Below, one piece after another: positions 1-64,000 of a stretch of DNA of 64,000 nt (the first letter of the stretch is position 1; each line of letters begins with the position of its first letter). The notes under the pieces are model-generated. The model worked only from the letters and a program-made list of their open reading frames with translations, did no database searches and was not told the DNA's origin. The stretch comes from Spirulina subsalsa PCC 9445 (GTDB taxonomy: Bacteria; Cyanobacteriota; Cyanobacteriia; Cyanobacteriales; Spirulinaceae), in assembly GCF_000314005.1 (NCBI RefSeq), contig NZ_JH980292.1, forward strand, positions 4,728,598 to 4,792,597. The letters are read 5' to 3'. Made by a program: the position numbers and the translations under genes.

Positions 1-1520
1 TCCCGTACCGTCGGCGCACCAAATAACACCAGAATCCCATCCCCCATAAATTCATCAATAGTGCCTTGATAAGCCGTGATGGTGTCGGCCATGTATCCCA
101 GATAGAAATTGAGGATTTTGACCACTTCTTCCGGGGGAAGGCGTTCCGATAGAGCCGTAAAACCCCGTAAATCCGAGGTGAGGATGGTAATTTTCCGCCG
201 TTCTCCCCCCATTTTCAGCCCTTCGGGGTTTTCCAAGAGGGTGGCCACCACTTCCGCCGTCAGATAACGCCCGAAGGTTTTGCGGATATCTCCGGCACTG
301 CGGGCAATATAGGTCGTAATGGCGGCGGTACTGCCCAAAAAGGCGAGGAAAGGAGGAACAACAGGAATCCACCAGCCATAGAGGAGAGCAACGTAGGAAC
401 TTCCTACCAAGACTAAACCTAAGCCGAGGAGAACCGCTATCCGTTGTAGGGTAAAAGTTTGAGTTCCCCCAGTATGACGCATTAACCAGGTGCTGGTAGA
501 CCCGAATAAAGCCCACAAAGCAATCCACGCCCAATCCCACGGTTCCGCCCAACTGGTGATAAAAGTGCGGCCCTCCAGAACTGTGCTGAGGATTTGGCTA
601 ATAATATGACCATGGAGTTTCACACCGGGGATGGGAACGGGGGGAGAGAGGAGATCACTACTGTAGGGCGTGAAAAAGAAGTCTTTAGAACTTTCGCTAA
701 CGCTGCCAATGAGAATAATGCGATCGCGTCCCCAATCCTCCGGCAGTCGATCCTGTAACACATCCCGGAAAGGCACCACCTCAAAGGGCTGGGGATGGGC
801 GCGATAGTTCAGCACAATCTGATATCCCCCCACATCCGCCCCCACATAGCCCCCAATATTGCCCCCAATGCGTCGAAATACCCTGTCCTTAAACTTCCAG
901 TCCCCCGTGGCCTCCTCCGCTTCCGGTGCAATGCCTTCTGCGGCGAAATATAAAGCGGCCAAATAGGTGGCAAAGGAGGGCATCGTGTTCCCCTCCTCAT
1001 CCTCTAGGGAAATCAGCGCCCGTCGGACTCGGCCATCTGGGTCTAAAACCAAATCATTAAACCCCACCCGACCCGTAGCGGCCAAAGCAGGAGGGGGAGG
1101 AACCGTTTCGCGATCGCGATCGCCCACCACCTTCTGAATCCCAATTAAATTCGGAGTCGTCTCCAACACCTCCACCAACTCCTCATAGCCCGGATTCACA
1201 GGCTGATCCCGGTAAATATCCCAACCAATCGCCCGAGGATTCTGCTCTCGTAACTTGCCAATCAACTCCGCATAGACCGCATCCGGTACAATTCCCTGAC
1301 CGATTGCCTGAATATCCCCCTCATCCAACCCCACCACCACAATCCGCTCATCCGGCGGTTCCCCCGGTCGCCAGCGCAGAAACTGGTCATACACCCCCCA
1401 CTCCCAGGCCTGCAATACTCCCACAGTCCGCAATAAAATCACCAACACCGTCACCGTAGGAGTTGCTATCCAAACACCGCGCCATTGCCAAGCCAGTTTC
1501 TTCCAATTTTTTGTCATCAT
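1..1520 (-). CDS. CHASE2-domain adenylate/guanylate cyclase, 3' part cut by window edge
   Basis: A single open frame runs from 1520 to the left edge, so the C-terminus is missing. It opens with an N-terminal membrane helix, followed by an extracytoplasmic CHASE2 sensor domain (about residues 35-310, with the typical IVVVGLDEGDI stretch). A cluster of three membrane helices (about 330-400) then leads to a class III nucleotide cyclase domain. The cyclase shows TSDLRGFTALSERL and, near the edge, DEFMGDGILVLFGAP, which supply the metal-binding Asp residues. Class III cyclases make cAMP or cGMP from ATP or GTP; CHASE2 is taken to sense an external or periplasmic signal. Two Met codons (1520 and 1517) can start it. 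The nearest downstream feature on the right is an IS200-like element. The family is clear; whether it makes cAMP or cGMP cannot be read from the visible part. Confidence 0.9.
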   Translation of the reverse strand, partial: MMTKNWKKLAWQWRGVWIATPTVTVLVILLRTVGVLQAWEWGVYDQFLRWRPGEPPDERIVVVGLDEGDIQAIGQGIVPDAVYAELIGKLREQNPRAIGWDIYRDQPVNPGYEELVEVLETTPNLIGIQKVVGDRDRETVPPPPALAATGRVGFNDLVLDPDGRVRRALISLEDEEGNTMPSFATYLAALYFAAEGIAPEAEEATGDWKFKDRVFRRIGGNIGGYVGADVGGYQIVLNYRAHPQPFEVVPFRDVLQDRLPEDWGRDRIILIGSVSESSKDFFFTPYSSDLLSPPVPIPGVKLHGHIISQILSTVLEGRTFITSWAEPWDWAWIALWALFGSTSTWLMRHTGGTQTFTLQRIAVLLGLGLVLVGSSYVALLYGWWIPVVPPFLAFLGSTAAITTYIARSAGDIRKTFGRYLTAEVVATLLENPEGLKMGGERRKITILTSDLRGFTALSERLPPEEVVKILNFYLGYMADTITAYQGTIDEFMGDGILVLFGAPTVR

Positions 1521-1585
1521 GGGAAATTTCGGGGGAAAAGCAAAAACGACACCTAAACAAATCTTATCCGCTAGGTTGTCTCGAT

Positions 1586-1830
1586 TTTTAACAAAAATGT
1601 TGCGGAATTCCCCTTCCTCGCTTGCAGGGACCGGATGGACTTGACCACTAACTCCCAAAGCGAAAACCAAGCTAAAAAGGGCTGTGTTGCAAGAGAAAAT
1701 TTGGGTCTTAGGAACTAGGACTTCTGCCTGGGGAGGGAAGATAAGACTCGCTATATTTCGGTATAGAAAGCACTTCCCATTGAATCAGGAAGCTCCACCC
1801 TCGCGCCTAGGCAGGGTGGGGTAGTTCACA
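1586..1830. mobile_element. IS200/IS605-like non-autonomous palindromic element, copy 1
   Basis: This 245-base stretch recurs in inverted orientation at 42075-42373 with near identity over most of its length. One end has a CCACCCT/AGGGTGG hairpin (about 1796-1820). The other has a stem next to AATTCCCCTTCC and finishes in TTAACAAAAATGTTGCG. There is no reading frame inside. Subterminal hairpins without inverted terminal repeats are typical of IS200/IS605 derivatives mobilised in trans by a Y1 transposase, so a PATE-like element is the best reading. It fills the gap between the cyclase and the DUF928 gene. Confidence 0.6.
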
Positions 1831-1846
1831 AGAACAAGCTGGAACC

Positions 1847-2599
1847 CTAATTTGCAAACGGAATATTAGCCAAATCCTCTAACTCCACCGCACTTAATAA
1901 ATTCGCCCACTCTTGGGCATTAAATTCCCGCAATTGAGCCGCATAAATCAGGGTTTCATTCCAGATCCCGGCTTGAGCAAAACGAGTCGCTGCACTGGCC
2001 AGTTCCGCCGCCCCCAACTCATCAGGACTCGGAGTTGCTAGATTGCTCTCCACTCGTTCAAAAACCCCCGTCACCACCTCATCATTACTGCGGTCATCAA
2101 CATTACACATAAGCGAGAAAATCCATTCATACTTCTGCCCAGCTTGTAAGTCCGCCCCCGTCACTTGGAAGCGAACAATACCCCCTTCCGTCTTCAAGGA
2201 CTCAGGTAAGGTAAACTCATCATTAAAGTAGACCTCTTCTCCCGCCTCATCTAAAATCACCACTTCCCCACCGACAGCCGTTGTCGGGGGAACATATAAA
2301 AATAACGTTGGTTCAGCCGCCACAGTTTTACCAACATTATTACTCGGAACAATCACCGTCAGGGGTTTATCATTAGGCCCTTTGGGAACACAAGGCTGTC
2401 CGGTGCGAGTAGCCCCCCCAGCCGTCCGACTAGGACTGCCACTGCCAGCCGGAGCATTAGGGAAGTTGACGCTCACTTGTAAAGGAAACAAGCCCGGACT
2501 CGCCATTGCCGGAGCAATGAGGCTTAAACTCATCAACAAGGGCGCACAGCAGCGACCCATCCATCCTGATTTAACTTGCGGAAAACCCATCTTTTTCAT
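1847..2599 (-). CDS. DUF928 family secreted protein
   Basis: The likely start is the ATG at 2599 (MKKMGFPQVK), giving 250 residues. A longer frame reaches 2728, but its first 43 residues look like upstream DNA. A Lys/Arg start and a hydrophobic stretch ending in APAMASPG form a good Sec signal peptide, so the protein should be exported. The rest matches DUF928, a cyanobacterial family of unknown function. It has a Pro/Gly-rich linker, a beta-rich core (FLYVPPTT, EVYFNDEF) and a helical C-terminus. DUF928 genes are often found beside CHASE2 sensor genes, as here. No function is assigned. Confidence 0.85.
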   Translation of the reverse strand: MKKMGFPQVKSGWMGRCCAPLLMSLSLIAPAMASPGLFPLQVSVNFPNAPAGSGSPSRTAGGATRTGQPCVPKGPNDKPLTVIVPSNNVGKTVAAEPTLFLYVPPTTAVGGEVVILDEAGEEVYFNDEFTLPESLKTEGGIVRFQVTGADLQAGQKYEWIFSLMCNVDDRSNDEVVTGVFERVESNLATPSPDELGAAELASAATRFAQAGIWNETLIYAAQLREFNAQEWANLLSAVELEDLANIPFAN

Positions 2600-2795
2600 T
2601 ACCTCTACCTTATGTCTTACCTTGTGTCTGCTTAGTCTCACCTCACCGGATTCAGTGACGAGTCCGGATAGATCAAGACCTGAAAATTTAAGACGAACAA
2701 TCCTGATCAATAGTTGCCTACTTCTCATTGTAGGGTTGGTTTTCCGTCGGTGTCATCCCTTGATGCCCCCCAAGCCCGGTTTTATTCAGCAAACC

Positions 2796-4787
2796 CTAAA
2801 TTACACTCGAATCCGTCACATCAATGGGAATCCCTGCCTGCGCCAATAAATCATCATCTTTGTACACTTCTAAATCAAACCAGAAAGTACTGCCTAGACC
2901 CACTTCACTAATTAAATGAACGCGGCTATGGTGTTTTTCTATAATATTCCGCACAATGGATAAACCTAACCCCGTTCCTTCTAAAGTATGCACGCGGTTT
3001 TCCACCCGGAAAAAGCGTTCAAAAATCGCCTGTTGATCTTCCGGATCAATGCCTGTCCCGGTGTCTGAGACTTCCACCCGTACCTTCTGCACCTCTTCCC
3101 TCACGCTAGTTTCCGGCTCAAGGGTATAAGCGCGAATGGTCACTCTCCCCCCCTCATCGGTAAACTTCAAAGAATTGCCCACTAAGTTAGCGAAAACCTG
3201 CAACAGTAAATCATAATGCCCCAAAACCGAGGGAAGTTCCTCCTCAATTTCTTGGGTTAATTCAATGCCCTTATCTTTGGCGTTCAACTGATACGTTCTG
3301 AGGGTTTGCTCAATCGGTCTAGCTAACTCAACGGCCTCTAATTTGTAGGTTTTAGATGACTCTAACCGGGATAAATCTAACACATCATTCACTAAACGGG
3401 TGAGTCGATCGGTTTCATTATTAGCTGTGTGAAGGAACTCTCGCCGTTCTTCTTCACTTAAATCCTCGCCATATTCGTAGAGCGTTTCGATAAAGGATTT
3501 GATATTAAATAAGGGCGTGCGCAATTCATGGGAAACATTACTAATAAATTGGCTTTTAGCCTCATTTAACTCGACTTCTCGGGTAATATCCTGAACCGTC
3601 ATGGCAATCCCTTTGATATTTTCCCGATATTGATCAAAAACTTGGGTTAATAAAATGCGAATCGTGCGTTCTGCGGGTTCAGATAACGTAATGCGGAACT
3701 CGTCCCCCTCCCGGTCGCGAGTCATTCCCTCGCCCACTTCTTCCGATTTATGGGGGAGACGATGGGCAATTTGATAGAGAGGACGGGTTAATTTTACCGT
3801 GACGTTAGGAGGGAGGTGGTGCAAGACATTTTTTCCCGCGACTTCTTCCCCTTCCCAAGCAAAAATCCGGCGAGCCGTTGGATTAACTAAAATAATTTGT
3901 AGGTTAGTATTTAATAGCACCGCACCGTCAGCAATGGTGGAAACTAAGGTTTCTAATTTGGCTTTTTCGGCGGTTAATTCTTCAATATTTTGTTCTTCAT
4001 ACCGTTCCAAACGTTCGGCCATGTCATTAAAACTATTGATTAATTCTCCCAACTCTCCTCCGAAGGGTAAATTAATCCGTTGTTTAAAGTTGCCCGCCGC
4101 AATATTTTTCACTCCCACTAATAATTCTTTAATAGGTTTGGTAATGGTCAGGGCATTAAACACCACTCCTAACATCACCATTGACCAAATGGAAATAAAC
4201 ACAGCAATGGTGACATCGCGGGTTAAGTTAGAGGAAACCACGACGGTGGGATTGGGGTTAATGCCTACTGCTAACACGCCTAAATATTGCCCTTCGTGAT
4301 GAATGGGAACAAAAACATCTGTCACTTCTCCATCCGGGGTTAAATGTTGCCGCACCATTGGCAAGTCGGAATTCGCCGCATAGGTTTCGGGGAGTTGAAT
4401 CCGTCGTTGAATGGTTAAGGAGTTTTGAACGGCGGCCTCGGAGTAGGGGATGCCAAAGAAAATCCGGCCTTCTCCATCGGCATAGAGGAGGTAGCGCACG
4501 CTGGAGGTGCTGCTATAGAACCGACTGGAGAAGCGGGACACTTCAGTTAGGTTGTTCTCGGCAATCAAGGGGGCAACATTGGCGGCCAGTAATAATCCTA
4601 AATCTCGACCGAACCGAGTATCATTCATCCGGGCATCTTGTTGGATGGTGTTGACAGCCCAAAAGGTCAAGCCGCTCATGACGAGGGACACAACCAAGGT
4701 TGCGCCAGCCATGAGGCGGGTTTGGAGGGTGAACTCTGACCACCAACGATTGATGACTTGTCGAATCGTCTTGAGTAAGGTTAACAA
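2796..4787 (-). CDS. nblS: Sensor histidine kinase NblS (Hik33/DspA type)
   Basis: The 663-residue protein has two membrane helices (about 25-48 and 192-215) around an extracytoplasmic sensor loop. A HAMP linker (about 215-270), a PAS domain (about 275-400), HisKA with SHELRTP (phospho-acceptor His about 420) and HATPase_c with NLVGNSLKF, DTGTGID and GTGLGLSIV follow. Size and domain order match NblS/Hik33. That kinase responds to high light, cold and nutrient stress, phosphorylates RpaB-type regulators and controls phycobilisome degradation and photoprotection genes. It lies 57 bases downstream of purD on the same strand. The purD-nblS order is conserved in many cyanobacteria, so co-transcription is likely. 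All kinase boxes look intact. Confidence 0.93.
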   Translation of the reverse strand: MLTLLKTIRQVINRWWSEFTLQTRLMAGATLVVSLVMSGLTFWAVNTIQQDARMNDTRFGRDLGLLLAANVAPLIAENNLTEVSRFSSRFYSSTSSVRYLLYADGEGRIFFGIPYSEAAVQNSLTIQRRIQLPETYAANSDLPMVRQHLTPDGEVTDVFVPIHHEGQYLGVLAVGINPNPTVVVSSNLTRDVTIAVFISIWSMVMLGVVFNALTITKPIKELLVGVKNIAAGNFKQRINLPFGGELGELINSFNDMAERLERYEEQNIEELTAEKAKLETLVSTIADGAVLLNTNLQIILVNPTARRIFAWEGEEVAGKNVLHHLPPNVTVKLTRPLYQIAHRLPHKSEEVGEGMTRDREGDEFRITLSEPAERTIRILLTQVFDQYRENIKGIAMTVQDITREVELNEAKSQFISNVSHELRTPLFNIKSFIETLYEYGEDLSEEERREFLHTANNETDRLTRLVNDVLDLSRLESSKTYKLEAVELARPIEQTLRTYQLNAKDKGIELTQEIEEELPSVLGHYDLLLQVFANLVGNSLKFTDEGGRVTIRAYTLEPETSVREEVQKVRVEVSDTGTGIDPEDQQAIFERFFRVENRVHTLEGTGLGLSIVRNIIEKHHSRVHLISEVGLGSTFWFDLEVYKDDDLLAQAGIPIDVTDSSVI

Positions 4788-4844
4788 GATCGTCTGTGGG
4801 AAAGGAAAGAACTATAAGGTATGATTACGCTGCATTATACCGAA

Positions 4845-6284
4845 TTAATCGGGGGTTGCTGGTGGTTTGGGGGGGGTGGATTCCTCGGGGATAGAGGGGG
4901 TTTCTGATGCCGGGGAGGGGGTTGGGGGGATTTCTTCGGTTTTGCTGTCTTCCTCTGTGATTTCTGGGGTTTTGATGGCTTCGGGGGTGGGGTCAACAAC
5001 GGGGGGCGGGGTGACTTCGGGGGGTTTCGATTTGACCCGATAGGCGATGTCGGGGCGGTAATAGATGCCTTCAAAGTCAATCTGGTGGATAGTCCGATAA
5101 GCTTTGGCGATCGCACTATCAAAATCCTCCGCCAAAGCGGTCACCCCCAGCACGCGCCCCCCATCGGTTACAAAGTCCTTGCCCTTCTGTTTAGTTCCTG
5201 CATGGAAAATAAACACATCCTCGGCCTCTAACTCTAATCCACTAATCCCTTTTCCCTTTTGGAAACCCCCCGGATAGCCCCCAGAGGCAGCCACCACACA
5301 AACAGACCGTTGCTCTTTCCACTCAATGGGCGGGAAGTCGGCCAGTTTCTGCTCCACACAGGCGAGGAGAAGTTGATGTAACGGGGTTTCAAGCAGGGGT
5401 AAAATGGCCTGAGTTTCCGGGTCGCCAAAACGACAGTTAAACTCTAAAACCTTGATATCTCCTTGGGGGCTAATCATTAACCCCGCATATAAGACCCCAC
5501 AATAAGTAATTTTCTGCCGTTGGAATTCCGCCAAGGTAGGATCCAGCACCTCCCGTTCAATGCGCTGCATTAACTCGGGAGTTACAAGAGGAGCCGGAGA
5601 ATAGGCCCCCATGCCTCCGGTATTTTCCCCCGTGTCCCCTTCCCCGATGCGTTTATGATCTTGGGCGGTTAATAGAGTGCGATAGGTTAGACCATCCGTG
5701 ACCGCAAAAACCGACACCTCTTGCCCGGTGAGATATTCCTCCACCACCAATTTCCGCACCCCTTGATCCCAGAGGGAATCAACGGCCCCATAGGCTTGAG
5801 TAATGGTTTCGGCGACAACCACCCCTTTACCCGCCGCTAAACCATCGGCCTTGACCACAATCGGCGCGCCCTGTTGAGTAATATATTCTCTCGCCTTAGC
5901 GGTATCAATAAAGGTTTTAGATTGAGCCGTGGGAATCCCCGCTTTTTTCATGAAGAGTTTCGCCCAGGACTTGCTCGATTCAATTTGCGCCCCGGTTTTC
6001 GTCGGGCCAAATACCTTAAGGTCTTGGGTTTGGAGAAAGTCCGTAATTCCCCCGGCTAGGGGAACTTCCGGCCCCACCACTACGAGGGACACCCCTTGCA
6101 CATTGGCAAAACGGGCAATCCCTTCAAAGTCATCCACACGCATAGGCAGATTTTGGCAACGTTCTAGGGCGGCAGTCCCCCCATTCCCCGGCACACAAAT
6201 CACTTTGCTTACCTTGGGGGATTCTAATAATTTCCAGACCAAAGCGTGTTCACGACCGCCATTTCCGACCACTAGAATTTTCAT
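4845..6284 (-). CDS. purD: Phosphoribosylamine-glycine ligase with Pro-rich C-terminal tail
   Basis: PurD joins glycine to 5-phosphoribosylamine with ATP in purine synthesis. The N-terminus MKILVVGNGGREHAL is the family hallmark. ATP-grasp motifs follow (VKADGLAAGKGVVV, GENTGGMGAYSP, EFNCRFGDPETQ). The enzyme part ends near residue 425, the usual length. About 55 further residues are rich in Pro, Glu and Thr (for example TPPPVVDPTPEA and STPPKPPATPD) and look disordered. The tail is read without a frame break up to the stop at 4845. It is unusual for PurD and may be a lineage-specific extension. The gene leads the purD-nblS unit. Confidence 0.95.
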   Translation of the reverse strand: MKILVVGNGGREHALVWKLLESPKVSKVICVPGNGGTAALERCQNLPMRVDDFEGIARFANVQGVSLVVVGPEVPLAGGITDFLQTQDLKVFGPTKTGAQIESSKSWAKLFMKKAGIPTAQSKTFIDTAKAREYITQQGAPIVVKADGLAAGKGVVVAETITQAYGAVDSLWDQGVRKLVVEEYLTGQEVSVFAVTDGLTYRTLLTAQDHKRIGEGDTGENTGGMGAYSPAPLVTPELMQRIEREVLDPTLAEFQRQKITYCGVLYAGLMISPQGDIKVLEFNCRFGDPETQAILPLLETPLHQLLLACVEQKLADFPPIEWKEQRSVCVVAASGGYPGGFQKGKGISGLELEAEDVFIFHAGTKQKGKDFVTDGGRVLGVTALAEDFDSAIAKAYRTIHQIDFEGIYYRPDIAYRVKSKPPEVTPPPVVDPTPEAIKTPEITEEDSKTEEIPPTPSPASETPSIPEESTPPKPPATPD

Positions 6285-6479
6285 TACCTTTTTTCACTCC
6301 AGACGAAACACATTAAACCCCAAGGGTAGAATTTTGATTTTGAGCAGACTATGCCCCACTGTACCCGCAAGTCACTATAAAACGGTTCTTGGGGAAATTC
6401 AAGCGTCCCGATATGGGGATCGGGGAATCCCGAGGAGGAAAGGGGAGAAAAGGGTTGAACGGTCTTGATTTGGGGCTTT

Positions 6480-6647
6480 TTTTAGCTGGGGAGGAAGGCC
6501 CAAGCCAAAAACGTTAAAATAGGGCTTGCTAAATAAGTCGGAGAGTTGGGGAGTTGGGAGTCGGGAATAGGGAATTGGGAATAGGTAATAGACATCTCCC
6601 CTGCTCCCCGTTCCCTGTTCCCTGTTCCCTGATTCAGCCAGAAAGAT
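6480..6647. repeat. Degenerate MITE-like repeat with GTTCCC/GGGAAC simple repeats
   Basis: This lies in the purD-Uma2 gap (6285-6647), which holds no gene. At 6523-6540 TAGGGCTTGCTAAATAAG matches the inverted terminal repeat seen in intact form at 7215-7545 and 58957-59105. It is followed by GGGAGT/GGGAAT and TTCCCTG short repeats. GATTCAGCCAG just before 6648 may be the decayed right terminus. The rest of the gap (6285-6479) shows only the purD promoter region. Confidence 0.5.
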
Positions 6648-7187
6648 ATGTCGCCCTCCCTCACCACAACCCCTCTCGCAGAGTTTTTGACTCAAGAAAA
6701 TATTGAGTCTTCGCCCGCGTGGGAATTGATTGATGGGCGTGTTGTTCAGAAACCCATGCCGACTCTTTTTCATTCCCGCTTACAGCGCAATCTGATGAAT
6801 TACATCAACGAGCAAACCGATCGGTTTGAAGCCATACAGGAGTTGCGCTGTATCATCCCACCCTACTCACCTGTTCCCGATATCGTGGTGATTGCCACTG
6901 AACGTTTATCCAATGAGGATGGCCCATTTAATGGCTCTCCCGACTGGTTGATTGAAATTCGCTCCCCAGACCAAAGCACCTTAGACCTACAGAATAAGAT
7001 TCTCCACTGTCTTCGCCACGGGACACAACTGGCTTGGCTAATCGATGGCAACAGTCAGCAGATTTGGGTCTGGGAAGGTGAGAGTTTGCCGCGCATTTTT
7101 TCCGGCACAGACCTTTTACCTGATTGTGGTCTGGGTCTAGAACTCACGGTGGAGCGCATTGTGGCTATGACTCGGCAAAAATCCTGA
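6648..7187 (+). CDS. Uma2-family (DUF820) PD-(D/E)XK endonuclease-like protein
   Basis: The 179-residue protein starts at ATG 6648, immediately after a repeat. Uma2/DUF820 proteins have a restriction-endonuclease-like fold and are very numerous in cyanobacteria; their substrate is not known. The start SLTTTPLAEFLTQ and WELIDGRVVQKPMP are typical. The active-site region is PDIVVIATERL, then DWLIEIRSPDQS, which would supply the Asp and Glu, with a Lys in NKILHC. The third motif reads EIRS rather than the common EVLS. Two MITEs follow, and a 36-base copy of its 3' end lies at 7582-7617. Confidence 0.85.
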   Translation: MSPSLTTTPLAEFLTQENIESSPAWELIDGRVVQKPMPTLFHSRLQRNLMNYINEQTDRFEAIQELRCIIPPYSPVPDIVVIATERLSNEDGPFNGSPDWLIEIRSPDQSTLDLQNKILHCLRHGTQLAWLIDGNSQQIWVWEGESLPRIFSGTDLLPDCGLGLELTVERIVAMTRQKS

Positions 7188-7214
7188 GTGAGTTTATATA
7201 ATTTTTATTTATAT

Positions 7215-7381
7215 AGGGTCTGCTGAATATCCCTCTAATCACTGTTACTAGGACTTTCGATTGGGAGCGAGAACGTGCAAGGTTTTAGTGATAAAGAATC
7301 AAAAAGGCTTGCCTTTTTCCGGCTCCCCCTTCCTGTTCCCTGTTCCCTAGCCCCACGAGCAGAGTTATTCAGCAAGCCCTA
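7215..7381. mobile_element. MITE with CTGCTGAATA terminal inverted repeats, copy A
   Basis: The element opens with AGGGTCTGCTGAATA and closes with TTATTCAGCAAGCCCT, which are inverted repeats of each other apart from one base. It is about 167 bases with no coding frame. The interior differs from the next copy except for GTTCCC-type repeats near the right end. TA or ATA stands outside both ends, as expected for a short target duplication. No transposase gene with these ends is in the window. Confidence 0.7.
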
Positions 7382-7384
7382 CAT

Positions 7385-7545
7385 AGGGTCTGCTGAATAA
7401 CACCAGATGCTAAGCTAGGCTCAACAAGGGAACAGGGAACTCTTAACAGGGAACAGATCATCTAAAACTGGCACGATTGCCTATTCCCGACTCCCGACTC
7501 CCGACTCCCGATTCCCCAACTCTCGGACTTATTCAGCAAGCCCTA
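7385..7545. mobile_element. MITE with CTGCTGAATAA terminal inverted repeats, copy B
   Basis: This lies three bases after copy A, in the same orientation. Left end AGGGTCTGCTGAATAA, right end TTATTCAGCAAGCCCT. The interior (CACCAGATGCTA, GATCATCTAAAACTGGCACG, repeated CCCGACT) is nearly identical to the copy at 58957-59105, so both moved recently from one source. Copy A, copy B and the Uma2 3'-end fragment fill most of the gap between the Uma2 gene and the PsiE-like gene. Confidence 0.8.
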
Positions 7546-7581
7546 CATAAAAATTATGGGTTTCTCTCTCTCGAAAGGGAC

Positions 7582-7617
7582 AACTCACGGTAGAGCGCAT
7601 TGTGGCTATGACCCAGC
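7582..7617 (+). pseudogene. Duplicated 3' end of the upstream Uma2 gene
   Basis: The 36 bases from AACTCACGGT to ATGACCCAGCC match 7141-7176, the last codons of the Uma2 gene, with four mismatches. The piece follows a short hairpin (7560-7581) and lies beyond both MITEs. It is either the displaced original 3' end or the relic of a second Uma2 copy. The remaining bases to 7787 contain only a hairpin (7738-7760) downstream of the PsiE-like gene. Confidence 0.6.
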
Positions 7618-7787
7618 CAATCAGGAAACCCGTGTTATATGGGTAGAATTAACGTCTGGTAGTTCACAATAGCCATTCTTTTACTGGAGTGCAATACTTG
7701 GGGCTTTGGCGCATTTTTTGTTCAAAAGGGCAGCAATCCCGGATTTTAGCAAAAACCGGGTGGCTGGTCTATCTTTATGGGTTTAAC

Positions 7788-8318
7788 TTAGTCCAAGTCT
7801 TGGGGGCGTTGTTGGTCTGAGATTATCGACTTTTTGACCGCTTTTTGGTAACGCTTAGTCACGATTCTTTCTGGGTCGATCCCTTCAAATGTTGGTGGAA
7901 TCCAAGCCCGCACTAAGAGCAGTCCGGCTAAAACGATTAAAAATGAGCCTGTGGCCAGAATTTGCACCCAAGGCGTTTCTAGAGCTCCTCGCACAATCAC
8001 TTCTCGGAGAACCGAAACAATCGAAACCTCCACTGCAACACCAATTGAAACCCGTTGTTCTTGTAGGTAAATAATCAGTAAGCGGAATAATTCAACTAAG
8101 ATTAATAAAAACAGAATATCAGCCGTTACCGCTTGAAATTTTATGGGAGGCAAAAGGGAGAAAAACATTTCTCGCAATTCCAAGACCATGAAACAGAATA
8201 AACCAATACACAAAGAAATCACGATTAAGTCTTGGATCGTTTCTAAAATTCGCACAATTTTGGTGCGATTTAACCAAGCGTAGGATTTAGCAGAAGGATT
8301 ATCTAAGAAATTTTGCAT
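7788..8318 (-). CDS. PsiE-like membrane protein
   Basis: The 176-residue protein has four predicted membrane helices (about residues 32-50, 65-82, 95-115 and 118-138). They carry the pattern of the phosphate-starvation-inducible PsiE family (DLIVISLCIGLFCFMVLELRE, then LLILVELFRLLIIYL). PsiE was named from induction under phosphate limitation in E. coli; its biochemical role is unknown. There is no pho-box call here. The gene stands alone, bracketed by two copies of a short hairpin (7560-7581 and 8612-8633). Confidence 0.75.
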   Translation of the reverse strand: MQNFLDNPSAKSYAWLNRTKIVRILETIQDLIVISLCIGLFCFMVLELREMFFSLLPPIKFQAVTADILFLLILVELFRLLIIYLQEQRVSIGVAVEVSIVSVLREVIVRGALETPWVQILATGSFLIVLAGLLLVRAWIPPTFEGIDPERIVTKRYQKAVKKSIISDQQRPQDLD

Positions 8319-8743
8319 GGATGCAACCTTGAAAGCAGGATGATTTGATCATAATTCAAGGGGTGGTTATTTTTTATAGGTTGAATGTTTAATTTAGTTA
8401 TAGGTTTGATTACCAAATAACAACTTTGTGTTCGCTTTTGTCCCGACCGCTCACCTGTTATGCCTGACTGTGAAACAGGGCTTTCTGGGGTTTCTCGCGC
8501 CTTCCCCCACCTGCGAGGGAGCGAGGCGGGGGGTAAGGAGCGGTGGGCGAGAATCATTAATTAATGGCTAATTTGTTTATTGATAAGTTTTAATTATTTA
8601 AAAAATAGTGGGTTTCTTTCTATCGAAAGAGACAAAAGTCTAGACGATTGTCTATGATAAAACCATTAAAATTTCCTAAAATTGTCCCCATTTATCCCCC
8701 AAAGTGGTGGATTCCCAGCCCCAAATCATGAGGTAGTGATTCT
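8319..8743. other. Gene-free region upstream of ndhF3
   Basis: 425 bases hold no convincing gene. They include a GC-rich stretch at about 8460-8560, an AT-rich part at 8560-8610, and a hairpin GTTTCTTTC-TATC-GAAAGAGAC at 8612-8633. A close copy of that hairpin lies at 7560-7581. The region must carry the promoter of the ndhF3 cluster. In other cyanobacteria this operon is repressed by the LysR-type regulator NdhR/CcmR, but no operator can be assigned with confidence from the sequence alone. Confidence 0.4.
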
Positions 8744-10588
8744 ATGCCTGATTTTTTCAGCCAGACCATTTGGCTCATTCCCTGCTATGCGCTAATTGGC
8801 GCGGGACTTGCTCTGCCGTGGTCGCCGGGATTTATTCGCCGAACTGGACCGAGGCCGGCCGGATATGTGAACGCCCTGATGACGTTTATGGCGTTTGTTC
8901 ATAGTCTGATTGCCCTGATCCAGACTTGGAAGCAGCCCCCTTATAGTCTTTCCTTCGAGTGGCTCAATGCCCCCGGATTAACTATTAGCCTAGACTTGGA
9001 AGTGTCCAGCGTTGCTCTAGGGGCTTGTGTTTTGATTACGGGCTTAAACTTGGTCGCTCAAATTTATGCGATCGCCTACTTAGAGATGGATTGGGGCTGG
9101 GCGCGTCTTTACTCCCTCCTCGGACTGTTTGAAGCGGGAATGTGTCTGCTAGTCCTCTGTAGCTCCCTCTTCTTTAGCTACGTCATCCTAGAAATCCTCA
9201 CCCTAGGAACTTATCTCATCGTCGGGATTTGGTACAATCAATCCCTCGTGGTCACTGGGGCAAGAGATGCTTTCCTCACCAAACGGGTGGGCGACCTCAT
9301 TCTGTTGATGGCCGTGGTCGCCCTCTTGCCCCTCTCAGGAACATGGAACTTTAGGGAACTAGCCCTCTGGGCGCAAACGGTAGACCTTGACCCTACCGTA
9401 GCCACCCTGTTGGCCTTGGCGCTAATTGCCGGCCCGGTGGCAAAATGCGCTCAGTTTCCCCTCCACCTCTGGCTGGATGAAGCCATGGAGGGGCCTTATC
9501 CTGCCACCATTCTCCGGAATACCGTCGTGGTGTCTACCGGGGCTTGGGTATTAATTAAAGTGCAGCCCATTCTCGCCCTTTCTCCTTTGGGGTCTAGCGT
9601 TGTGTTCGCCATTGGGGCGGCGACGGCGGTAGGAACTAGCCTGATTTCTGTGGCTCAAATTGATGTGAAACGGGTCTTGTCCTATCTGACCAGTGCCTAT
9701 CTGGGAATTATCTTTATCGCGGTGGGTGTTGGGGCCACTCAAGCGGCACTGGTCTTACTACTCGCCTATGCTCTGGCCATGTCTCTGTTGATTATGAGTA
9801 CCGGGGGAATTGTTCTCAACAACATTAGCCAAGACCTCACCCAGTATGGGGGCTTATGGTCCCGTCGTCCCATTTCCGGCCTCTGCCTGATGGTGGGGGG
9901 TCTTTCCCTGATTGCTCTCCCTCCCTTTGCTGGTTTTTGGTCGTTAGTCCCCATTGCCGATGCACTCTGGGACAATCATCCCCCCCTGTTTGCTGTGGTG
10001 TTGGCGGTTAATGCCATCGTCGCCTTTAGTGTGACTCGTCTGTTTGGGCGGATGTTTGCCGGAGTCGTGACGGACTTTACCCGTCGTTCCCCGGAGGGGC
10101 TTTGGTTGCTAGTTCTGCCCATGACCGTGGTTGCAGGTGTCACCCTCCATCTGCCCTTACTGTTTGTTCAATGGCAAATGCTCCCCGATTGGGCGGTGGT
10201 CAATCCGGTTCTGGCGGTCTTGCTTACGGGGTCAAGTGTAGCGGGGATTGGTTTAGGGGCTTTGGTTTATCTCAATCCCAACTGGCCTAAACCTGTCAAA
10301 CTGAGTTCCCAAGCCTTACAAGATTTCTTTGCCTATGATTTCTATACTCCCCAACTGTATAAGGGAACGATCATTTTTGCGGTGGATCGGATTTCTCGGG
10401 CGGTGTATTGGTTAGACCGCTACATCATTGATGGGGCGGTGAATTTGGTGGGCTTGGCGACGGTGTTTAGTGGGGAAACGCTCAAATATAACACCAGTGG
10501 GCGATCGCAATTTTACGCCTTCTCTATTATCCTCAGCGTCGCGATTTTCATTGTTCTAACCATCTTCCCCTATGTTTCCAGCCTCTAA
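8744..10588 (+). CDS. ndhF3: NDH-1MS subunit NdhF3 (CO2-uptake NAD(P)H dehydrogenase, chain 5 family)
   Basis: The 614-residue polytopic thylakoid membrane protein belongs to the NuoL/MrpA antiporter-like family. RRTGPRPAGYVN near residue 30 and FLTKRVGDLILL at about 183 fit the short NdhF3/NdhF4 group rather than NdhF1. The proton-channel core includes KCAQFPLHLWLDEAMEGPYP and VDVKR-like IDVKRVLSYLTSA. In NDH-1MS complexes NdhF3 and NdhD3 replace NdhF1/NdhD1 and couple electron flow to hydration of CO2 by CupA. The order ndhF3-ndhD3-cupA and the sizes favour the inducible high-affinity complex over the constitutive F4-D4-CupB version. Confidence 0.85.
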   Translation: MPDFFSQTIWLIPCYALIGAGLALPWSPGFIRRTGPRPAGYVNALMTFMAFVHSLIALIQTWKQPPYSLSFEWLNAPGLTISLDLEVSSVALGACVLITGLNLVAQIYAIAYLEMDWGWARLYSLLGLFEAGMCLLVLCSSLFFSYVILEILTLGTYLIVGIWYNQSLVVTGARDAFLTKRVGDLILLMAVVALLPLSGTWNFRELALWAQTVDLDPTVATLLALALIAGPVAKCAQFPLHLWLDEAMEGPYPATILRNTVVVSTGAWVLIKVQPILALSPLGSSVVFAIGAATAVGTSLISVAQIDVKRVLSYLTSAYLGIIFIAVGVGATQAALVLLLAYALAMSLLIMSTGGIVLNNISQDLTQYGGLWSRRPISGLCLMVGGLSLIALPPFAGFWSLVPIADALWDNHPPLFAVVLAVNAIVAFSVTRLFGRMFAGVVTDFTRRSPEGLWLLVLPMTVVAGVTLHLPLLFVQWQMLPDWAVVNPVLAVLLTGSSVAGIGLGALVYLNPNWPKPVKLSSQALQDFFAYDFYTPQLYKGTIIFAVDRISRAVYWLDRYIIDGAVNLVGLATVFSGETLKYNTSGRSQFYAFSIILSVAIFIVLTIFPYVSSL

Positions 10589-10594
10589 TCCCCA

Positions 10595-10700
10595 TCTTGT
10601 CCCCCCCCATCTTCTTCCCCCCTTCCAAAGGGGGGCTAGGGGGGATAAGTCCCTTGAAAGGGGGGCTAGGGGGGATAAGTCCCCAACGTGGCAACTAGGA
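10595..10700. repeat. Tandem CT-rich direct repeat between ndhF3 and ndhD3
   Basis: GGGGGGCTAGGGGGGATAAGTCCC occurs twice in tandem (about 10628 and 10659), followed by a partial third unit. The same kind of unit (CCCCCCTAGCTCCCCTTTGG) is at about 50146-50165. The repeat widens the gap between two genes that are normally close. It has no coding frame and no clear terminator. Confidence 0.6.
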
Positions 10701-10753
10701 GGGATACTCCCTTAGCAATCCCGCTCATCTCTATCACATCTTGTTAATCAACC

Positions 10754-12238
10754 ATGCTCACAATCCTAATCCTGATTCCGTTAATCGGAGCGTTACTGAT
10801 TAGCTTCGTCAAATCTGGCACCACAGCCCGCAAGGTTGCCCTAGGGACAGCTACAGTAGGGTTCTTCTGGACACTCTGGCTCTTAAGTCAATTCGACTTG
10901 AACAATAGCGGCCTGCAATTTTCTGAATATATCCCCTGGGCCAATACCATTGGCTTAAGTTATAGCCTCGGTGTAGATGGTCTGTCTCTGCCCTTATTAG
11001 TCTTAAATGCCTTTTTAACGGCTGTTGTGGTTTATAGTAGTACCGCCGCCATTGGACGTTCTCAACTCTACTATGCCCTCATTCTTTTAGTGAACGCCGG
11101 AGTGGCTGGCGCCTTCCTCGCCCAGAATCTGCTGCTTTTCGTCCTCTTCTTTGAATTGGAGTTAATTCCCCTCTACCTGCTCATTGCCATCTGGGGGGGC
11201 GAAAAACGGGGCTATGCGGCGATGAAATTCCTCCTTTATACGGCGCTGTCGGGAATTTTAATCCTAGCGGCGTTCTTAGGGGTGGTCGTCCTCAGTGGTC
11301 GCCTCAACTTTGATTATGATAGTCTCGCCAGTCAAAACCTCTCCCTCCAAGCCCAATTGATTATCCTAACCCTCCTATTAGTGGGGTTAGGGATTAAAAT
11401 TCCCTTGGTTCCCCTCCATACTTGGTCACCCGATGCCTATGTGGAAGCTTCTCCCCCGATTGCCATTCTCTTGGGGGGGATTCTGGCTAAACTCGGCACC
11501 TACGGCTTAATTCGCTTTGGCCTCCAGATGTTCCCTCAAACTTGGTCAATTGTCGCCCCCGGATTAGCCGTTATTGGGGCAATTAGCGTCATGTATGGGT
11601 CTTTGAGTGCGATCGCCCAACAAGATATCAAGCGCATGGTTGCCTATAGTTCCATCGGTCACATGGGCTATATTCTCGTGTCGGCCGCCGCCGGAACCGA
11701 ATTGAGCATTTTAGGTGCGATCGCCCAAATGATTGCTCATGGTCTAATTCTCGCCCTACTCTTTAACCTCGTCGGTATCGTAGAAGCCAAAGTCGGCACC
11801 CGGGAACTCTCCAAACTCAATGGTTTAATGAATCCCATTCGCGGCCTACCCCTCGTCAGTGGTTTACTCGTGGCGGCCGGGATGGCCAGCGCGGGAATTC
11901 CGGGGTTAGTGGGATTTGCGGCTGAATTTATCGTGTTTCAGGGCAGTTTTCCCGTCTTTCCTCTGCCTACCCTCGTTTGTATCCTCTCTTCTGGGTTAAC
12001 CGCCGTCTATTTCGTCATTCTGCTCAATCGTACCTGTTTCGGCAAACTCGACAACAACCTAGCCTATTATGATCGTCTGACTTGGGCGGAACGCTGGCCG
12101 GCTCTCGTGTTGTGCGCCACGATCTTCTACTTTGGTCTACAACCCAACGCCCTAATTCGTTGGATGCAGCCCACAGCCGTGGCCATTGCCTCCACCGTAC
12201 CCCCCACCCCGGAACTCATCGCCCAACAGCCCCAATAA
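10754..12238 (+). CDS. ndhD3: NDH-1MS subunit NdhD3 (chain 4 family)
   Basis: The 494-residue polytopic membrane protein belongs to the NuoM/MrpD antiporter-like family. YSLGVDGLSLPLLVLN at about 70, FFELELIPLYLLIAIWGG at about 130 (with the conserved membrane Glu), and PLHTWSPDAYVEASP at about 220 (with the conserved His) are the family signatures. QQDIKRMVAYSSIGHMGYI completes the core. Its partner NdhF3 lies upstream and the CO2-hydration protein lies 21 bases downstream, so the three are likely transcribed together. The D3 rather than D4 assignment rests on length and context. Confidence 0.85.
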   Translation: MLTILILIPLIGALLISFVKSGTTARKVALGTATVGFFWTLWLLSQFDLNNSGLQFSEYIPWANTIGLSYSLGVDGLSLPLLVLNAFLTAVVVYSSTAAIGRSQLYYALILLVNAGVAGAFLAQNLLLFVLFFELELIPLYLLIAIWGGEKRGYAAMKFLLYTALSGILILAAFLGVVVLSGRLNFDYDSLASQNLSLQAQLIILTLLLVGLGIKIPLVPLHTWSPDAYVEASPPIAILLGGILAKLGTYGLIRFGLQMFPQTWSIVAPGLAVIGAISVMYGSLSAIAQQDIKRMVAYSSIGHMGYILVSAAAGTELSILGAIAQMIAHGLILALLFNLVGIVEAKVGTRELSKLNGLMNPIRGLPLVSGLLVAAGMASAGIPGLVGFAAEFIVFQGSFPVFPLPTLVCILSSGLTAVYFVILLNRTCFGKLDNNLAYYDRLTWAERWPALVLCATIFYFGLQPNALIRWMQPTAVAIASTVPPTPELIAQQPQ

Positions 12239-12259
12239 CCTTATTTTTCCCTAAACATT

Positions 12260-13558
12260 ATGGTTCAATCCCCTCCCCAACCTACCAAAAACCCCCTCCC
12301 CCCCTCCCAGCATCCCTATGCTGAGATTGTCCACCGTCTGGAAGCCGGGGGCTCCATGCTTCCCGACACCCCAGAAAACCTGATGCAAATTATCGGCATT
12401 TATAAAGCCTATGCCGTCCCCATGGACTTCTACTGGCGGGACTTACTCTATATTGCCGAGCAAGTCTTTCTCAATCCCCTACCCGCCTTTAAATATTTTC
12501 TCCCCCAATCCTACTTAGACCGTCCGAATAGTTATGCTGGAGAACAGTCAGAACTGCGAGTCTGGCGGGGGGAAGCGGGGGCGCATCCTGAACTGTTGGA
12601 ATTTATGCAACGGGGCGAAACGCGCCAGATGCCTAAGCTATTCCATCACCTCTGGCATGATCGGATTAACATGGAATTTGCAGAAGCCTGTATGCGGGCT
12701 ATGCTGTGGCATCAAGGCATGGGGGGCGGCTTTTATGACTACCTCGAAAGTGAAGAGTATATCGCCAATTGCGATCGCGCCATCCGAGCCTACTTTAAAG
12801 GGAATCCCTTGATGCTCGGACTCTATAAACTCTTCCCCACCCTGTTCTTAGAACAGGTGCGCCAACTCTCCTACTATGCCAATCTCGGACTCTTCTGGGA
12901 AGTCATGGCCCCCGTCTTCTTTGAAATGTCCGACCTCTACGACGAAGGCCAATTAACCAGCGTCCCCGCCGCCATGGAATTCCTCGTCAACGGGATTTTT
13001 GCCGTCGCCAGTCGTCCCATTTACCATCACGTTTATATCCGAGGGGAATGTTACGAAATCATCCCCAAATCCCAAGGATTTACTTGGCTCTATGAAGCCG
13101 CCCTGCCCTATGTAGAAGCCGTGTTTTACCGCACCGCACCCTTCCGAGGCACAAAATCCTACAACGCCCAAGCCAAACAAGTTCCCTCAGAACAAAAAGA
13201 CTTTCACTATGGCATTCTCTACGCCGATGTTTTCCCCGTCGGCAGTGCAGGCATTCCCCCCACCTTACTAATGCAGGATATGTCCCATTTCCTGCCCTCC
13301 TATTTACGGGACTATTACCAACAACATTGTCGGGGAGAAGATGACCAATTAATCCAGTTAGGGATTACCTTCCAGCGTTCCATGTATAACGTCACCTCCG
13401 CCGTCATCCAAGCCCTACGTCAAGCCACCTGCTATCCCCTTGATGACCCGGATCCTGAGCATTTACAAAAAAATCGGGAATTCTTCGAGGCCCAGTTAGA
13501 TCGTTTTCTGCGTCCTGAAGCTCGATTAGCCGATATCCAGCGTCCCGACTATCGTTAA
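12260..13558 (+). CDS. cupA: CO2 hydration protein CupA (ChpY type)
   Basis: The 432-residue soluble protein sits on the NdhF3/NdhD3 arm of NDH-1MS, where CupA converts CO2 to bicarbonate. The N-terminal 25 residues are Pro-rich. After that come MLPDTPENLMQIIGIYKAYA, FHHLWHDRINMEFAEACM and GILYADVFPVGSAGIPPT, typical of the ChpXY family. The full-length form with the WRDLLYIAEQVFLNPLP segment resembles CupA more than the shorter CupB. In the model operon cupS, encoding a fasciclin-domain subunit, follows cupA. Here repeats and a tnpB relic follow, so cupS is elsewhere or lost. Confidence 0.85.
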   Translation: MVQSPPQPTKNPLPPSQHPYAEIVHRLEAGGSMLPDTPENLMQIIGIYKAYAVPMDFYWRDLLYIAEQVFLNPLPAFKYFLPQSYLDRPNSYAGEQSELRVWRGEAGAHPELLEFMQRGETRQMPKLFHHLWHDRINMEFAEACMRAMLWHQGMGGGFYDYLESEEYIANCDRAIRAYFKGNPLMLGLYKLFPTLFLEQVRQLSYYANLGLFWEVMAPVFFEMSDLYDEGQLTSVPAAMEFLVNGIFAVASRPIYHHVYIRGECYEIIPKSQGFTWLYEAALPYVEAVFYRTAPFRGTKSYNAQAKQVPSEQKDFHYGILYADVFPVGSAGIPPTLLMQDMSHFLPSYLRDYYQQHCRGEDDQLIQLGITFQRSMYNVTSAVIQALRQATCYPLDDPDPEHLQKNREFFEAQLDRFLRPEARLADIQRPDYR

Positions 13559-13650
13559 AATTCCCTATTCCCTATTCCCTATTCCCTATTCCCTATTCCC
13601 TCTCCCCTGCCCCCCTGTTCCCCGTTCCCCGTTCCCTGTTCCCTATTTTG
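13559..13650. repeat. Short tandem repeats (heptamer TTCCCTA, then GTTCCCC)
   Basis: At least five perfect copies of the seven-base unit ATTCCCT run from 13560 to about 13597 and grade into GTTCCCC/GTTCCCT units up to 13643. Heptamer tandem repeats (STRRs) are known in many filamentous cyanobacteria. This block starts immediately after the cupA stop and ends just before a tnpB relic. Related blocks occur at 6600, 7330, 21280, 22790, 35660 and 59050. Confidence 0.85.
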
Positions 13651-13654
13651 AACA

Positions 13655-13870
13655 GATAGAGACGTTGCTGCTACAATGGTTGTGGAGCGACGTGGACTTA
13701 CAGCCCTTGAACTGGGGGTCAAACTGCTTGAGTCCGAAACGGTGATTGCTACGCAACGCTTCGCTACGCAACGCTTCGCGTTCGCGAAGCGTCACGAAGT
13801 GAACGCGAACGGGGATCTCCCGAAAAAGGCATCTAGAACCTCCCGTAGAAGCAGGAAAGCCTCATAGCAA
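13655..13870 (+). pseudogene. tnpB 3' remnant A (IS1341-type element)
   Basis: The frame DRDVAATMVVERRGLTALEL is the last conserved RuvC block of TnpB, with its catalytic Asp. It continues as GVKLLESETV and, after an inserted repeat, PKKASRTSRRSRKAS, the basic C-terminal end. Everything upstream of the DRD block, including the zinc finger, is missing. A palindromic repeat (GCTACGCAACGCTTCG units, about 13750-13813) splits it. The remnant cannot make a working nuclease. Confidence 0.8.
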
Positions 13871-13979
13871 TATGAGGATTCCGCCCTGTACAGCTTGCGG
13901 TCAACGTCGAGAGGAAGTTTACAGCAAGTTGGGTCTATGAATGAAGAATCCCCTAGCCTTTAGGCTCGGGAGTGTCAAC
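13866..13979 (+). ncRNA. omega-RNA-like right end of tnpB remnant A
   Basis: Downstream of the tnpB relic come a stem region around CCCTGTACAGCTTGCGGTCA (13884-13903) and a second hairpin, AATCCCCTAGCCTTTAGGCTCGGG (13948-13971), ending in AGTGTCAAC. The terminal hairpin followed by GTGTCAA is the form of IS200/IS605 right ends. In intact elements the same DNA encodes the guide scaffold (omega RNA) of TnpB. The ORF in which the DUF4230 gene lies reads through the last part of this element. The call rests on similarity to the ends at 37044-37073 and 30313-30333; no transcript is shown. Confidence 0.5.
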
Positions 13980-14003
13980 AAGCCCCAAGTATTAGGTAGA
14001 ACC

Positions 14004-14720
14004 ATGAATACTACTCCCCCCCCTCCCACTCGTTTCCCTCAAAAATTGCTCCTGAGTTTCGCTAAAGCGGGATTTAATACATTTTTAATTATCTTGACGG
14101 TGACAGTTTGGCAATCTGGCAGCAGTTTAGTGAATGAGGTGGGAAAATTCTTCTCATGGCACAAAACAGAACCGGAAATTGATATTTCTAACCTGCTGAT
14201 TGAAAAGTTGCGTAGTGCCAGCGAGTTGACTACAGCAGTCTATGCCATGGAAACAGTAGTTCCGGCCTACCAAAGTCGTGAAATTTTGGGCGTTACCCTA
14301 GGCACGACACGACTCCTCTATGTGGCCTATGGGGAAGTGAAAGCCGGGGTGGATCTCAGTCAATTAACGACTGAGGATGTTCAGGTGGAAAATGGCAGGG
14401 TTATTGTCACCCTGCCCGCTCCTGTAATTTTAGATAGTAAGATTGATGTCAACCGTTCACGGGTCTATGATTATAGTCGAGGGTTTTTAAGTCTCGGGCC
14501 GGATGTGGGGCCACAACTGCAAAGTCAGGCCGCCCAGGAAACCCTAGATCAGATGATAGCGAGCGCCTGTCAAGAGGGGGTTTTAGTTCAAGCAGGCGAT
14601 CGCGCCGAATTAGCGGTAAAAGAACTGTTAACTCTCTCGGGTCATGAACAAGTGGAGATTACAACCGCCCCCCCGAATCTCAGTGCTTGTCCGACCCTAA
14701 CATCTTTCTCTAGTCGGTAA
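14004..14720 (+). CDS. DUF4230 family membrane-anchored protein
   Basis: The start is placed at ATG 14004 (MNTTPPPPT), giving 238 residues. The frame is open from 13941, but those codons translate the end of the preceding IS relic. One N-terminal membrane helix (about residues 24-44: NTFLIILTVTVW) is followed by a soluble DUF4230 domain (about 60-225) with ASELTTAVYAMETVV, LLYVAYGEVKAGVDL and VNGRV-like VENGRVIVTLPAPVIL. DUF4230 proteins are widespread and of unknown function. The next small gene starts 10 bases downstream and may be co-transcribed. Confidence 0.8.
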   Translation: MNTTPPPPTRFPQKLLLSFAKAGFNTFLIILTVTVWQSGSSLVNEVGKFFSWHKTEPEIDISNLLIEKLRSASELTTAVYAMETVVPAYQSREILGVTLGTTRLLYVAYGEVKAGVDLSQLTTEDVQVENGRVIVTLPAPVILDSKIDVNRSRVYDYSRGFLSLGPDVGPQLQSQAAQETLDQMIASACQEGVLVQAGDRAELAVKELLTLSGHEQVEITTAPPNLSACPTLTSFSSR

Positions 14721-14730
14721 CTTGATAACT

Positions 14731-14952
14731 ATGCAAACGACAGGAAAAATTGAACATCGCGGCATGGGGCCGGGTGCTTGGGCATTGGTTGCGGATACGG
14801 GAGAAACCTACGAACTGCGCAATGCCCCTTCTGAACTGTGTCAAGCGGGATTAAAAGTGAAACTCAAGGGGGAGGTGCGACGGGATATTATGACCTTCGC
14901 TATGATTGGCCCGGTGTTTGAGGTGCAATCCTTTGAGGTGATAGGGGAGTAA
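14731..14952 (+). CDS. Small conserved protein of unknown function (73 aa)
   Basis: ATG at 14731 (MQTTGKIEHRGMGPGAW) is preferred over an in-frame TTG at 14722. The protein is soluble, with a short beta-barrel look: LVADTGETYEL, then VKLKGEVRRDIMTFAMIGP and FEVQSFEVIGE. This resembles small OB-like domains annotated DUF5818 in other bacteria, but the match is from memory and weak. It follows the DUF4230 gene closely on the same strand. Confidence 0.6.
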   Translation: MQTTGKIEHRGMGPGAWALVADTGETYELRNAPSELCQAGLKVKLKGEVRRDIMTFAMIGPVFEVQSFEVIGE

Positions 14953-14961
14953 GTTCTGAGG

Positions 14962-16800
14962 TTAAACACAAACTTCTCCCAAAGGAATCGAAGCAATAAG
15001 TTGACGAGTATATTCGGTTTTAGGGTTCTCATAAATCTCGTCGGCCCGGTCGAGTTCTTCAATTTTCCCTTGATTCATAACCATAATGCGATCGCTCATA
15101 AACTTAACCACACTCAAATCATGGGAAATGAAAATATAAGTTAACCCGAACTCCCCCTGTAACTCCTTCAGAAGATTTAAAACCTGCGCTTGCACCGACA
15201 CATCCAAAGCCGACACCGACTCATCACAAATAATAAACCGAGGATTCAGCGCCAAAGCCCGAGCAATACAAATCCGTTGCCGTTGTCCCCCAGAAAACTC
15301 GTGAGGATAGCGATTCACCCAATCTGGATTTAATCCGACCCGTTCCAATAAATAGACCACCCGTTCCCGACGTTCCTTGTCTCCTTTCCCCACTTGATGC
15401 ACTTCCAAGGGTTCTAAAATCGCCTTGCCGATACTGATCCGGGGATCTAGAGAATTATAGGGATTCTGGAACACAATCTGCATTTCTCGACGCAGACGAC
15501 GCAAACGGCGCTTAGAACATTTCGTAATCTCTTCCCCATCAAAATAAATCCGACCTTGTAATTCCGTCGTCAAGCGTAACAACGTGCGCGCTAAGGTCGA
15601 TTTCCCACAGCCTGACTCTCCCACCAATCCCAACGTCTCCCCAGGGTACACCTCAAAGGAAACCGCCTTGACGGCCATCAAATAACGCTTTGAGAAACCA
15701 AACATCCCCCGCACCGGAAACCCCACGCTTAAATCCTGCACCTCCAACAAGGGTTTCGTCGTGGGGGGAATCGTCGTGACTTCCTCCACCTCTGGAGAAA
15801 TGACCGTAAAGGGTTTTTCCTGAATCACCTCCTCCCCATTGTCCCCCCGCACCACTTCCATAAAATCCGACACCGTGGGGAGAAAGGTAAGTTTTTGATC
15901 CAAACGCGGCCGACAAGCTAATAAACCTTTGGTGTAGGGGTGTTGAGGATGTAAAAAGATTTGACCCACCCGGCCTCGTTCAACCACCTTGCCTTTATAC
16001 ATCACCGCCACCTGATCCGCCACTTCCGCAATCACCCCCAAATCATGGGTAATAAAGATTAAAGACATCTGACGCGCTCGGCAAAGCTCCCGCAAAAGGT
16101 CTAAAATGGTCGCCTGCACGGTCACATCCAGCGCCGTTGTAGGTTCATCGGCAATTAACAGGGTAGGATTGCAGGAAATGGCCATAGCAATCATCACCCG
16201 TTGTAATTGTCCCCCCGAGAGTTCATGGGGATAGCGCTTGAGAATCGTCCGTTTTTGGTAGTTGATAGACTCGCTGATGTCACGCTCCGGAATCCGGGTG
16301 GGATCTCCCCCCACTTCTTCGAGATATTGCGCCCTTAACTGCTCATCAGAAGGCAATAAGCGCACTTCTTGCAAGGTCAGAATCGCTTTGCGTCGAGCGT
16401 CGCTTTCAGATACCCCTTGATGGAGTTGAATCGCTTCGACCAGTTGAAAGCCAATGTTATAAACGGGGTTTAAAGAACACATGGGATCTTGGAAAATCAT
16501 GGCAATTTTCCCACCCCGTAAAAGACGGCGTTTTTCTTCGCTGAGGGTTAATAAATTAATGGGATCTTGGTTAGGTTCTGGGGTAAACCAAATTTCTCCC
16601 TCGGTAATGCGTCCGGGTGGGGGAACTAATCCCAATAAAGCCAGAGAGGTGACGGATTTCCCCGATCCTGACTCTCCCACAATCCCCAAGGTTTGACCCC
16701 GTTTTAATTCAAAATCGATCCCATCTACAGCGTTGATGGTTTCTTCTTCGGCGAAAAATTGAACTTTGAGGTGACGAACATCTAATACGGAATCAGTCAT
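14962..16800 (-). CDS. Oligopeptide ABC transporter ATPase with two fused ATPase domains (YejF/DppDF type)
   Basis: The 612-residue cytoplasmic protein holds two complete ABC domains. The first has GESGSGKSV (Walker A, about residue 40), [14 protein letters not shown] (signature) and [12 protein letters not shown] (Walker B). The second has GESGCGKST (about 385), [14 protein letters not shown] and [12 protein letters not shown]. Each carries the oligopeptide-importer C-terminal region ([11 protein letters not shown] and [11 protein letters not shown]). It should drive uptake of peptides, nickel or similar solutes through membrane subunits encoded elsewhere. Both nucleotide sites look intact. 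No permease or binding-protein gene is adjacent. Confidence 0.92.
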
Positions 16801-17033
16801 TGGGGATTGATCAGTTTAAGGTTTAACAGGACAAAGGTTTCTAGCCCCTCTTCCCACAGACTCAACGGGAGGGAATTTGTATCGGACAAAAATCCATGAT
16901 TTATCTTAGCAATCGTCGGAAAAAACCGCTCGGTTAACAGGAGCTCGTCCCCCATTGTCCTACACCCTGCTCTCCCTTAGATCCTTCTCCCCAATGCTCC
17001 TGAACTAGCGGGGAGGCTTGGAGGGAGGGTCGG

Positions 17034-17198
17034 TCAAAGTTCCGGTTCTGGTTTAGAATCCGGCAATTCTGGGCAATGTTGAATCTGATTGAAGGAATAC
17101 CCCTGTTGCTGGAGTTGTTCGACAAATTGAGTATTGCTGGGGGGGGGTGGGGGTGGGGTGACGCTACGGTTTTTTTTCAGTTTGGCTTTTCGTCCCAT
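17034..17198 (-). CDS. Small basic protein MGRKAKLKKNR (54 aa)
   Basis: A frame too short for usual ORF cut-offs begins at ATG 17198 and stops at 17034. It has a Lys/Arg-rich start (MGRKAKLKKNR), a run of six Pro, then TQFVEQLQQQGYSFNQIQH and an acidic end PDSKPEPEL. The body shows amphipathic helix spacing and no membrane segment. I recall similar short proteins with this basic start in other cyanobacteria, which supports it as a real gene. Function is unknown. It lies just inside the end of tnpB remnant B. Confidence 0.65.
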   Translation of the reverse strand: MGRKAKLKKNRSVTPPPPPPSNTQFVEQLQQQGYSFNQIQHCPELPDSKPEPEL

Positions 17199-17202
17199 AA
17201 GG

Positions 17203-17560
17203 CTTGCTCCTGTCGTGACATCCTCCCGACACCGACCCTACGGGTACGGTGCGGGCTTCCCCATATTACTATGAGGTCTTCGGTGCTTCTACGGGAGGCT
17301 CTAGATGTCTTTTCAGGGACATCCCTGATAACCTTGTCCTCAACAGGCAGCTTGACCCCCAGGGCTGCAAGTCCACGTTGCTCAACAACCATCGCCGCCG
17401 CAACGTCCCTATCCGTTACAAACCCACAATGAGAACATTTGCTACGCAACGCTTTGCTACGCAACGCTTTGCGTTCACTTCGTGACGCTTTGCTACGCAA
17501 CGCTTCGCGAACGTGAACGCGAACGTACAGTGCGGGGCTTCCCGACGATGAGCTAACTGG
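17203..17560 (-). pseudogene. tnpB 3' remnant B with right-end hairpin
   Basis: Reading the minus strand, CSHCGFVTDRDVAAAMVVEQ (about 17375-17430) is the second half of the TnpB zinc finger plus the last RuvC Asp block. It is followed by LAALGVKLPVEDK and the basic TSRASRRS tail. Downstream is the hairpin CACCG-TA-CCC...GGG-T-CGGTG (17228-17252), ending GGAGGATGTCAC at 17215. Upstream of CSHC, three palindromic repeats (GCGTAGCAAAGCGTTG-like, 17444-17530) have invaded. The 5' two thirds of tnpB are gone. A segment at about 17530-17560 is shared with 24706-24735. Confidence 0.8.
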
Positions 17561-17903
17561 TACAAGATTTTAGCAACCAGCCTAGCACAATCCCTAAGCC
17601 CCCAAAGCGGACGGCTTGCCAAAAGGGTTCTTGTAAGGATTGCCAACGGAATAGACGACTTTCGAGTTGAACTTCAAGGAGATGTATCTGCTCCTCGATT
17701 TGCTCTAGTTCGGTTTTGAGGGGATGGTGTTTGGGGAGTTTTTGCCCTTTTAAGGCCTGTTGTTGCTGTTGGAGGTCTTTTAAGGTGTCGCTGTCCTGTT
17801 GGACTTGTTGGCGGCGCTGTTTGAGGTCTTGGAGACTTTGTTCTACTTGAGCGAGGGCGGTATTAAATTCTTCTTCCCAAAGGGGTTCGTCGGTTGGGGG
17901 CAT
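17553..17903 (-). CDS. Coiled-coil protein with C-terminal membrane helix
   Basis: The 116-residue protein starts MPPTDEPLWEEEF. Residues 10-85 are a long Gln-rich coiled coil (VEQSLQDLKQRRQQVQQD, then LEQIEEQIHLLEVQLESR). The last 20 residues (FGGLGIVLGWLLKSC) form one membrane helix, so it should be tail-anchored with the coil in the cytoplasm. Its stop codon is inside a repeat shared with 24.7 kb, so the natural C-terminus may have been replaced. Similar coil-plus-helix proteins occur in cyanobacteria without known function. Confidence 0.7.
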   Translation of the reverse strand: MPPTDEPLWEEEFNTALAQVEQSLQDLKQRRQQVQQDSDTLKDLQQQQQALKGQKLPKHHPLKTELEQIEEQIHLLEVQLESRLFRWQSLQEPFWQAVRFGGLGIVLGWLLKSCTS

Positions 17904-17978
17904 CTTACATTACACTGGAAATCTAACCCGTGGATGGGTGTTTTTAAGCCTAATGTTATACCTATTTTGAGGTGTTTT

Positions 17979-18257
17979 ATGTCTTTAGTTCCTCCTTCGG
18001 TTCAGTCGGAAGCGTTACAAGAAGTCAGTACGTTGGAGTTGGCGCAGGTTTTGGCGGAACGGTTAGCGATCGCACCCCAAGACTGGCATCGTCTCAAAGC
18101 TAATCGTAAAGCCCAAGCCAGCCAACAAATCGCCGCCGCGTTGGTGTTTCTGCTCAAGGATCAACCCCAAGAGGCGATCGCACGACTCCAACAAGCGACA
18201 GGATGGTTAGACCGCTCAATCTCGGCCCCCCCCTGTCCCACTCACGGCAAACCTTAA
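17979..18257 (+). CDS. DUF6439-like small soluble protein
   Basis: The start is placed at ATG 17979 (MSLVPPSVQSEALQEV), giving 92 residues. A longer frame from 17799 overlaps the opposite-strand coiled-coil gene and is unlikely. The protein is helical: LELAQVLAERLAIAPQDWHR, SQQIAAALVFLLKDQPQEA and LQQATGWLDRSIS. It resembles short cyanobacterial proteins annotated DUF6439. Function is unknown. It diverges from the coiled-coil gene, with about 75 bases between the two starts. Confidence 0.7.
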   Translation: MSLVPPSVQSEALQEVSTLELAQVLAERLAIAPQDWHRLKANRKAQASQQIAAALVFLLKDQPQEAIARLQQATGWLDRSISAPPCPTHGKP

Positions 18258-18314
18258 CCCGCCTTTGGGTGATTCCGATTTCCCAAAACAATTTAAGGAA
18301 AACTTAATAGAAAT

Positions 18315-18776
18315 TTAGGAAACTAAGGCTGTATCTTGGGGTTTGACTTCCTTCGAGAGTCGGAGTTGAGTTCCTCCCAGATTCCAGTGGACGTGATCAA
18401 AAATTTGGTATAGAATGCACAGACCTCGACCATGATCAAAGTCTTCTGGGGGTAAGAGGTCTTCCGGTTCAGGCCAATGGTCATAATTGGGACAGGTACA
18501 GGTGGGGTTAAAACCAGAACCTTGGTCAGAAATCACCCAAGAATAGAGGTTTTCGGTCACGGAAAACTGTACAGAAACGGTCTTACTGGGGTCTAGTTTG
18601 TTGCCATGTTTCGCAGCATTCACTAGCGCTTCTTGCAGTCCTAAACGGATTTCAGGTTGCCATTCTGGGGGAATTTTGGCTAACAGGAGGTCTAGGATAG
18701 GACATAAATAAAGCGTAGATGCGAAGCTCATGGTTTCCCAGTTCTGTTTCTTCGCCGGTAAAGAGATCGCAATCAC
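18315..18776 (-). CDS. RsbW/SpoIIAB-like anti-sigma or regulatory ATPase
   Basis: The 153-residue protein is a stand-alone HATPase_c domain. The N box is GLQEALVNAAKHGNKLD (about residues 46-62), the G1 box DQGSGFNP (about 99) and the G2 region DHGRGLCILYQIFD (about 133). Such proteins bind ATP and act as serine kinases of anti-anti-sigma factors, or as output modules of partner-switching systems. No sigma factor, PP2C phosphatase or STAS gene is adjacent, so the partner is unknown. An internal ATG at 18731 (MSFAST) is an alternative start. Confidence 0.85.
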   Translation of the reverse strand: MIAISLPAKKQNWETMSFASTLYLCPILDLLLAKIPPEWQPEIRLGLQEALVNAAKHGNKLDPSKTVSVQFSVTENLYSWVISDQGSGFNPTCTCPNYDHWPEPEDLLPPEDFDHGRGLCILYQIFDHVHWNLGGTQLRLSKEVKPQDTALVS

Positions 18777-19379
18777 AAAACTTACCTCTAGCTTGTTTCA
18801 AAATGAGCGGGTTGCAAAATTAAGTTGCATCATCTACGTTTGACCCCTACGTTCGACCCCTACGTTCGAGTGAATTGCTATGGGGTGAATTGCTATTGGA
18901 TAACTTGGTAGTGGGTGGTCTACAGGCATGAGGACTCATAAACTATCACCAAAAAGAAAAAACACTAAGAATAAACAGGAAAGTGTTAAAAGCTAACCCA
19001 TTTGAAAACGGATCCATCCCACATTTATGAGCGTTGATTGAATTGAGCTTGATTGAGCGGTACTCACGGCATGATTTAGGTTATCGTGGTTATCGGGTAA
19101 CAGGGGGGTCAAAAAGCCCCGTGCTTGACCCCAGAGAATTGTTAGTGTGAGGAAATAGTGCCATTGCGGGTTTCGTGGTCAACCGAGCAATCGACGGCGA
19201 AATCCCTAGCCAAAAACGAACAGTTTTTAAAATCTTGTGTCTGCTCACGGTAAGCAAACCTTATCTAATGATTATTATAGCAAACTTTCAAGCCAAGATT
19301 GTCGGTTTCCCGTCTTGACAAAAAGTCTTAAATAAGCATTAAGATTTGATGAAGGGGGTCTAAAATGGACGAAAACCGC
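18777..19379. other. 603-base region without a gene
   Basis: No supported gene is present. A short tandem repeat, ACCCCTACGTTCG, occurs at about 18842-18868, and GTGAATTGCTAT occurs twice at 18870-18895. A hairpin GGGGTCAA...TTGACCCC stands at 19105-19132, without a T run. The segment 19320-19379 lies downstream of rlmD. The region may hold an unrecognised small RNA or the leftovers of a decayed element; nothing more can be said. Confidence 0.4.
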
Positions 19380-20750
19380 CTAATCTCGGCTTAGAAAGGC
19401 AACGGATTCAACGTGAGCAGTTTGGGGGAAAAAATCCGCAGGTTGAACTTTTGTCAGGTGATAGCCTCCCTCACAGAGAATTTTCAGATCCCGGGCGAGG
19501 GTAGCGGGTTTGCAGCTAATGTAAACAAGGCGAGAGGGGGAATAGGCTAGGAGAGAGTCTAAAACCCGGCGATCGCATCCCTTGCGGGGGGGATCCAAGA
19601 TTACAACGTCGGGGATCACGTCTAGATGGGGGATCACCTCCTCCACCGCCCCCGTGTAAAACTGAACATTTTCAATCTGGTTTAACGCCGCATTGGTTTG
19701 AGCTTGGGCAATGGCAGCAGGCTGTAACTCAATGCCAATTGCTTGTTTAACATAGCGAGCAAAGGGGAGAGTAAAAGTCCCAATCCCACAATAGGCATCC
19801 ACCAAAACCTCGGATCCCCGGAGATTTAACTCCCCTAAAATCGCCTCATACAACGCTTCTGCCCCCTCTGTGTTGATCTGAAAGAAGGGATCCGCCCCCA
19901 ATTGGAACACTAAACCCGCGAATTCCTCCCGCAAGTAGGGTTTTCCGGCAATGCAACGGGTTTGTGAACCTAAAATCGTATTCGTGCGTTCTGGGTTGCT
20001 ATTCACACAAACTCCTACTAAATTCGGATACCTTTGCATCCATGCTATGGATTGATCCCCAATGTGTTTTAGTTCAAAGTTAGTGGTTATTAGTGTAATT
20101 AGCATCTCTCCTGTCCGGCGACCAATCCGCAAAGAAAGATGACGCAAGCGCCCTTGATGACGTTCCTCGTTATAAATTGACCAGCCTTGAGCTTGAATAT
20201 CTTGTTTAATCTCCGCCAGCAGAGGGTTTAACCGCTCATCCTGTACCGGACATTGATTCAAATTAACCAACAAATGGGATCCCTTACGATAATAGCCCGC
20301 TTGTACTTGACCTTGGCCCGAACGAGCGAGGGGATAGGTGGCCTTGTTGCGGTAGCCTAACATAGCAGAGGCAGGGAGGAAGGGCTCCAGAGGGGGATCA
20401 CTAAACCCCCCAATTCTTAGGAGGGCTTGACGGATGATATTGAGTTTCAGGGTGTGTTGATAGGAGTCCTCAATATGTTGCCACTGACAGCCCCCACATT
20501 TATCCGCCACAATACACCGGGGACGAATGCGGTGGGGGGAAGGGGTTAAGATTTCTTGCAATTTGCCCTGAGCATATTGGCGTTTCACCTGAACTAGACG
20601 CACTAAAACCTGATCCCCCGTGACAGTATCCGGCACGAATACCACTCGATCCTGCCAACGTCCGACTCCTTCGCCGCGATCGCCCACATCCTCAATTTCC
20701 ACCTGCAACAAGCTCCCCTGTTGCCATTCCTTAACGGCTTCCCCTACCAT
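19380..20750 (-). CDS. rlmD: 23S rRNA (uracil-C5)-methyltransferase RlmD/TrmA family
   Basis: The 456-residue enzyme begins with a TRAM RNA-binding domain (about residues 10-70). Four Cys for an iron-sulfur cluster follow (CIVADKCGGCQWQH and a later NQCPVQD). The C-terminal SAM methyltransferase has VDAYCGIGTFTLP, VILDPPRKGC and YISCKPATLARDL with the catalytic Cys. The family adds a methyl group to C5 of uridine in 23S rRNA (1939-type) or tRNA. The TRAM and Fe-S features fit RlmD/RumA, but the exact target base cannot be read. It stands alone. Confidence 0.88.
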   Translation of the reverse strand: MVGEAVKEWQQGSLLQVEIEDVGDRGEGVGRWQDRVVFVPDTVTGDQVLVRLVQVKRQYAQGKLQEILTPSPHRIRPRCIVADKCGGCQWQHIEDSYQHTLKLNIIRQALLRIGGFSDPPLEPFLPASAMLGYRNKATYPLARSGQGQVQAGYYRKGSHLLVNLNQCPVQDERLNPLLAEIKQDIQAQGWSIYNEERHQGRLRHLSLRIGRRTGEMLITLITTNFELKHIGDQSIAWMQRYPNLVGVCVNSNPERTNTILGSQTRCIAGKPYLREEFAGLVFQLGADPFFQINTEGAEALYEAILGELNLRGSEVLVDAYCGIGTFTLPFARYVKQAIGIELQPAAIAQAQTNAALNQIENVQFYTGAVEEVIPHLDVIPDVVILDPPRKGCDRRVLDSLLAYSPSRLVYISCKPATLARDLKILCEGGYHLTKVQPADFFPQTAHVESVAFLSRD

Positions 20751-21039
20751 AATTTCTCCTCAATGTGATGCAGTATCTCAAAATTGTTAACTTTTCCTTG
20801 TCCTCAAACGGCGAAGATTTCCCGGATCCCAATCGAGAAACAAGAGAATCTAGGGAACACCAATAGGCCAATTCAAACAGATTACCTCAAACTCTTGTTC
20901 TCTCAAGAATGGAGGTAAGCATCCCCTTGACAGAGCAATTGTCCAGTGCCACTATGAGGAGTAAACATTGAGTAATTTAGGGCAAGTAAGGATTGAGTAA
21001 ATCCCTTCAGCCCCAGATTCTATAACGTTCCAAGTCTCA

Positions 21040-21112
21040 TGGAGGTAAGCGGACTCGAACCGCTGACATCCTGCTTGCAAAGCAGGCGCTCTACCAACTG
21101 AGCTATACCCCC
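21040..21112 (-). tRNA. trnA-TGC: tRNA-Ala (anticodon TGC)
   Basis: On the minus strand the acceptor stem GGGGGTA pairs with TACCTCC. The D arm is GCTCAGTTGGTAGAGC, the anticodon arm CTGCTTTGCAAGCAG carries TGC, and the T arm includes GGTTCGAGTCC. CCA is not encoded. The gene reads toward rlmD. A T-rich tract and hairpin (21113-21140) lie on its 5' side. A 12-base copy of the 3' end (ATGGAGGTAAGC) is at 20909-20920. Confidence 0.97.
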
Positions 21113-21229
21113 GAAAAAAACCGCGCTCTTTTTTTGCGCGCATTTACTATTATACATCCTCTCTCAAAAATGTCTAGAGTTTAAGCAAAATTTTTTAGAT
21201 GTGGGCTGTGGGGAGAGGGGGAGAGGGGG

Positions 21230-21345
21230 AATAGTGGCTAGTAGCTAGTGAATAGCCAAAACTCCTGACTATTGCCAATTCCCGATTCCCGACTCCCTAG
21301 GGCGCAAGCATTGCGCCCCTACACCGATTCCCGACTCCCGACTCC
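21230..21345. repeat. CCCGACT repeats with GGGCGCAA...TTGCGCCC hairpin
   Basis: Tandem CCCGACT/CCCGATT units flank a perfect hairpin, GGGCGCAAGCATTGCGCCC, at about 21300-21318. The block ends at the dnaB stop codon. Similar hairpins between simple repeats are common intergenic repeats in cyanobacteria. It may also end dnaB transcription, although there is no clear T run. Confidence 0.55.
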
Positions 21346-22677
21346 CTAAGCTAAATTGGCAAACTTCGTTAACTCCGGTTGGAATAACAGCTTAATTGTT
21401 CCCGTTGGACCATTGCGGTGTTTCGTAATAATCACCTCAGCCAGATTGCGATCTGGAGAATCGGGATTATAGTAAGAATCCCGATACAACATAATCACCA
21501 TATCCGCATCTTGTTCAATAGATCCCGATTCCCTTAAATCTGACATCATAGGGCGTTTATTCGTCCGAGACTCCACACTCCGACTCAATTGAGAAAGAGC
21601 AATCACAGGAGCATTTATTTCCCGAGCTAACCCTTTTAAAGAACGGGTAATTTTTGCAATTTCTTGTACCCGATTATCTCCTCCCCCTTCCATTAACTGT
21701 AAATAATCCACCAAAACTAAACCAATTTTACCCCCTTTTTCAGCCTGTAATCGACGCACCTCTGAACGCATTTGCATGACGCTCAACGTTGCACTATCGT
21801 CAATATAAATAGGCAAATCTACTAATTCGCCAATCGCCCGAGAAATAGCCTCCATTTCTGTTCCCGAAATAGTCCCTGAACGTAAACGATTGCTTTCAAT
21901 TCCGGCTTCCCCAGCTAAAACCCTTTGAGCTAACTGTTCTTTAGACATTTCTAAGCTAAAAACGGCCACAGGTAATTGATGTTGTTTTGCCACATTCGTG
22001 GCAATATTTAAAGCAAAACTGGTTTTCCCCATAGATGGCCGTCCAGCTACCACAATAAAATCCGACCGTTGGAAACCACTGGTCATGGCATCTAAATCAT
22101 AAAAACCACAGGTATATCCGGGGAGTGATGTAGCCTCCTGTAAGCTAGATAATTCAGAAAATGTCTCAATTAAGGCATCAGAAAGAGGAGCTAAACCTTG
22201 TTGTGGGCGTTTTTGGGTAATTTGAAAAACTTTCTGTTCTGCTTGGTCTAGAACTTGTTCTAATCCTTGGGTAGTATCAAAACCCAATGTGCCAATTTCA
22301 TAACTCACGCTAATGAGTTGACGACGGACATATTTATCCATCACAATGGCAGCATAACGGTCAATATTGACAGCAGAAACGGTTCTTTCTAACAGTTGGG
22401 TTAGTTTGGCAATACCGCCAATTTTATCAAGCAGACTGTGATCTTGTAACCAACTGGTGACGGTCATTAAATCCGTCGGTCTACCTCCATTATGTAAGGC
22501 AACGGCTGCTTGATAAATGGAACGATGGGCTTCTATATAAAAGGCATCGGCTTGTAGGGTGTCTAAAATCCGTCCAATGGCTTCAGGATCTAGTAAAATT
22601 CCCCCTAAAATAGCCTCTTCGGCTTCAATATTTTGGGGAGGGAGAACATCCCCAAGACTACTTAAATTGCTAATCAT
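21346..22677 (-). CDS. dnaB: Replicative DNA helicase DnaB
   Basis: The 443-residue hexameric helicase unwinds DNA at the replication fork. The N-terminal domain (about 10-115) starts LPPQNIEAEEAILGGILLD. The C-terminal RecA-like ATPase has Walker A GRPSMGKTSFALNIA (about 205), DYLQLM (Walker B region) and LSQLSRSVESR with the arginine finger. Cyanobacterial DnaB genes often carry inteins; none is present, since length and motifs are continuous. A MITE-type terminal repeat begins 9 bases before its start codon. Confidence 0.96.
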   Translation of the reverse strand: MISNLSSLGDVLPPQNIEAEEAILGGILLDPEAIGRILDTLQADAFYIEAHRSIYQAAVALHNGGRPTDLMTVTSWLQDHSLLDKIGGIAKLTQLLERTVSAVNIDRYAAIVMDKYVRRQLISVSYEIGTLGFDTTQGLEQVLDQAEQKVFQITQKRPQQGLAPLSDALIETFSELSSLQEATSLPGYTCGFYDLDAMTSGFQRSDFIVVAGRPSMGKTSFALNIATNVAKQHQLPVAVFSLEMSKEQLAQRVLAGEAGIESNRLRSGTISGTEMEAISRAIGELVDLPIYIDDSATLSVMQMRSEVRRLQAEKGGKIGLVLVDYLQLMEGGGDNRVQEIAKITRSLKGLAREINAPVIALSQLSRSVESRTNKRPMMSDLRESGSIEQDADMVIMLYRDSYYNPDSPDRNLAEVIITKHRNGPTGTIKLLFQPELTKFANLA

Positions 22678-22685
22678 ATCAGTAA

Positions 22686-23060
22686 TTAGGGCTTGCTGAA
22701 TAAGTCGGAGAGTCGGGGAATCAAGAATTATTACTTATTACCCAATCTTGACAAGTTAAGGCTCAATGTTAGAAGTCTAGGGAACGGGGGAGTCGGGAGT
22801 CGGGAATCGGGAGTCGGGAGTTGATTAGTATTCTCCATTACCTATTACCCAATCTTGACAAGTTAAGGCTCAATGTTAGAAGTCTAGGGAACGGGAAGGA
22901 ACAGGGGAGGTGGGAAAATCCGGTTGTGTCCAAAATTGAAGTCAAGGGAACAGGGAACGGGGAACAGGGGACTTGACAAAATGCACACAAGCTTAACTTG
23001 TTCAAGTTGCTTATTACCTATGACCTCTTGCCTCTGGCCTGTTCCCAGATCCGGCGTTCC
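22686..23060. repeat. Repeat cluster upstream of dnaB
   Basis: TAGGGCTTGCTGAATAAG at 22687-22704 is a MITE terminal repeat. The 53-base unit from TATTACCCAATCTTGACA to TCTAGGGAACGGG occurs twice in direct orientation (22736-22788 and 22843-22895). CGGGAGT units lie between the copies, and GGGAACAGGGAAC units follow. The 389-base gap has no gene. It must contain the dnaB promoter, probably within the last few dozen bases. Confidence 0.7.
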
Positions 23061-23066
23061 CTGTTC

Positions 23067-24677
23067 CTAGGGCCAAGGCGCCGCTTCAAACTGAGAAAAT
23101 TGAGCTTCCAACAACCATTGTTGATTGGCTCGTTCATGATTGGCTAAAAAATTAGCACATCCGCTTGATATAGTCCCACTGCCGGGATTATCGCCTTGAC
23201 AGGGAGCAACCAAAGAACGGTACTCTGGACTAGACCAGAGACTGTCTCCGGGCAGAAAACTATATTCCAAACTATTGCGAGCTAAACGTTTTAATTCTAC
23301 ATAACCTAAACCGTAGTGAATGGCGGCCTGCCAATACTCATGGCTGAGATCAATCCGGCCAATTCCTTCGTCATCTGTGGCTAACGTTACGGGGACTCCA
23401 GCTTTTAAATAATCGAGGAAGGGATGAGCGGGTCCGGTCACATTTAAAATCACGTCGTTACTGGTGAGACAAATTTCTACTAGGACTCCCCGTTGTGCCA
23501 TAGTCGCAAGGAGATCCCAAGGATCATTTTCATAAAAAATGCTCACCCCATGCCCAATCCGCTTGGCTTGGGCGACTTCGACGGCTTCACGAATATGAAA
23601 ACGTAATTCGCTGGGGGGGACTAAACCAAGGGTCAATTCTCCGGCATGGAGGGCAATATTGAGATCAGGTTCTTGACGATGGAGAAAGCCTAACATGGCC
23701 ATCTGGAGGCTGTAGTCTCGTAGGGCGACGGGATGATCTTCTGGGGCGACTAGGTTTAAGCCGACGATATCGGGATGGGCTTTGATTAATTCTACGGCAT
23801 AGACGAATTGAGCAAAAACCTGTTCGGGGGGGTTGAGGCGGTTGGTTTGCTGGATGTAGTTGACGGTGACGTTACAATGGCTGGGGCGGTTGGAGTGGTG
23901 ACAACCGAGGGTTAGAAATAAGTCTTGTTGGAGGGTGTCGAGTTCGGCGACTCCCTGTTGAATGAGGGCTTGAAATTGGGGATTTTGTAGGAGTTGACGA
24001 CGGGCGAGGGCAAAGGCTTGTTCGTCTCCTCGGCTGAGTTGTAATTCTGGGGCTAGGTCGCGGATGGCACGTCCTTGAATGGTGAGCATTAGCTCTAAAT
24101 ATTGGATATTTTGGGCGGCGGCGCGACGAATGACTTCGGCTACCATTCTAGGACGCATGGCGGTGTCACTGGAGAAGGCATCAAAGCCATCAAAGGCGGA
24201 GAAAAATTGGTTGTGTCCGGTTTGTCCGGCAAAGGGGAGATTGCGGACGGACCATCGGTCAATGAGGGCGTTGTAGAGGGGGATGTTGCGGAACACTTGG
24301 TCGGCTTGGATGTGACCGTTGGTGGAGCGGCAATCGGCGGGGGCGACTAAAACGAGGGCGTTGGGATCGACGCAATAGTTTTCTGAGGCAGCCCATCCAA
24401 GATAACTTTCGGCATAGACGGCTCCGGAGAGGTGGGAGTGGAGATCGGCGCCTTTGGGCATCCGCTGGACAAAGGCGCGGATTTGGGTGTGGCGATCGCG
24501 GTTGGCTTCAAACCAGTTGGCAATGTCTCGCTCTCTGGGGGTTTGGGGGGTTTCCTGGACTAGGGTGGGGGAGGGGGTTTCTGGGGTTAGGGTGCGTTGG
24601 GTGAGTGCGGGGCGGGGGGTTAATCCGGTGGTGAGGAGAACGGTCAGGAAGACCAGAAGGTGATGGGGTTTGAGCAT
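23067..24677 (-). CDS. Exported adenosine deaminase-family protein
   Basis: The 536-residue protein starts with a signal peptide (MLKPHHLLVFLTVLLTTGL, cleavage probably near ALTQ). The metal-dependent amidohydrolase fold shows DLHSHLSGAVY (His 80 and 82), LHAGE (catalytic His and Glu), RIGHGVSIF and LATDDEGI (metal Asp). These are the zinc ligands of the adenosine deaminase family, which turns adenosine into inosine. A secreted form of this size, with extra N-terminal helices and a C-terminal Cys-containing tail, resembles extracellular ADGF-type enzymes. It may salvage external nucleosides; the true substrate is not certain. Confidence 0.88.
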   Translation of the reverse strand: MLKPHHLLVFLTVLLTTGLTPRPALTQRTLTPETPSPTLVQETPQTPRERDIANWFEANRDRHTQIRAFVQRMPKGADLHSHLSGAVYAESYLGWAASENYCVDPNALVLVAPADCRSTNGHIQADQVFRNIPLYNALIDRWSVRNLPFAGQTGHNQFFSAFDGFDAFSSDTAMRPRMVAEVIRRAAAQNIQYLELMLTIQGRAIRDLAPELQLSRGDEQAFALARRQLLQNPQFQALIQQGVAELDTLQQDLFLTLGCHHSNRPSHCNVTVNYIQQTNRLNPPEQVFAQFVYAVELIKAHPDIVGLNLVAPEDHPVALRDYSLQMAMLGFLHRQEPDLNIALHAGELTLGLVPPSELRFHIREAVEVAQAKRIGHGVSIFYENDPWDLLATMAQRGVLVEICLTSNDVILNVTGPAHPFLDYLKAGVPVTLATDDEGIGRIDLSHEYWQAAIHYGLGYVELKRLARNSLEYSFLPGDSLWSSPEYRSLVAPCQGDNPGSGTISSGCANFLANHERANQQWLLEAQFSQFEAAPWP

Positions 24678-24705
24678 GGATGTCTTGGATCAAGAGATGC
24701 TTTAG

Positions 24706-24818
24706 TTTAGCTCATCGTCGGGAAGCCCCACACTGTAGGAATGTCAGTGTCGGGATGAAAGACGGTTAGGGGAAGCCCGCACCGTACCCCTAGGGTCGGT
24801 GTCGGGAGGATGTCACAG
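24706..24818 (+). ncRNA. Two tnpB right-end-type hairpins without tnpB (remnant C)
   Basis: Two related hairpins lie in tandem. The first pairs ACACTG (24730-24735) with CAGTGT (24745-24750). The second pairs CACCG (24780-24784) with CGGTG (24797-24801) around CCC/GGG, and is nearly identical to the end of remnant B. Both carry the internal loop TA opposite T and the flanks GGAAGCCC and GTCGGGA. The second ends GGAGGATGTCAC. No tnpB coding sequence is left. The element lies in the gap upstream of the deaminase gene. Confidence 0.55.
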
Positions 24819-25148
24819 GATTCTTTGACCGGGGGGAACGGTTTGATCCGGTTGCAGGAGAACCACTTGTTGATCGTCTAAAACTACTCCAAGCACTAGG
24901 ACTTCTGAGCGAAAATCGGCGATTTGTCGGGGGGGGAAGTTGGTAACGGCGACAATCAGGCGATCGCGTAAATCTTCCTTAGAATAGCGTTGAGTAATTT
25001 GCGCACTGGATTTTTTAACCCCCAACTCCCCGAAATCAATCCACAGTTTATAGGCAGGTTTGCGGGCTTTTGGGAAATCCTCAACGCGGATAATTCTCCC
25101 CGTATGGATTTCGATTTTCTCAAAATCAGCGTAGGTGATGGTGGACAT
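24813..25148 (-). CDS. CsaA-like tRNA-binding domain protein
   Basis: From ATG 25148 (MSTITYADFEKIEIHTGRII) the protein has 111 residues. A TTG at 25175 would add nine. It is a single tRNA-binding OB-fold domain (EMAP/CsaA/YgjH type), with KIEIHTGRIIRVEDFP, LWIDFGELGVKKSSAQI and VVAVTNFPP-like IVAVTNFPPRQIADFRSEVL. CsaA-type proteins dimerise and bind tRNA, or act as export chaperones in Bacillus. The C-terminus overlaps the end of remnant C by a few bases, so its last residues may have been altered by the insertion. Confidence 0.85.
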   Translation of the reverse strand: MSTITYADFEKIEIHTGRIIRVEDFPKARKPAYKLWIDFGELGVKKSSAQITQRYSKEDLRDRLIVAVTNFPPRQIADFRSEVLVLGVVLDDQQVVLLQPDQTVPPGQRIL

Positions 25149-25312
25149 AAGCGGTGATTCCTGAGCATCACTCAATCCTACACAAAATCAGAGAGCGTTT
25201 CTGTCCCCTCTCTATGAGATCGGGGAGAGTCCAGTAGCCCTCCCCACCCCCCATACGTTAAAATTGGCGAAGTAATGTTTCACTCCTTAACAAAACAAAG
25301 GTCAAGAAGACT

Positions 25313-25432
25313 ATGACACCATCTTTAGCTAACTTTCTGTACAGCCTACTGGCTGGTGCGTTAATCGTTGTTATCCCGGCAACGGTTGGTTTGGTCTTTA
25401 TCAGTCTCAAAGATCGAGTGATCCGCTCTTAA
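25313..25432 (+). CDS. psbX: Photosystem II reaction centre protein X
   Basis: The 39-residue protein ([20 protein letters not shown] through SLKDRVIRS) consists of one membrane helix and a short basic end. This is the standard PsbX length and sequence. It sits at the edge of photosystem II near cytochrome b559 and helps plastoquinone exchange. The gene is preceded by GGTCAAGAAG and stands alone between the tRNA-binding protein and ycf66. Confidence 0.96.
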
Positions 25433-25573
25433 ATGGGAGTCAGGGTGCGATCGCAGATCCCCCAGAGATCCTGATCAGCTATACCTAACAGGAGTTGGGG
25501 AATCCTCCCAAACTCCTGATTTTGTTGTCAAGACTTGCTAGGATAAGAGTGACCGAGGAGAGCAGTAGTAATA

Positions 25574-26488
25574 ATGGTTAATTTTGGCTGGAATTCCGCA
25601 AGCATCTTAGGGTTATTTTTAGCAGTGGCCGGGGCAGGTCTTTATTTTTTGCGCTCTGTCCGCCCTGAACTGTCGCGAGATTATGATATTTTCTTTTCGG
25701 CGGTGGGTTTAGCCTGTGGGATTATTCTCCTAACCCAAGGTTGGCGACTAGACCCGATCCTACAATTTGGGCAGTTTTTACTGGCCCTATCTACCGTCTT
25801 TTTCGCCTTTGAAACCATTCGGTTACGGGGTTTAGCCACAGAACAAGCCAAACGCAGCACTCCGGTAGTGGATGAAGATCGTCCCGTGAGTCGGTCTTAT
25901 CAGGCCTATCGAGAACCGGAATATGACCAAATCGAGGCCTACGCGGAAGAACGCTATACCAATCCCCGACAGTTACGGGGGACAAAAGACCCTCGCAGCA
26001 ATCGCCGAGATGCCTATGAAACGGAACCACCCCGCAGTCGGCGCAGTCGTCCTTCGGAGCGCCCGAGTACAGAACGACCCAGCGCAGAACGTCGCTCCCG
26101 TCGGTCGTCTCGTCCCACTCCCCCCACTTCTGAACGCTATGATCGCACGGATTCCTATACAGAGCCTTACAATAGCCCAGATGCCTATGATGCTTGGGGG
26201 GATGATTACAGCACCAGCGAGGAGGGCTATTCCTCCCGTCGTCCCCGTCGTTCTCCCTCGGAAGACTCTCCAACGGAACGACCGACTCGTTCCCGTCCCA
26301 GTCGCAGCAGTGAAGCCCCCAGTCGTCGTTATCAAGACGAGGAACCGGCTCCCTATGTGGATTATGTAGATTATCAACCCTATGATTCCGGTGAGGATGA
26401 TTATTCTGAATCCGGGGAAGATAGGGATTCTGGCGGGACTTCCGGTTATGAGGAAGAACCTCGCACTGGGGGGAATTTTGATTATTAA
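25574..26488 (+). CDS. ycf66: Ycf66 family protein with long charged tail
   Basis: Residues 1-95 form the Ycf66 domain, with three membrane segments (SILGLFLAVAGAGLYFLRSV, IFFSAVGLACGIILLTQGW and FGQFLLALSTVFFAFETIR). The remaining 200 residues are a low-complexity tail of Arg, Ser, Pro, Tyr, Asp and Glu (SRRSRPSERPSTERP, for example), ending EEEPRTGGNFDY-like. The tail is predicted to be disordered. Ycf66 is found in cyanobacteria and some plastids, and its function is unknown. Length varies greatly in this family because of the tail. Confidence 0.88.
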   Translation: MVNFGWNSASILGLFLAVAGAGLYFLRSVRPELSRDYDIFFSAVGLACGIILLTQGWRLDPILQFGQFLLALSTVFFAFETIRLRGLATEQAKRSTPVVDEDRPVSRSYQAYREPEYDQIEAYAEERYTNPRQLRGTKDPRSNRRDAYETEPPRSRRSRPSERPSTERPSAERRSRRSSRPTPPTSERYDRTDSYTEPYNSPDAYDAWGDDYSTSEEGYSSRRPRRSPSEDSPTERPTRSRPSRSSEAPSRRYQDEEPAPYVDYVDYQPYDSGEDDYSESGEDRDSGGTSGYEEEPRTGGNFDY

Positions 26489-26548
26489 GTCTGAATTTGT
26501 TGGGTATCCGCAACTTGGGCGCTAAAGCGCAATTACGAACCTTTTTCT

Positions 26549-27100
26549 GTGCAATCCTCGATCGGCTCTGGACTCTGGCAAACTTTCCGCTTTTGGGGGG
26601 TGGGAGTCTCTCTCCTAACGCTTTTAACAGCTTGTGGTGAGGCTCCCGCCCCACCTTCGGCGGTGTCTCTCAATAGTTTGTATAATGACGAGCAACCTGC
26701 TTTAAGTGGAGATGGTCGTCTGTTGGCGTTTATTACCAATCGTAATGGGGGGACGGAAATTGCGGTTTATAACCTACAAACCCGGCAATTTGTACAATTA
26801 CGGGGGTTAAATCGGACGGGTGCGATCGCCCAAAGTCCAAGTCTGAGTCGCACGGGTCGTTATATTGTGTATTTAGTGAGCGATCGCGGTCGTCCAGTCA
26901 TTGCCCTTTATGATCAAGCCTTAGAACGGTCAGAAATCCTCAACAATAGTTATCGTCACTGGATTCGCAACCCTAAAATTAGCCCCGATGGTCGTTATAT
27001 TGTCTTTGAAACCTCCCGACGGGGACAATGGGATATTGAAGTGTTAGACCGTGGCCCCAACATTGAATTTGATATTGAGGATGGTAGTTTACTGCCATGA
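26549..27100 (+). CDS. TolB-like beta-propeller lipoprotein
   Basis: The frame begins with GTG 26549. A signal sequence ends in LLTLLTACGE, a lipobox with Cys about residue 29, so the mature protein should be lipid-anchored. Residues 45-170 contain three WD40-like/PD40 repeats (DEQPALSGDGRLLAFITNR, SPSLSRTGRYIVYLVS and NPKISPDGRYIVFETSR). This is only half of a usual six-blade propeller, so it may dimerise or act as a small binding module. A partial dispersed repeat (26517-26540) lies just upstream. The gene ends at a tnpB right-end relic. Confidence 0.8.
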   Translation: MQSSIGSGLWQTFRFWGVGVSLLTLLTACGEAPAPPSAVSLNSLYNDEQPALSGDGRLLAFITNRNGGTEIAVYNLQTRQFVQLRGLNRTGAIAQSPSLSRTGRYIVYLVSDRGRPVIALYDQALERSEILNNSYRHWIRNPKISPDGRYIVFETSRRGQWDIEVLDRGPNIEFDIEDGSLLP

Positions 27101-27148
27101 CCTCCTCCCGACGACATCCCCCAAAGGTACCGTGCCAGACTTCCCCCA
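27098..27148 (-). repeat. tnpB right-end-type relic D
   Basis: Read on the minus strand, GGGGGAAGTCTGGCACGGTACC (pieces at 27125-27147) is followed by GTCGTCGGGAGGAGGTCA. The flanks GGGAAG and GTCGGGAGG...GTCA match remnants B, C and E, but the stem is decayed. The stop codon of the TolB-like gene falls at its edge. Confidence 0.45.
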
Positions 27149-27180
27149 GCAAAAGCCAAGAGCAATATTCTTGAATCTTA

Positions 27181-27251
27181 AGCGGGTGAGGGGAATCGAA
27201 CCCCTATTATTAGCTTGGAAGGCTAAAGTTTTACCACTAAACTACACCCGC
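27181..27251 (-). tRNA. trnG-TCC: tRNA-Gly (anticodon TCC)
   Basis: On the minus strand the acceptor GCGGGTG pairs with CACCCGC, with a T discriminator. The D arm is TAGTTTAGTGGTAAAACTT, the anticodon arm TTTAGCCTTCCAAGCTAAT holds TCC, and the T arm GGGGTTCGATTCCCC is perfect. It is 71 bases, usual for this tRNA, and CCA is not encoded. Confidence 0.97.
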
Positions 27252-27384
27252 TGGTTTTTCACTGAATTATCACTATAGCACAAGACTGAGCCGCAGACAA
27301 CCCCTTGACCAACAATTTGGGTGCAAGCCCCATCATAAAAGTTTAGCGCAAGAAGGCTTTCTAGTTTAGCGGATCTGCGATAGG

Positions 27385-27582
27385 GTTGTGGAGTCAAGCG
27401 GCTTGTAGAAGAAGGATTGATCGGGGATGTCCCTAAAAAGCGGAAAGCCCCCACGCCATCGCACGGCACAAGGGGACGTACCAAGCAGAAATCTAGAACC
27501 ACCCGTAGAAGCAGGAAAGTCTCATCATGATCGGGGGAAGCCCACGCTGTACCGCTTGCGGTCAGCGTCGGGAGTAAGTCAC
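27385..27582 (+). pseudogene. tnpB 3' remnant E with right-end hairpin
   Basis: The frame GVKRLVEEGLIGDVPKKRK (from about 27387) and the later SRTTRRSRKVSS match the basic TnpB C-terminus of remnants A and B. A 60-base stretch between them has diverged. The hairpin ACGCTG-TA-CCGC-TT-GCGG-T-CAGCGT (27544-27568) follows, with flanks GGGGGAAGCCC and CGGGAGTAAGTCAC. The rest of the 27252-27647 gap shows no gene. Confidence 0.65.
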
Positions 27583-27647
27583 CTTCTCAGGAACAAGTCC
27601 CCTGCGGACTGTAGTGACAGATAGGGCTATTCTAGGGGATTGTTGCG

Positions 27648-27974
27648 ATGTCAGATATTTTCATTATGGTGCGAAATCAAAGAAATAACGCGCTGACCTC
27701 AATTAGTGGGATTCCGTTTGTTACTATGTTGGAGCAAACGGGAATAATATTAGGAACAGAAACGGTAGATTTAGTATACGCCGATGCAGGTTTTGATGAC
27801 TTACCCCAAGGACAGTACACTGTAATTGTCACCCATGAGAAGGTTACTCCTCAGTGGGTAAAACAGGATGTAGTCATTCAAGACATTGATGATGTTGTCT
27901 TATTAACGTTTATTTATTACGAACCTGAGCGAATTTTCCAGGGTGTAAAAGCGACTACCGAAAAACGATTATAA
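27648..27974 (+). CDS. Conserved hypothetical protein (108 aa)
   Basis: A soluble, beta-rich protein: SDIFIMVRNQRNNALTSISG, VDLVYADAGFDDLPQGQY, TVIVTHEKVTPQWVKQDV and DDVVLLTFIYYEPERIFQG. The alternating pattern suggests an immunoglobulin-like or carboxypeptidase-regulatory-like beta sandwich, but no family is recognised with confidence. It lies two bases upstream of the next small gene, so the two are very likely an operon. Confidence 0.65.
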   Translation: MSDIFIMVRNQRNNALTSISGIPFVTMLEQTGIILGTETVDLVYADAGFDDLPQGQYTVIVTHEKVTPQWVKQDVVIQDIDDVVLLTFIYYEPERIFQGVKATTEKRL

Positions 27975-27976
27975 CT

Positions 27977-28168
27977 ATGACCATTAAGAGCATTCCTTCC
28001 TATTCTATTAAGGCTTTTCGCTATCGCGTCCATTGTTTAGGACAGGAATTATGGCGGGAAAAAGATCCCCAATCTCGGGCAAATTTGGCGTTACAGTTAG
28101 CAGATGTTGCCACCAGTTTAGCCCGTTTAGAAGCCCAAGAATTAGAGCGTTTGCTTGAGGAAGATTGA
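27977..28168 (+). CDS. Small helical protein (63 aa)
   Basis: The protein begins MTIKSIPSYSIKAFRYRVHC. The rest is an amphipathic helix with many Leu, Ala and Glu (RANLALQLADVATSLARLEA), ending in an acidic stretch. There is no signal peptide or membrane helix. It is translationally close to the preceding gene (two-base gap), and the two may form a complex. No family is recognised. Confidence 0.6.
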   Translation: MTIKSIPSYSIKAFRYRVHCLGQELWREKDPQSRANLALQLADVATSLARLEAQELERLLEED

Positions 28169-28216
28169 GTGAAGCGAGCCACCCCAACCGCAAGGGATGG
28201 GGAATTTTTGGGAATT

Positions 28217-28272
28217 TTTTTTAACAAAAATGTTGCGCAATTCCCCGTCCTCACCAAGAGAGGGAGGGGATG
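28217..28272 (+). repeat. Partial IS200-like element end, copy 3
   Basis: TTTAACAAAAATGTTGCGCAATTCCCC and the following GAGGGAGGGGATGG match one end of the elements at 1586-1830 and 42075-42373. Only about 56 bases remain. It lies in the gap between the 63-residue gene and gltD. The rest of that gap (28273-28567) is the gltD leader, and no riboswitch or NtcA site can be recognised in it. Confidence 0.55.
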
Positions 28273-28567
28273 GATAGCACACCAGCCAACTGAGCGACAG
28301 TAAATCCAAAGGCAGCATTATAACACAATTAACCGCGAAAGTCAAAGCCAATAAACTTAAAAAAATCTTAAGAAAGTAACAAGAATTAACAGATTTCTCC
28401 GGCAAAATCTAAAACTTTGTTGCAGAAATGAAGCCCTTCCCAACAAACTGGCTAAACTGACTAAGTAACCCCATTCTGAATAGAGAATTGGTCAAACTAA
28501 GACTTGATCAAGGGGAATCGACCATTCACTGACCTTCACTATAGAGGACACACTAGAGGATATAACT

Positions 28568-30049
28568 ATGGGAAAACCAACGGGTTTTATTGAATATCTA
28601 CGCGAAGTCCCCTCAGAACTCTCCCCTTCAGAACGTATTCAAAACTGGGACGAGTTCCATTTATCCATGCCCGAGGAGAAACTCCGCACCCAAAGTGCGC
28701 GGTGTATGGACTGTGGAACGCCCTTCTGCCATACAGGTACAATTATTAGTGGGATGGCCAGTGGTTGCCCGATCAATAACCTAATTCCCGAGTGGAATGA
28801 TTTAGTGTATCGGGGTTTGTGGGAAGAAGCCCTCGATCGTCTGCACAAAACCAATAATTTCCCCGAATTTACTGGCCGTGTGTGTCCCGCCCCCTGTGAG
28901 GGATCTTGTGTGTTAGGGATTCATAACCCCCCTGTTACTATTAAGAATATTGAATGTTCTATTGTTGACAAAGGTTGGGATGAAGGTTGGATCACCGCAG
29001 AACCGCCCAGCAAACGAACCGGGAAAAAAGTGGCTATTGTCGGATCGGGTCCAGCAGGTTTAGCCGCCGCTGCTCAGTTGAATAAAGCCGGGCATTGGGT
29101 CACAGTGTATGAACGGGCAGATCGTCCCGGTGGATTGTTAATGTATGGCATTCCTAATATGAAACTGGATAAGCGGGACGTGGTGTTACGTCGAATTGAA
29201 CTCCTCGAACAAGAAGGGATTAAGTTTGTTTGTAATACCGAAATCGGCAAAGATTTATCGGCCGAAACCTTGCTCAATGAATATGATGCCGTTGTGCTTT
29301 GTACTGGAGCAACAAAACCCCGAGATTTACCCATTGAAGGGCGGGAACTATCGGGGATTCACTTTGCTATGGAGTTCTTAACGGCGAACACACAAACCTT
29401 GCTCGATGGAACCGGAATTCCCCCCATTTCGGCACAGGGGAAAGATGTAGTGATTATCGGGGGGGGTGATACGGGAACTGACTGTGTGGGAACTTCGATT
29501 CGTCATGGCTGCAACAGCTTAGTTCAGTTGGAAATTATGCCTAAACCCCCCAACGAACGGGCGGCGAATAATCCCTGGCCGGAGTGGCCGAAGGTTTATC
29601 GGATGGACTATGGTCAAGAGGAAGCGGCCGCTAAGTTTGGCGATGATCCTCGTTTTTACCTGACGACGGCCACGAAGTTTGAGGGGGACGAACAAGGTCA
29701 GGTGAAGGCCGTGCATACGGTGGATATTGAATGGCAGAAGGACGAACAAGGTCGTTTTAGCCCAAAACCGATTGCGGGAACTGAAAAGGTGATTCCTACC
29801 CAGTTGGTGTTACTGGCGATGGGTTTCTTGGGACCAGAACAACCATTGTTAGATGCCCTGGGACTGGAACGAGATGCCCGCAGTAATGTTAAGGCAGACT
29901 ATGGGCAGTATGAAACCAGTTTACCCGGTGTGTTTGCGGCGGGGGATTGTCGGCGTGGTCAAAGTTTGGTCGTGTGGGCGATTAATGAGGGGCGGGGTGT
30001 TGCCCGTCAGTGTGACCTGTATCTGATGGGAGCTTCGGATCTACCGTAG
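28568..30049 (+). CDS. gltD: Glutamate synthase small subunit
   Basis: The 493-residue protein is the electron-input subunit of glutamate synthase. It passes electrons from NAD(P)H through FAD and Fe-S clusters to the large subunit. Cys 46, 49, 54 and 67 ([16 protein letters not shown]) and Cys 106, 110 and 114 ([10 protein letters not shown]) are the cluster ligands. The FAD site is [13 protein letters not shown] and the NAD(P)H site is [11 protein letters not shown]. The closing [19 protein letters not shown] is typical. No gltB lies nearby. Many cyanobacteria also have ferredoxin-type GltS, so this would be the pyridine-nucleotide version. Confidence 0.95.
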
Positions 30050-30091
30050 CTTTTACTGATTATTTGTTTTATTGATTTTTGGAGGGATTGG

Positions 30092-30304
30092 ATGATGTTA
30101 TTATCTCCGCGCAAGGTTTACCATAATTTGGCGTTGTTGGAAAAGGTAGATGTGGCGACGAGCGCCCTTTACCGTCAACAGGCCCAAGAGGTGTTAGCGG
30201 ATGAGTCGGTTAGTTTGACTTGGCGGCAGGCGATCGCACATCGTTTGAATGACGCGAATCATCGTCTGGAACTCAAGGTGGTGAGTCCTAACGATAGTTA
30301 CTAA
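30092..30304 (+). CDS. Small conserved hypothetical protein (70 aa)
   Basis: The start ATG 30092 follows a strong GGAGGG ribosome-binding site at 30081. The protein is mostly helical: SPRKVYHNLALLEKVDVATS, YRQQAQEVLADESVSLTWRQ and AHRLNDANHRLELKVV. It has no membrane segment. It lies 42 bases after gltD and is probably in the same transcript. No family is recognised. Confidence 0.65.
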   Translation: MMLLSPRKVYHNLALLEKVDVATSALYRQQAQEVLADESVSLTWRQAIAHRLNDANHRLELKVVSPNDSY

Positions 30305-30312
30305 TCAAAGAC

Positions 30313-30333
30313 GGGGATTCTTCATTCATAGAC
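30313..30333 (-). repeat. Short tnpB right-end relic F
   Basis: GGGGATTCTTCATTCATAGA here is the exact reverse complement of 13934-13953 in the right end of tnpB remnant A. Only the 5' half of the terminal hairpin remains. It begins eight bases after the stop codon of the 70-residue gene. Confidence 0.55.
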
Positions 30334-30447
30334 TCGCCATAATTTGGCAGGATTTCTCCAACCAAACTAGAGGGCAAATCTTCTGAAGCGTTTGGGGTGT
30401 GGCAGAATTGATAATTAATTCCCCACACCCCCTATTCCTCATCCCCT

Positions 30448-32352
30448 ATGACAAAACCCAACTTTCAAGACGAATTCGACATCATCGTAATCGGAGGCGG
30501 TCATTCCGGTTGTGAAGCCGCCCTAGCCGCCGCCCGCTTAGGCTGTCGGACTCTCATGCTCACCCTCAACCTCGATAAAATCGCCTGGCAACCCTGCAAT
30601 CCCGCCGTCGGAGGCCCCGCTAAATCCCAACTGACCCATGAAATCGATGCCTTGGGCGGGGAAATCGGGAAAATGGCCGACCGTACCTACCTCCAAAAGC
30701 GCGTTCTCAATATCTCTCGCGGCCCCGCCGTTTGGGCCTTGCGCGCTCAAACCGATAAACGACAATATGCCCGCGTGATGAAAAATATTGTCGAACATCA
30801 AGAAAACTTGGTCATCCGTGAAGGCATGGCCACCGACCTCATCCTAGGCAAAAACCAAGAAATCCTAGGCCTAGAAACCTATTTCGGAACCTGTTTCGCG
30901 GCCAAAGCCGTTGTTCTCACCACCGGAACCTTTTTAGGGGGGAAAATTTGGGTCGGGACTAAATCCATGCCAGCCGGACGCGCTGGGGAATTTGCCGCCG
31001 TCGGTCTGACCGAAACCCTCAATAAACTAGGCTTTGAAACCGGACGACTCAAAACCGGAACCCCCGCCCGCGTCGATAAACGCTCGGCGGACTACTCCAA
31101 AATGGAAGTCCAACCCCCTGATGAACAAGTCCGTTGGTTCAGCTTTGACCCAGAGGTGTGGGTTGAGCAAGAACAAATGAATTGCTATCTCACCCGCACC
31201 ACCCCAGAAACTCATCGTTTAATTCGGGAAAACCTGCACCTTTCCCCAGTTTATGGGGGCTTTATTGATGCCAAAGGCCCTCGCTATTGTCCCAGTATTG
31301 AGGACAAAATCGTGCGTTTTGCCGATAAGGAATCTCACCAGATATTCATTGAACCGGAAGGCCGAGATATCCCAGAACTGTATATTCAAGGCTTCTCAAC
31401 AGGTTTACCGGAAACCTTACAATTGGCGATGTTACGCAGTTTACCCGGCCTAGAAAACTGTGTAATGTTGCGCCCTGCCTATGCGGTGGAATATGACTAT
31501 CTCCCGGCGACTCAGTGTTATCCAACCCTGATGACTAAGTATATTGAGGGGCTATTTTCGGCGGGACAAATTAACGGGACAACGGGTTATGAAGAAGCGG
31601 CCGCTCAGGGGATTGTGGCGGGCATTAATGCGGTGCGTTTTGTCCGAGGGGAGCAGATGATTGTTTTTCCTCGGGAGCAAAGTTATTTAGGAACGTTAAT
31701 TGATGATTTATGTACAAAAGATTTGCGTGAACCCTACCGGATGTTAACCTCTCGGTCTGAATATCGGCTCTTGTTACGGTCTGATAATGCCGATCAACGG
31801 TTAACGCCTATTGGTCGAAAAATCGGCTTAATTGATGACCGTCGCTGGGCATTATTTACGGAAAAATATGCCAAAATTGCGGCGGAAAAAGAACGGCTAC
31901 AAACCACTCGGGTTAAGGAGAATGACCCGGTAGGATTGAAAATTGTGGCGGATACTCAGCAAAAAATTAAGGGGTCTATTACCCTAGGAGATTTACTCCG
32001 TCGTCCCGGTTTCCACTATGAGCATTTAGAACAGTATGGCTTAGGAGATACTGGGTTAAAACAAGCGGAAAAGGAAGGGGCGGAAATTGATCTTAAATAT
32101 TCCGGTTATATCCAACGTCAGCAAAATCAAATTGATGAAATTGCTCGTCATGCCAATAAAAAACTACCGGAAGATTTGGACTACATGATGATTGATACTT
32201 TGTCAATGGAAGCCCGAGAAAAATTAACAAAAGTTCGTCCTTTAACGGTGGGTCAGGCTTCTCGCACGGGGGGCGTTAATCCGGCGGATGTTAACGCTTT
32301 GTTGATTTATTTAGAGGTACAAAATCGTCAGGCTGTAGCGGGGGCGAAATAA
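30448..32352 (+). CDS. mnmG: tRNA uridine-34 5-carboxymethylaminomethyl synthase subunit MnmG (GidA)
   Basis: The 634-residue FAD enzyme works with MnmE (GTPase) to modify uridine 34 of several tRNAs using methylene-THF. The N-terminal FAD motif is [19 protein letters not shown] (about residue 15). The [14 protein letters not shown] region, [13 protein letters not shown] and the [20 protein letters not shown]-binding stretch are all present. The C-terminal helical domain binds MnmE and tRNA. The length is normal. It is preceded by a short leader with a decayed IS end and followed by a possible intron fragment. Confidence 0.96.
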
Positions 32353-32535
32353 TCGGTTCTATGAGGGGGGATTCATGGATTCCCCCCAAGATAGGGGCTG
32401 AAACTCTACAATCTCTCTCCCAGTCTCGGCGAAGGAATTTTAGGGCGTACTCCATTGTTGCTGAAAGAGTTATATAATAGAAAGAATGGGTCATCTGCTG
32501 GGTTGATTTATTCGGTTAAGTTCTATGAATAAATA

Positions 32536-32590
32536 AAGTGAAAGTCTTACACGGTTGTATGTGGGGGGACTCCCCCCACACCCCCCAATA
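32536..32590 (+). other. Possible 3' end of a group II intron (domain V/VI relic)
   Basis: AAGTGAAAGTCTTACACGGT (32536-32555) resembles the conserved 3' half of group II intron domain V (consensus AAGTGAAAGTTTCACACGGTT). It is followed by a hairpin GTGGGGGG-ACT-CCCCCCAC (32561-32579) in the place of domain VI. The 5' half of domain V, all upstream domains and any reverse transcriptase are absent. It could be a chance likeness. Confidence 0.35.
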
Positions 32591-32631
32591 AGCAGACTCC
32601 CTACCCTATCACTGTATTCTCCACAAAACCC

Positions 32632-32931
32632 ATGTTAGAACAAGCTAGACACATCTATCAGAGAACCTCTCCCGCTAAAGCCATTGCTTTGGGGATTGGT
32701 GCGCTCGTCTTAGCCCCTACTGTCGCCTCATTACTAAAACCTGTGGCTAAGGCAACCATTAAAACGGGTTTGGTTTTATACGATAAAACGAAAGGAACTA
32801 TTGCCGAGGCCGGAGAAGTTTTGGGGGATATTGTGGCGGAAGCTAAGGCGGAAGTGGTGGCGGAACAAGCCCAAAAAGAATCCCAAAATGCTCAACTGAC
32901 AAGTCAAGCGAGTGGCGGTGAATTGTCTTAG
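32632..32931 (+). CDS. DUF5132-like small membrane protein 1
   Basis: The 99-residue protein has a short basic N-terminus and one or two membrane segments (AIALGIGALVLAPTVASLL). A LKPVAKATIKTGLVLYDKTK segment, shared with its neighbour at 33026-33274, is followed by a charged helical end (VLGDIVAEAKAEVVAEQAQK). DUF5132-like proteins accompany HMA2-type metal ATPases in cyanobacteria. PacL proteins of mycobacteria are small one-helix partners of metal ATPases, and a similar scaffold role is an inference. A terminator hairpin follows at 32971. Confidence 0.7.
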   Translation: MLEQARHIYQRTSPAKAIALGIGALVLAPTVASLLKPVAKATIKTGLVLYDKTKGTIAEAGEVLGDIVAEAKAEVVAEQAQKESQNAQLTSQASGGELS

Positions 32932-32970
32932 TTCTTGATTGTTTTTTACCAGTTTTCCAATCAATTTTAG

Positions 32971-33013
32971 AGGAGTAGAATGTGCCAACACACTTTCGTT
33001 CTACTCCTTTTTT
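32971..33013 (+). terminator. Rho-independent terminator
   Basis: A ten-pair stem, AGGAGTAGAA (32971-32980) with TTCTACTCCT (32999-33008), is followed by five T. It ends transcription of the DUF5132-like gene at 32632 and stands tail to tail with the minus-strand gene at 33026. Confidence 0.85.
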
Positions 33014-33025
33014 GTGTTGGTTGGC

Positions 33026-33274
33026 CTAGGATGCGCTACGGGACGCATTTCCTGCCGATTTAGGGGCTTGGGACTCCTGATAGAGAGATAAGCCACTTTT
33101 GATAATTCCTTTCAATACGGGTTTACCGAGTTTGACGGCGGCTGGTAAAACAATTGTTCCGGCGACGAGCGCTCCTAAGCCGAGTAGGGCGGTGGGGCTG
33201 CCTGTCTGACGATCTTCGATCATTTCCCTTAAATGGAAGGTTAAAACAGATTTATCCCAGTGAATCAATGACAT
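33026..33274 (-). CDS. DUF5132-like small membrane protein 2
   Basis: The 82-residue frame starts MSLIHWDKSVLTFHLREMIE. A likely internal start gives MIEDRQTGSPTALLGLGALV. The membrane segment GLGALVAGTIVLPAAVKLG is followed by KPVLKGIIKSGLSLYQESQ, clearly related to LKPVAKATIKTGLVLYDK in the protein encoded at 32632. It is on the strand of the metal ATPase and 113 bases downstream of it in the direction away from its start. It may be part of the same transcript. Confidence 0.7.
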   Translation of the reverse strand: MSLIHWDKSVLTFHLREMIEDRQTGSPTALLGLGALVAGTIVLPAAVKLGKPVLKGIIKSGLSLYQESQAPKSAGNASRSAS

Positions 33275-33387
33275 GGTTAAGCGCGAGTATAGAATGGGTA
33301 AAGAGTAATTTAAAGCTTGGGGAGAGTTCCCCTTTGCTCCATATTATTGCATAAGTTTCTCAACAATTAACCGAGATCAGGAAAGAT

Positions 33388-35586
33388 TTACAGGACTATA
33401 TTGGTTTCGATGTGATGCTGGACGAGGGGGCGTAAACTGTTCAATCCGGCGGCGATCGCGGTTCCATTGTGGATAATCGTTGCCCAGAGGGGATTGAGTC
33501 CCACCGTTGCCGCCAAACCTAAGCCCAAGAGATTGGGCGCTACAACTAAAAAGGTATTCTGTTCAATCAAAGCGCGAGTTTCTTGGGCAATGGCGATCGC
33601 CTCCAAAACACTCCCGAGATCATTATTCATCAACACCACATCCGCCGTTTCCCGCGCCACATCTGACCCATCCTCAAAAGAAATCGACACATCCGCATAG
33701 GCCAAAGCCACCGAATCATTCAACCCATCCCCCACAAAAGCCACCGTCCGCCCGCCCCGGTGCAAATCCCGCACAATCTTCGCCTTGTCCTCCGGAAACG
33801 CCTCCCCATGCACCTGAGAGGGCGGAATATTCAACACCTGAGCCACCTCCCGCGCCCGTTGTTGCTTATCCCCCGTCAAGAGATGAATCCTCATCCCATA
33901 GTCCTCCTGCAACTTCTGAATCACCCGCGCACTCTCCGGCCGGAGGGGATCCGTGAACTGCATCACCCCCTCCAACCTGCCATCACAGGCCAGATAAATC
34001 AACGAGAACCACTCCGAAAGACCGCCCAGGGGAAAAACATCCTTTTGGGCCTCTCCCCAGTCCAAGCCCTGTAAATCCCCCAGCACCACACCCTGTTCTT
34101 GTAAAAACTTCTCACTCCCCACCAACACCCACACCCCATCAACCACCGCATCCATGCCTAACCCCAGTTCATAATGCCAGTGATCCCGAGGTAACAGATC
34201 AACCCCCTGCCCTTGGGCATACTCTACAACCGCCTCAGCGATGGGATGGGTAATTCTCTGTTCCGCCGAAGCCGCCAACTGAGCCAAACGCTCAAAGGAA
34301 AAACGGTCAGTCAGTCGCCCCAACCCTACCACCTTAACCTGACCTTGGGTGAGGGTTCCGGTTTTATCAAAAACCACCGTATCCACTTCCGCTAATAACT
34401 CCAACGTCCGCCCACTACGGACTAAAATCCCGTGACGGGTAGTATGACTTAAGGCCCCTAAAAAGGCCGTCGGCATCGATACCCGAATCCCCGTCACAAA
34501 ATCCAACGTTAGAATCGAAGCCGCCCGCGCTGCGTCTTGGGTCGTCAGCCACACCAACCCCGCTAAGGTCAGAGAGGGCAGAATCAACCGATCCGCCACC
34601 TTAGCCGCATAGTTCGCCATACGGGTATCATGGACGGGGGCTTTTTGTAATAACTCAATACTGGCGGCCGCCCGGGTTTTTTCTCCCACCCGCTCACAAG
34701 TTAGGCGAATTTGACCAGACCGGACTAGGGTAGAAGCATAAACTAAGGTACCAGGCACCGCCACAATGGGCATAGATTCCCCGGTGAGTTGTTGCTGGTC
34801 AATGGTCGCTTCTCCTTTGATGACAACCCCATCCACGGGAATCCGTTCTCCGGGATAAACCACCACCGTTTCCCCCACCTGCACCGCATTACTGGGGATT
34901 TGGGTAATTTGTGCGTCTCGTTCCACCCAAGCAAAACGCCCAATGGTATCTAACAAGTCGGCTGTTTCCTTTTCTGTCGAACGGGCGGTTTTTTCTCGGA
35001 TCAAGTCCCCCAGTTCATGGAGGGTAATCACGAGGGAGGGGGTGATTAATTTGCCTTGAAAACTGCTTAAAATCAGGGCGAGGAAGTCCAGACCGTCAAT
35101 ATTTAGTTTTCGGTCTACCCATAAGCTCTTAAAGGCTCGTTGGGAAACGGGAAAGGCGGCGGCAACGAGGGCGGCACGGGCGAAGAAGCGTAGGGGTAAG
35201 CTTGCCCATCGGTAACTGGCAAAGGCTAAGAGGGTGGCTGTGGTGGGTAGGGCGAGACTAGACCATTGTTCTAGACCCTCGAAGCGGGGGGGATTAAGTT
35301 TGGGGGGGGATGGGAGGAGGGGGAACGCCTCAAGGACGGGTTGCAAGACTTGCCAAAATCGCCGACAAACTTCTGTCGGGTCTGAGGTGGAGTGATAAAT
35401 CACCACGGAGGCGGCGGAGGGGTTAATTCGGCAGTTTTCCACCCAAGATTGTAGGCGTAACTTGGCCTGTAAGGACTCGGTGAGGGGCTTATTTTTTTGG
35501 ACTTGCGGCACTCGTAAGCGTACCCGACCGGGGACGGTGTGAATGAGGGTGGGGGCGGTTAGGTCAGGGGAGGAGGGGGAGGACAT
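33388..35586 (-). CDS. Heavy-metal-type P-type ATPase lacking the CPC motif
   Basis: The 732-residue membrane pump has an N-terminal HMA-like domain (LIHTVPGRVRLRVP, about residues 14-27) without the CxxC metal site. TGES (268-271) is the actuator motif. The phosphorylated Asp is D407 in VFDKTGTLTQG, and GDGLNDSVALA closes the P domain. In the ion-binding helix the usual CPC/SPC is replaced by SMPTAFLG (MPT at 371-373), so transport cannot use the standard Cys pair. The same arrangement is seen in ATPases that travel with HMA2 proteins, whose metals are poorly known. The HMA2 gene lies upstream. Confidence 0.88.
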   Translation of the reverse strand: MSSPSSPDLTAPTLIHTVPGRVRLRVPQVQKNKPLTESLQAKLRLQSWVENCRINPSAASVVIYHSTSDPTEVCRRFWQVLQPVLEAFPLLPSPPKLNPPRFEGLEQWSSLALPTTATLLAFASYRWASLPLRFFARAALVAAAFPVSQRAFKSLWVDRKLNIDGLDFLALILSSFQGKLITPSLVITLHELGDLIREKTARSTEKETADLLDTIGRFAWVERDAQITQIPSNAVQVGETVVVYPGERIPVDGVVIKGEATIDQQQLTGESMPIVAVPGTLVYASTLVRSGQIRLTCERVGEKTRAAASIELLQKAPVHDTRMANYAAKVADRLILPSLTLAGLVWLTTQDAARAASILTLDFVTGIRVSMPTAFLGALSHTTRHGILVRSGRTLELLAEVDTVVFDKTGTLTQGQVKVVGLGRLTDRFSFERLAQLAASAEQRITHPIAEAVVEYAQGQGVDLLPRDHWHYELGLGMDAVVDGVWVLVGSEKFLQEQGVVLGDLQGLDWGEAQKDVFPLGGLSEWFSLIYLACDGRLEGVMQFTDPLRPESARVIQKLQEDYGMRIHLLTGDKQQRAREVAQVLNIPPSQVHGEAFPEDKAKIVRDLHRGGRTVAFVGDGLNDSVALAYADVSISFEDGSDVARETADVVLMNNDLGSVLEAIAIAQETRALIEQNTFLVVAPNLLGLGLAATVGLNPLWATIIHNGTAIAAGLNSLRPLVQHHIETNIVL

Positions 35587-35689
35587 GAGGGGGGGAGGGG
35601 GAGCAGGGGAGTGGGGAGTGGGGGGTAGGGAGTGGGGGGTAGGGAGAGGGGGAATTAAGACTTATTCCCTATTCCCTGTTCCCTATTCC

Positions 35690-36223
35690 CTAGTTAGATT
35701 CGGAATCTTGACTAGCGGTTTCTAGAATATTCATTAAACGCAGACCTAGTTCTAATTCGCTCAAATTACCCGTGTGGTAATGAATGACGATGGAGGAGGC
35801 TGCACGGTTGACGCGCACATGGATCACTTGCTCCTCGGCGTTGAGGAGTCGTTCTAAGCGTTTGGCAAAGGCGGAATTACTACTCAGTTCGGGGATGCGT
35901 AGGCGAATGCGGCCGGGGACGGAATGAATAATCGTAAATCGATCATCGCCAAAGCTGGGGGGAGTTGGAGTGGGGGCGGGTTGAGGAGGGGTGGGGGTGG
36001 CGGCGGAGGGTTTTTTCAGTTCTCGGAATACCTGTCGAGAAATACTTGCAACAGCTAGGTTCACGAGGAGGGCATTGGCTCCCCGCAGTTGAAAACGACT
36101 GGTAACAAATAATCCTAAGATGACGGGTAGAATCATCTCGACTTCTCCGTGTTCTTGGAGAAACTCAGAGATTTGCTGGGAGTTGGGGGAGGTTTGTTCT
36201 AAGGTGGCAATGGTTTGTTCCAT
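35690..36223 (-). CDS. HMA2-domain protein, partner of the P-type ATPase
   Basis: The 177-residue protein has a hydrophobic stretch (EMILPVILGLFVTSRFQL), a helical part (ANALLVNLAVASISRQVFREL) and a Pro-rich linker. A C-terminal HMA-like domain (FTIIHSVPGRIRLRIPELSS, about residues 97-160) closely matches the N-terminus of the ATPase. The Cys pair of ordinary HMA domains is absent. It lies 103 bases upstream of the ATPase on the same strand, separated by GGGGAGT repeats. A role as carrier or regulator of the pump is inferred. Confidence 0.78.
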   Translation of the reverse strand: MEQTIATLEQTSPNSQQISEFLQEHGEVEMILPVILGLFVTSRFQLRGANALLVNLAVASISRQVFRELKKPSAATPTPPQPAPTPTPPSFGDDRFTIIHSVPGRIRLRIPELSSNSAFAKRLERLLNAEEQVIHVRVNRAASSIVIHYHTGNLSELELGLRLMNILETASQDSESN

Positions 36224-36613
36224 AGTTCGGCTAACTGAATCTGAGGGAGTTTCTGGATTATAATCCAGAGAGCAGGCTGGGCTGAATCTTGTCTTAAAGC
36301 TTGTGCTACAAGGCTTTGGGGCAAAATTTAGACCGTTTAAAACGACAGGTTTTTAACAGATTTTTGGGTTTGTATTGAGAATCTATTGCAAGAGTCTTTC
36401 CTGAGAATAGCAGGAATAATTAGCAAAAAGCAAGTTTTCCTTATTGAGAAATATTGCAAAAATGAATAGGTCTGAACCGCCGAGAAGCGCCGCGCTATAT
36501 CGTGAGGTGATTACGGGAAAATAGCGGGAGCATGAAAGCCTCCCTTTTAAGTGGGGGATGAAATGCGACACGAGCGGTTTTAACCGCCGTGATGTTAATT
36601 TCTTTCCAACGAT
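36224..36613. other. 390-base region with repeats
   Basis: No gene is supported. It contains a palindrome GCGGTTTTAACCGC (36574-36587) next to GGGGGATGAAATGCGACACG, which looks like a conserved intergenic or IS-end repeat. A palindromic GCGCAGCCTGCGCGAAGCGC repeat lies at the start of the tnpB fragment (36629-36648). The part near 36240 holds the promoter of the HMA2-ATPase genes. Confidence 0.4.
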
Positions 36614-36649
36614 GTGATAGCCTACGTTGGCGCAGCCTGCGCGAAGCGC

Positions 36650-37075
36650 ATAGATTTAAGAGTCAAGAACTTAGTCAAGAATCATTGTCTAGCTAAATCA
36701 ATCAATGATGCGGCGTGGTATCAGTTTCGAGAATGGATAGAGTATTTTGGGGCTAAATTTGGTAAGATAACGATTGCTGTCGCACCGAACTATACAAGCC
36801 AAAACTGTTCAAATTGTGGTGAAACTGTTAAAAAATCTCTATCGACTAGAACCCATCAGTGTAAATGTGGGTGTGTTTTAGATAGGGATGAAAACGCCGC
36901 TATCAACATTCTTAAGAAGGGGTTGAGTACCGTAGGGCATACGGGAACTTTTGGGATAGACCCAATAAACGCTTGGGGAGAGAATACCTCTACTTTTTCA
37001 GAAGTGATTTTGTCTAAGCAAGTAATCTCAATGAACCAAGAATCCCCGTCTATGCAAGAGCGGGGAGTGTCAATG
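36650..37075 (+). pseudogene. TnpB C-terminal fragment G (zinc finger and last RuvC block)
   Basis: The frame from about 36650 encodes the C-terminal third of TnpB. It has AAWYQFREWIEYFGAKFGKI, the zinc finger CSNCG...CKCG (Cys at YTSQNCSNCG and HQCKCGCVLD) and the catalytic LDRDENAAINIL. The RuvC-I and RuvC-II blocks are missing. The start at 36614 is only repeat DNA, so this is a 5'-truncated relic. The open frame runs on to 37165 through the IS right end and into the tail of the opposite lipoprotein gene. Confidence 0.85.
37020..37073 (+). ncRNA. Intact-looking tnpB right end / omega-RNA 3' end
   Basis: The terminal hairpin CCCCG (37044-37048) with CGGGG (37061-37065) is followed by AGTGTCAA, ending at 37073. 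In active elements the bases after this point act as the guide; here they begin TGGGCAAGCAAAAAGC. Since tnpB is truncated, the RNA could only work with a TnpB encoded elsewhere. The layout matches the ends in remnants A and F. Confidence 0.5.
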
Positions 37076-37139
37076 GGCAAGCAAAAAGCCTTGGAAACTC
37101 ATGTTTTCAAGGCTTTAAGGGGGATTGCTGCGAGGAGGG

Positions 37140-37895
37140 TTAGGAGCCTAATTCTAAAGTTTTAATACTTTGTTCAAATTCGGGTAATAAGCGGTTAAAT
37201 TCTTCGGAAGTGGCGGCGTAGGTGACGATCCAAATTTGCTCGCCTTCTTGAATCATGTAGAAAAGCTGTTTAATTTTGGCGCTGTCGGTGTCAATTTCTC
37301 CCACGAGTCGGCCGGCTTTTTTTCCATTTTGAAGATCGACCATTTGGGGTTCTTCTAGGGTGTAGAGGGCGGCTAATTGTTCTTTGGCGGCTTCCATGTA
37401 GGTTTCGATGCCAATTTCTGAGGGGATGTTTTCGGTGGCGATATTTACATTGGTTAGAAAGCCCGAGGTGGCGGCACTTTGGGGGTCAAAGGCGAGGAAG
37501 GCGATCGCATCGGGATTTTCCTTAATCCCGGCCAATCGGTCGGCATAAGCGGGATTAATGGCGGTTAATTGGGCTTCGAGTCGGTTTAAATCGGTTTTAG
37601 GATTGCCCCCTTGATACCGTGCGGGGAGTTGGAGGGCTAAACCATTGCCTTGTATGGTTTGCCACCCATTTTGAGTTCCTTCCTCCTCGGTGGGGGTGCT
37701 GTCTGCTGCGGTGGTGTCAGGATTGGTCAGTGTGGCACCTGTGTTAGGGGATTCCACCTCTGAAGGGGTTGCACCATTTTGGACGGTTTCCCCCGGAGAG
37801 GTAGCGTCGCTGGTGTCTGGTGTATTGCCACTACAAGCGACTAAGCTGGCTAACACGAAGGTACTCAAGAGCGATCGCTTAACAAATTGAAGCAT
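37140..37895 (-). CDS. Lipoprotein with PsbP/Mog1-like C-terminal domain
   Basis: The 251-residue protein has a signal peptide ending in LASLVACSG (lipobox Cys about 21). A Ser/Thr/Pro linker to about residue 75 is followed by a globular domain: GWQTIQGNGLALQLPARYQG, ETYMEAAKEQLAALY, KAGRLVGEIDTDSAKIKQLF and WIVTYAATSEEFNRLLPEFE. The last part matches the fold of PsbP-like/DUF1795 proteins. It should be lipid-anchored outside the cytoplasm. Its last codons overlap the read-through frame of the tnpB fragment. Exact function is unknown. Confidence 0.75.
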   Translation of the reverse strand: MLQFVKRSLLSTFVLASLVACSGNTPDTSDATSPGETVQNGATPSEVESPNTGATLTNPDTTAADSTPTEEEGTQNGWQTIQGNGLALQLPARYQGGNPKTDLNRLEAQLTAINPAYADRLAGIKENPDAIAFLAFDPQSAATSGFLTNVNIATENIPSEIGIETYMEAAKEQLAALYTLEEPQMVDLQNGKKAGRLVGEIDTDSAKIKQLFYMIQEGEQIWIVTYAATSEEFNRLLPEFEQSIKTLELGS

Positions 37896-38071
37896 AAAAA
37901 AATGTCCTCGCTGGGTTCAACTCTTCTCAGCTTAACCTTTCTTCAGAAAAATTATCATTTTGAGACTAGGGGACACAAGAGTTGCACCCTTGGTCGAGAG
38001 GATGGATTCGCACCAGATGTGTCAAACTAATTAAGGTGAGTTTTTAAGCCTGAAGCGGCGATATTTCATAG

Positions 38072-38638
38072 ATGACAGCAGAGACAATCAATAATAACGA
38101 TTTGATATTACGCAAGGACATTTTAGGCTCCCGTCGGTTTAGTAATTACTTTTGGGCTGTGATTTCCGCTATTGGTGGCATTGGCTTCTTACTGGCGGGA
38201 CTGTCGAGTTACTTCCACGTCAATCTTTTAGTGGTCAGTGATACCAGTGGATTGATTTTCTTTCCCCAAGGCGTAGCCCTTTTGTTTTATGGTTTGGCCG
38301 GAACTTCCGTCACCTTGTATCTTCTGACGGTGATCCTGTTAGATGTGGGCGGCGGTTACAATGAGTTCAACAAAAAAACCGGACAGGTTAAAATTTTTCG
38401 CTGGGGGTTTCCGGGCAAAAACCGTCGCATTGAACTGGTGTATACACTGGAAGATGTCCAAGCGGTGCGGGCGGAGATTCGGGACGGACTGAACCCGAAA
38501 CGGGCGTTGTACTTACGAGTGAAAAAACAACGGGATCTCCCCCTAACACGGGTTGGAGAACCTATGTCCTTGTCTGACTTAGAAAATCAGGGTGCTGAGT
38601 TAGCACGTTTTTTACAAGTTCCTCTCGAAGGACTTTAG
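38072..38638 (+). CDS. ycf4: Photosystem I assembly protein Ycf4
   Basis: The 188-residue thylakoid protein has two membrane helices (FWAVISAIGGIGFLLAGLSS and FFPQGVALLFYGLAGTSVTL). A cytoplasmic-side domain follows, with GGGYNEFNKKTGQVKIFRWG and RIELVYTLEDVQAVRAEI. These are the hallmarks of Ycf4, which helps assemble photosystem I. Length and sequence are normal. It is followed 13 bases later by a cyclophilin gene. Confidence 0.95.
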   Translation: MTAETINNNDLILRKDILGSRRFSNYFWAVISAIGGIGFLLAGLSSYFHVNLLVVSDTSGLIFFPQGVALLFYGLAGTSVTLYLLTVILLDVGGGYNEFNKKTGQVKIFRWGFPGKNRRIELVYTLEDVQAVRAEIRDGLNPKRALYLRVKKQRDLPLTRVGEPMSLSDLENQGAELARFLQVPLEGL

Positions 38639-38651
38639 TTCAGAAATACTG

Positions 38652-39404
38652 ATGAAGACTATTCAAAAACCTTGGTTAAAATCTCTGTTGCTGGTAATGG
38701 TTGTAAGTGGTTTAATGTTGGCGGGTTGTGCCGATTCCGTAAACAATTCGACCCAAGCCAGTGCAGAAACCAATAATACAATTACAGCCCAAGCGAGCAA
38801 TCCAGAAATGAGTACATTACCCAGATTAGAAGGCAAAGCCACTGTTGTGATGACGGTGAAGGGTTCTCCCATTACGATTGAGGTAGATGGAGAGAATGCA
38901 CCGATTACGGCGGGGAATTTCGTGGATCTGGTGAGCCGTGGGGTCTATGATAACTTGGTGTTTCACCGAGTCGTGCGGGACCCTCAGCCTTTTGTGGTGC
39001 AGGGGGGGGATCCTCAAGGCAAAAACCCCAATGTTTCGGTGAATCAGTTGGGAACCGGGAGTTTTGTGGATCCCGATTCAGGGCGGCCGCGTTATATTCC
39101 TTTGGAAATTAAACCCCAAGGTGCCGATGAACCCCTGTATAGTAAGACTTTTAAGCAGGCTCGGGTTTCTGGGGCTCCGGTGTTAAATCATACTCGGGGA
39201 GCGGTGGCGATGGCGCGTTCTCAGATGCCGGATTCGGCTTCGGCTCAATTCTATTTTGCCTTAGCGGATCTATCTTTCTTGGATGGAGATTATGCGGTGT
39301 TCGGCTATGTGACGGAAGGGATGGATGTTGTGGATGGCATTCAACAAGGCGATCGCATTGACTCGGCCCGTGTAACCGCAGGTGCAGAAAATCTGAAGAG
39401 ATAA
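38652..39404 (+). CDS. Lipid-anchored cyclophilin-type peptidyl-prolyl isomerase
   Basis: The 250-residue protein has a signal peptide and lipobox (VSGLMLAGCADS, Cys about 26). The cyclophilin fold runs from about residue 60: GNFVDLVSRGVYDNLVFHRV, FVVQGGDPQGKNP, AVAMARSQMPDSASAQFYFA and FGYVTEGMDVVDGI. The catalytic Arg lies in FHRVV. It should catalyse proline isomerisation in proteins outside the cytoplasm. It follows ycf4 closely and probably shares its transcript. Confidence 0.92.
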   Translation: MKTIQKPWLKSLLLVMVVSGLMLAGCADSVNNSTQASAETNNTITAQASNPEMSTLPRLEGKATVVMTVKGSPITIEVDGENAPITAGNFVDLVSRGVYDNLVFHRVVRDPQPFVVQGGDPQGKNPNVSVNQLGTGSFVDPDSGRPRYIPLEIKPQGADEPLYSKTFKQARVSGAPVLNHTRGAVAMARSQMPDSASAQFYFALADLSFLDGDYAVFGYVTEGMDVVDGIQQGDRIDSARVTAGAENLKR

Positions 39405-39430
39405 TTAATCCTCAATTATCAAGACTTCAA

Positions 39431-39480
39431 AAGCCCCGTCTCGACACTCTCCTATTAGAAGAGCGCGGAGCGCGGGGCTT
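39431..39480. terminator. Hairpin between convergent genes
   Basis: AAGCCCCG (39431-39438) pairs with CGGGGCTT (39473-39480), with an inner GCGC-rich loop. It lies between the cyclophilin and the aldo/keto reductase genes, which face each other, so it may end both transcripts. There is no long T run. Confidence 0.5.
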
Positions 39481-39492
39481 CTTGGCCGAAAA

Positions 39493-40674
39493 CTAAGACT
39501 GAGACAAACGTTGAACCGCTTGCCCTCCCAATAACCGATCTGTTTGGGCTAACAAAAAGGGGATTTTCTCCTGATGGGGACTATGGCTTAAACAGGCTTT
39601 CAAATCATAATCCAAGACCCGATCGGCTTTATTTCCTGGAAACCAATGACTCCCATTTCCTAACAAGTTATAGCGCATCTTGCCATACTCTACTAAATCA
39701 TAGGCTAAGGCTAAATTTCTTAACCATAGAATCGCCGGAATATTGATTTCTCCCGGTGTTTTGTCCCATGAGGGTAAACCCTTCTGCCAAGAATAATACC
39801 AGTCCGCTCCTAACACTTCAACCGCCCTTGCTTCTAAGCGGTCTAGAATGGGCGATAAGACCTCCTTAGCCCGTTCTAGGTGATCCAAGGTTTTGAGGTG
39901 TTCATCAAAGTCAGACGGCCGCGTAGCCCCCACAGAAAGGGTGTGAATTTGGGGGTGGGATAAACAAAATAAGTCATTAAAGACCATCGGACTTAAAGGT
40001 TGGCATAACTCTACTAATTTCTGGGGAGGTTCATACAATCTTCCCCCCTTATCCGAAGGACTAATAATAAATACCCCCATATCCTGACGAGTGGCGGCCT
40101 CAATGGCTGGCCAATTGTTTTGAAAAATGTAATACCAATGGAGGTTAACATAATCAAATTCCCCCGTATTAATGGCTTGTATAATAATATTTGTGGGACC
40201 ATGAGTAGAAAACCCAATATAACGAACTTTGCCCTCGGCTTGCAATTTTCGCGCTTCGGCTAAACAGCCATTGGGTTTAAAGGTATTTTCTGCAGTTTCC
40301 GGGGTATTAATACCATGAATGCCTAATAAATCGACATAATCTAACTGGAGAAAGGCTAAAGATTGCTCAAACATCCGGCGAAATTCTTGGGCATCAGGTT
40401 TAGGAACGACCTTGGTTTGTACAATGAGTTCCTCGCGAGGAAATTGGGGTAAAATTCGCCCTAACTGCATTTCTGATGTGCCATACCCTCGCGCTGTTTC
40501 AATGTGGTTAATGCCTAATTCTAAAGCCTGGCGAATGGTGGCCTCTAGATTGTGTTGACTCTCTCGGGGAATTTTCCCCCAAGGTAAATCTTGCCATTGA
40601 TGTTGATAGCGCATTCCCCCACAGGAGAATAGGGGCATTTTTAACTCAGTGCGTCCAAAACGTCTATAGTCCAT
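39493..40674 (-). CDS. Aldo/keto reductase family oxidoreductase
   Basis: From ATG 40674 (MDYRRFGRTELKMPLFSCGG) the protein has 393 residues; a frame to 40725 adds 17 unlikely residues. The TIM-barrel reductase motifs are GINHIETARGYGTSEMQLG (catalytic Asp replaced by Glu at IETA, and Tyr), VQTKVVPKPD (catalytic Lys) and LGIHGINTPE (His). NADPH-dependent reduction of carbonyls is the family function. The long C-terminal part resembles the YccK/ferredoxin-linked subgroup, but the Cys cluster often found there is missing. Substrate unknown. Confidence 0.85.
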   Translation of the reverse strand: MDYRRFGRTELKMPLFSCGGMRYQHQWQDLPWGKIPRESQHNLEATIRQALELGINHIETARGYGTSEMQLGRILPQFPREELIVQTKVVPKPDAQEFRRMFEQSLAFLQLDYVDLLGIHGINTPETAENTFKPNGCLAEARKLQAEGKVRYIGFSTHGPTNIIIQAINTGEFDYVNLHWYYIFQNNWPAIEAATRQDMGVFIISPSDKGGRLYEPPQKLVELCQPLSPMVFNDLFCLSHPQIHTLSVGATRPSDFDEHLKTLDHLERAKEVLSPILDRLEARAVEVLGADWYYSWQKGLPSWDKTPGEINIPAILWLRNLALAYDLVEYGKMRYNLLGNGSHWFPGNKADRVLDYDLKACLSHSPHQEKIPFLLAQTDRLLGGQAVQRLSQS

Positions 40675-40784
40675 GTTTTTTGGTAAAGCGTTCCCTGTTG
40701 TACAAGTTATGGATTTTGGCGACATTTAGGGATTCCCCATGTCATAATGAATTATGAATCAAGCGTCTGTTTTAAGTAAGACTC

Positions 40785-41060
40785 ATGGACTGGCAACTCT
40801 TAAGTTTAAGTTTTATTACCGTGTTTTTAGCGGAAATTGGGGATAAAAGTCAATTGGCGGCGATCGCTTTAAGTGGGAGTTCAAGATCCCCTCGGGCGGT
40901 GTTTTTCGGTACGGTGGCGGCCTTATTATTGGCGAGTTTGATTGGGGTGCTGCTTGGGGGCGGTTTGGCTCATTTCCTCAGTGCTAAACTGATTAAGGCG
41001 ATCGCGGCTATAGGGTTTGCGATTTTAGCCTTGCGCATTGTTTGGACTCAGGACGAGTAA
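40785..41060 (+). CDS. Half-size GDT1/TMEM165 cation exporter (UPF0016)
   Basis: The 91-residue protein is one UPF0016 repeat, with LAEIGDKSQLAAIALS (the E-x-G-D-K-S cation motif, about residues 16-31) and three membrane helices. Full-length members contain two such repeats. In many cyanobacteria two half-size genes act as a pair, for example in manganese export. Only one half is seen here; the partner must be elsewhere. The open frame continues in another frame over 41044-41209 (see that entry), which may show an old frameshift. Confidence 0.85.
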   Translation: MDWQLLSLSFITVFLAEIGDKSQLAAIALSGSSRSPRAVFFGTVAALLLASLIGVLLGGGLAHFLSAKLIKAIAAIGFAILALRIVWTQDE

Positions 41061-41209
41061 ACTGCTTGAGTTTTTTCCCGACGAAGGAGATAGATGAGCA
41101 ATATCCCTCTCCTTTCACTCTGGAAGATTTTAACGAATCTTCGCCATCACAGCCAACGAGAGAATCAGGATTTGAACCGGATCTGACAGAAGAGGGTGAG
41201 GAGGGACTT
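41061..41209 (+). pseudogene. Possible frameshifted acidic tail of the GDT1 half
   Basis: Shifted by one base from the stop of the GDT1 gene, an open frame reads FFPTKEIDEQYPSPFTLEDF, then NESSPSQPTRESGFEPDL, up to a TAG at 41207. Its acidic, Ser/Pro-rich composition looks like a protein linker rather than random sequence, and it lacks a start codon. It could be the former C-terminal tail of the preceding protein. The rest of the gap to 41293 has no gene. Confidence 0.35.
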
Positions 41210-41293
41210 TAGAGCGAGGGAACTTTTAGGCGGGGAAACCGTCTAGAAGCGTTCATCCTGTCCCTTTGTTGTCTCCCATTAGCACGAGAGAAG

Positions 41294-41941
41294 GTGAGTA
41301 TGAAATCATTCTGGACTCTGAACTATGGCTCAACGCTGCTGGGGGTGGTTATGAGTGCGATCGCCATCTCACCCGTTTGGGCTGTAGACCCGGCACCCAT
41401 CACCTACAACACCCGCACCGATTGGTCTACTCCCCTCTACAATGAGTTTGATGGTTTCCATGTTAATGATCGTCATGACCGAATTAGCGGCCTTAATGGG
41501 CATTTTGTCAGCCAATGGAGTCGTTCCGGCATTCGTCTAACGGTGCGCAATTTTTGGGTCACTGGAGAAAGTTTAGTTCCCCGCACTCGTTACCGTCGCC
41601 GTTATTTTTATAATCGTCGCACGGGACACCGCTACAGTCGTTATATTCCCTACACGGATTATCAGCGCGTGCAACATTGGAGTCATCGGGATGTTTCCCC
41701 CGATGTGATCCATTTTCGTATTAATGGTGAGGCCTATGAGTACAGTGGGGGGGAAGTTCCCCCGGATTTAGCGGCCGCTTTAGCCAATGCACCCCGAGGA
41801 AATATGACCATTCGCCTTGAATTTCAAGACCCAGAAAGTGGCAGAAGACGGGCGAGTTATGATGTGGAAATTGGCGCGGGTACTGTGGCAGCATGGCGGC
41901 AGGTGTTCGGGGAGGAACGAGGCAGCAGGAGCGAGAATTAA
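41294..41941 (+). CDS. Secreted hypothetical protein
   Basis: The frame begins GTG 41294, or ATG 41300. A signal peptide ends in ISPVWAVDP (cleavage about residue 30). The mature part is Arg/Tyr-rich, with TRYRRRYFYNRRTGHRYSRY in the middle and a beta-rich C-terminus (VIHFRINGEAYEYSGGEVPP, NMTIRLEFQDPESGRR). No family is recognised. It should be periplasmic or extracellular. It stands alone. Confidence 0.65.
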   Translation: MSMKSFWTLNYGSTLLGVVMSAIAISPVWAVDPAPITYNTRTDWSTPLYNEFDGFHVNDRHDRISGLNGHFVSQWSRSGIRLTVRNFWVTGESLVPRTRYRRRYFYNRRTGHRYSRYIPYTDYQRVQHWSHRDVSPDVIHFRINGEAYEYSGGEVPPDLAAALANAPRGNMTIRLEFQDPESGRRRASYDVEIGAGTVAAWRQVFGEERGSRSEN

Positions 41942-42074
41942 GGCTTGATAGCAGGGGAAAGGGTCGAGAGGGTGAAAAAGAGAAGTTCCTCCATTTTCTG
42001 TGCTTCTGGGGGGCTGGCTGTGCTGTGTTTTGTTAAGAAGATTACAAGATGAATCCTTTGGGGTTGCTAAGGGC

Positions 42075-42373
42075 TGTGAACTACCCCACCCTGCCGAGGC
42101 GCGAGGATGGAGCTTCCTGATTCAATGGGAAGTGCTTTCTATACCGAAATATAGCGAGTCTTATCTTCCCTCCCCAGGCAGAAGTCCTAGTTCCTAAGAC
42201 CCAAATTTTCTCTTGCAACACAGCCCTTTTTAGCTTGGTTTTCGCTTTGGGAGTTAGTGGTCAAGATATATTTATCTTAGCATGGATTCGCTGTCGCTCA
42301 GTATATTGCTGGGTTGCTATTCATCCCCTCCCTGCAAGCGAGGAAGGGGAATTCCGCAACATTTTTGTTAAAA
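42075..42373. mobile_element. IS200/IS605-like non-autonomous palindromic element, copy 2
   Basis: The sequence is the inverted copy of 1586-1830. Hairpin CCACCCTGCC at 42085 and the end GAATTCCGCAACATTTTTGT at 42350-42369 match. It has about 60 extra bases (42266-42327, including ATATATTTATCTTAGC) that copy 1 lacks. No coding frame is present. Insertion seems to have cut a gene on the minus strand (next entry). Confidence 0.65.
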
Positions 42374-42565
42374 TGAGGACTGGGGCATAACACTGTTACT
42401 TGGTATCTCTTCTCCTGCGACCCACAATTTCGGACTAAAACTCTTTGTCACTTCTGCCAACTCTTGGAGATAGTTGGGACTGGATTCTACGGGGAAACTA
42501 TTTTCTGGGGTTGCTTGGCTGTTTTGGGTGGAAAACTCGCCTGCAAATTGTTTGTTTTGGGGGGA
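42368..42565 (-). pseudogene. C-terminal gene fragment truncated by the IS200-like element
   Basis: An open minus-strand frame with no start codon reads NKQFAGEFSTQNSQATPENS, FPVESSPNYLQELAEVTKSF and SPKLWVAGEEIPSNSVMPQS. It then stops inside the mobile element at 42368. The amino-acid composition is that of real coding sequence. Its 5' side is blocked by a stop at 42566. The parent family is not recognised. Confidence 0.45.
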
Positions 42566-42637
42566 TTAACTCAGGAGTCTTTCGGAGTTGAGATGAAAAA
42601 CCGGAAGGGTTAGTTAGGGTTTTGCGGTGCGTTTGAC

Positions 42638-42705
42638 TAGGGTTTGCTGAAAAAGTCGAGGAGTGGGGAATCGGAAAGAATTATCACTTTCTTCAGCAAG
42701 CCCCA
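42638..42705. mobile_element. Short MITE (TAGGGTTTGCTGAA ends)
   Basis: TAGGGTTTGCTGAAAAAG at the left and CTTTCTTCAGCAAGCCCC at the right are inverted repeats, 68 bases in all. It belongs to the same terminal-repeat family as the elements at 7215-7545 and 58957-59105, but is much shorter. It lies 55 bases before the GH63-like gene. Confidence 0.6.
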
Positions 42706-42760
42706 AATATTGGAGGCGCTGACGCGCAACTAGGAACTTTTTTGAAAGGGCTTTAAAAAA

Positions 42761-45436
42761 ATGAATACAGAACAACGTCGCTTACAAGAAATCAAAGACC
42801 AAAATATCCCTTGGAAAAAATGGGGGCCTTATTTAAGTGAACGACAGTGGGGAACGGTACGGGAAGATTATAGCCACGATGGACAAGCTTGGGACTATTT
42901 TAGCCATGATCAAGCCCGTTCCCGCGCCTACCGTTGGGGGGAAGATGGCTTGGGGGGAATTAGTGATGATCACCAACTCCTCTGTTTTGCGATCGCACTC
43001 TGGAATGGTCAAGATCCGATTTTGAAAGAACGTCTTTTTGGCCTCACAGGTACAGAAGGCAATCATGGGGAAGATGTTAAAGAATATTACTTTTATCTTG
43101 ACAATATCCCCACTCATGCCTATATGAAATTCCTGTATAAATACCCTCAACATCCCTTTCCCTACAGTCATTTAATCCGAGAAAATGCCCAGCGCGGACG
43201 GGAAGGAATGGAGTTTGAACTACTCGACACGGGGATATTTTCTGAAAATCGCTACTTTGATGTTTGTGTGGAATATGCTAAAGCGTCCCCCGAAGATATT
43301 TTAATTAAAATTACGGTAGATAATCGCGGGTCAGATGAGGCAACCCTGCACGTTTTACCGATGCTTTGGTTTCGCAATACTTGGTCATGGGAAGGGGGTA
43401 AAGAAAAGCCAAAATTAGAGCAAATTTCTAGCACGAATGATTTTCGCAAAATTGCCGCCCATCATCCGCAATTGGGAGAGTATTGTTTATATAGTCAGGG
43501 CAACACCTGCGTTTTATTCACGGATAATGAAACTAATTTAGACCGACTCTTTCACGTTCCCAATGAGGGAGATTATGTAAAGGATGGGATTAATGATTAT
43601 GTTGTGAACCGTCAAAAAGAGGCGGTTAATCCCCATAAAACAGGGACAAAAGCCGCCCCCCATTACTTTATGGATCTACCCGCAGGAGGTCGCAAAATTA
43701 TTCAATTGCGGCTCAGTCAAAACCGAGATATCGCCCAACCTTTTGGGGAGGAGTTTGAGCGTATTTTTATCACCCGCCAACGAGAAGCTAATGAGTTTTA
43801 TGATCAACTTGCTCCCCGTTCTTTAACGGTAGAACAACGGCAGATTCAACGACAAGCTTTTGCGGGGTTGTTGTGGAACAAACAATATTATAACTACAAT
43901 GTTGCCCAGTGGTTAAAAGGGGATGAAACCATGCCCGCCCCTGCACCAGAACGGGAATTTATTCGCAATCGGCAATGGATTCATCTGGAGAGTGAGGAGA
44001 TTATTTCCATGCCGGATAAGTGGGAATATCCTTGGTTTGCGGCGTGGGATTTAGCGTTTCATTGTATTCCCTTGGCGTTAATTGATCCGGATTTTGCGAA
44101 ACAGCAACTGGATTTAATGACGCGGGAATGGTATATGCACCCCAACGGTCAAATTCCCGCCTATGAGTGGAATTTTAATGATGTTAACCCCCCTGTGGAA
44201 GCTTGGGCGACTTGGCGGGTGTATAAGATTGAAAAGAAATATAGCGGAAAAGGCGATCGCACTTTTCTAGAACGAGTCTTTCAAAAACTGCTGTTAAACT
44301 TTACTTGGTGGGTGAACCGCAAAGATACCGACGGAAAGAACGTCTTTGAGGGCGGGTTTTTGGGCTTAGATAATATTGGCGTGTTTGACCGCAGCGCACA
44401 ACTCCCCACGGGGGGACACTTAGAACAAGCTGATAGTACCAGTTGGATGGCCATGTATTGTTTAAATATGTTGGCTATCGCCCTAGAATTAGCCAAAGAG
44501 AACCCAGTCTATGAAGACATGGCTACTAAATTCTTTGAACACTTCCTCTATATTGCCGATGCACTCAACCATATTGGCGGCGATAAAACCCAACTCTGGG
44601 ACAATGAGGAGGGATTCTTTTTTGATGTTCTCAACCTCCCCAACGGCGAACAAATTCCCCTTAAAATTCGCTCCATCGTGGGGTTAATTCCCCTCTTGGC
44701 CATTACCACCCTTGAACCCGACCTATTAGAGCAATTTCCGCGCTTTAAAGCCCGTTTAGAGTGGTTTATAGGCCATCGTTCCGACCTCAAGCGTAATGTG
44801 GCCTGTATGGAAACGAGCGGGGAGAAAGCACGGCGGATGTTAGCCTTATGTTATGCTACACGCGATCGCCTCGTCCCAGAAGACAAACTCAGACGCATCC
44901 TCAACAAACTCCTCGACGAAAACGAATTTCTCAGCCCCTACGGAATTCGTTCCCTCTCTCGTTACCACCACGATAACCCCTATAGTTTTTGGGTAGGAGA
45001 CAAGGAATATCGCGTCAGTTACGAACCAGCCGAGTCCACCAGCGCCTTATTTGGCGGCAATTCCAACTGGCGCGGCCCCATTTGGCTCCCCCTCAATTTC
45101 CTGATTATCGAGGCCCTGCAACAGTTTCACCACTATCTCGGAGATCAATTCCAAGTCGAATGTCCCACCGCATCCGGTCAATGGATGAACCTCTGGCAAG
45201 TATCCCAAGACCTCTCCCAGCGTCTCATCCGTCTCTTCCTCAATAACCCCTCCGGTTGTCGTCCCGTATTTGGGGGCAATAACAAATTCCAATATGACCC
45301 CCAATGGCACAATGCCCTGTTATTCTACGAGTATTTTCACGGCGACAACGGCGCAGGCATTGGAGCCAGTCATCAAACCGGGTGGACAGGATTAATTGCC
45401 AAGTTAATCCAACAAATGGGTGAGTATGGAGGATAA
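42761..45436 (+). CDS. GH63/MGH1-like glycoside hydrolase
   Basis: The 891-residue cytoplasmic protein (no signal peptide) has an N-terminal beta-sandwich region (to about 370) and an (alpha/alpha)6 barrel (about 400-870). [40 protein letters not shown] and [20 protein letters not shown] carry likely acid/base residues. [18 protein letters not shown] is typical of GH63. Related enzymes hydrolyse glucosylglycerate, mannosylglycerate or other alpha-glucosides. Cyanobacterial members are poorly studied, and the substrate here is not known. It is followed six bases later by an Rpn-type gene. Confidence 0.88.
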
Positions 45437-45442
45437 AAACCC

Positions 45443-46345
45443 ATGAAAACCGACAGCATCTTTTACCGTATCTTTCAACAATATCCCCGCAGTTTCTTTG
45501 AACTCCTGAATCGTCCTCCCACAGAAGCCAATAACTACCAATTCACCTCCGTAGAAGTCAAACAACTAGCCTTTCGCTTAGATGGTCTATTCCTCCCCGT
45601 CTCAGAGGATGCCACCCAGCCTTTTTATCTAGCCGAGGTTCAATTCCAACCCGACGAAACCCTGTACTATCGCCTTTTCGCCGAACTCTTCCTCTACCTT
45701 CGTCAATACCAACCCCCTCACCCTTGGCGAGTTGTCGTGATTTATCCCACTCGTACCATTGAACGGGAACCCCCCCAACACTTCAGGGAGTTATTGCGCT
45801 CTAGTCAAGTGACTCGGGTTTATCTCGACGAGTTAGAAGGAGTACAGGAACGTCTAGGAGTGAGTATAATTCAATTAGTGGTGGAAGAAGAGAGCCAAGC
45901 AATGGAACTGGCTCAAAGACTGATTGAACAAGCTCAAGAGGAGTTATCCCCAACAACCATTCAACGAGATATTATTGACTTAATTGAAACAATAGTCGTT
46001 TACAAATTACCCCAACTGAGTCGAGAGGAAATAGCGGAAATGTTAGGACTAACCGATTTAAAACAAACTCGTTTTTATCAAGAAGCCTTTGAAGAAGGTC
46101 GCCAAGAAGGTCGTCAAGAAGGTCGTCAAGAAGGTCGTCAAGAAGGTCGTCAAGAAGGTCGTCAAGAAGGTCGTCAAGAAGGTATAGAACAGGGCTTACA
46201 GCAAGGCATAGAGCAAGGCATAGAACAGGGGTTACAGCAAGCGCAAAGAAACCTAGTTCAACGTCTTCTAAGTCGTGGTCAGAGTCCCTCAGAAATTGCT
46301 GAGTTGCTAGACTTACCCCTAGAAAGAGTTCAGCAACTTCTCTAG
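45443..46345 (+). CDS. Rpn-type PD-(D/E)XK nuclease/transposase, DUF2887-DUF4351, copy 1
   Basis: The 300-residue protein begins MKTDSIFYRIFQQYPRSFFE. The nuclease fold has FRLDGLFLPVSED (catalytic Asp) and FYLAEVQFQPDETLYYRLFA (Glu and Gln of the ExQ variant). Residues 150-205 are helical. Then come seven RQEG repeats encoded by a 12-base tandem repeat (46096-46187), IEQGLQQ repeats and a C-terminal DUF4351 domain (RNLVQRLLSRGQSPSEIAEL). Rpn proteins are linked to recombination and, in some systems, to phage defence. A near-identical second copy follows 29 bases later. Confidence 0.9.
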   Translation: MKTDSIFYRIFQQYPRSFFELLNRPPTEANNYQFTSVEVKQLAFRLDGLFLPVSEDATQPFYLAEVQFQPDETLYYRLFAELFLYLRQYQPPHPWRVVVIYPTRTIEREPPQHFRELLRSSQVTRVYLDELEGVQERLGVSIIQLVVEEESQAMELAQRLIEQAQEELSPTTIQRDIIDLIETIVVYKLPQLSREEIAEMLGLTDLKQTRFYQEAFEEGRQEGRQEGRQEGRQEGRQEGRQEGRQEGIEQGLQQGIEQGIEQGLQQAQRNLVQRLLSRGQSPSEIAELLDLPLERVQQLL

Positions 46346-46374
46346 GAGGGGGAGAATCAGGAGGATAAAAACCC

Positions 46375-47229
46375 ATGAAAACCGACAGCATCTTTTACCG
46401 TATCTTTCAACAATATCCCCGCAGTTTCTTTGAACTCCTGAATCGTCCTCCCACAGAAGCCAATAACTACCAATTCACCTCCGTAGAAGTCAAACAACTA
46501 GCCTTTCGCTTAGATGGTCTATTCCTCCCCGTCTCAGAGGATGCCACCCAGCCTTTTTATCTAGCCGAGGTTCAATTCCAACCCGACGAAACCCTGTACT
46601 ATCGCCTTTTCGCCGAACTCTTCCTCTACCTTCGTCAATACCAACCCCCTCACCCTTGGCGAGTTGTCGTGATTTATCCCACTCGTACCATTGAACGGGA
46701 ACCCCCCCAACACTTCAGGGAGTTATTGCGCTCTAGTCAAGTGACTCGGGTTTATCTCGACGAGTTAGAAGGAGTACAGAAACATCTAGGAGTGAGTATA
46801 ATTCAATTAGTGGTGGAAGAAGAGAGTCAAGCAATGGAACTGGCTCAAAGACTGATTGAACAAGCTCAAGAGGAGTTATCCCCAACAACCATTCAACGAG
46901 ATATTATTGACTTAATTGAAACGATAGTCGTTTACAAATTACCCCAACTGAGTCGAGAGGAAATAGCGGAAATGTTAGGACTAACCGATTTAAAACAAAC
47001 TCGTTTTTATCAAGAAGCCTTTGAAGAAGGTCGCCAAGAAGGTCGTCAAGAAGGTCGTCAAGAAGGTCGTCAAGAAGGTATAGAACAGGGCTTACAGCAA
47101 GGCATTGAACAGGGCTTACAGCAAGCGCAAAGAAACCTAGTGCAACGTCTTCTAAGTCGTGGTCAGAGTCCCTCAGAAATTGCTGAGTTGCTAGACTTAC
47201 CCCTAGAACGAGTTCAGGAACTTCTCTGA
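46375..47229 (+). CDS. Rpn-type PD-(D/E)XK nuclease/transposase, DUF2887-DUF4351, copy 2
   Basis: The 284-residue protein is a tandem duplicate of the preceding gene. The first 215 residues differ at only two positions (QERLG becomes QKHLG). The RQEG tract has four units instead of seven, and there is one fewer IEQG unit, which explains the 16-residue difference. The C-terminus RVQELL differs from RVQQLL. The upstream GAGGATAAAAACCC leader is duplicated too. The catalytic Asp and Glu/Gln are intact, so both copies may be functional. Confidence 0.9.
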   Translation: MKTDSIFYRIFQQYPRSFFELLNRPPTEANNYQFTSVEVKQLAFRLDGLFLPVSEDATQPFYLAEVQFQPDETLYYRLFAELFLYLRQYQPPHPWRVVVIYPTRTIEREPPQHFRELLRSSQVTRVYLDELEGVQKHLGVSIIQLVVEEESQAMELAQRLIEQAQEELSPTTIQRDIIDLIETIVVYKLPQLSREEIAEMLGLTDLKQTRFYQEAFEEGRQEGRQEGRQEGRQEGIEQGLQQGIEQGLQQAQRNLVQRLLSRGQSPSEIAELLDLPLERVQELL

Positions 47230-47356
47230 TGACACCCAGCCTTTTTATTTAGTTGAGGTTCAATTCCAACCCGATGAAACCCTGTACTATCGACTTTTCG
47301 CCGAACTCTTCCTCTACCTCCGTCAATACCAACCCCCTCACCCTTGGCGAGTTGTC
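47229..47356 (+). pseudogene. Third Rpn-type gene fragment
   Basis: Immediately after the copy 2 stop, 47231-47356 match the nuclease core of copies 1 and 2 (PFYLVEVQFQPDETLYYRL and LFLYLRQYQPPHPWRVV). It diverges slightly more (about 5 percent). It ends abruptly in GTCGCTACACCCAACCTACGGG, a dispersed repeat that recurs at 48068-48090. The start and the tail are missing. Confidence 0.75.
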
Positions 47357-47368
47357 GCTACACCCAAC

Positions 47369-47959
47369 CTACGGGACTAGGGGACTGTTTGGGGTTAAAT
47401 CTAGGGTGGCGTAGATTTGGGCGAGGGGGGCGGTGATTGCTAGGCTCTCGATCCGGGCGATCGCATCTAATCCTTGATAGGTGGCTAAAACCCAGTGTTG
47501 TTCGTCAATACGGTGAAACACTTCCACACAATAATCTTGAGAACTGACTAAAACATAATCTTGTAAACTGGGAATCCTTCGATAACTTTGGAACTTTTTC
47601 CCTCGGTCAAAGGACTCGGTTGATTCTGATAAAACTTCAATAGTGACTTGAGGGGTATCGACGTAAACCAAATTGGCATCATCACTAGGATCACAAGTGA
47701 CCAACAAATCAGGATAAAAAAACCGCTTTCCCTCCTCAATTCTAACCTTAATATCTGCCATGAAGGTCTGACAGGTGGGATTTCTTAAACCACTGCGTAA
47801 GAGGAGAGCCACGTTTAAGCTAATAATATTATGAGCTTTAGTTGTCCCCGCTATTGCATAAATATCTCCCTCCCAATATTCATGTTTAATTGGGCTGTGT
47901 AGTTCACGCTCTAGGTATTCTTCGGAGGTAATTGGAGCATGGGATTGAACAGCAATCAT
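47369..47959 (-). CDS. Uma2-family (DUF820) endonuclease-like protein
   Basis: The 196-residue protein is a canonical DUF820 member. PITSEEYLERELHSPIKHEY at the start, AGTTKAHNIISLNVALLLRS, FYPDLLVTCDPSDDANLVY (Asp), VTIEVLSESTESFDRGKKFQ (Glu and Lys) and YVLVSSQDYCVEVF follow in order. All presumed active-site residues of the PD-(D/E)XK fold are present. Its biological target is unknown. It faces the Rpn fragment across a dispersed repeat and has no MITE beside it. Confidence 0.88.
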   Translation of the reverse strand: MIAVQSHAPITSEEYLERELHSPIKHEYWEGDIYAIAGTTKAHNIISLNVALLLRSGLRNPTCQTFMADIKVRIEEGKRFFYPDLLVTCDPSDDANLVYVDTPQVTIEVLSESTESFDRGKKFQSYRRIPSLQDYVLVSSQDYCVEVFHRIDEQHWVLATYQGLDAIARIESLAITAPLAQIYATLDLTPNSPLVP

Positions 47960-48170
47960 AGTTTTTTTGGGGCTAGTAATGAGTGGGGATGGTTCTGTAA
48001 TGTCTGGTTAAACGTGGGGAGTTGATAATTATTACCTATTCCCTATTCCCTTGTTGGGTTTCGCTGTCGCTACACCCAACCTACGGGATAGCGAGGAATA
48101 TGATTCCTATGTTACCCCAGTCCTCAAAACATCCGATAATGGATTAGTCGTCCGTAAAGAACAGAAAAGA

Positions 48171-49640
48171 ATGCAAATTCAAGCCCTAGATACCACCCGA
48201 TTGGATTGGACCGGAGATGCACTGGCGATCGCAATCTGGGAAGGACAAACCGAAATCACCGGGGAACTCGCGACCCTTAACGAACGCTTCCAAGGCACTC
48301 TACAAGAACTCATCACCGAAACAGCATTTGAGGGCAAGTTAGGCACCCTCGCCACGGCACGCATCGGCAGTAATAGTCCCGTGCGGAAACTGATCCTCGT
48401 CGGTTTAGGCCAAGAAGAGAGCCTAGAATTAGATCATCTGCGCACCAGTGCGGCCACCATTGCCCGCACAGCCAAACAGCAAAACGTCAAAACCTTGGGC
48501 ATTGCCTTACCCATCGCCCAAGATGCGGTCTTATCCGCCCAAGGAATTACAGAGGGGTTACTCCTCGCCCTCCATGTGGACAACCGCTTTAAATCAGAAC
48601 CAGATCCTAAACCTGCCCAAATTGAAACCGTCCATCTGTTGGGGTTAGGGGAACAAAGCGCCGCCATTGCTCAAGCTGAGGCCATTGTTTCTGGGGTGAT
48701 TCTGGCGCGGGAATTAGTGGCGGCCCCGGCCAATGTTGTCACTCCGATTACCCTCGCGGAAACGGCGACCCAATTGGCGCAAGACTACGGCCTGACGCTG
48801 GAAATTTTGGAACAGGCGGACTGTGAACGTTTGGGTATGGGTGCCTATTTAGGGGTGGCGAAAGCGTCGGATCTCCCGCCCAAATTTATCCACCTCATTT
48901 ATACTCCCCAAGGCAATCCTCGGCGCAAATTAGCCATCATTGGTAAGGGGTTAACCTTTGACTCTGGGGGGTTGAATATTAAAGGGGCTGGGAGTGGTAT
49001 TGAAACGATGAAAATGGATATGGGAGGGGCTGGGGCGACGTTTGGGGCGGCAAAGGCGATCGCCCAACTCAAGCCCGATGTTGAGGTTCATTTCATCAGC
49101 GCGGCGACGGAGAATATGATTAGTGGGAAGGCCATGCACCCCGGCGATATTCTCACCGCGTCTAATGGCAAAACTATTGAAGTGAACAACACCGACGCAG
49201 AAGGGCGTTTAACTCTCGCCGATGCCCTAGTATTTGCCGATAAACTGGGAGTTGATGCGATGGTAGACCTCGCCACCCTCACCGGAGCCTGTGTGATTGC
49301 CCTAGGGGATGAGATTGGGGGATTATGGACGGCGGATGACGGTTTGGCCGGGGAACTGCAAAGGGCGGCTAAAGTCGGCGGGGAGAAGCTTTGGCAAATG
49401 CCTTTAGAAGATAAGTATTTTGAGGGGTTAAAGTCTCCTATTGCAGATATGAAGAACACCGGACCCCGACCCGCTGGCTCGATTACGGCGGCGCTCTTCC
49501 TCAAGCAGTTTGTGGAAACGACTCCCTGGGCCCATTTAGATATTGCTGGGCCGGTTTGGGCGGATAAGGAAAGTGGGGTGAATAATGCCGGGGCAACGGG
49601 GTTTCCGGTGCGGACTTTGGTCAATTGGGTGTTGAGTTAA
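48171..49640 (+). CDS. pepA: Leucyl aminopeptidase
   Basis: The start is ATG 48171 ([16 protein letters not shown]), giving 489 residues. The frame is open from 48051, but those codons translate a dispersed repeat. The M17 peptidase domain has the zinc/manganese ligands in [20 protein letters not shown] and [14 protein letters not shown]. Normal length and all metal ligands are present. The enzyme removes N-terminal amino acids in the cytoplasm, and homologues also bind DNA in plasmid resolution. It stands alone. Confidence 0.95.
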
Positions 49641-49727
49641 GTCTCTTTGACTGGGATTAAGACGGAGGGGAAATTACAGGGAGGACATTGATTATGCTTT
49701 CCCTACCTCTCCTGTTGAGTAACACCC

Positions 49728-49762
49728 CTCCGACACCCACCCTAAAGGGCAGGGTGTTGGAG
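49728..49762 (+). terminator. Hairpin downstream of pepA
   Basis: CTCCGACACCC (49728-49738) pairs with GGGTGTTGGAG (49752-49762) with one G-U pair. It may end pepA transcription or be an IS-end hairpin; the loop ACCCTAAAGGGCA adds a small inner stem. No T run follows. Confidence 0.4.
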
Positions 49763-49822
49763 AAATTCTGCAAGTGGAGATTTTCCAGAGAGTAGCGAGG
49801 TCATGGAAAGATCCAAGAAATA

Positions 49823-50020
49823 TTACATCCGTTTATACTCTGGGGTCTCCATTTCTTTAGAAAGAATTTTTGTTAAAGATGTAAGCTCATCACCAAAAAC
49901 AACCTTAATTTTGTTGTTTTTGGCTTGATTTAGAAAATTTTTAGATGACGTTGAATCGCTTTTTATTTCGCTAGTGATAAATATTTTAACACAGTGATCT
50001 TTTGAAAATATTTGAAGTTT
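49823..50020 (-). pseudogene. AT-rich C-terminal gene fragment
   Basis: A minus-strand frame without a start reads LQIFSKDHCVKIFITSEIKS, DSTSSKNFLNQAKNNKIKVV and FGDELTSLTKILSKEMETPE, ending at TAA 49823. Immediately upstream are in-frame TAA and TGA codons. Composition (Lys, Ile, Asn, Ser) is AT-rich and unlike neighbours, so this is probably a relic of an acquired gene. The family is not recognised. The rest of the 49641-50199 gap has CT-rich repeats at 50085-50190. Confidence 0.5.
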
Positions 50021-50199
50021 TCATTACATTTTACTTTATAATTGCAGGGTGGTCATTGCCCACCCCACGGGGGGTTAGTGGTCGCCGACAGTGCAGACCT
50101 AAGTTGTCAAGGGGGGTGATACCCTCCCTTAACAAGCAAAAGTCATCCCCCCTAGCTCCCCTTTGGCAGGGGGGAAATACGGGGGGATGGGGTTGGGAA

Positions 50200-50346
50200 T
50201 CAGGGTTTGTTTAGTTTTTTGTCACTGGACTGACGACGGCGATCGCGCCATTCAATCACAGAGAGGTAGAGGATTCCCCCACTGATGATGATCAGGAGGG
50301 CGATCGCCGCTAAAAAAAGAACATCAAGAACCGGAAAATTTTCCAT
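50200..50346 (-). CDS. Small one-helix membrane protein (48 aa) downstream of petN
   Basis: The frame starts at ATG 50346 (MENFPVLDVLFLAAIALLII), 19 bases after the petN stop on the same strand. One membrane helix (residues 7-30) is followed by a charged tail EWRDRRRQSSDKKLNKP. It is very likely co-transcribed with petN. The size is that of photosynthetic small subunits, but the sequence is not one of the known Psb, Psa or Pet peptides that I recognise. Function unknown. Confidence 0.6.
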   Translation of the reverse strand: MENFPVLDVLFLAAIALLIIISGGILYLSVIEWRDRRRQSSDKKLNKP

Positions 50347-50365
50347 CGTCCAATTTTCCACACTC

Positions 50366-50455
50366 TTAGAATCCGTTACGCGCCCACACCACCATCGCAA
50401 TCGACCAAGTGAATAAAGCCAGAACGCCAACCCAACCTAAGCTTAAGATATCCAT
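50366..50455 (-). CDS. petN: Cytochrome b6f complex subunit VIII (PetN)
   Basis: The 29-residue peptide begins [20 protein letters not shown] and ends MVVWARNGF. It matches PetN over its full length. PetN is a single membrane helix needed for assembly of the cytochrome b6f complex. The divergent gene at 50509 lies 53 bases from its start, so the two promoters share that short gap. Confidence 0.96.
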
Positions 50456-50508
50456 AGCAACTTCTTAAAATAATTTCATTTGCACAACTGCAAATACTAT
50501 CATAACCA

Positions 50509-50958
50509 ATGGTGTTCCCTCAAAAGTCAGACGTGGATAATTTAAACGGAGAAAGACAAGAATCCTTGAAAGCGGGGGTCTTGGGTGCGGTGAGTTTTAG
50601 TATCATGGCGACAGGGATTGCCCTGTTGCACGGTTTGTGGGTCGAATCCTTGATCTGGGATATCACGTGGCTAGTCAAAGGTGCGATCGCCCTCTTGACG
50701 GGTTTTCTCTTCGGTGTCACCTACCGCTACATCATCCGAACCGATCAAAATTCCCACCTTAACGATGGGGCTGTGTTAGCCTTTGGTTTAGTCCGGGCCG
50801 GTGCCAGAATCGAAATAGAAGCCCGTTTTACCGACAGTTTCGCCCTTTTTATCGTTTTAGGAGTTGAGAGCGTGTTTTGTTTCCTCTTCGCCCGTCTAGC
50901 CCTCGATCTGGCCTTAAATCAACAGTGGGTCAAGCCATTTAAATCTTATAATGACTAA
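50509..50958 (+). CDS. Conserved cyanobacterial membrane protein
   Basis: The 149-residue protein has three to four membrane segments (AVSFSIMATGIALLHGLWV, VKGAIALLTGFLFGVTYRYI, and SFALFIVLGVESVFCFLFAR). A conserved-looking loop NSHLNDGAVLAFGLVRAGAR lies between. It resembles a cyanobacterial membrane protein of unknown function found near petN in other genomes (recollection only). It is followed 21 bases later by an RDD protein on the same strand. Confidence 0.7.
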   Translation: MVFPQKSDVDNLNGERQESLKAGVLGAVSFSIMATGIALLHGLWVESLIWDITWLVKGAIALLTGFLFGVTYRYIIRTDQNSHLNDGAVLAFGLVRAGARIEIEARFTDSFALFIVLGVESVFCFLFARLALDLALNQQWVKPFKSYND

Positions 50959-50979
50959 TAGTAAGCCTCTTCCCTAGCC

Positions 50980-51513
50980 ATGACGAGCGATCGCCCAGTT
51001 CCCAAAAGATTCCCCAAAGTCCCCTTTGAACGCCGCTTTTACGGCTTTCTAATTGATTTTGTCTGTGTCTGGGTGATCAGTTCCTTAGCTGGCCCCCCGC
51101 TTCTACAAATGCTGGTATTTTTGGGTGCTTGGTTTACCCTGCGTGTGGTGGTGGTGGATCGCAATGGAGGACAAAGTTTAGGCTCTTGGTGTATGGACAT
51201 TAAGGTGATGGATGTGCGCTTTCGTAAAGTCCCGGAATTATTTATCTTGCTCAAACGGGAGGCCCTACTAGGGGGAGCAGCCTTGCTGGCCATGATTGGG
51301 CTAAACCTGTTTTTTGTCAACCCTTTCTCTACCCTGTTGTTAGTATCCCCTCTCGTGGCAGGTTGTGGGGTGGCCTACGCTGATGAGGACTATAATCAAG
51401 GATTGCACGATCGGCTGTGTAATACAGTCGTCATCCAAACCAAGCGGGGTTTCTCTTTAGATATTCGTCTACGTCGATGGCTTGCCGAAGTGCGCTTTCG
51501 TATGCGAAAATAA
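50980..51513 (+). CDS. RDD family membrane protein
   Basis: The 177-residue protein shows the RDD signature in the N-terminus ([20 protein letters not shown]) with three membrane helices and [19 protein letters not shown]. The D of the first helix is kept. [11 protein letters not shown] closes the domain. RDD proteins may transport ions or protect against osmotic stress, but the function is unsettled. It precedes the ribosomal protein genes by about 40 bases. Confidence 0.82.
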
Positions 51514-51554
51514 TAAATTGTGTCTTAAATACCGAGAATGGTCAGACTGGAACT

Positions 51555-51749
51555 ATGGCAAGTAAGAAGGGCGTTAGACTAATCATTACCTTAGAGTGTA
51601 CAGAGTGCCGATCCAATCCTGAAAAGCGATCGCCCGGTGTCTCCCGTTACACTACCATGAAGAACCGTCGCAACACGACCGGACGCATGGAACTGAAGAA
51701 GTTTTGCACCCACTGCAATAAACACACTGTTCACAAAGAAATTAAATAG
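51555..51749 (+). CDS. rpmG: 50S ribosomal protein L33
   Basis: The 64-residue protein from ATG 51555 ([20 protein letters not shown]) has zinc-ribbon Cys (ECTECRS and FCTHCNKH), the zinc-binding form of bL33. It is the usual length. The longer frame from 51477 overlaps the RDD gene and is not used. It is 23 bases upstream of rpsR, the usual rpmG-rpsR pair. Confidence 0.97.
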
Positions 51750-51772
51750 GAGCGACTCCCTAGGATTTTACT

Positions 51773-51988
51773 ATGGCTTACTATCGTAAACGTCTTTCCC
51801 CCATTAAACCCGGTGATCCCATTGATTACAAGGATGTTGAACTGCTGCGGAGATTTGTCACCGAACGCGGCAAAATCCTGCCTCGTCGGATCACTAATTT
51901 AACGGCAAAACAGCAACGGGATTTAACCGCATCTATCAAACGGGCGCGCTATATGGCTTTAATGCCTTATATTAATACTGAAGGCTAA
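51773..51988 (+). CDS. rpsR: 30S ribosomal protein S18
   Basis: The 71-residue protein ([20 protein letters not shown]...) carries [20 protein letters not shown] and [20 protein letters not shown], the bS18 core. It sits on the small-subunit platform with S6. A strong hairpin terminator follows at 52011. Confidence 0.97.
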
Positions 51989-52010
51989 TCCTTGCCATGA
52001 ATTGGAGGAA

Positions 52011-52045
52011 AAAAATTCTCTAAGCGTTTCGCTTCAGAGAATTTT
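52011..52045 (+). terminator. Terminator after rpsR
   Basis: AAAATTCTC-AAGCG pairs with CGCTT-GAGAATTTT (52012-52044), a long stem with loop TTT and one side bulge. It ends the rpmG-rpsR transcript before the DUF937 gene. Confidence 0.75.
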
Positions 52046-52089
52046 CCGCGTGTCTTCCCCCGAAATTTGTTGTTTACTTTTCACTCACT

Positions 52090-52608
52090 ATGACTCTGTT
52101 TAATGCAATTCTCGGCGCGATTAATAATCCCCAAACCATCGCCAGTGCAGCGCAGTTGGGGAGCATTGCCAGCACGGTGCAGCAACTGAGCGCCACGACG
52201 AAAACCAACCCGCAAGCCTTACAAGGTGCGATCGCCATTGTGGGGAAATATGTACGCTCTAGTTTACAGTCCGAGTGTAACAGCAAAGGGGAAGACGCAG
52301 CCCAAGCCATTGTTAACCAATACAGTGGCACTAAAGCGAATAATCAAGTGGTGCAACTGCTTTTAAGTCAGCCACAAACCCAGCAATTACTGCAAGAGGT
52401 GGAGCAAAAAACAGGCTTAAATAGTGCAACTGTACAAGCTCTGTTACCCACCCTAGTTCCCCTTGTTTTACAATTTTTGCAAAGCGGGACTTCTAACCAA
52501 AACCCTCAAAGTAGTAACCCCGTGTTGAAAGATTTTCTCGATTCTAATGGAGATGGTACGGTGGATCTCAGTGATGCGTTACAGTTGGCTGCTCGGTATC
52601 TAAAATAA
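52090..52608 (+). CDS. DUF937/YidB-like protein with C-terminal EF-hand-like loop
   Basis: The 172-residue protein is helical with Ala, Gln and Ser, and shows the DUF937 pattern (QTIASAAQLGSIASTVQQLS, QLLQEVEQKTGLNSATVQAL, LVPLVLQFLQSG). The C-terminus DSNGDGTVDLSDALQLAARY is a perfect calcium-binding EF-hand/dockerin-like loop. This combination occurs in other cyanobacteria. The role is unknown; calcium sensing or polymerisation is possible. Confidence 0.8.
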   Translation: MTLFNAILGAINNPQTIASAAQLGSIASTVQQLSATTKTNPQALQGAIAIVGKYVRSSLQSECNSKGEDAAQAIVNQYSGTKANNQVVQLLLSQPQTQQLLQEVEQKTGLNSATVQALLPTLVPLVLQFLQSGTSNQNPQSSNPVLKDFLDSNGDGTVDLSDALQLAARYLK

Positions 52609-52663
52609 AGGGTGGTGCGTCAGGATTACCAGCGTAATTATGCAATCTCCCGACGTCCTATAG

Positions 52664-53497
52664 TTAGGAATTGGCGATTTTGCGACTGTGTTGTATTATT
52701 CCTGTCAACAACTGATTAGCAATTGTATAAATTCCCTTCCATTTATCTCGGCGGATTTTGCGTAAATAAAACCAAGTCCCTCGGTAAAAATCGACCCAAC
52801 GGCGTCCCGGATAGTCCTTTTGAATGCCACCGGGATCGAGTCGGATGTTGTCAAGATTATAGTTATTGCGGTTTAAAGGGTTGAGTTTAGTCAACCCTTC
52901 TTTCTTGGCAAATTCTTGATAGGTTAAGCCTTCGCGATTACATAACTTCGATTCCTCATAATCAATCCACTCACTCACCACCCAACTCGTACCCGCAAAT
53001 AAAAACTCAGCTATATCTTTTGTCACCCTACAGTATTTTAAGCGAATCCCTACCGGAATCTCGCCCCAAGGACCATGAACCCATATAAAATCGGGGTCAA
53101 AAAATGTTTTAAAGGCTACAGGATTCCCCCCATTTATCGTGATTTTTGCCACTCTACCTACCACCCCACAACCAATAATCTTTACAGTTATCTTCATTGG
53201 TTCTTTCAATTCTTTTTCAAGATAATTTATCGAAAAATTAACTGTAAAATCAGGGATATCAATTAGCCGAATATAAAATGCTAAATCATCTAAAAATCTC
53301 CTAATTTCTGACGCACCTAATCCTCTATTGTGATCTAAATAAGAGGAGATCGGTTCTCCAAAATACAACTGATTAATACCTGTTGTTAAACAAAATTCTT
53401 GGCAGAGCTTATAAAATGTATAGGGTGAGATTAAGTTAGTTTGCGCCTGAACGATGATCGACTCTAAGATTTCCTGATGACAGTCCAAAATCTTCAC
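52664..53497 (-). CDS. Divergent protein-kinase-like protein (possible pseudokinase)
   Basis: The 277-residue AT-rich gene has no close family that I recognise. Residues 105-240 look like a small kinase fold: glycine-rich GCGVVGRVAKI (109-119), VAFKTFF with Lys130, a hinge WVVSEWIDY (172-180), then NYNLDNIRLDPGG (212-224) and WVDFYRG (234-240) in the places of the catalytic and DFG loops. The catalytic Asp of HxDxxxxN appears to be Asn212, so it may bind but not transfer phosphate. Residues 1-100 are helical. It stands alone, and its AT-rich codon use suggests acquisition. Confidence 0.6.
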   Translation of the reverse strand: MKILDCHQEILESIIVQAQTNLISPYTFYKLCQEFCLTTGINQLYFGEPISSYLDHNRGLGASEIRRFLDDLAFYIRLIDIPDFTVNFSINYLEKELKEPMKITVKIIGCGVVGRVAKITINGGNPVAFKTFFDPDFIWVHGPWGEIPVGIRLKYCRVTKDIAEFLFAGTSWVVSEWIDYEESKLCNREGLTYQEFAKKEGLTKLNPLNRNNYNLDNIRLDPGGIQKDYPGRRWVDFYRGTWFYLRKIRRDKWKGIYTIANQLLTGIIQHSRKIANS

Positions 53498-53712
53498 CCT
53501 CCCCCTTAATGATTCCTAATTAAACACAAGGTAAGCTGTATTTATCAGTGAACTTCTGTTGATAAAATTTCACTGAATTATTTTATCAGCGAACAGAGAG
53601 TTGCTCCTATATATCTCCAGATAGAAGCTTAGGTGGATGGGACAGCAAACCTCAATCAACTCTCATAAGATATACTATCTTTACCTATCAAATAGCCTTA
53701 TGTATAGCCAAT

Positions 53713-53859
53713 CTACTTAGGGTCTGCTAAAAAGCCTAATACTTGCCCAGCAAGTTCTCCATTACTGGTCACAAAAACATTCCGACACCCCAGAACTTGA
53801 GTCATTGCTTCCTTAGCATCCGCCAAAGTAGCATTAATACCCACCCTGGCAAACGGCAC
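53713..53859 (-). pseudogene. C-terminal CBS-like gene fragment ended by a MITE terminus
   Basis: A 48-codon frame reads ATLADAKEAMTQVLGCRNVF then VTSNGELAGQVLGFLADPK and stops at TAG 53713. This pattern fits the second half of a CBS-like regulatory module. The last codons (TTTTTAGCAGACCCTAAG) are a MITE terminal repeat, so the reading frame is closed by mobile DNA. The first ten codons lie in the end of holA in another frame. The gap 53498-53712 has AT-rich sequence and no gene. Confidence 0.5.
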
Positions 53860-54823
53860 ATAATTCTACAACTTTACGCTCTAATGTTTCTAAAGGATCT
53901 GCTCCTCGTTTTAAACTTAGTTCTAGGTCGAGGAAGAGGGGAAGGGCAGCTAAGAGTTTGTCAGAGGAGAGGGATTGCACTTCTTTACGCAGGAAATAAA
54001 TACGTTTAGGGTTGCTAATATCGGCGGCTGAAGCGATCGCCTTTTCATCTCGTTCTCCACTTTCCATCATCAATTTTACAATTAACCAGGTGCGAAACTG
54101 CCCGATTAAGGTGGCGACAATGCGCAAAGCGGGTTCATTGCGGTTGAGTAAATCACTCACTAACCCTAACGCTTGGGGGGTTTTGCCATCTCGAATGGCG
54201 GCGGCGAGTTGTAGACTATTTTGGGTATTAGCCACCACTAAACGGGCGATCGCACTTTCATCAAGGGGGCGAGGATTTCCTTCACTGTACAGACGGAGTT
54301 TTTCCAATTCCCCATAGAGGAAACGGGTATCATTCCCCACAGACTCCGCTAAGACTTGAACTGCTTTTGGGGTGAGTCGCAGACCTTTTTCCTGTACCTG
54401 TTGGCGCACTTTTTTCAGGATAGCATCAGTATTCCAAGGGGGAATGAGGGAAAATTCCCGGATGTCAGCGTGTTTTTGTAGGAGTTTAGTGGCCTTGTTG
54501 CGACCGTCGGGTTTTTTGCGGCAGGAAAACAACAAAGTAGAAGTCGGGGGAAGATTAGGCAGAGTGCGCTGAAGTTCTTGCAGTAAGCTATCCGAACATT
54601 GTTGAAAGAGGGTCGTTTCCTCCAACCAAACCAAACGCCCCCCCATGCCGAAAGGTGGTGTCATGGCTTGATTTAGGGCTTGGATGACCGGATCGGGACT
54701 CTCCCCCGGAATTTGATCCAAGTTGAACTGAATCCAGTTTGGATCAAGGACAGCCTTTTTTAAGGCCGCGATCGCCTCATTCATGGCAAAATCATCCTCA
54801 CCCCAAAACAAATACACGCTCAT
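53834..54823 (-). CDS. holA: DNA polymerase III delta subunit
   Basis: The 329-residue protein is the clamp-loader delta subunit. The N-terminal domain starts MSVYLFWGEDDFAMNEAIAA, PPFGMGGRLVWLEETTLFQQ follows, and the middle AAA+-like domain has SCRKKPDGRNKATKLLQKHA without a Walker A site, as in delta. The C-terminal collar domain begins about residue 210. Delta opens the beta clamp during loading at the fork. The length is normal. Confidence 0.93.
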   Translation of the reverse strand: MSVYLFWGEDDFAMNEAIAALKKAVLDPNWIQFNLDQIPGESPDPVIQALNQAMTPPFGMGGRLVWLEETTLFQQCSDSLLQELQRTLPNLPPTSTLLFSCRKKPDGRNKATKLLQKHADIREFSLIPPWNTDAILKKVRQQVQEKGLRLTPKAVQVLAESVGNDTRFLYGELEKLRLYSEGNPRPLDESAIARLVVANTQNSLQLAAAIRDGKTPQALGLVSDLLNRNEPALRIVATLIGQFRTWLIVKLMMESGERDEKAIASAADISNPKRIYFLRKEVQSLSSDKLLAALPLFLDLELSLKRGADPLETLERKVVELCAVCQGGY

Positions 54824-54905
54824 GATTATGAAAAAAATTTACAAAACTTTTTAATTGCAACCGAAAAACCTACAATCAATTAGAACAAGTCGGAGGCGAT
54901 TCAGA

Positions 54906-55676
54906 TTGGACGAAACTTATCAAGCATACCTTAACCGCGTAGCCAAGTTGACGTTACCTGCCAGTTATCAAAGTCAACTCCAAACCATCCAGAAGTCTCC
55001 CAAATTCCAGGGGGGGCAGGCTATTCCCTTTCCGGGTTATACCATCAATAGTCCAGCTTGCCCTGAAGATCCGGTCAATCACGGGTTTTATGCTCAACTG
55101 AGACAAGATCAGGCGGAATTGGTCGCCAAATTGGGGGATTTAGTCATTCCAGTGCCTCCCGATAGTTTCCATTTGACCTTAGCGGATTTGATTTGGGATG
55201 GGGCTTATGAGGATGCGGTGTCCCAAGATAGAGAGTATGAACAAAAACTGTGCGATCGCATTGACCACAGTTTCCAACAATATCAAGACCATCTCACCGA
55301 TACCACCCCCCTCACCTTTCAACTGGTCGGGGTCATCATGCGACCTCGGGCCATTGCCGTGGGACTGATCCCCCAAAACGAAACCTCCCACGAAAAACTT
55401 AGGGCTCTGCGACGTTCCCTTTATCAAAATGCCGAACTGATTGGGTTAGGCATTGAACAGCAATATCGCTTTACCGCCCATATTACCCTCTGTTACTTTA
55501 ACGAGATTCCCCCCAGCCTTGATCGCGATCGCCTGTGTGAGATCCTCGTCAACTTTAACGACCGTTGGATTGGCACAGATCCCCAAGTGTTCGCCTTAGA
55601 ACAAGCGGAATTACAACACTTTGAGGATATGACCCGTTATTCCCGTAAACCCCACTTCCCCACAGTTAAGCTTTGA
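54906..55676 (+). CDS. 2H phosphoesterase-like protein (DUF1868)
   Basis: The frame has no ATG near the start. TTG 54906 lies nine bases after a GGAGG ribosome-binding site and is preferred to TTG 54855; it gives 256 residues. Two His-x-Thr/Ser motifs, FHLTLADL (about residue 90) and FTAHITLCYF (about 198), are the active-site pairs of 2H phosphodiesterases. DUF1868 covers the region. Relatives cleave cyclic phosphates or RNA ends. Substrate is unknown. It is divergent from holA. Confidence 0.82.
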   Translation: MDETYQAYLNRVAKLTLPASYQSQLQTIQKSPKFQGGQAIPFPGYTINSPACPEDPVNHGFYAQLRQDQAELVAKLGDLVIPVPPDSFHLTLADLIWDGAYEDAVSQDREYEQKLCDRIDHSFQQYQDHLTDTTPLTFQLVGVIMRPRAIAVGLIPQNETSHEKLRALRRSLYQNAELIGLGIEQQYRFTAHITLCYFNEIPPSLDRDRLCEILVNFNDRWIGTDPQVFALEQAELQHFEDMTRYSRKPHFPTVKL

Positions 55677-55783
55677 GTTTACACCGCCCTATCTTGTGAG
55701 AACGTTTCGCCAAGATCACCCTAGAAATTGGCGAACATTCTTTTTCCACAACCGAATAGGTCAACATTGGAATAAATACTGCC

Positions 55784-56821
55784 ATGACGAGTCCATCTTC
55801 ACCCTCTTATGTACCTTCAGGACGGATTTACTTATTACTCGCCATTCTCATCTTTGGCATCGCCAATGCTGTCACCCGGAAATTAACAGAATTAGGGGCA
55901 GCCCATTTGATCGATGGTCGTAATCCCATCTCCTTCTGTAACGTCCTCTTTGCCGGGAATTTATGCGCCCTGATCTTGTTAGGAACTATCTATCAAAGAC
56001 AATGGCGACCTCACACCTTCCAGCAGTTGAACCCGAAACAATGGCTAGCAATGATCGCAGTTGCAATTTTAGGGGCTGCGATCGCACCCACCTTAATTTT
56101 CACCGCCCTTTCCTTGACCAGCGTCAATAATGTGATCTTAATTGGTCGCGTAGAACCGCCCTTAATCTTAGCTTTATCCGTCTGGCTATTACGAGAACGG
56201 GTTAATGCTTGGGTTCTTGGAGGGGCTTGTCTTTCCTTCCTTGGTGTTGCTCTAACTATTCTCCTGCCAACTCCAGAACCCGATCAAGCCATGATGAATA
56301 TGGGGCTTAGGATTGGACGAGGGGAATTCTTGACAGCCATTGCCGCCATTACCCTGGCCATTTCCACCATCATCAGCAAAGTCAGCCTGAAACAAATTCC
56401 CCTCGGCTTCTTCAGTAGCTTTAGAATGCTCATCGGCACCCTGATCTTTTTTAGTACAACAGTCCTTCTATATGGTCCAATACATTTTAGGGATCTAACC
56501 GTCCCTGTCTTGTGGCAGTGGATGCTCCTCTATGGGGCTGTGATTGTCGTCGGGGGGCAGCTTTGTTGGTTTAATGGTCTCAAACGTAGTACCGCCAGCG
56601 AAGTTTCCTTAGCCAGTTCCTTTAACCCAATTGCCGGAGTTCTAGCCGCCTACTTTATCTTGGGAGAAACCCCGACAATCGCTCAATATATTGGCGGGAG
56701 TGTGATTCTAGTCGGTATCATTTTGAATCAAATCGGAGTTCAGAAGCTCAACATCATCATCCCCCAACAACAACCTAGTGACAAAGAGATAACAGAAACC
56801 ATTGGTTTTAAAGGCTTGTAG
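55784..56821 (+). CDS. DMT-family transporter (EamA domains)
   Basis: The 345-residue membrane protein has ten predicted helices in two EamA halves, beginning SGRIYLLLAILIFGIANAVT. RVEPPLILALSVWLLRERVN (about 126-145) is the typical helix 4-5 region of the first half; SLASSFNPIAGVLAAYFILG is its counterpart in the second. The protein probably exports amino acids or other metabolites. Nothing around it indicates the substrate. Confidence 0.88.
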   Translation: MTSPSSPSYVPSGRIYLLLAILIFGIANAVTRKLTELGAAHLIDGRNPISFCNVLFAGNLCALILLGTIYQRQWRPHTFQQLNPKQWLAMIAVAILGAAIAPTLIFTALSLTSVNNVILIGRVEPPLILALSVWLLRERVNAWVLGGACLSFLGVALTILLPTPEPDQAMMNMGLRIGRGEFLTAIAAITLAISTIISKVSLKQIPLGFFSSFRMLIGTLIFFSTTVLLYGPIHFRDLTVPVLWQWMLLYGAVIVVGGQLCWFNGLKRSTASEVSLASSFNPIAGVLAAYFILGETPTIAQYIGGSVILVGIILNQIGVQKLNIIIPQQQPSDKEITETIGFKGL

Positions 56822-56981
56822 TCCAAAATACTAATAGAATTGATTCCCTAAAAGCTAGTCTCTTGACCCCAAAGCAAGATATTATAGCTAGGCGGTATGT
56901 TAAATTTTGATGACAGTCCCTTCAGAACTTGACCTTTTCACGCTTCCAGATTGGGCAGGAGCATTCTTCTGCGTAAAGTGA

Positions 56982-57254
56982 ATGAAGAATAACGAAACAT
57001 ACATTAATCATCCTACCTTTGGTTTGCTCTTTCAAGTGTGTCCCATTGAACAAAATCAAGAGTTGTTCACAACTCTTTACGCCCAGCGTTTATTCTTCCT
57101 CGTCACCCAAAGTCCAGAAGGGCTAATTTTTGACCCCATTGGGCGTTCCGATGCCCGTTTAATTGTTGAAAATCGTCTCCGTAAGCTGCGGCGCTTAAAC
57201 GCCAGTGAAGATTACACCGCGCTAAATTTAATTTATCAGCGCACCTTCCATTAG
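56982..57254 (+). CDS. pipX: PII-interacting protein PipX
   Basis: The 90-residue protein shows the PipX fold: TYINHPTFGLLFQVCPIEQN (Tudor-like domain), TLYAQRLFFLVTQSPEGLIF, then helices SDARLIVENRLRKLRRLNAS. PipX is a switch between the PII protein GlnB and the nitrogen regulator NtcA; it also binds PlmA. It is 16 bases upstream of pipY, the conserved cyanobacterial pair. Confidence 0.97.
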   Translation: MKNNETYINHPTFGLLFQVCPIEQNQELFTTLYAQRLFFLVTQSPEGLIFDPIGRSDARLIVENRLRKLRRLNASEDYTALNLIYQRTFH

Positions 57255-57270
57255 CGTCCCCCTTATCCTC

Positions 57271-57975
57271 ATGTCTAGTGCGATCGCCCAAAACCTCGCC
57301 CGCTTGCATCAAACCGTACCCCCCTCGGTGCGTCTGATTGCCGTCAGCAAAACCTTTCCCCCTGCCGCCATTCGGGAAGCTTACGCCACCGGAATCCGAG
57401 ATTTTGGCGAAAGTCGCATTCAAGAAGCCATCCCCAAACAAGAAGCCCTACAAGACCTCACCGATATTCAATGGCACTTTATCGGCCACTTACAAACCAA
57501 TAAAGCCCGTAAAGCCCTCCAACATTTCCACTGGATTCACACCTGCGACAGTCTCAAACTCGCCCAACGCCTCAACCAAATCGCCCCCGAATTGCCCCAG
57601 TCTCCCCAGATTCTGCTACAGGTGAAAATTCGCCCCGACCCCGATAAGTACGGCTGGACACCTGCCCAACTGCAAACCGACCTCGAAGCTTTAGATCATC
57701 TTAACGCCTTAAAGATTCAAGGTTTGATGACAATTTTGCCTCTAGGCTTAACTGAAGCCGAGACATTAAAAGCATTTGAGGATTTACAGGATTTGCGCGA
57801 GAATATTGGTCAGCAAACTTGGGTTAATCTCAAGATGGAGGAATTATCTATGGGGATGTCTGGGGATTATCCCTTAGCCATCCAAGGGGGAGCCACCATG
57901 ATTCGTTTAGGACGGATTATTTTTGGGACCCGCGAAGCATCTCAGACCGAGAATCGCCTATCCTCCACCCACTAA
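57271..57975 (+). CDS. pipY: PLP homeostasis protein PipY (YggS/PROSC family)
   Basis: The 234-residue protein is a type III fold PLP barrel. VRLIAVSKTFPPAAIREAYA carries the PLP-binding Lys. IQWHFIGHLQTNKARKAL, LKIQGLMTILPLG and ELSMGMSGDYPLAIQGGATM follow. YggS/PipY proteins keep pyridoxal phosphate and amino-acid pools in balance and do not act as racemases. It follows pipX in one operon. sepF follows after 277 bases. Confidence 0.96.
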   Translation: MSSAIAQNLARLHQTVPPSVRLIAVSKTFPPAAIREAYATGIRDFGESRIQEAIPKQEALQDLTDIQWHFIGHLQTNKARKALQHFHWIHTCDSLKLAQRLNQIAPELPQSPQILLQVKIRPDPDKYGWTPAQLQTDLEALDHLNALKIQGLMTILPLGLTEAETLKAFEDLQDLRENIGQQTWVNLKMEELSMGMSGDYPLAIQGGATMIRLGRIIFGTREASQTENRLSSTH

Positions 57976-58252
57976 CCGAAACGGGACAATTCGACAAGTC
58001 CCTGTAGACAAGATGGGATAAAATACATCGAACAAGAGGAAAATTATACCTCCAGCCCCCGTTTCTTCGATGGAGATTGAATTCCCGTTGATATGCCGAT
58101 TTTCCCCATCCGGGGCATTGAGCGGTCAGCCAGTAAAACGGGGCTTGTCTCGTACCCGTACCGGGTAAATTGATGAAGCCTACCCCGAGTCTTGGCAGTG
58201 CGACAGATGCGGAACAGATTAACGAACTCAATCCAGTATTAGGGAGTCAATA

Positions 58253-58852
58253 GTGAATAACATCTTTACCAAGCTAAGAGATTTTGTTGGTCTCAACGAA
58301 TCCGAGGAATACGAGTATTATGAAGAAGATATGGACGGGAATGATTACCAGAATCTCTATCAACAGGAAAACCCCCCTGCGGTAGTAGAAGAAGAACGTC
58401 AACGCCCTAGACGGACGACGAGAGAACGTCCAACCGTAACTACACCTGAAACCAGTATGGGACCCACAACAACAGCGAGGAGCAACGTGATTGGAATGCC
58501 GGGAGCGAATGGGATATCTGAAGTGGTGGTCATTGAGCCCCGCTCGTTTGAAGAAATGCCCCAAGTGATTCAAGCCTTACGGGAACGGAAATCCGTCGTT
58601 TTAAATCTAACCGTCATTGACCCCGACGAAGCACAACGGGCTGTAGACTTCGTAGCAGGCGGCACCTACGCCATCGACGGCCATCAAGAACGCATCGGCG
58701 AGAGTATTTTCCTCTTCACCCCCAGTTGTGTCCAAGTTAGCACCCAATCCGGTGGAGTCCATGAAGTCCCCAACTCTCCCCTAAGTTCTGTTCGTCCCAC
58801 CTCTCCCGGAGCCTCCGCTTGGGGCATGGATCCCGGTCGTATGGTGCAATAG
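58253..58852 (+). CDS. sepF: Cell division protein SepF (Cdv2)
   Basis: The 199-residue protein starts at GTG 58253 ([19 protein letters not shown]). The N-terminal amphipathic helix binds the membrane, and an acidic/Arg linker follows. The SepF core (about residues 85-170) has [60 protein letters not shown] and [11 protein letters not shown]. SepF tethers and organises FtsZ. It is normally next to pipY and proC. A terminator follows immediately. Confidence 0.94.
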
Positions 58853-58874
58853 TTGAGAGCCTAAAAAGCAGAAA

Positions 58875-58905
58875 AAGGAGAGAGCTAAAATTCTCTCCTT
58901 TTTTA
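58875..58905 (+). terminator. Terminator after sepF
   Basis: AAGGAGAGA (58875-58883) pairs with TCTCTCCTT (58892-58900), followed by TTTTA. It separates sepF from the MITE and from the Uma2 gene. Confidence 0.85.
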
Positions 58906-58956
58906 TTTGAGTTTTTATTTTAGTCGAAATTTTCATCAAGTGATACAATAGTATTT

Positions 58957-59105
58957 GGGGTCTGCTGAATAACACCAGATGCTAGGCTCAACAAGGGAAC
59001 AGGGAACTCTTAACAGGGAACAGATCATCTAAAACTGGCACGATTGCCTATTCCCGACTCCCGACTCCCGATTCCCCGACTCTCGGACTTATTCAGCAAG
59101 CCCTA
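58957..59105. mobile_element. MITE with CTGCTGAATAA ends, copy C
   Basis: GGGGTCTGCTGAATAACACC at the left and GGACTTATTCAGCAAGCCCT at the right are inverted repeats. The interior is almost the same as the element at 7385-7545, with a few deletions in the CCCGACT tract. It lies between the sepF terminator and the Uma2 gene, which starts 27 bases after it. Confidence 0.8.
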
Positions 59106-59131
59106 TTTGTCAAACGCTATGCCTTAAACTC

Positions 59132-59860
59132 ATGGTAGCTACCCCCGTTTCCTATCAAATCACTTGGGAGAAACTGCCCGACGACTACGTTTTACCGGAT
59201 GATCCCGTGGATAATATTCAACAGCCCGCCTTAGCCTTTGCCCTCACTGAGAGTTTAGCCCGAGCAGGTCGTCTTTGGGCCCAAACCCTCGCCACAACTA
59301 ATTACGGGATCTGTGCCACAGTCAACGGCAAAATCGTAGTTAAGGCTCCAGATTGGTGTTATGTTGCTCATATTTCCGTCCCGGTGGAGGACGTTCTACG
59401 CAGTTATACGCCCCAGTTACAAGGAGAGCGCCCTACTGTGGTGATGGAGTTCCTCTCTGATAACGATGGTCATGAATATTCTAATAAACCCACCTATCCT
59501 CCCGGAAAGTGGTTCTTTTATGAGCAAATTCTCCAAGTCCCCTACTATGTGATTTTTAACCCCTACAGCGGACAAATCGAAGTCTATCGCCTTGAATCAG
59601 AACGCTACACCCTACAAACGGCGAATAGTGAGGGACGTTATTGGATTGAACCGATGGGCTTGTTTATCGGGGTTTGGCAAGGTACAAGGGAAAACTTTAA
59701 TGCTTATTGGTTGCGCTGGTGGGATGAAAGGGGAGAGTTGCTGTTATGGGGTGCAGAACAAATTGAACAAGAACGAGAACGGGCCCAACAGGAACGAGAA
59801 CGGGCTGAACGTTTAGCGGCACGCTTGAGGGCGTTGGGGGTGGATTTGGAGGAGGATTGA
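59132..59860 (+). CDS. Uma2-family (DUF820) endonuclease-like protein with coiled-coil tail
   Basis: The 242-residue protein has the DUF820 fold with VVKAPDWCYVAHISVPVEDV, PTVVMEFLSDNDGHEYSNKP (Glu), KWFFYEQILQVPYYVIFNPY and IEVYRLESERYTLQTAN. The last 40 residues are a Glu/Arg coiled coil (EQERERAQQERERAERLAAR). The usual PDL/VxxxS motif reads PDWCYVAHI, so the active site is only partly conventional. It interrupts the usual sepF-proC neighbourhood and follows a MITE. Confidence 0.87.
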   Translation: MVATPVSYQITWEKLPDDYVLPDDPVDNIQQPALAFALTESLARAGRLWAQTLATTNYGICATVNGKIVVKAPDWCYVAHISVPVEDVLRSYTPQLQGERPTVVMEFLSDNDGHEYSNKPTYPPGKWFFYEQILQVPYYVIFNPYSGQIEVYRLESERYTLQTANSEGRYWIEPMGLFIGVWQGTRENFNAYWLRWWDERGELLLWGAEQIEQERERAQQERERAERLAARLRALGVDLEED

Positions 59861-59971
59861 ACGGGGGCAGGGGAGGCGGTAAAATTTTGATTCTGCCTGG
59901 GTTGGGTGGTGATTAACGGCTGGTTAACTGTCTCCCCACTCTCAGGTTTTGATAATTTATTCTTAATTATT

Positions 59972-60784
59972 ATGGCGATTCGGTTTGGTTTAATTGGTGG
60001 GGGTGTGATGGGGGAGGCGCTGCTCTCTCGTTTGTTGGTGCAAAAGGTCTATGCTCCCCATGAGGTGCTTGTGAGTGAACCTTCTGGGGAACGGCGGGAT
60101 TTTTTGGCGACGACTTATCAAGTGGCTGTGACGGGGAATAATTTAGAGACTTTGGGGGCGACTGAGGGGTTGTTATTGGCGGTGAAGCCCCAAGTTTTAG
60201 AGCAGGTGGTGGAGGATTTACCCGAACAGGCGCGTTGTGGGTGTTCGGCGCTGGTTTTGTCAATTTTGGCCGGGGTGCCGTTGGCAAGGTTGGAAGGGGC
60301 TTTTCCCCAGCAGGCGGTGATTCGGGTGATGCCGAATACTCCGGCTATGGTGGGGGCTGGGATGACGGCGATCGCACCCGGAAGCAAAACCCATCCAGAA
60401 CACCTTGCCCTCGCCGAGCAAATCTTCTCCGTCGTTGGGCAAGTGGTACAAGTGCCAGAAACTCAAATGGATGCCGTAACCGGATTATCCGGTTCTGGCC
60501 CCGCTTTTGTCGCCCTGATGATTGAGGCTCTGAGCGATGGCGGGGTAGCGGCCGGACTGTCTAGAGCTATTGCCCAAAAACTGGCCTTACAGACCGTTCT
60601 AGGCACCGCTCAGTTAATGCAGGAGAAGGGGCTACACCCGGCGGTATTAAAAGATCAAGTCACCAGTCCAGCCGGAACCACGATTGCTGGGGTGGCTCTG
60701 TTAGAATCCAAAGGCTTTCGTTCCGCCGTCATCGAAGCCGTTAAAGCCGCCTATACTCGTTCCCAAGAACTAGGGGGTTCGTAG
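59972..60784 (+). CDS. proC: Pyrroline-5-carboxylate reductase
   Basis: From ATG 59972 (MAIRFGLIGGGVMGEALLSR) the enzyme has 270 residues. The longer frame from 59906 is not needed. It reduces pyrroline-5-carboxylate to proline with NAD(P)H. The Rossmann motif GLIGGGVMGEA, RVMPNTPAMVGAGM and TGLSGSGPAFVALMIEAL, with the LHPAVLKDQVTSPAGTTIAG dimer region, are all present. The last codons TCG TAG are inside a dispersed repeat, so the stop is supplied by the repeat. Confidence 0.96.
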   Translation: MAIRFGLIGGGVMGEALLSRLLVQKVYAPHEVLVSEPSGERRDFLATTYQVAVTGNNLETLGATEGLLLAVKPQVLEQVVEDLPEQARCGCSALVLSILAGVPLARLEGAFPQQAVIRVMPNTPAMVGAGMTAIAPGSKTHPEHLALAEQIFSVVGQVVQVPETQMDAVTGLSGSGPAFVALMIEALSDGGVAAGLSRAIAQKLALQTVLGTAQLMQEKGLHPAVLKDQVTSPAGTTIAGVALLESKGFRSAVIEAVKAAYTRSQELGGS

Positions 60785-60900
60785 TTGCGCTTCAGCGCGA
60801 ATTTTGAGGGCTAAAACCCAACAACGAGCCAATCTGAAGCCCATCCGTTCGTAGTTGCGCTTCAGCGCGAATTTTGAGGGCTAAAGCCCAACAACGAGCC
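60777..60900 (+). repeat. Two copies of a 53-base dispersed repeat
   Basis: GTTCGTAGTTGCGCTTCAGC through GCTAAARCCCAACAACGAGCC occurs at 60777-60830 and 60847-60900 in the same orientation. Each has two short hairpins, GCGCTTCAGCGC and GGGCTAAAGCCC-like. Partial copies are at 26517-26540 and 42713-42735. The first copy overlaps the proC stop. Confidence 0.9.
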
Positions 60901-60910
60901 AGTAATAAAA

Positions 60911-61153
60911 CTACAATTCTACAAAAGAACGAACGCTGAAAATTTCACTGGCTCGTAAAGAAGAAACAGCAGATTTTGGGACAATAATTGTATTAATTGA
61001 TTCCCCCAAAGCGTTGAATATTTCCAGAACATAACCCTCCTCTCCACCTTGAGGATGAGGAATAATATCAATAAAAATGGCGATGTCCCCCTTTTTTAAA
61101 TGATGTTCTGGTATATCTTGATTCAGGGCAACTCTTTGATACAGTTCAATCAT
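60911..61153 (-). CDS. DUF4926 protein, possible antitoxin-like partner
   Basis: The 80-residue protein matches DUF4926: LYQRVALNQDIPEHHLKKGD, GEEGYVLEIFNALGESINTI and VVPKSAVSSLRASE-like. It is a small beta-rich domain. The ATG at 61153 overlaps the end of the DUF6883 gene by eight bases, so the two are translated together. DUF6883 and DUF4926 are commonly seen as neighbours in bacteria. A toxin and immunity role is an inference. Confidence 0.78.
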   Translation of the reverse strand: MIELYQRVALNQDIPEHHLKKGDIAIFIDIIPHPQGGEEGYVLEIFNALGESINTIIVPKSAVSSLRASEIFSVRSFVEL

Positions 61154-61481
61154 GTTTCTTTTCCTTTTTTGGCTTTAATGTGATAAATTGAAATTGACTA
61201 TCTTTAGCTCGTTGTAGCCAAATCGTTGTAACATTAATTGTTCCAGTTTCTCCTTCTAATTTACCTTCGATTCGGTAGAATGTGCCATATTCATTTTGGG
61301 TATCCTCAATCGCTTCTTGTGTTTTTACCAATTGGAGAAGGGCATTTTTCAACGCTTCCGAGTTCTCTTGAGTAAATCCTGCTTTTTGGAGGAATTTTGA
61401 TTTGTCATCCTGTTCTCGAAAAACTAGGAGATATTGGGTTAATTTAGCATCAGGAATAATAACATTTTCTGGAAGCTGCAT
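61146..61481 (-). CDS. DUF6883 protein, possible toxin-like partner
   Basis: The 111-residue protein matches DUF6883: MQLPENVIIPDAKLTQYLLV at the start, then KSKFLQKAGFTQENSEALKN, ALLQLVKTQEAIEDTQNEYG and TFYRIEGKLEGETGTINVTT. DUF6883 domains also end large polymorphic toxins. The gene is followed by DUF4926 with an eight-base overlap. The pair lies between direct repeats (60847-60900 and 61522-61571). Confidence 0.78.
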   Translation of the reverse strand: MQLPENVIIPDAKLTQYLLVFREQDDKSKFLQKAGFTQENSEALKNALLQLVKTQEAIEDTQNEYGTFYRIEGKLEGETGTINVTTIWLQRAKDSQFQFITLKPKKEKKHD

Positions 61482-61521
61482 TTCAAGGATTAAAGATTTA
61501 ATGTGAGTAGATAGTGAATCA

Positions 61522-61571
61522 GGTTCGTAGTTGCGCTTCAGCGCGAATTTTGAGGGCTAAAGCCCAACAAC
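61522..61571 (+). repeat. Third copy of the 53-base dispersed repeat
   Basis: GGTTCGTAGTTGCGCTTCAG through GGGCTAAAGCCCAACAACC is in the same orientation as the copies at 60777-60900. The three copies flank the DUF6883/DUF4926 pair. Confidence 0.9.
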
Positions 61572-61580
61572 CAACCCTTC

Positions 61581-62636
61581 TTAGGACGGGTCAAATTGAC
61601 TCCGAATTAAACGCTGAACAGCACTCACCGTCCGGTTTAACTCAAAATTACGCTGCTCAGGATTTTTCAAATAGGCCGCCTGTTCCTGCTCAATCATTTC
61701 TACATCTTGCACCACTAAACCATCTAGTAGCTTTTGGGCTGACCCAAATAAACTATCTTTAACAAACTTCCTAAATTTAATGGGTAATTTATGCAGTCGC
61801 CAGAACGCATTTAACGAGGTGAAATGGATTAAATAAGCACGGGTGCGGGTTTCATTCACCGGACAGAATAAACAGTAAATCTTGAAATCTTGCCCTAGGG
61901 TAGAATACCAGTGAGGATATTGATACGTCACCGTTAAAGGTTCAGGATGAAGACGACGTAAAGCGGGAAAAAACAGTTGAGAAATTGACCAAATTTTATC
62001 AATTTTGTAGTAACTTTGGGCTTCATAAAGTGCGGTGACGGTGCCAGGTTCTTCCGTTAAATTTTCCAATTTTGCCGATGCCCAAGCTTGATAATTATCA
62101 TGTAAATGTCCATGATACATATCCATCAAGTTTTCAATTAAAAAGGAAAAGTGACCCGGACAGTCAATGACTGAAACTGTGGCAATGTAGTTAAGATGAT
62201 CCCATTCAGGAACGCCCATTAATTCAACTTGGGTGGCATCTTGATCACCGGGAAACAGCCAGATAAAACCATCTTGTTCTTGGACAGGATAGGTTTTAAT
62301 TTTGCACTGGGGGAGTTTTTGATTAGCGGCTAAATAGGGAACTTCGACACAATGGCCTTGCCCGTCAAATTGCCAGCCATGATAGACACACTCTAGATGA
62401 TCTCCGGCTACTTTTCCGGTGCTTAATTGAACTTGACGGTGAGGACATCGGTCTTCGAGGGCTTGTACTTGCCCTTGGGTATCCCGATAAAGAACGATTT
62501 TTTGTTTCCACAAGGTAACACCTAGGGGCCCGGTGGTGACTTCTGGGCTGCGGGCGACAACATACCAATGGTTAGGATTAATCGGACAAGTCCGAAGGTG
62601 TGGAGTGGTTGCACTCGCGGGGGAGACTGAAATCAT
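61581..62636 (-). CDS. Rieske 2Fe-2S oxygenase (PAO/vanillate demethylase type)
   Basis: The 351-residue protein has an N-terminal Rieske cluster with CPHRQ (Cys64, His66) and CVYHGWQFD (Cys83, His86). The C-terminal catalytic iron site is NLMDMYHGHLH (Asn169, Asp172, His175, His179). Such oxygenases act on chlorophyll derivatives (pheophorbide a oxygenase), choline or aromatic compounds; electrons come from ferredoxin. No signal peptide is present. The substrate is unknown. Confidence 0.9.
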   Translation of the reverse strand: MISVSPASATTPHLRTCPINPNHWYVVARSPEVTTGPLGVTLWKQKIVLYRDTQGQVQALEDRCPHRQVQLSTGKVAGDHLECVYHGWQFDGQGHCVEVPYLAANQKLPQCKIKTYPVQEQDGFIWLFPGDQDATQVELMGVPEWDHLNYIATVSVIDCPGHFSFLIENLMDMYHGHLHDNYQAWASAKLENLTEEPGTVTALYEAQSYYKIDKIWSISQLFFPALRRLHPEPLTVTYQYPHWYSTLGQDFKIYCLFCPVNETRTRAYLIHFTSLNAFWRLHKLPIKFRKFVKDSLFGSAQKLLDGLVVQDVEMIEQEQAAYLKNPEQRNFELNRTVSAVQRLIRSQFDPS

Positions 62637-62692
62637 ATCGGGATAAAATCAGGGTACTCCGTCATTGTGCCATAGTCGTTGGGGGAAATGAT

Positions 62693-63427
62693 TCACCCTT
62701 CGGTGGTGACTAGACCCAATTTGAGGGCTTTAACGATGGCTTGGGTGCGACTTTTTACGCCCAGTTTCTCGAAAATGCGGGTGAGATGAGCTTTTACGGT
62801 GGCGACGGTGATGTAAAGTTGTTGAGCGATTTTATCGTTGGAAACCCCTTCCACAAGTAGGTTTAGCACTTCTTGTTCTCGCTCGGAAAGGTGAATGCTG
62901 GGGGTTTGGGGTAAGGAGCGCCCTCCGTAAAAATGGAAGAGTCGGAAAAAGGAGGTGGCGACTTCGGGGCCGAGATAAATTTGTTGGTTGAGGATGGTTA
63001 AGAGGGCGGGTAAAAGTTGATCAGCGACTCGATCTTTTAGGACATATCCGGCGGCCCCGGTTTGCATGGCACGAAAGATGATCTGTTCTTCTCGATGACC
63101 GGATAAGACTAGCACTTTGCCTGTGTAGTGGTGATTGGCTAGGTCGCGTAAGGTGTTGATGCCGTCTTCTTGTCCGGGGGATAATTCCATGTCGAGGATG
63201 GTGATGGTGGGGTTTTGTTCAAGGGCGACATGAATGGCTTGTTGGGAGGTTCCGGCTTCTCCGACGACTAAAAACTGGGTTTTTCCAGAGTTATTATAAA
63301 AGTCTAAAAGGGTGCGTAGTCCTTGGCGAAAGGGCTGATTGTCGTCTACTAAGAGGAGGGAAATGGTTGGGGGTAGAGTGGGAGAATAATCGGCATGGGT
63401 TGGGGGAGGATTGAGTGTGGAAACCAT
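62693..63427 (-). CDS. NarL/LuxR-family response regulator
   Basis: The 244-residue regulator has a receiver domain with Asp28, Asp29 and phospho-acceptor Asp79 (ITILDMELSPG). A LuxR-type helix-turn-helix follows at about 180-240 (LSEREQEVLNLLVEGVSNDK, VATVKAHLTRIFEKLGVKSR). It controls transcription after phosphorylation. The histidine kinase gene upstream on the same strand (80 bases) is its probable partner. Target genes are unknown. Confidence 0.92.
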   Translation of the reverse strand: MVSTLNPPPTHADYSPTLPPTISLLLVDDNQPFRQGLRTLLDFYNNSGKTQFLVVGEAGTSQQAIHVALEQNPTITILDMELSPGQEDGINTLRDLANHHYTGKVLVLSGHREEQIIFRAMQTGAAGYVLKDRVADQLLPALLTILNQQIYLGPEVATSFFRLFHFYGGRSLPQTPSIHLSEREQEVLNLLVEGVSNDKIAQQLYITVATVKAHLTRIFEKLGVKSRTQAIVKALKLGLVTTEG

Positions 63428-63507
63428 CGATTTTAAAATCCTGAAATGTTAATTTTTTTGACTTAAGTTTAAAAAACTTAAGTTTTCTTAAAGTTAAGTT
63501 TCTTGAC

Positions 63508-64000
63508 TTAGTGGGTTGAGCGATGGTGTAGGGGTAAAACAAAGGAAAATTGCGCCCCTCCGTCGGCTAAATTGCTTGCCCACAGTCGCCCTTGGTGATC
63601 GAGAATGATTTTCTGTGCGATCGCCAATCCTAAACCTTGTCCTCCAGCACGACGAGAATAAAAGGGCTGAAACACACGGTTGACCTCATCTGGACTAAGA
63701 CCACAACCGCGATCTCGAATTTCAATTAAGACCTCATTTTGAAAAACCTGCCAGTTGCACGTGATAATTTCTTCAACGGGACTAAAATGAAGGGCATTGC
63801 TCAAGATATTATCAAAAACTTGTTTGATTTGCCACTGGTCAACGGGAATGATTACAGGTTGATCGGGGTAGTCTACCTCAATTTTTTTTTCTTCTAAAAG
63901 AAGATATAAACCTTGTAAACTATTGAGTAAAATGGTGCGTATATTATAAGGGGCAATTTGTAAATTAGCTTGTTGTCCACAATAGAGTAAATCGGTTAAG
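63508..64000 (-). CDS. Sensor histidine kinase, C-terminal part, cut by right edge
   Basis: An open frame enters from the right edge and stops at 63508. It contains the end of the dimerisation helix region (TDLLYCGQQANLQIAPYNIR) and a full HATPase_c domain: QVFDNILSNALHFSP (N box), IRDRGCGLSPDE (G1), VFQPFYSRRAGGQGLGLAIA (F and G2 boxes). The His box and sensor domains are outside the window. Paired with the LuxR-type regulator downstream. Confidence 0.92.
   Translation of the reverse strand, partial: LTDLLYCGQQANLQIAPYNIRTILLNSLQGLYLLLEEKKIEVDYPDQPVIIPVDQWQIKQVFDNILSNALHFSPVEEIITCNWQVFQNEVLIEIRDRGCGLSPDEVNRVFQPFYSRRAGGQGLGLAIAQKIILDHQGRLWASNLADGGAQFSFVLPLHHRSTH

Follow-up and report, generated by a model that had tools for sequence, protein, structure and literature searches.

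A putatively scaffolded P1B-type ATPase lacking the CPC motif in Spirulina subsalsa: a candidate iron pump module akin to FezAB

In a 64,000-nucleotide stretch of the Spirulina subsalsa PCC 9445 genome (contig NZ_JH980292.1), termed here the window, a P1B-type ATPase devoid of the CPC motif is found together with a separate HMA_2 protein and two small single-helix proteins, which raises the question of what ion such a pump carries and what its neighbors contribute to the transport. All four open reading frames were confirmed in an ORF check of the window (Table 1). On the minus strand, the genes of the HMA_2 protein, the pump and the small protein D2 are arranged in this order, separated by 103 and 113 bases, and the DUF5132 gene, 94 bases from D2, runs towards it on the plus strand. 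The two small genes had previously been described as flanking the pump; they are not on either side of it, because both of them lie beyond its 3' end. Similar islands recur across many cyanobacterial families, and the grouping is therefore more than chance: the module is real and recurrent, and it had no earlier assignment.

Table 1. Features of the island, with positions in the window
Feature	Positions	Strand	Basis
DUF5132 protein, 99 aa	32632..32931	+	PF17195, E 2.8e-18
Inverted repeat GGAGTAGAA...TTCTACTCC followed by a T-run	32972..33007	.	reading of the sequence itself
Small protein D2, 82 aa	33026..33274	-	weak DUF5132 match, E 0.014, below cut-off
P1B-type ATPase, 732 aa, FezB/P1B-6-like	33388..35586	-	TIGR01525 (ATPase-IB_hvy), E 3.8e-145
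TM6 motif H706-N707 of the pump	33466..33471	-	conserved with FezB-type pumps
M371-P372-T373 of the pump	34468..34476	-	aligns with TPT downstream of CPC
TM4 site D362-F363-V364-T365 of the pump, the true CPC position	34492..34503	-	spacing to DKTGT; alignment
HMA_2 domain at the N-terminus of the pump (approximately residues 13-87)	35326..35550	-	PF19991, E 8e-6, below Pfam cut-off
Separate HMA_2 protein, 177 aa, without Cys	35690..36223	-	PF19991, E 1.7e-11

Fold and ion site of the pump

The heavy-metal P-type ATPase profile and the fold both place the pump among the P1B-type ATPases, since the nearest solved folds retrieved by a fold search were P1B structures (Z of 34.7 to 7qbz), and the motifs DKTGT, HP and GDGLND are all intact. 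The overall fold, DKTGT, HP and GDGxND are shared with the P1B-1 and P1B-2 pumps represented by CopA and ZntA, whereas the CPC motif, the TM4 proline and the CxxC metal-binding domain of these pumps are missing. With F363-V364-T365 in the place where CPC is expected, the pump falls outside both classes.

The register of TM4 was derived from its distance to the phosphorylation motif. Between the residue preceding CPC and DKTGT the distance is exactly 45 residues in 51 of 51 readable cyanobacterial homologues and in FezB-type and CPC pumps of other origin, and the CPC position of the window pump is therefore F363-V364-T365; an independent alignment with the CPC pumps of the host genome itself led to the same register. 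The first-pass annotation correctly recognized the absence of CPC but assigned its position to MPT (371-373), which is misaligned by eight residues and is ruled out as the ion motif by the constant spacing. Residue 362 is an Asp in the window pump and mostly an Ala in CPC pumps, and in the predicted model TM4 is broken at 361-363, where P-type pumps place the ion site. Cysteines are present only at positions 52, 74, 297 and 534, none of them inside the membrane helices, which sustains the earlier proposal that the substrate is not a typical thiol-bound metal, even though the motif on which it was founded was wrong. Moreover, every one of the 51 readable cyanobacterial homologues, divergent lineages included, displays D-[FL]-x-[TS] at the CPC position and none carries CPC, so that the replacement is a fixed trait.

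The N-terminal HMA_2 domain of the pump harbors the motif H-T-V-P-G-R-V-R-L-R, in which R21 and R23 are at least 90% conserved over 36 pumps among the matches listed. It had been pointed out that this domain and the separate HMA_2 protein have an H-x-VPGR-x-RLR signature in common and that neither contains the Cys pair, and both observations held in the sequences.

Relatives of the pump and their iron context

Contigs were scanned for D-[FY]-x-C-[GA] with the spacing to DKTGT that this register requires, and the scan gave a set of FezB-type pumps which, among the matches listed, originated from Firmicutes, Proteobacteria, Desulfobacterota, Actinobacteria, Spirochaetes and methanogens. Judged by their sequences, these D-[FY]-x-C pumps make up a broad P1B-6 family, to which the FezB locus of Clostridioides difficile belongs. 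The C. difficile pump among the matches listed possesses an N-terminal HMA_2 domain (E 4.2e-7) and an adjoining DUF6110 protein, and its locus is taken here to be fezAB on account of the organism, the gene pair and the families. Two features mark P1B-6/FezB pumps: the His-Asn of TM6 is present in the window pump as H706-N707, and the D-[FY]-S-C of TM4, a motif whose D-[FY]-x-C the scan itself had selected for, is kept in its Asp with a Thr for the Cys. D362, H706 and N707 do not vary across 36 pumps, namely the window pump and 35 of the FezB type among the matches listed.

In the phylogenetic tree with CPC pumps as the outgroup, 28 cyanobacterial pumps formed one clade (SH-aLRT 99), which was joined by a Deinococcus pump (SH-aLRT 100) and then by the FezB-type core (98), while the split from the CPC pumps received 87; the tree was computed rapidly and its root was imposed. 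The CtpC-type pumps, which bear CPC, grouped with the CPC pumps. By this phylogeny, the cyanobacterial pumps are tentatively placed beside the FezB clade, distinguished by Thr for Cys in TM4. Among the plasmid-borne matches outside cyanobacteria, the nearest include the pump of Deinococcus and two from actinobacteria that are partnered by DUF1490 (PacL) proteins; in addition, plasmid pumps of Arcobacter and Priestia exhibit D-Y-S-C or D-F-I-C in TM4 and are accompanied by small HMA_2 proteins, and the Arcobacter plasmid also carries a gene annotated as DUF2202.

The subclade of the window pump is composed of pumps with D-F-V-T and HNG, which have feoA/feoB nearby in most of the sufficiently sequenced loci, and Pfam confirmed the FeoA, FeoB, ferritin and DUF2202 genes near them. 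FeoB occurs in 22 of 23 genomes with a D-F-V-T/HNG pump versus 85 of 269 others, and within this subclade 13 FeoB copies, distributed over 6 of 10 families, lie within 8 kb of a pump versus 0.11 expected, both counts ignoring shared ancestry. Some of the loci with feoB also carry ferritin, and at one of them (L069) feoA, feoB, ferritin, DUF2202, HMA_2, the pump and D2 constitute a run on one strand. Since its kin adjoin genes for iron uptake and ferritin, iron handling is indicated and not a classical heavy-metal pump. The related NNG subclade has no feoB linkage, with FeoB absent from 6 of the 7 genomes checked. Neither FeoB nor ferritin adjoins the pump copy of the window; the FeoB of this genome is encoded about 1.7 Mb from the island, and a simple consensus scan of the island found no good Fur box, so that the iron assignment is drawn from the relatives. 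The iron context, the FezB relation and the conserved Asp and His-Asn had all escaped the first-pass annotation.

The small proteins

The protein encoded at 32632-32931 scored 66.1 bits against the curated PF17195 cut-off of 25 and matched DUF5132, not DUF6110, in Pfam. It is made up of a transmembrane helix, a K-P-V-A-K-x-x-I-K segment and an E/A-rich helix with D66-I-V-A-E-A-K, contains no Cys and a single His at position 7, and was modelled, on the alignment with FezA-like proteins, as one long helix over residues 14-94. As had been stated before, a K-P-V-x-K-x-x-IK-x-G-L-x-LY segment and one hydrophobic helix are common to both small proteins. D2 nevertheless scored only 15.9 bits, under the same PF17195 cut-off, and possesses a head of its own, M-S-L-I-H-W-D-K-S-V-L-T-F-H-L-x-E-M-I-E-D, followed by one hydrophobic helix, with M1, H5, V10, H14 and E17 invariant in 13 homologues. 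It was found at 15 loci, all of them in the subclade of the window pump, and D2 is a separate, subclade-specific family sharing only the helix segment with DUF5132.

Pfam searches with single DUF5132 sequences returned neither DUF1490 nor DUF6110, and DUF1490 (PF07371) was missing from all 26 DUF5132 proteins searched; profiles were therefore needed for the comparison. The DUF5132 profile matched that of FezA/DUF6110 at 94.8% (score 42.6 over 74 columns, helix and tail covered), while the reversed controls stayed at 0.6-0.7% and none of the 15 families of small membrane proteins used as decoys exceeded 1.4%. On the FezA side, 62 FezA-like proteins were collected around FezB-type pumps among the matches listed, and their representatives match DUF6110. 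Two residues of the window protein, Asp66 and Ala71, are shared without exception by 27 FezA-like proteins among the matches listed. Against PacL, the FezA profile gave 67% with two PacL sequences, and the DUF5132 profile gave a weak 14% with two DUF1490 sequences only. DUF6110 (PF19605) itself was detected in none of the 292 cyanobacterial genomes, nor in any control genome. The DUF5132 protein has the PacL layout, namely one transmembrane helix and an E/A-rich cytoplasmic helix with a P-ATPase gene adjoining. Thus, of the two small proteins once proposed as PacL-like scaffold partners, the DUF5132 protein fits that role as a profile relative of FezA with the same arrangement of helices; D2 is a family apart. 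FezA/DUF6110 has likewise been called PacL-like by the PacL authors (PMC13043812).

Among 292 genomes of the cyanobacterial phylum, the pump was present in 39, DUF5132 in 45 and HMA_2 in 47. The co-occurrence search suggested with the first-pass annotation showed DUF5132 in 38 of the 39 pump genomes versus 7 of 253 others, in counts that ignore shared ancestry. Rather than being situated mostly away from such ATPases, which would have spoken against a partnership, 34 of 58 DUF5132 matches are within 8 kb of a pump of this type; 5 are beside a P2-type pump and 19 elsewhere or at contig ends. Nearby DUF5132 is missing at 19 of 53 pump loci. Because P2-type pumps, too, are accompanied by DUF5132 and HMA_2, these accessories are not specific for iron.

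Proposed mechanism and competing readings

The preferred reading, with a probability of roughly 0.6, is that the island encodes a scaffolded Fe(II) pump of the P1B-6 type, a cyanobacterial variant of the FezAB or PacL-Ctp kind, the substrate Fe(II) being inferred from the relatives. Most likely, the pump would move Fe(II) out of the cytoplasm through an ion site built from Asp362 and Thr365 of TM4 and His706-Asn707 of TM6, without thiols. P1B pumps export ions from the cytoplasm; the destination would therefore be a membrane store, as for FezAB, or the outside, and the pumped iron might accordingly enter a ferrosome-like membrane store or leave the cell. The DUF5132 protein would be anchored in the membrane through its one helix, and by analogy with PacL, whose layout it has, its E/A-rich cytoplasmic helix may hold the pump via the HMA_2 domains and cluster pumps in the membrane, while the separate HMA_2 protein could act as a second docking or regulatory domain. 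PacL clusters via GxxG in its helix and grips the N-terminal domains of the pump via E/A repeats (PMC13043812), and FezB has been described as the putative transporter of ferrous iron in ferrosomes (PMC11334425). As the Cys of FezB in TM4 is a Thr here, the substrate may have shifted.

In common with FezA/FezB of C. difficile, the island has an HMA_2 N-terminus with GRxR, the Asp before the CPC position, the TM6 His-Asn, the iron context and an adjacent small one-helix protein with a D-x-x-A-E-A-K helix. It differs in the TM4 Thr in place of Cys, in DUF5132 in place of DUF6110, in the additional separate HMA_2 protein and D2, and in the small-protein gene of the window, which is convergent instead of co-directional. 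The mycobacterial PacL-CtpC/CtpG/CtpV systems (DUF1490) resemble the island in a single helix plus E/A-rich helix beside a P1B ATPase, in the HN of TM6 and in the GRxR of the pump N-terminus, the latter seen in a DUF1490-partnered Rhodococcus pump, but the DUF1490-partnered pumps retain CPC. The island is hence best filed as working like FezAB and PacL-Ctp but outside the ferrosome and PacL families themselves, because DUF6110, DUF1490 and the TM4 Cys were looked for and are absent.

A further step, that cyanobacteria form ferrosome-like membrane-bounded iron stores which are loaded by the pump and organised by DUF5132, is regarded as doubtful. The ferrosome organelle is known from bacteria that are mostly anaerobic, and nothing relevant on cyanobacterial ferrosomes was found in the literature searched. 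If this step were true, oxygenic phototrophs would possess a ferrosome-like organelle as well, in a version that tolerates oxygen.

The strongest competitor, which overlaps the preferred reading and falls somewhat short of even odds, is a plasma-membrane effluxosome, in which Fe(II) or another divalent metal would be exported on a DUF5132 scaffold with no organelle involved. The PacL/Ctp platforms of Mycobacterium tuberculosis operate in this manner (PMC13043812), DUF5132 resembles PacL as well as FezA, and an exporter beside feoAB would suit protection from overload; nevertheless, the nearest pumps are FezB-type, with the CtpC-type pumps on the CPC side of the tree, and DUF5132 is devoid of the C-terminal metal-binding His cluster present in PacL1. 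It is unlikely that the pump carries Mn(II), Zn(II), Co(II) or some other ion and that the feoAB linkage of its relatives reflects shared regulation only: the TM4 Cys-to-Thr change could alter selectivity and the accessories serve P2-type pumps too, but the linkage to and co-occurrence with feoB are strong, and ferritin and DUF2202 are included in the same gene runs. A canonical thiol-metal pump (Cu, Zn or Cd) with a decayed motif, to which the ATPase-IB assignment by generic family models might point, is highly improbable, motif decay being refuted by the fixed D-[FL]-x-[TS] while the catalytic motifs are intact and the host genome carries separate CPC pumps.

Oxygenic phototrophs have a very high iron demand, and, if the iron reading is true, they own a dedicated iron pump module that is new to the literature searched. 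DUF5132 and HMA_2, Pfam families without an assigned role in cyanobacteria, gain a testable function from the island, and DUF5132, FezA/DUF6110 and possibly PacL/DUF1490 are joined as one group of putative P-ATPase scaffolds. A P1B clade without the CPC cysteines and the TM4 proline is defined, which bears on the choice of metal.

Promoter and terminator scans of the island gave matches at about chance level. The inverted repeat between the convergent 3' ends of the D2 and DUF5132 genes, whose loop exceeds what the terminator scan could detect, is likely a terminator.

A second pump class with DUF5132 and HMA_2

DUF5132 and HMA_2 also go with a second class of pumps, since both are carried by loci of P2-type ATPases, which are about 1000 aa long and have a PEGL-type TM4. 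Among the compared loci, these ATPases were found at L085, L087, L092 and L095, and also at L089 and L093; at all of them the HMA_2 domain is located at the N-terminus of the ATPase and a metK-like gene follows next, and at the former four a DUF5132 gene lies ahead. Moreover, the DUF5132 genes at L096, L097, L098 and L091 have pump-less surroundings, and therefore some DUF5132 proteins may have partners other than a pump.

Pumps of the NNG subclade

The related cyanobacterial pumps at L034, L037-L044, L046 and L082 possess N-N-G in TM6 and D-F-A-T or D-L-C-T in TM4. Their neighbourhood harbors additional two-domain HMA_2 proteins as well as peptide deformylase and HtrA-like protease genes (both names assigned by reading the sequences), and feoB was not found there.

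The D2 head and the surroundings of the island

The D2 family of small one-helix proteins begins with the head MSLIHWDKSVLTFHLKEMIED, whose His5, His14 and Glu17 are invariant in the homologue alignment and might bind metal.

Features of the window in and around the island
Feature	Position	Remark
D2 gene	33026-33274	
Pump/HMA_2 intergenic gap	35587-35689	short near-repeats, e.g. TTCCCTATTCCCT, read from the sequence
TnpB-like protein remnant	36614-37165	adjoins the HMA_2 gene; PF07282, 1.9e-21
Ycf4 photosystem I assembly gene	38072-38638	near the island

The closeness of the Ycf4 gene is probably a coincidence.
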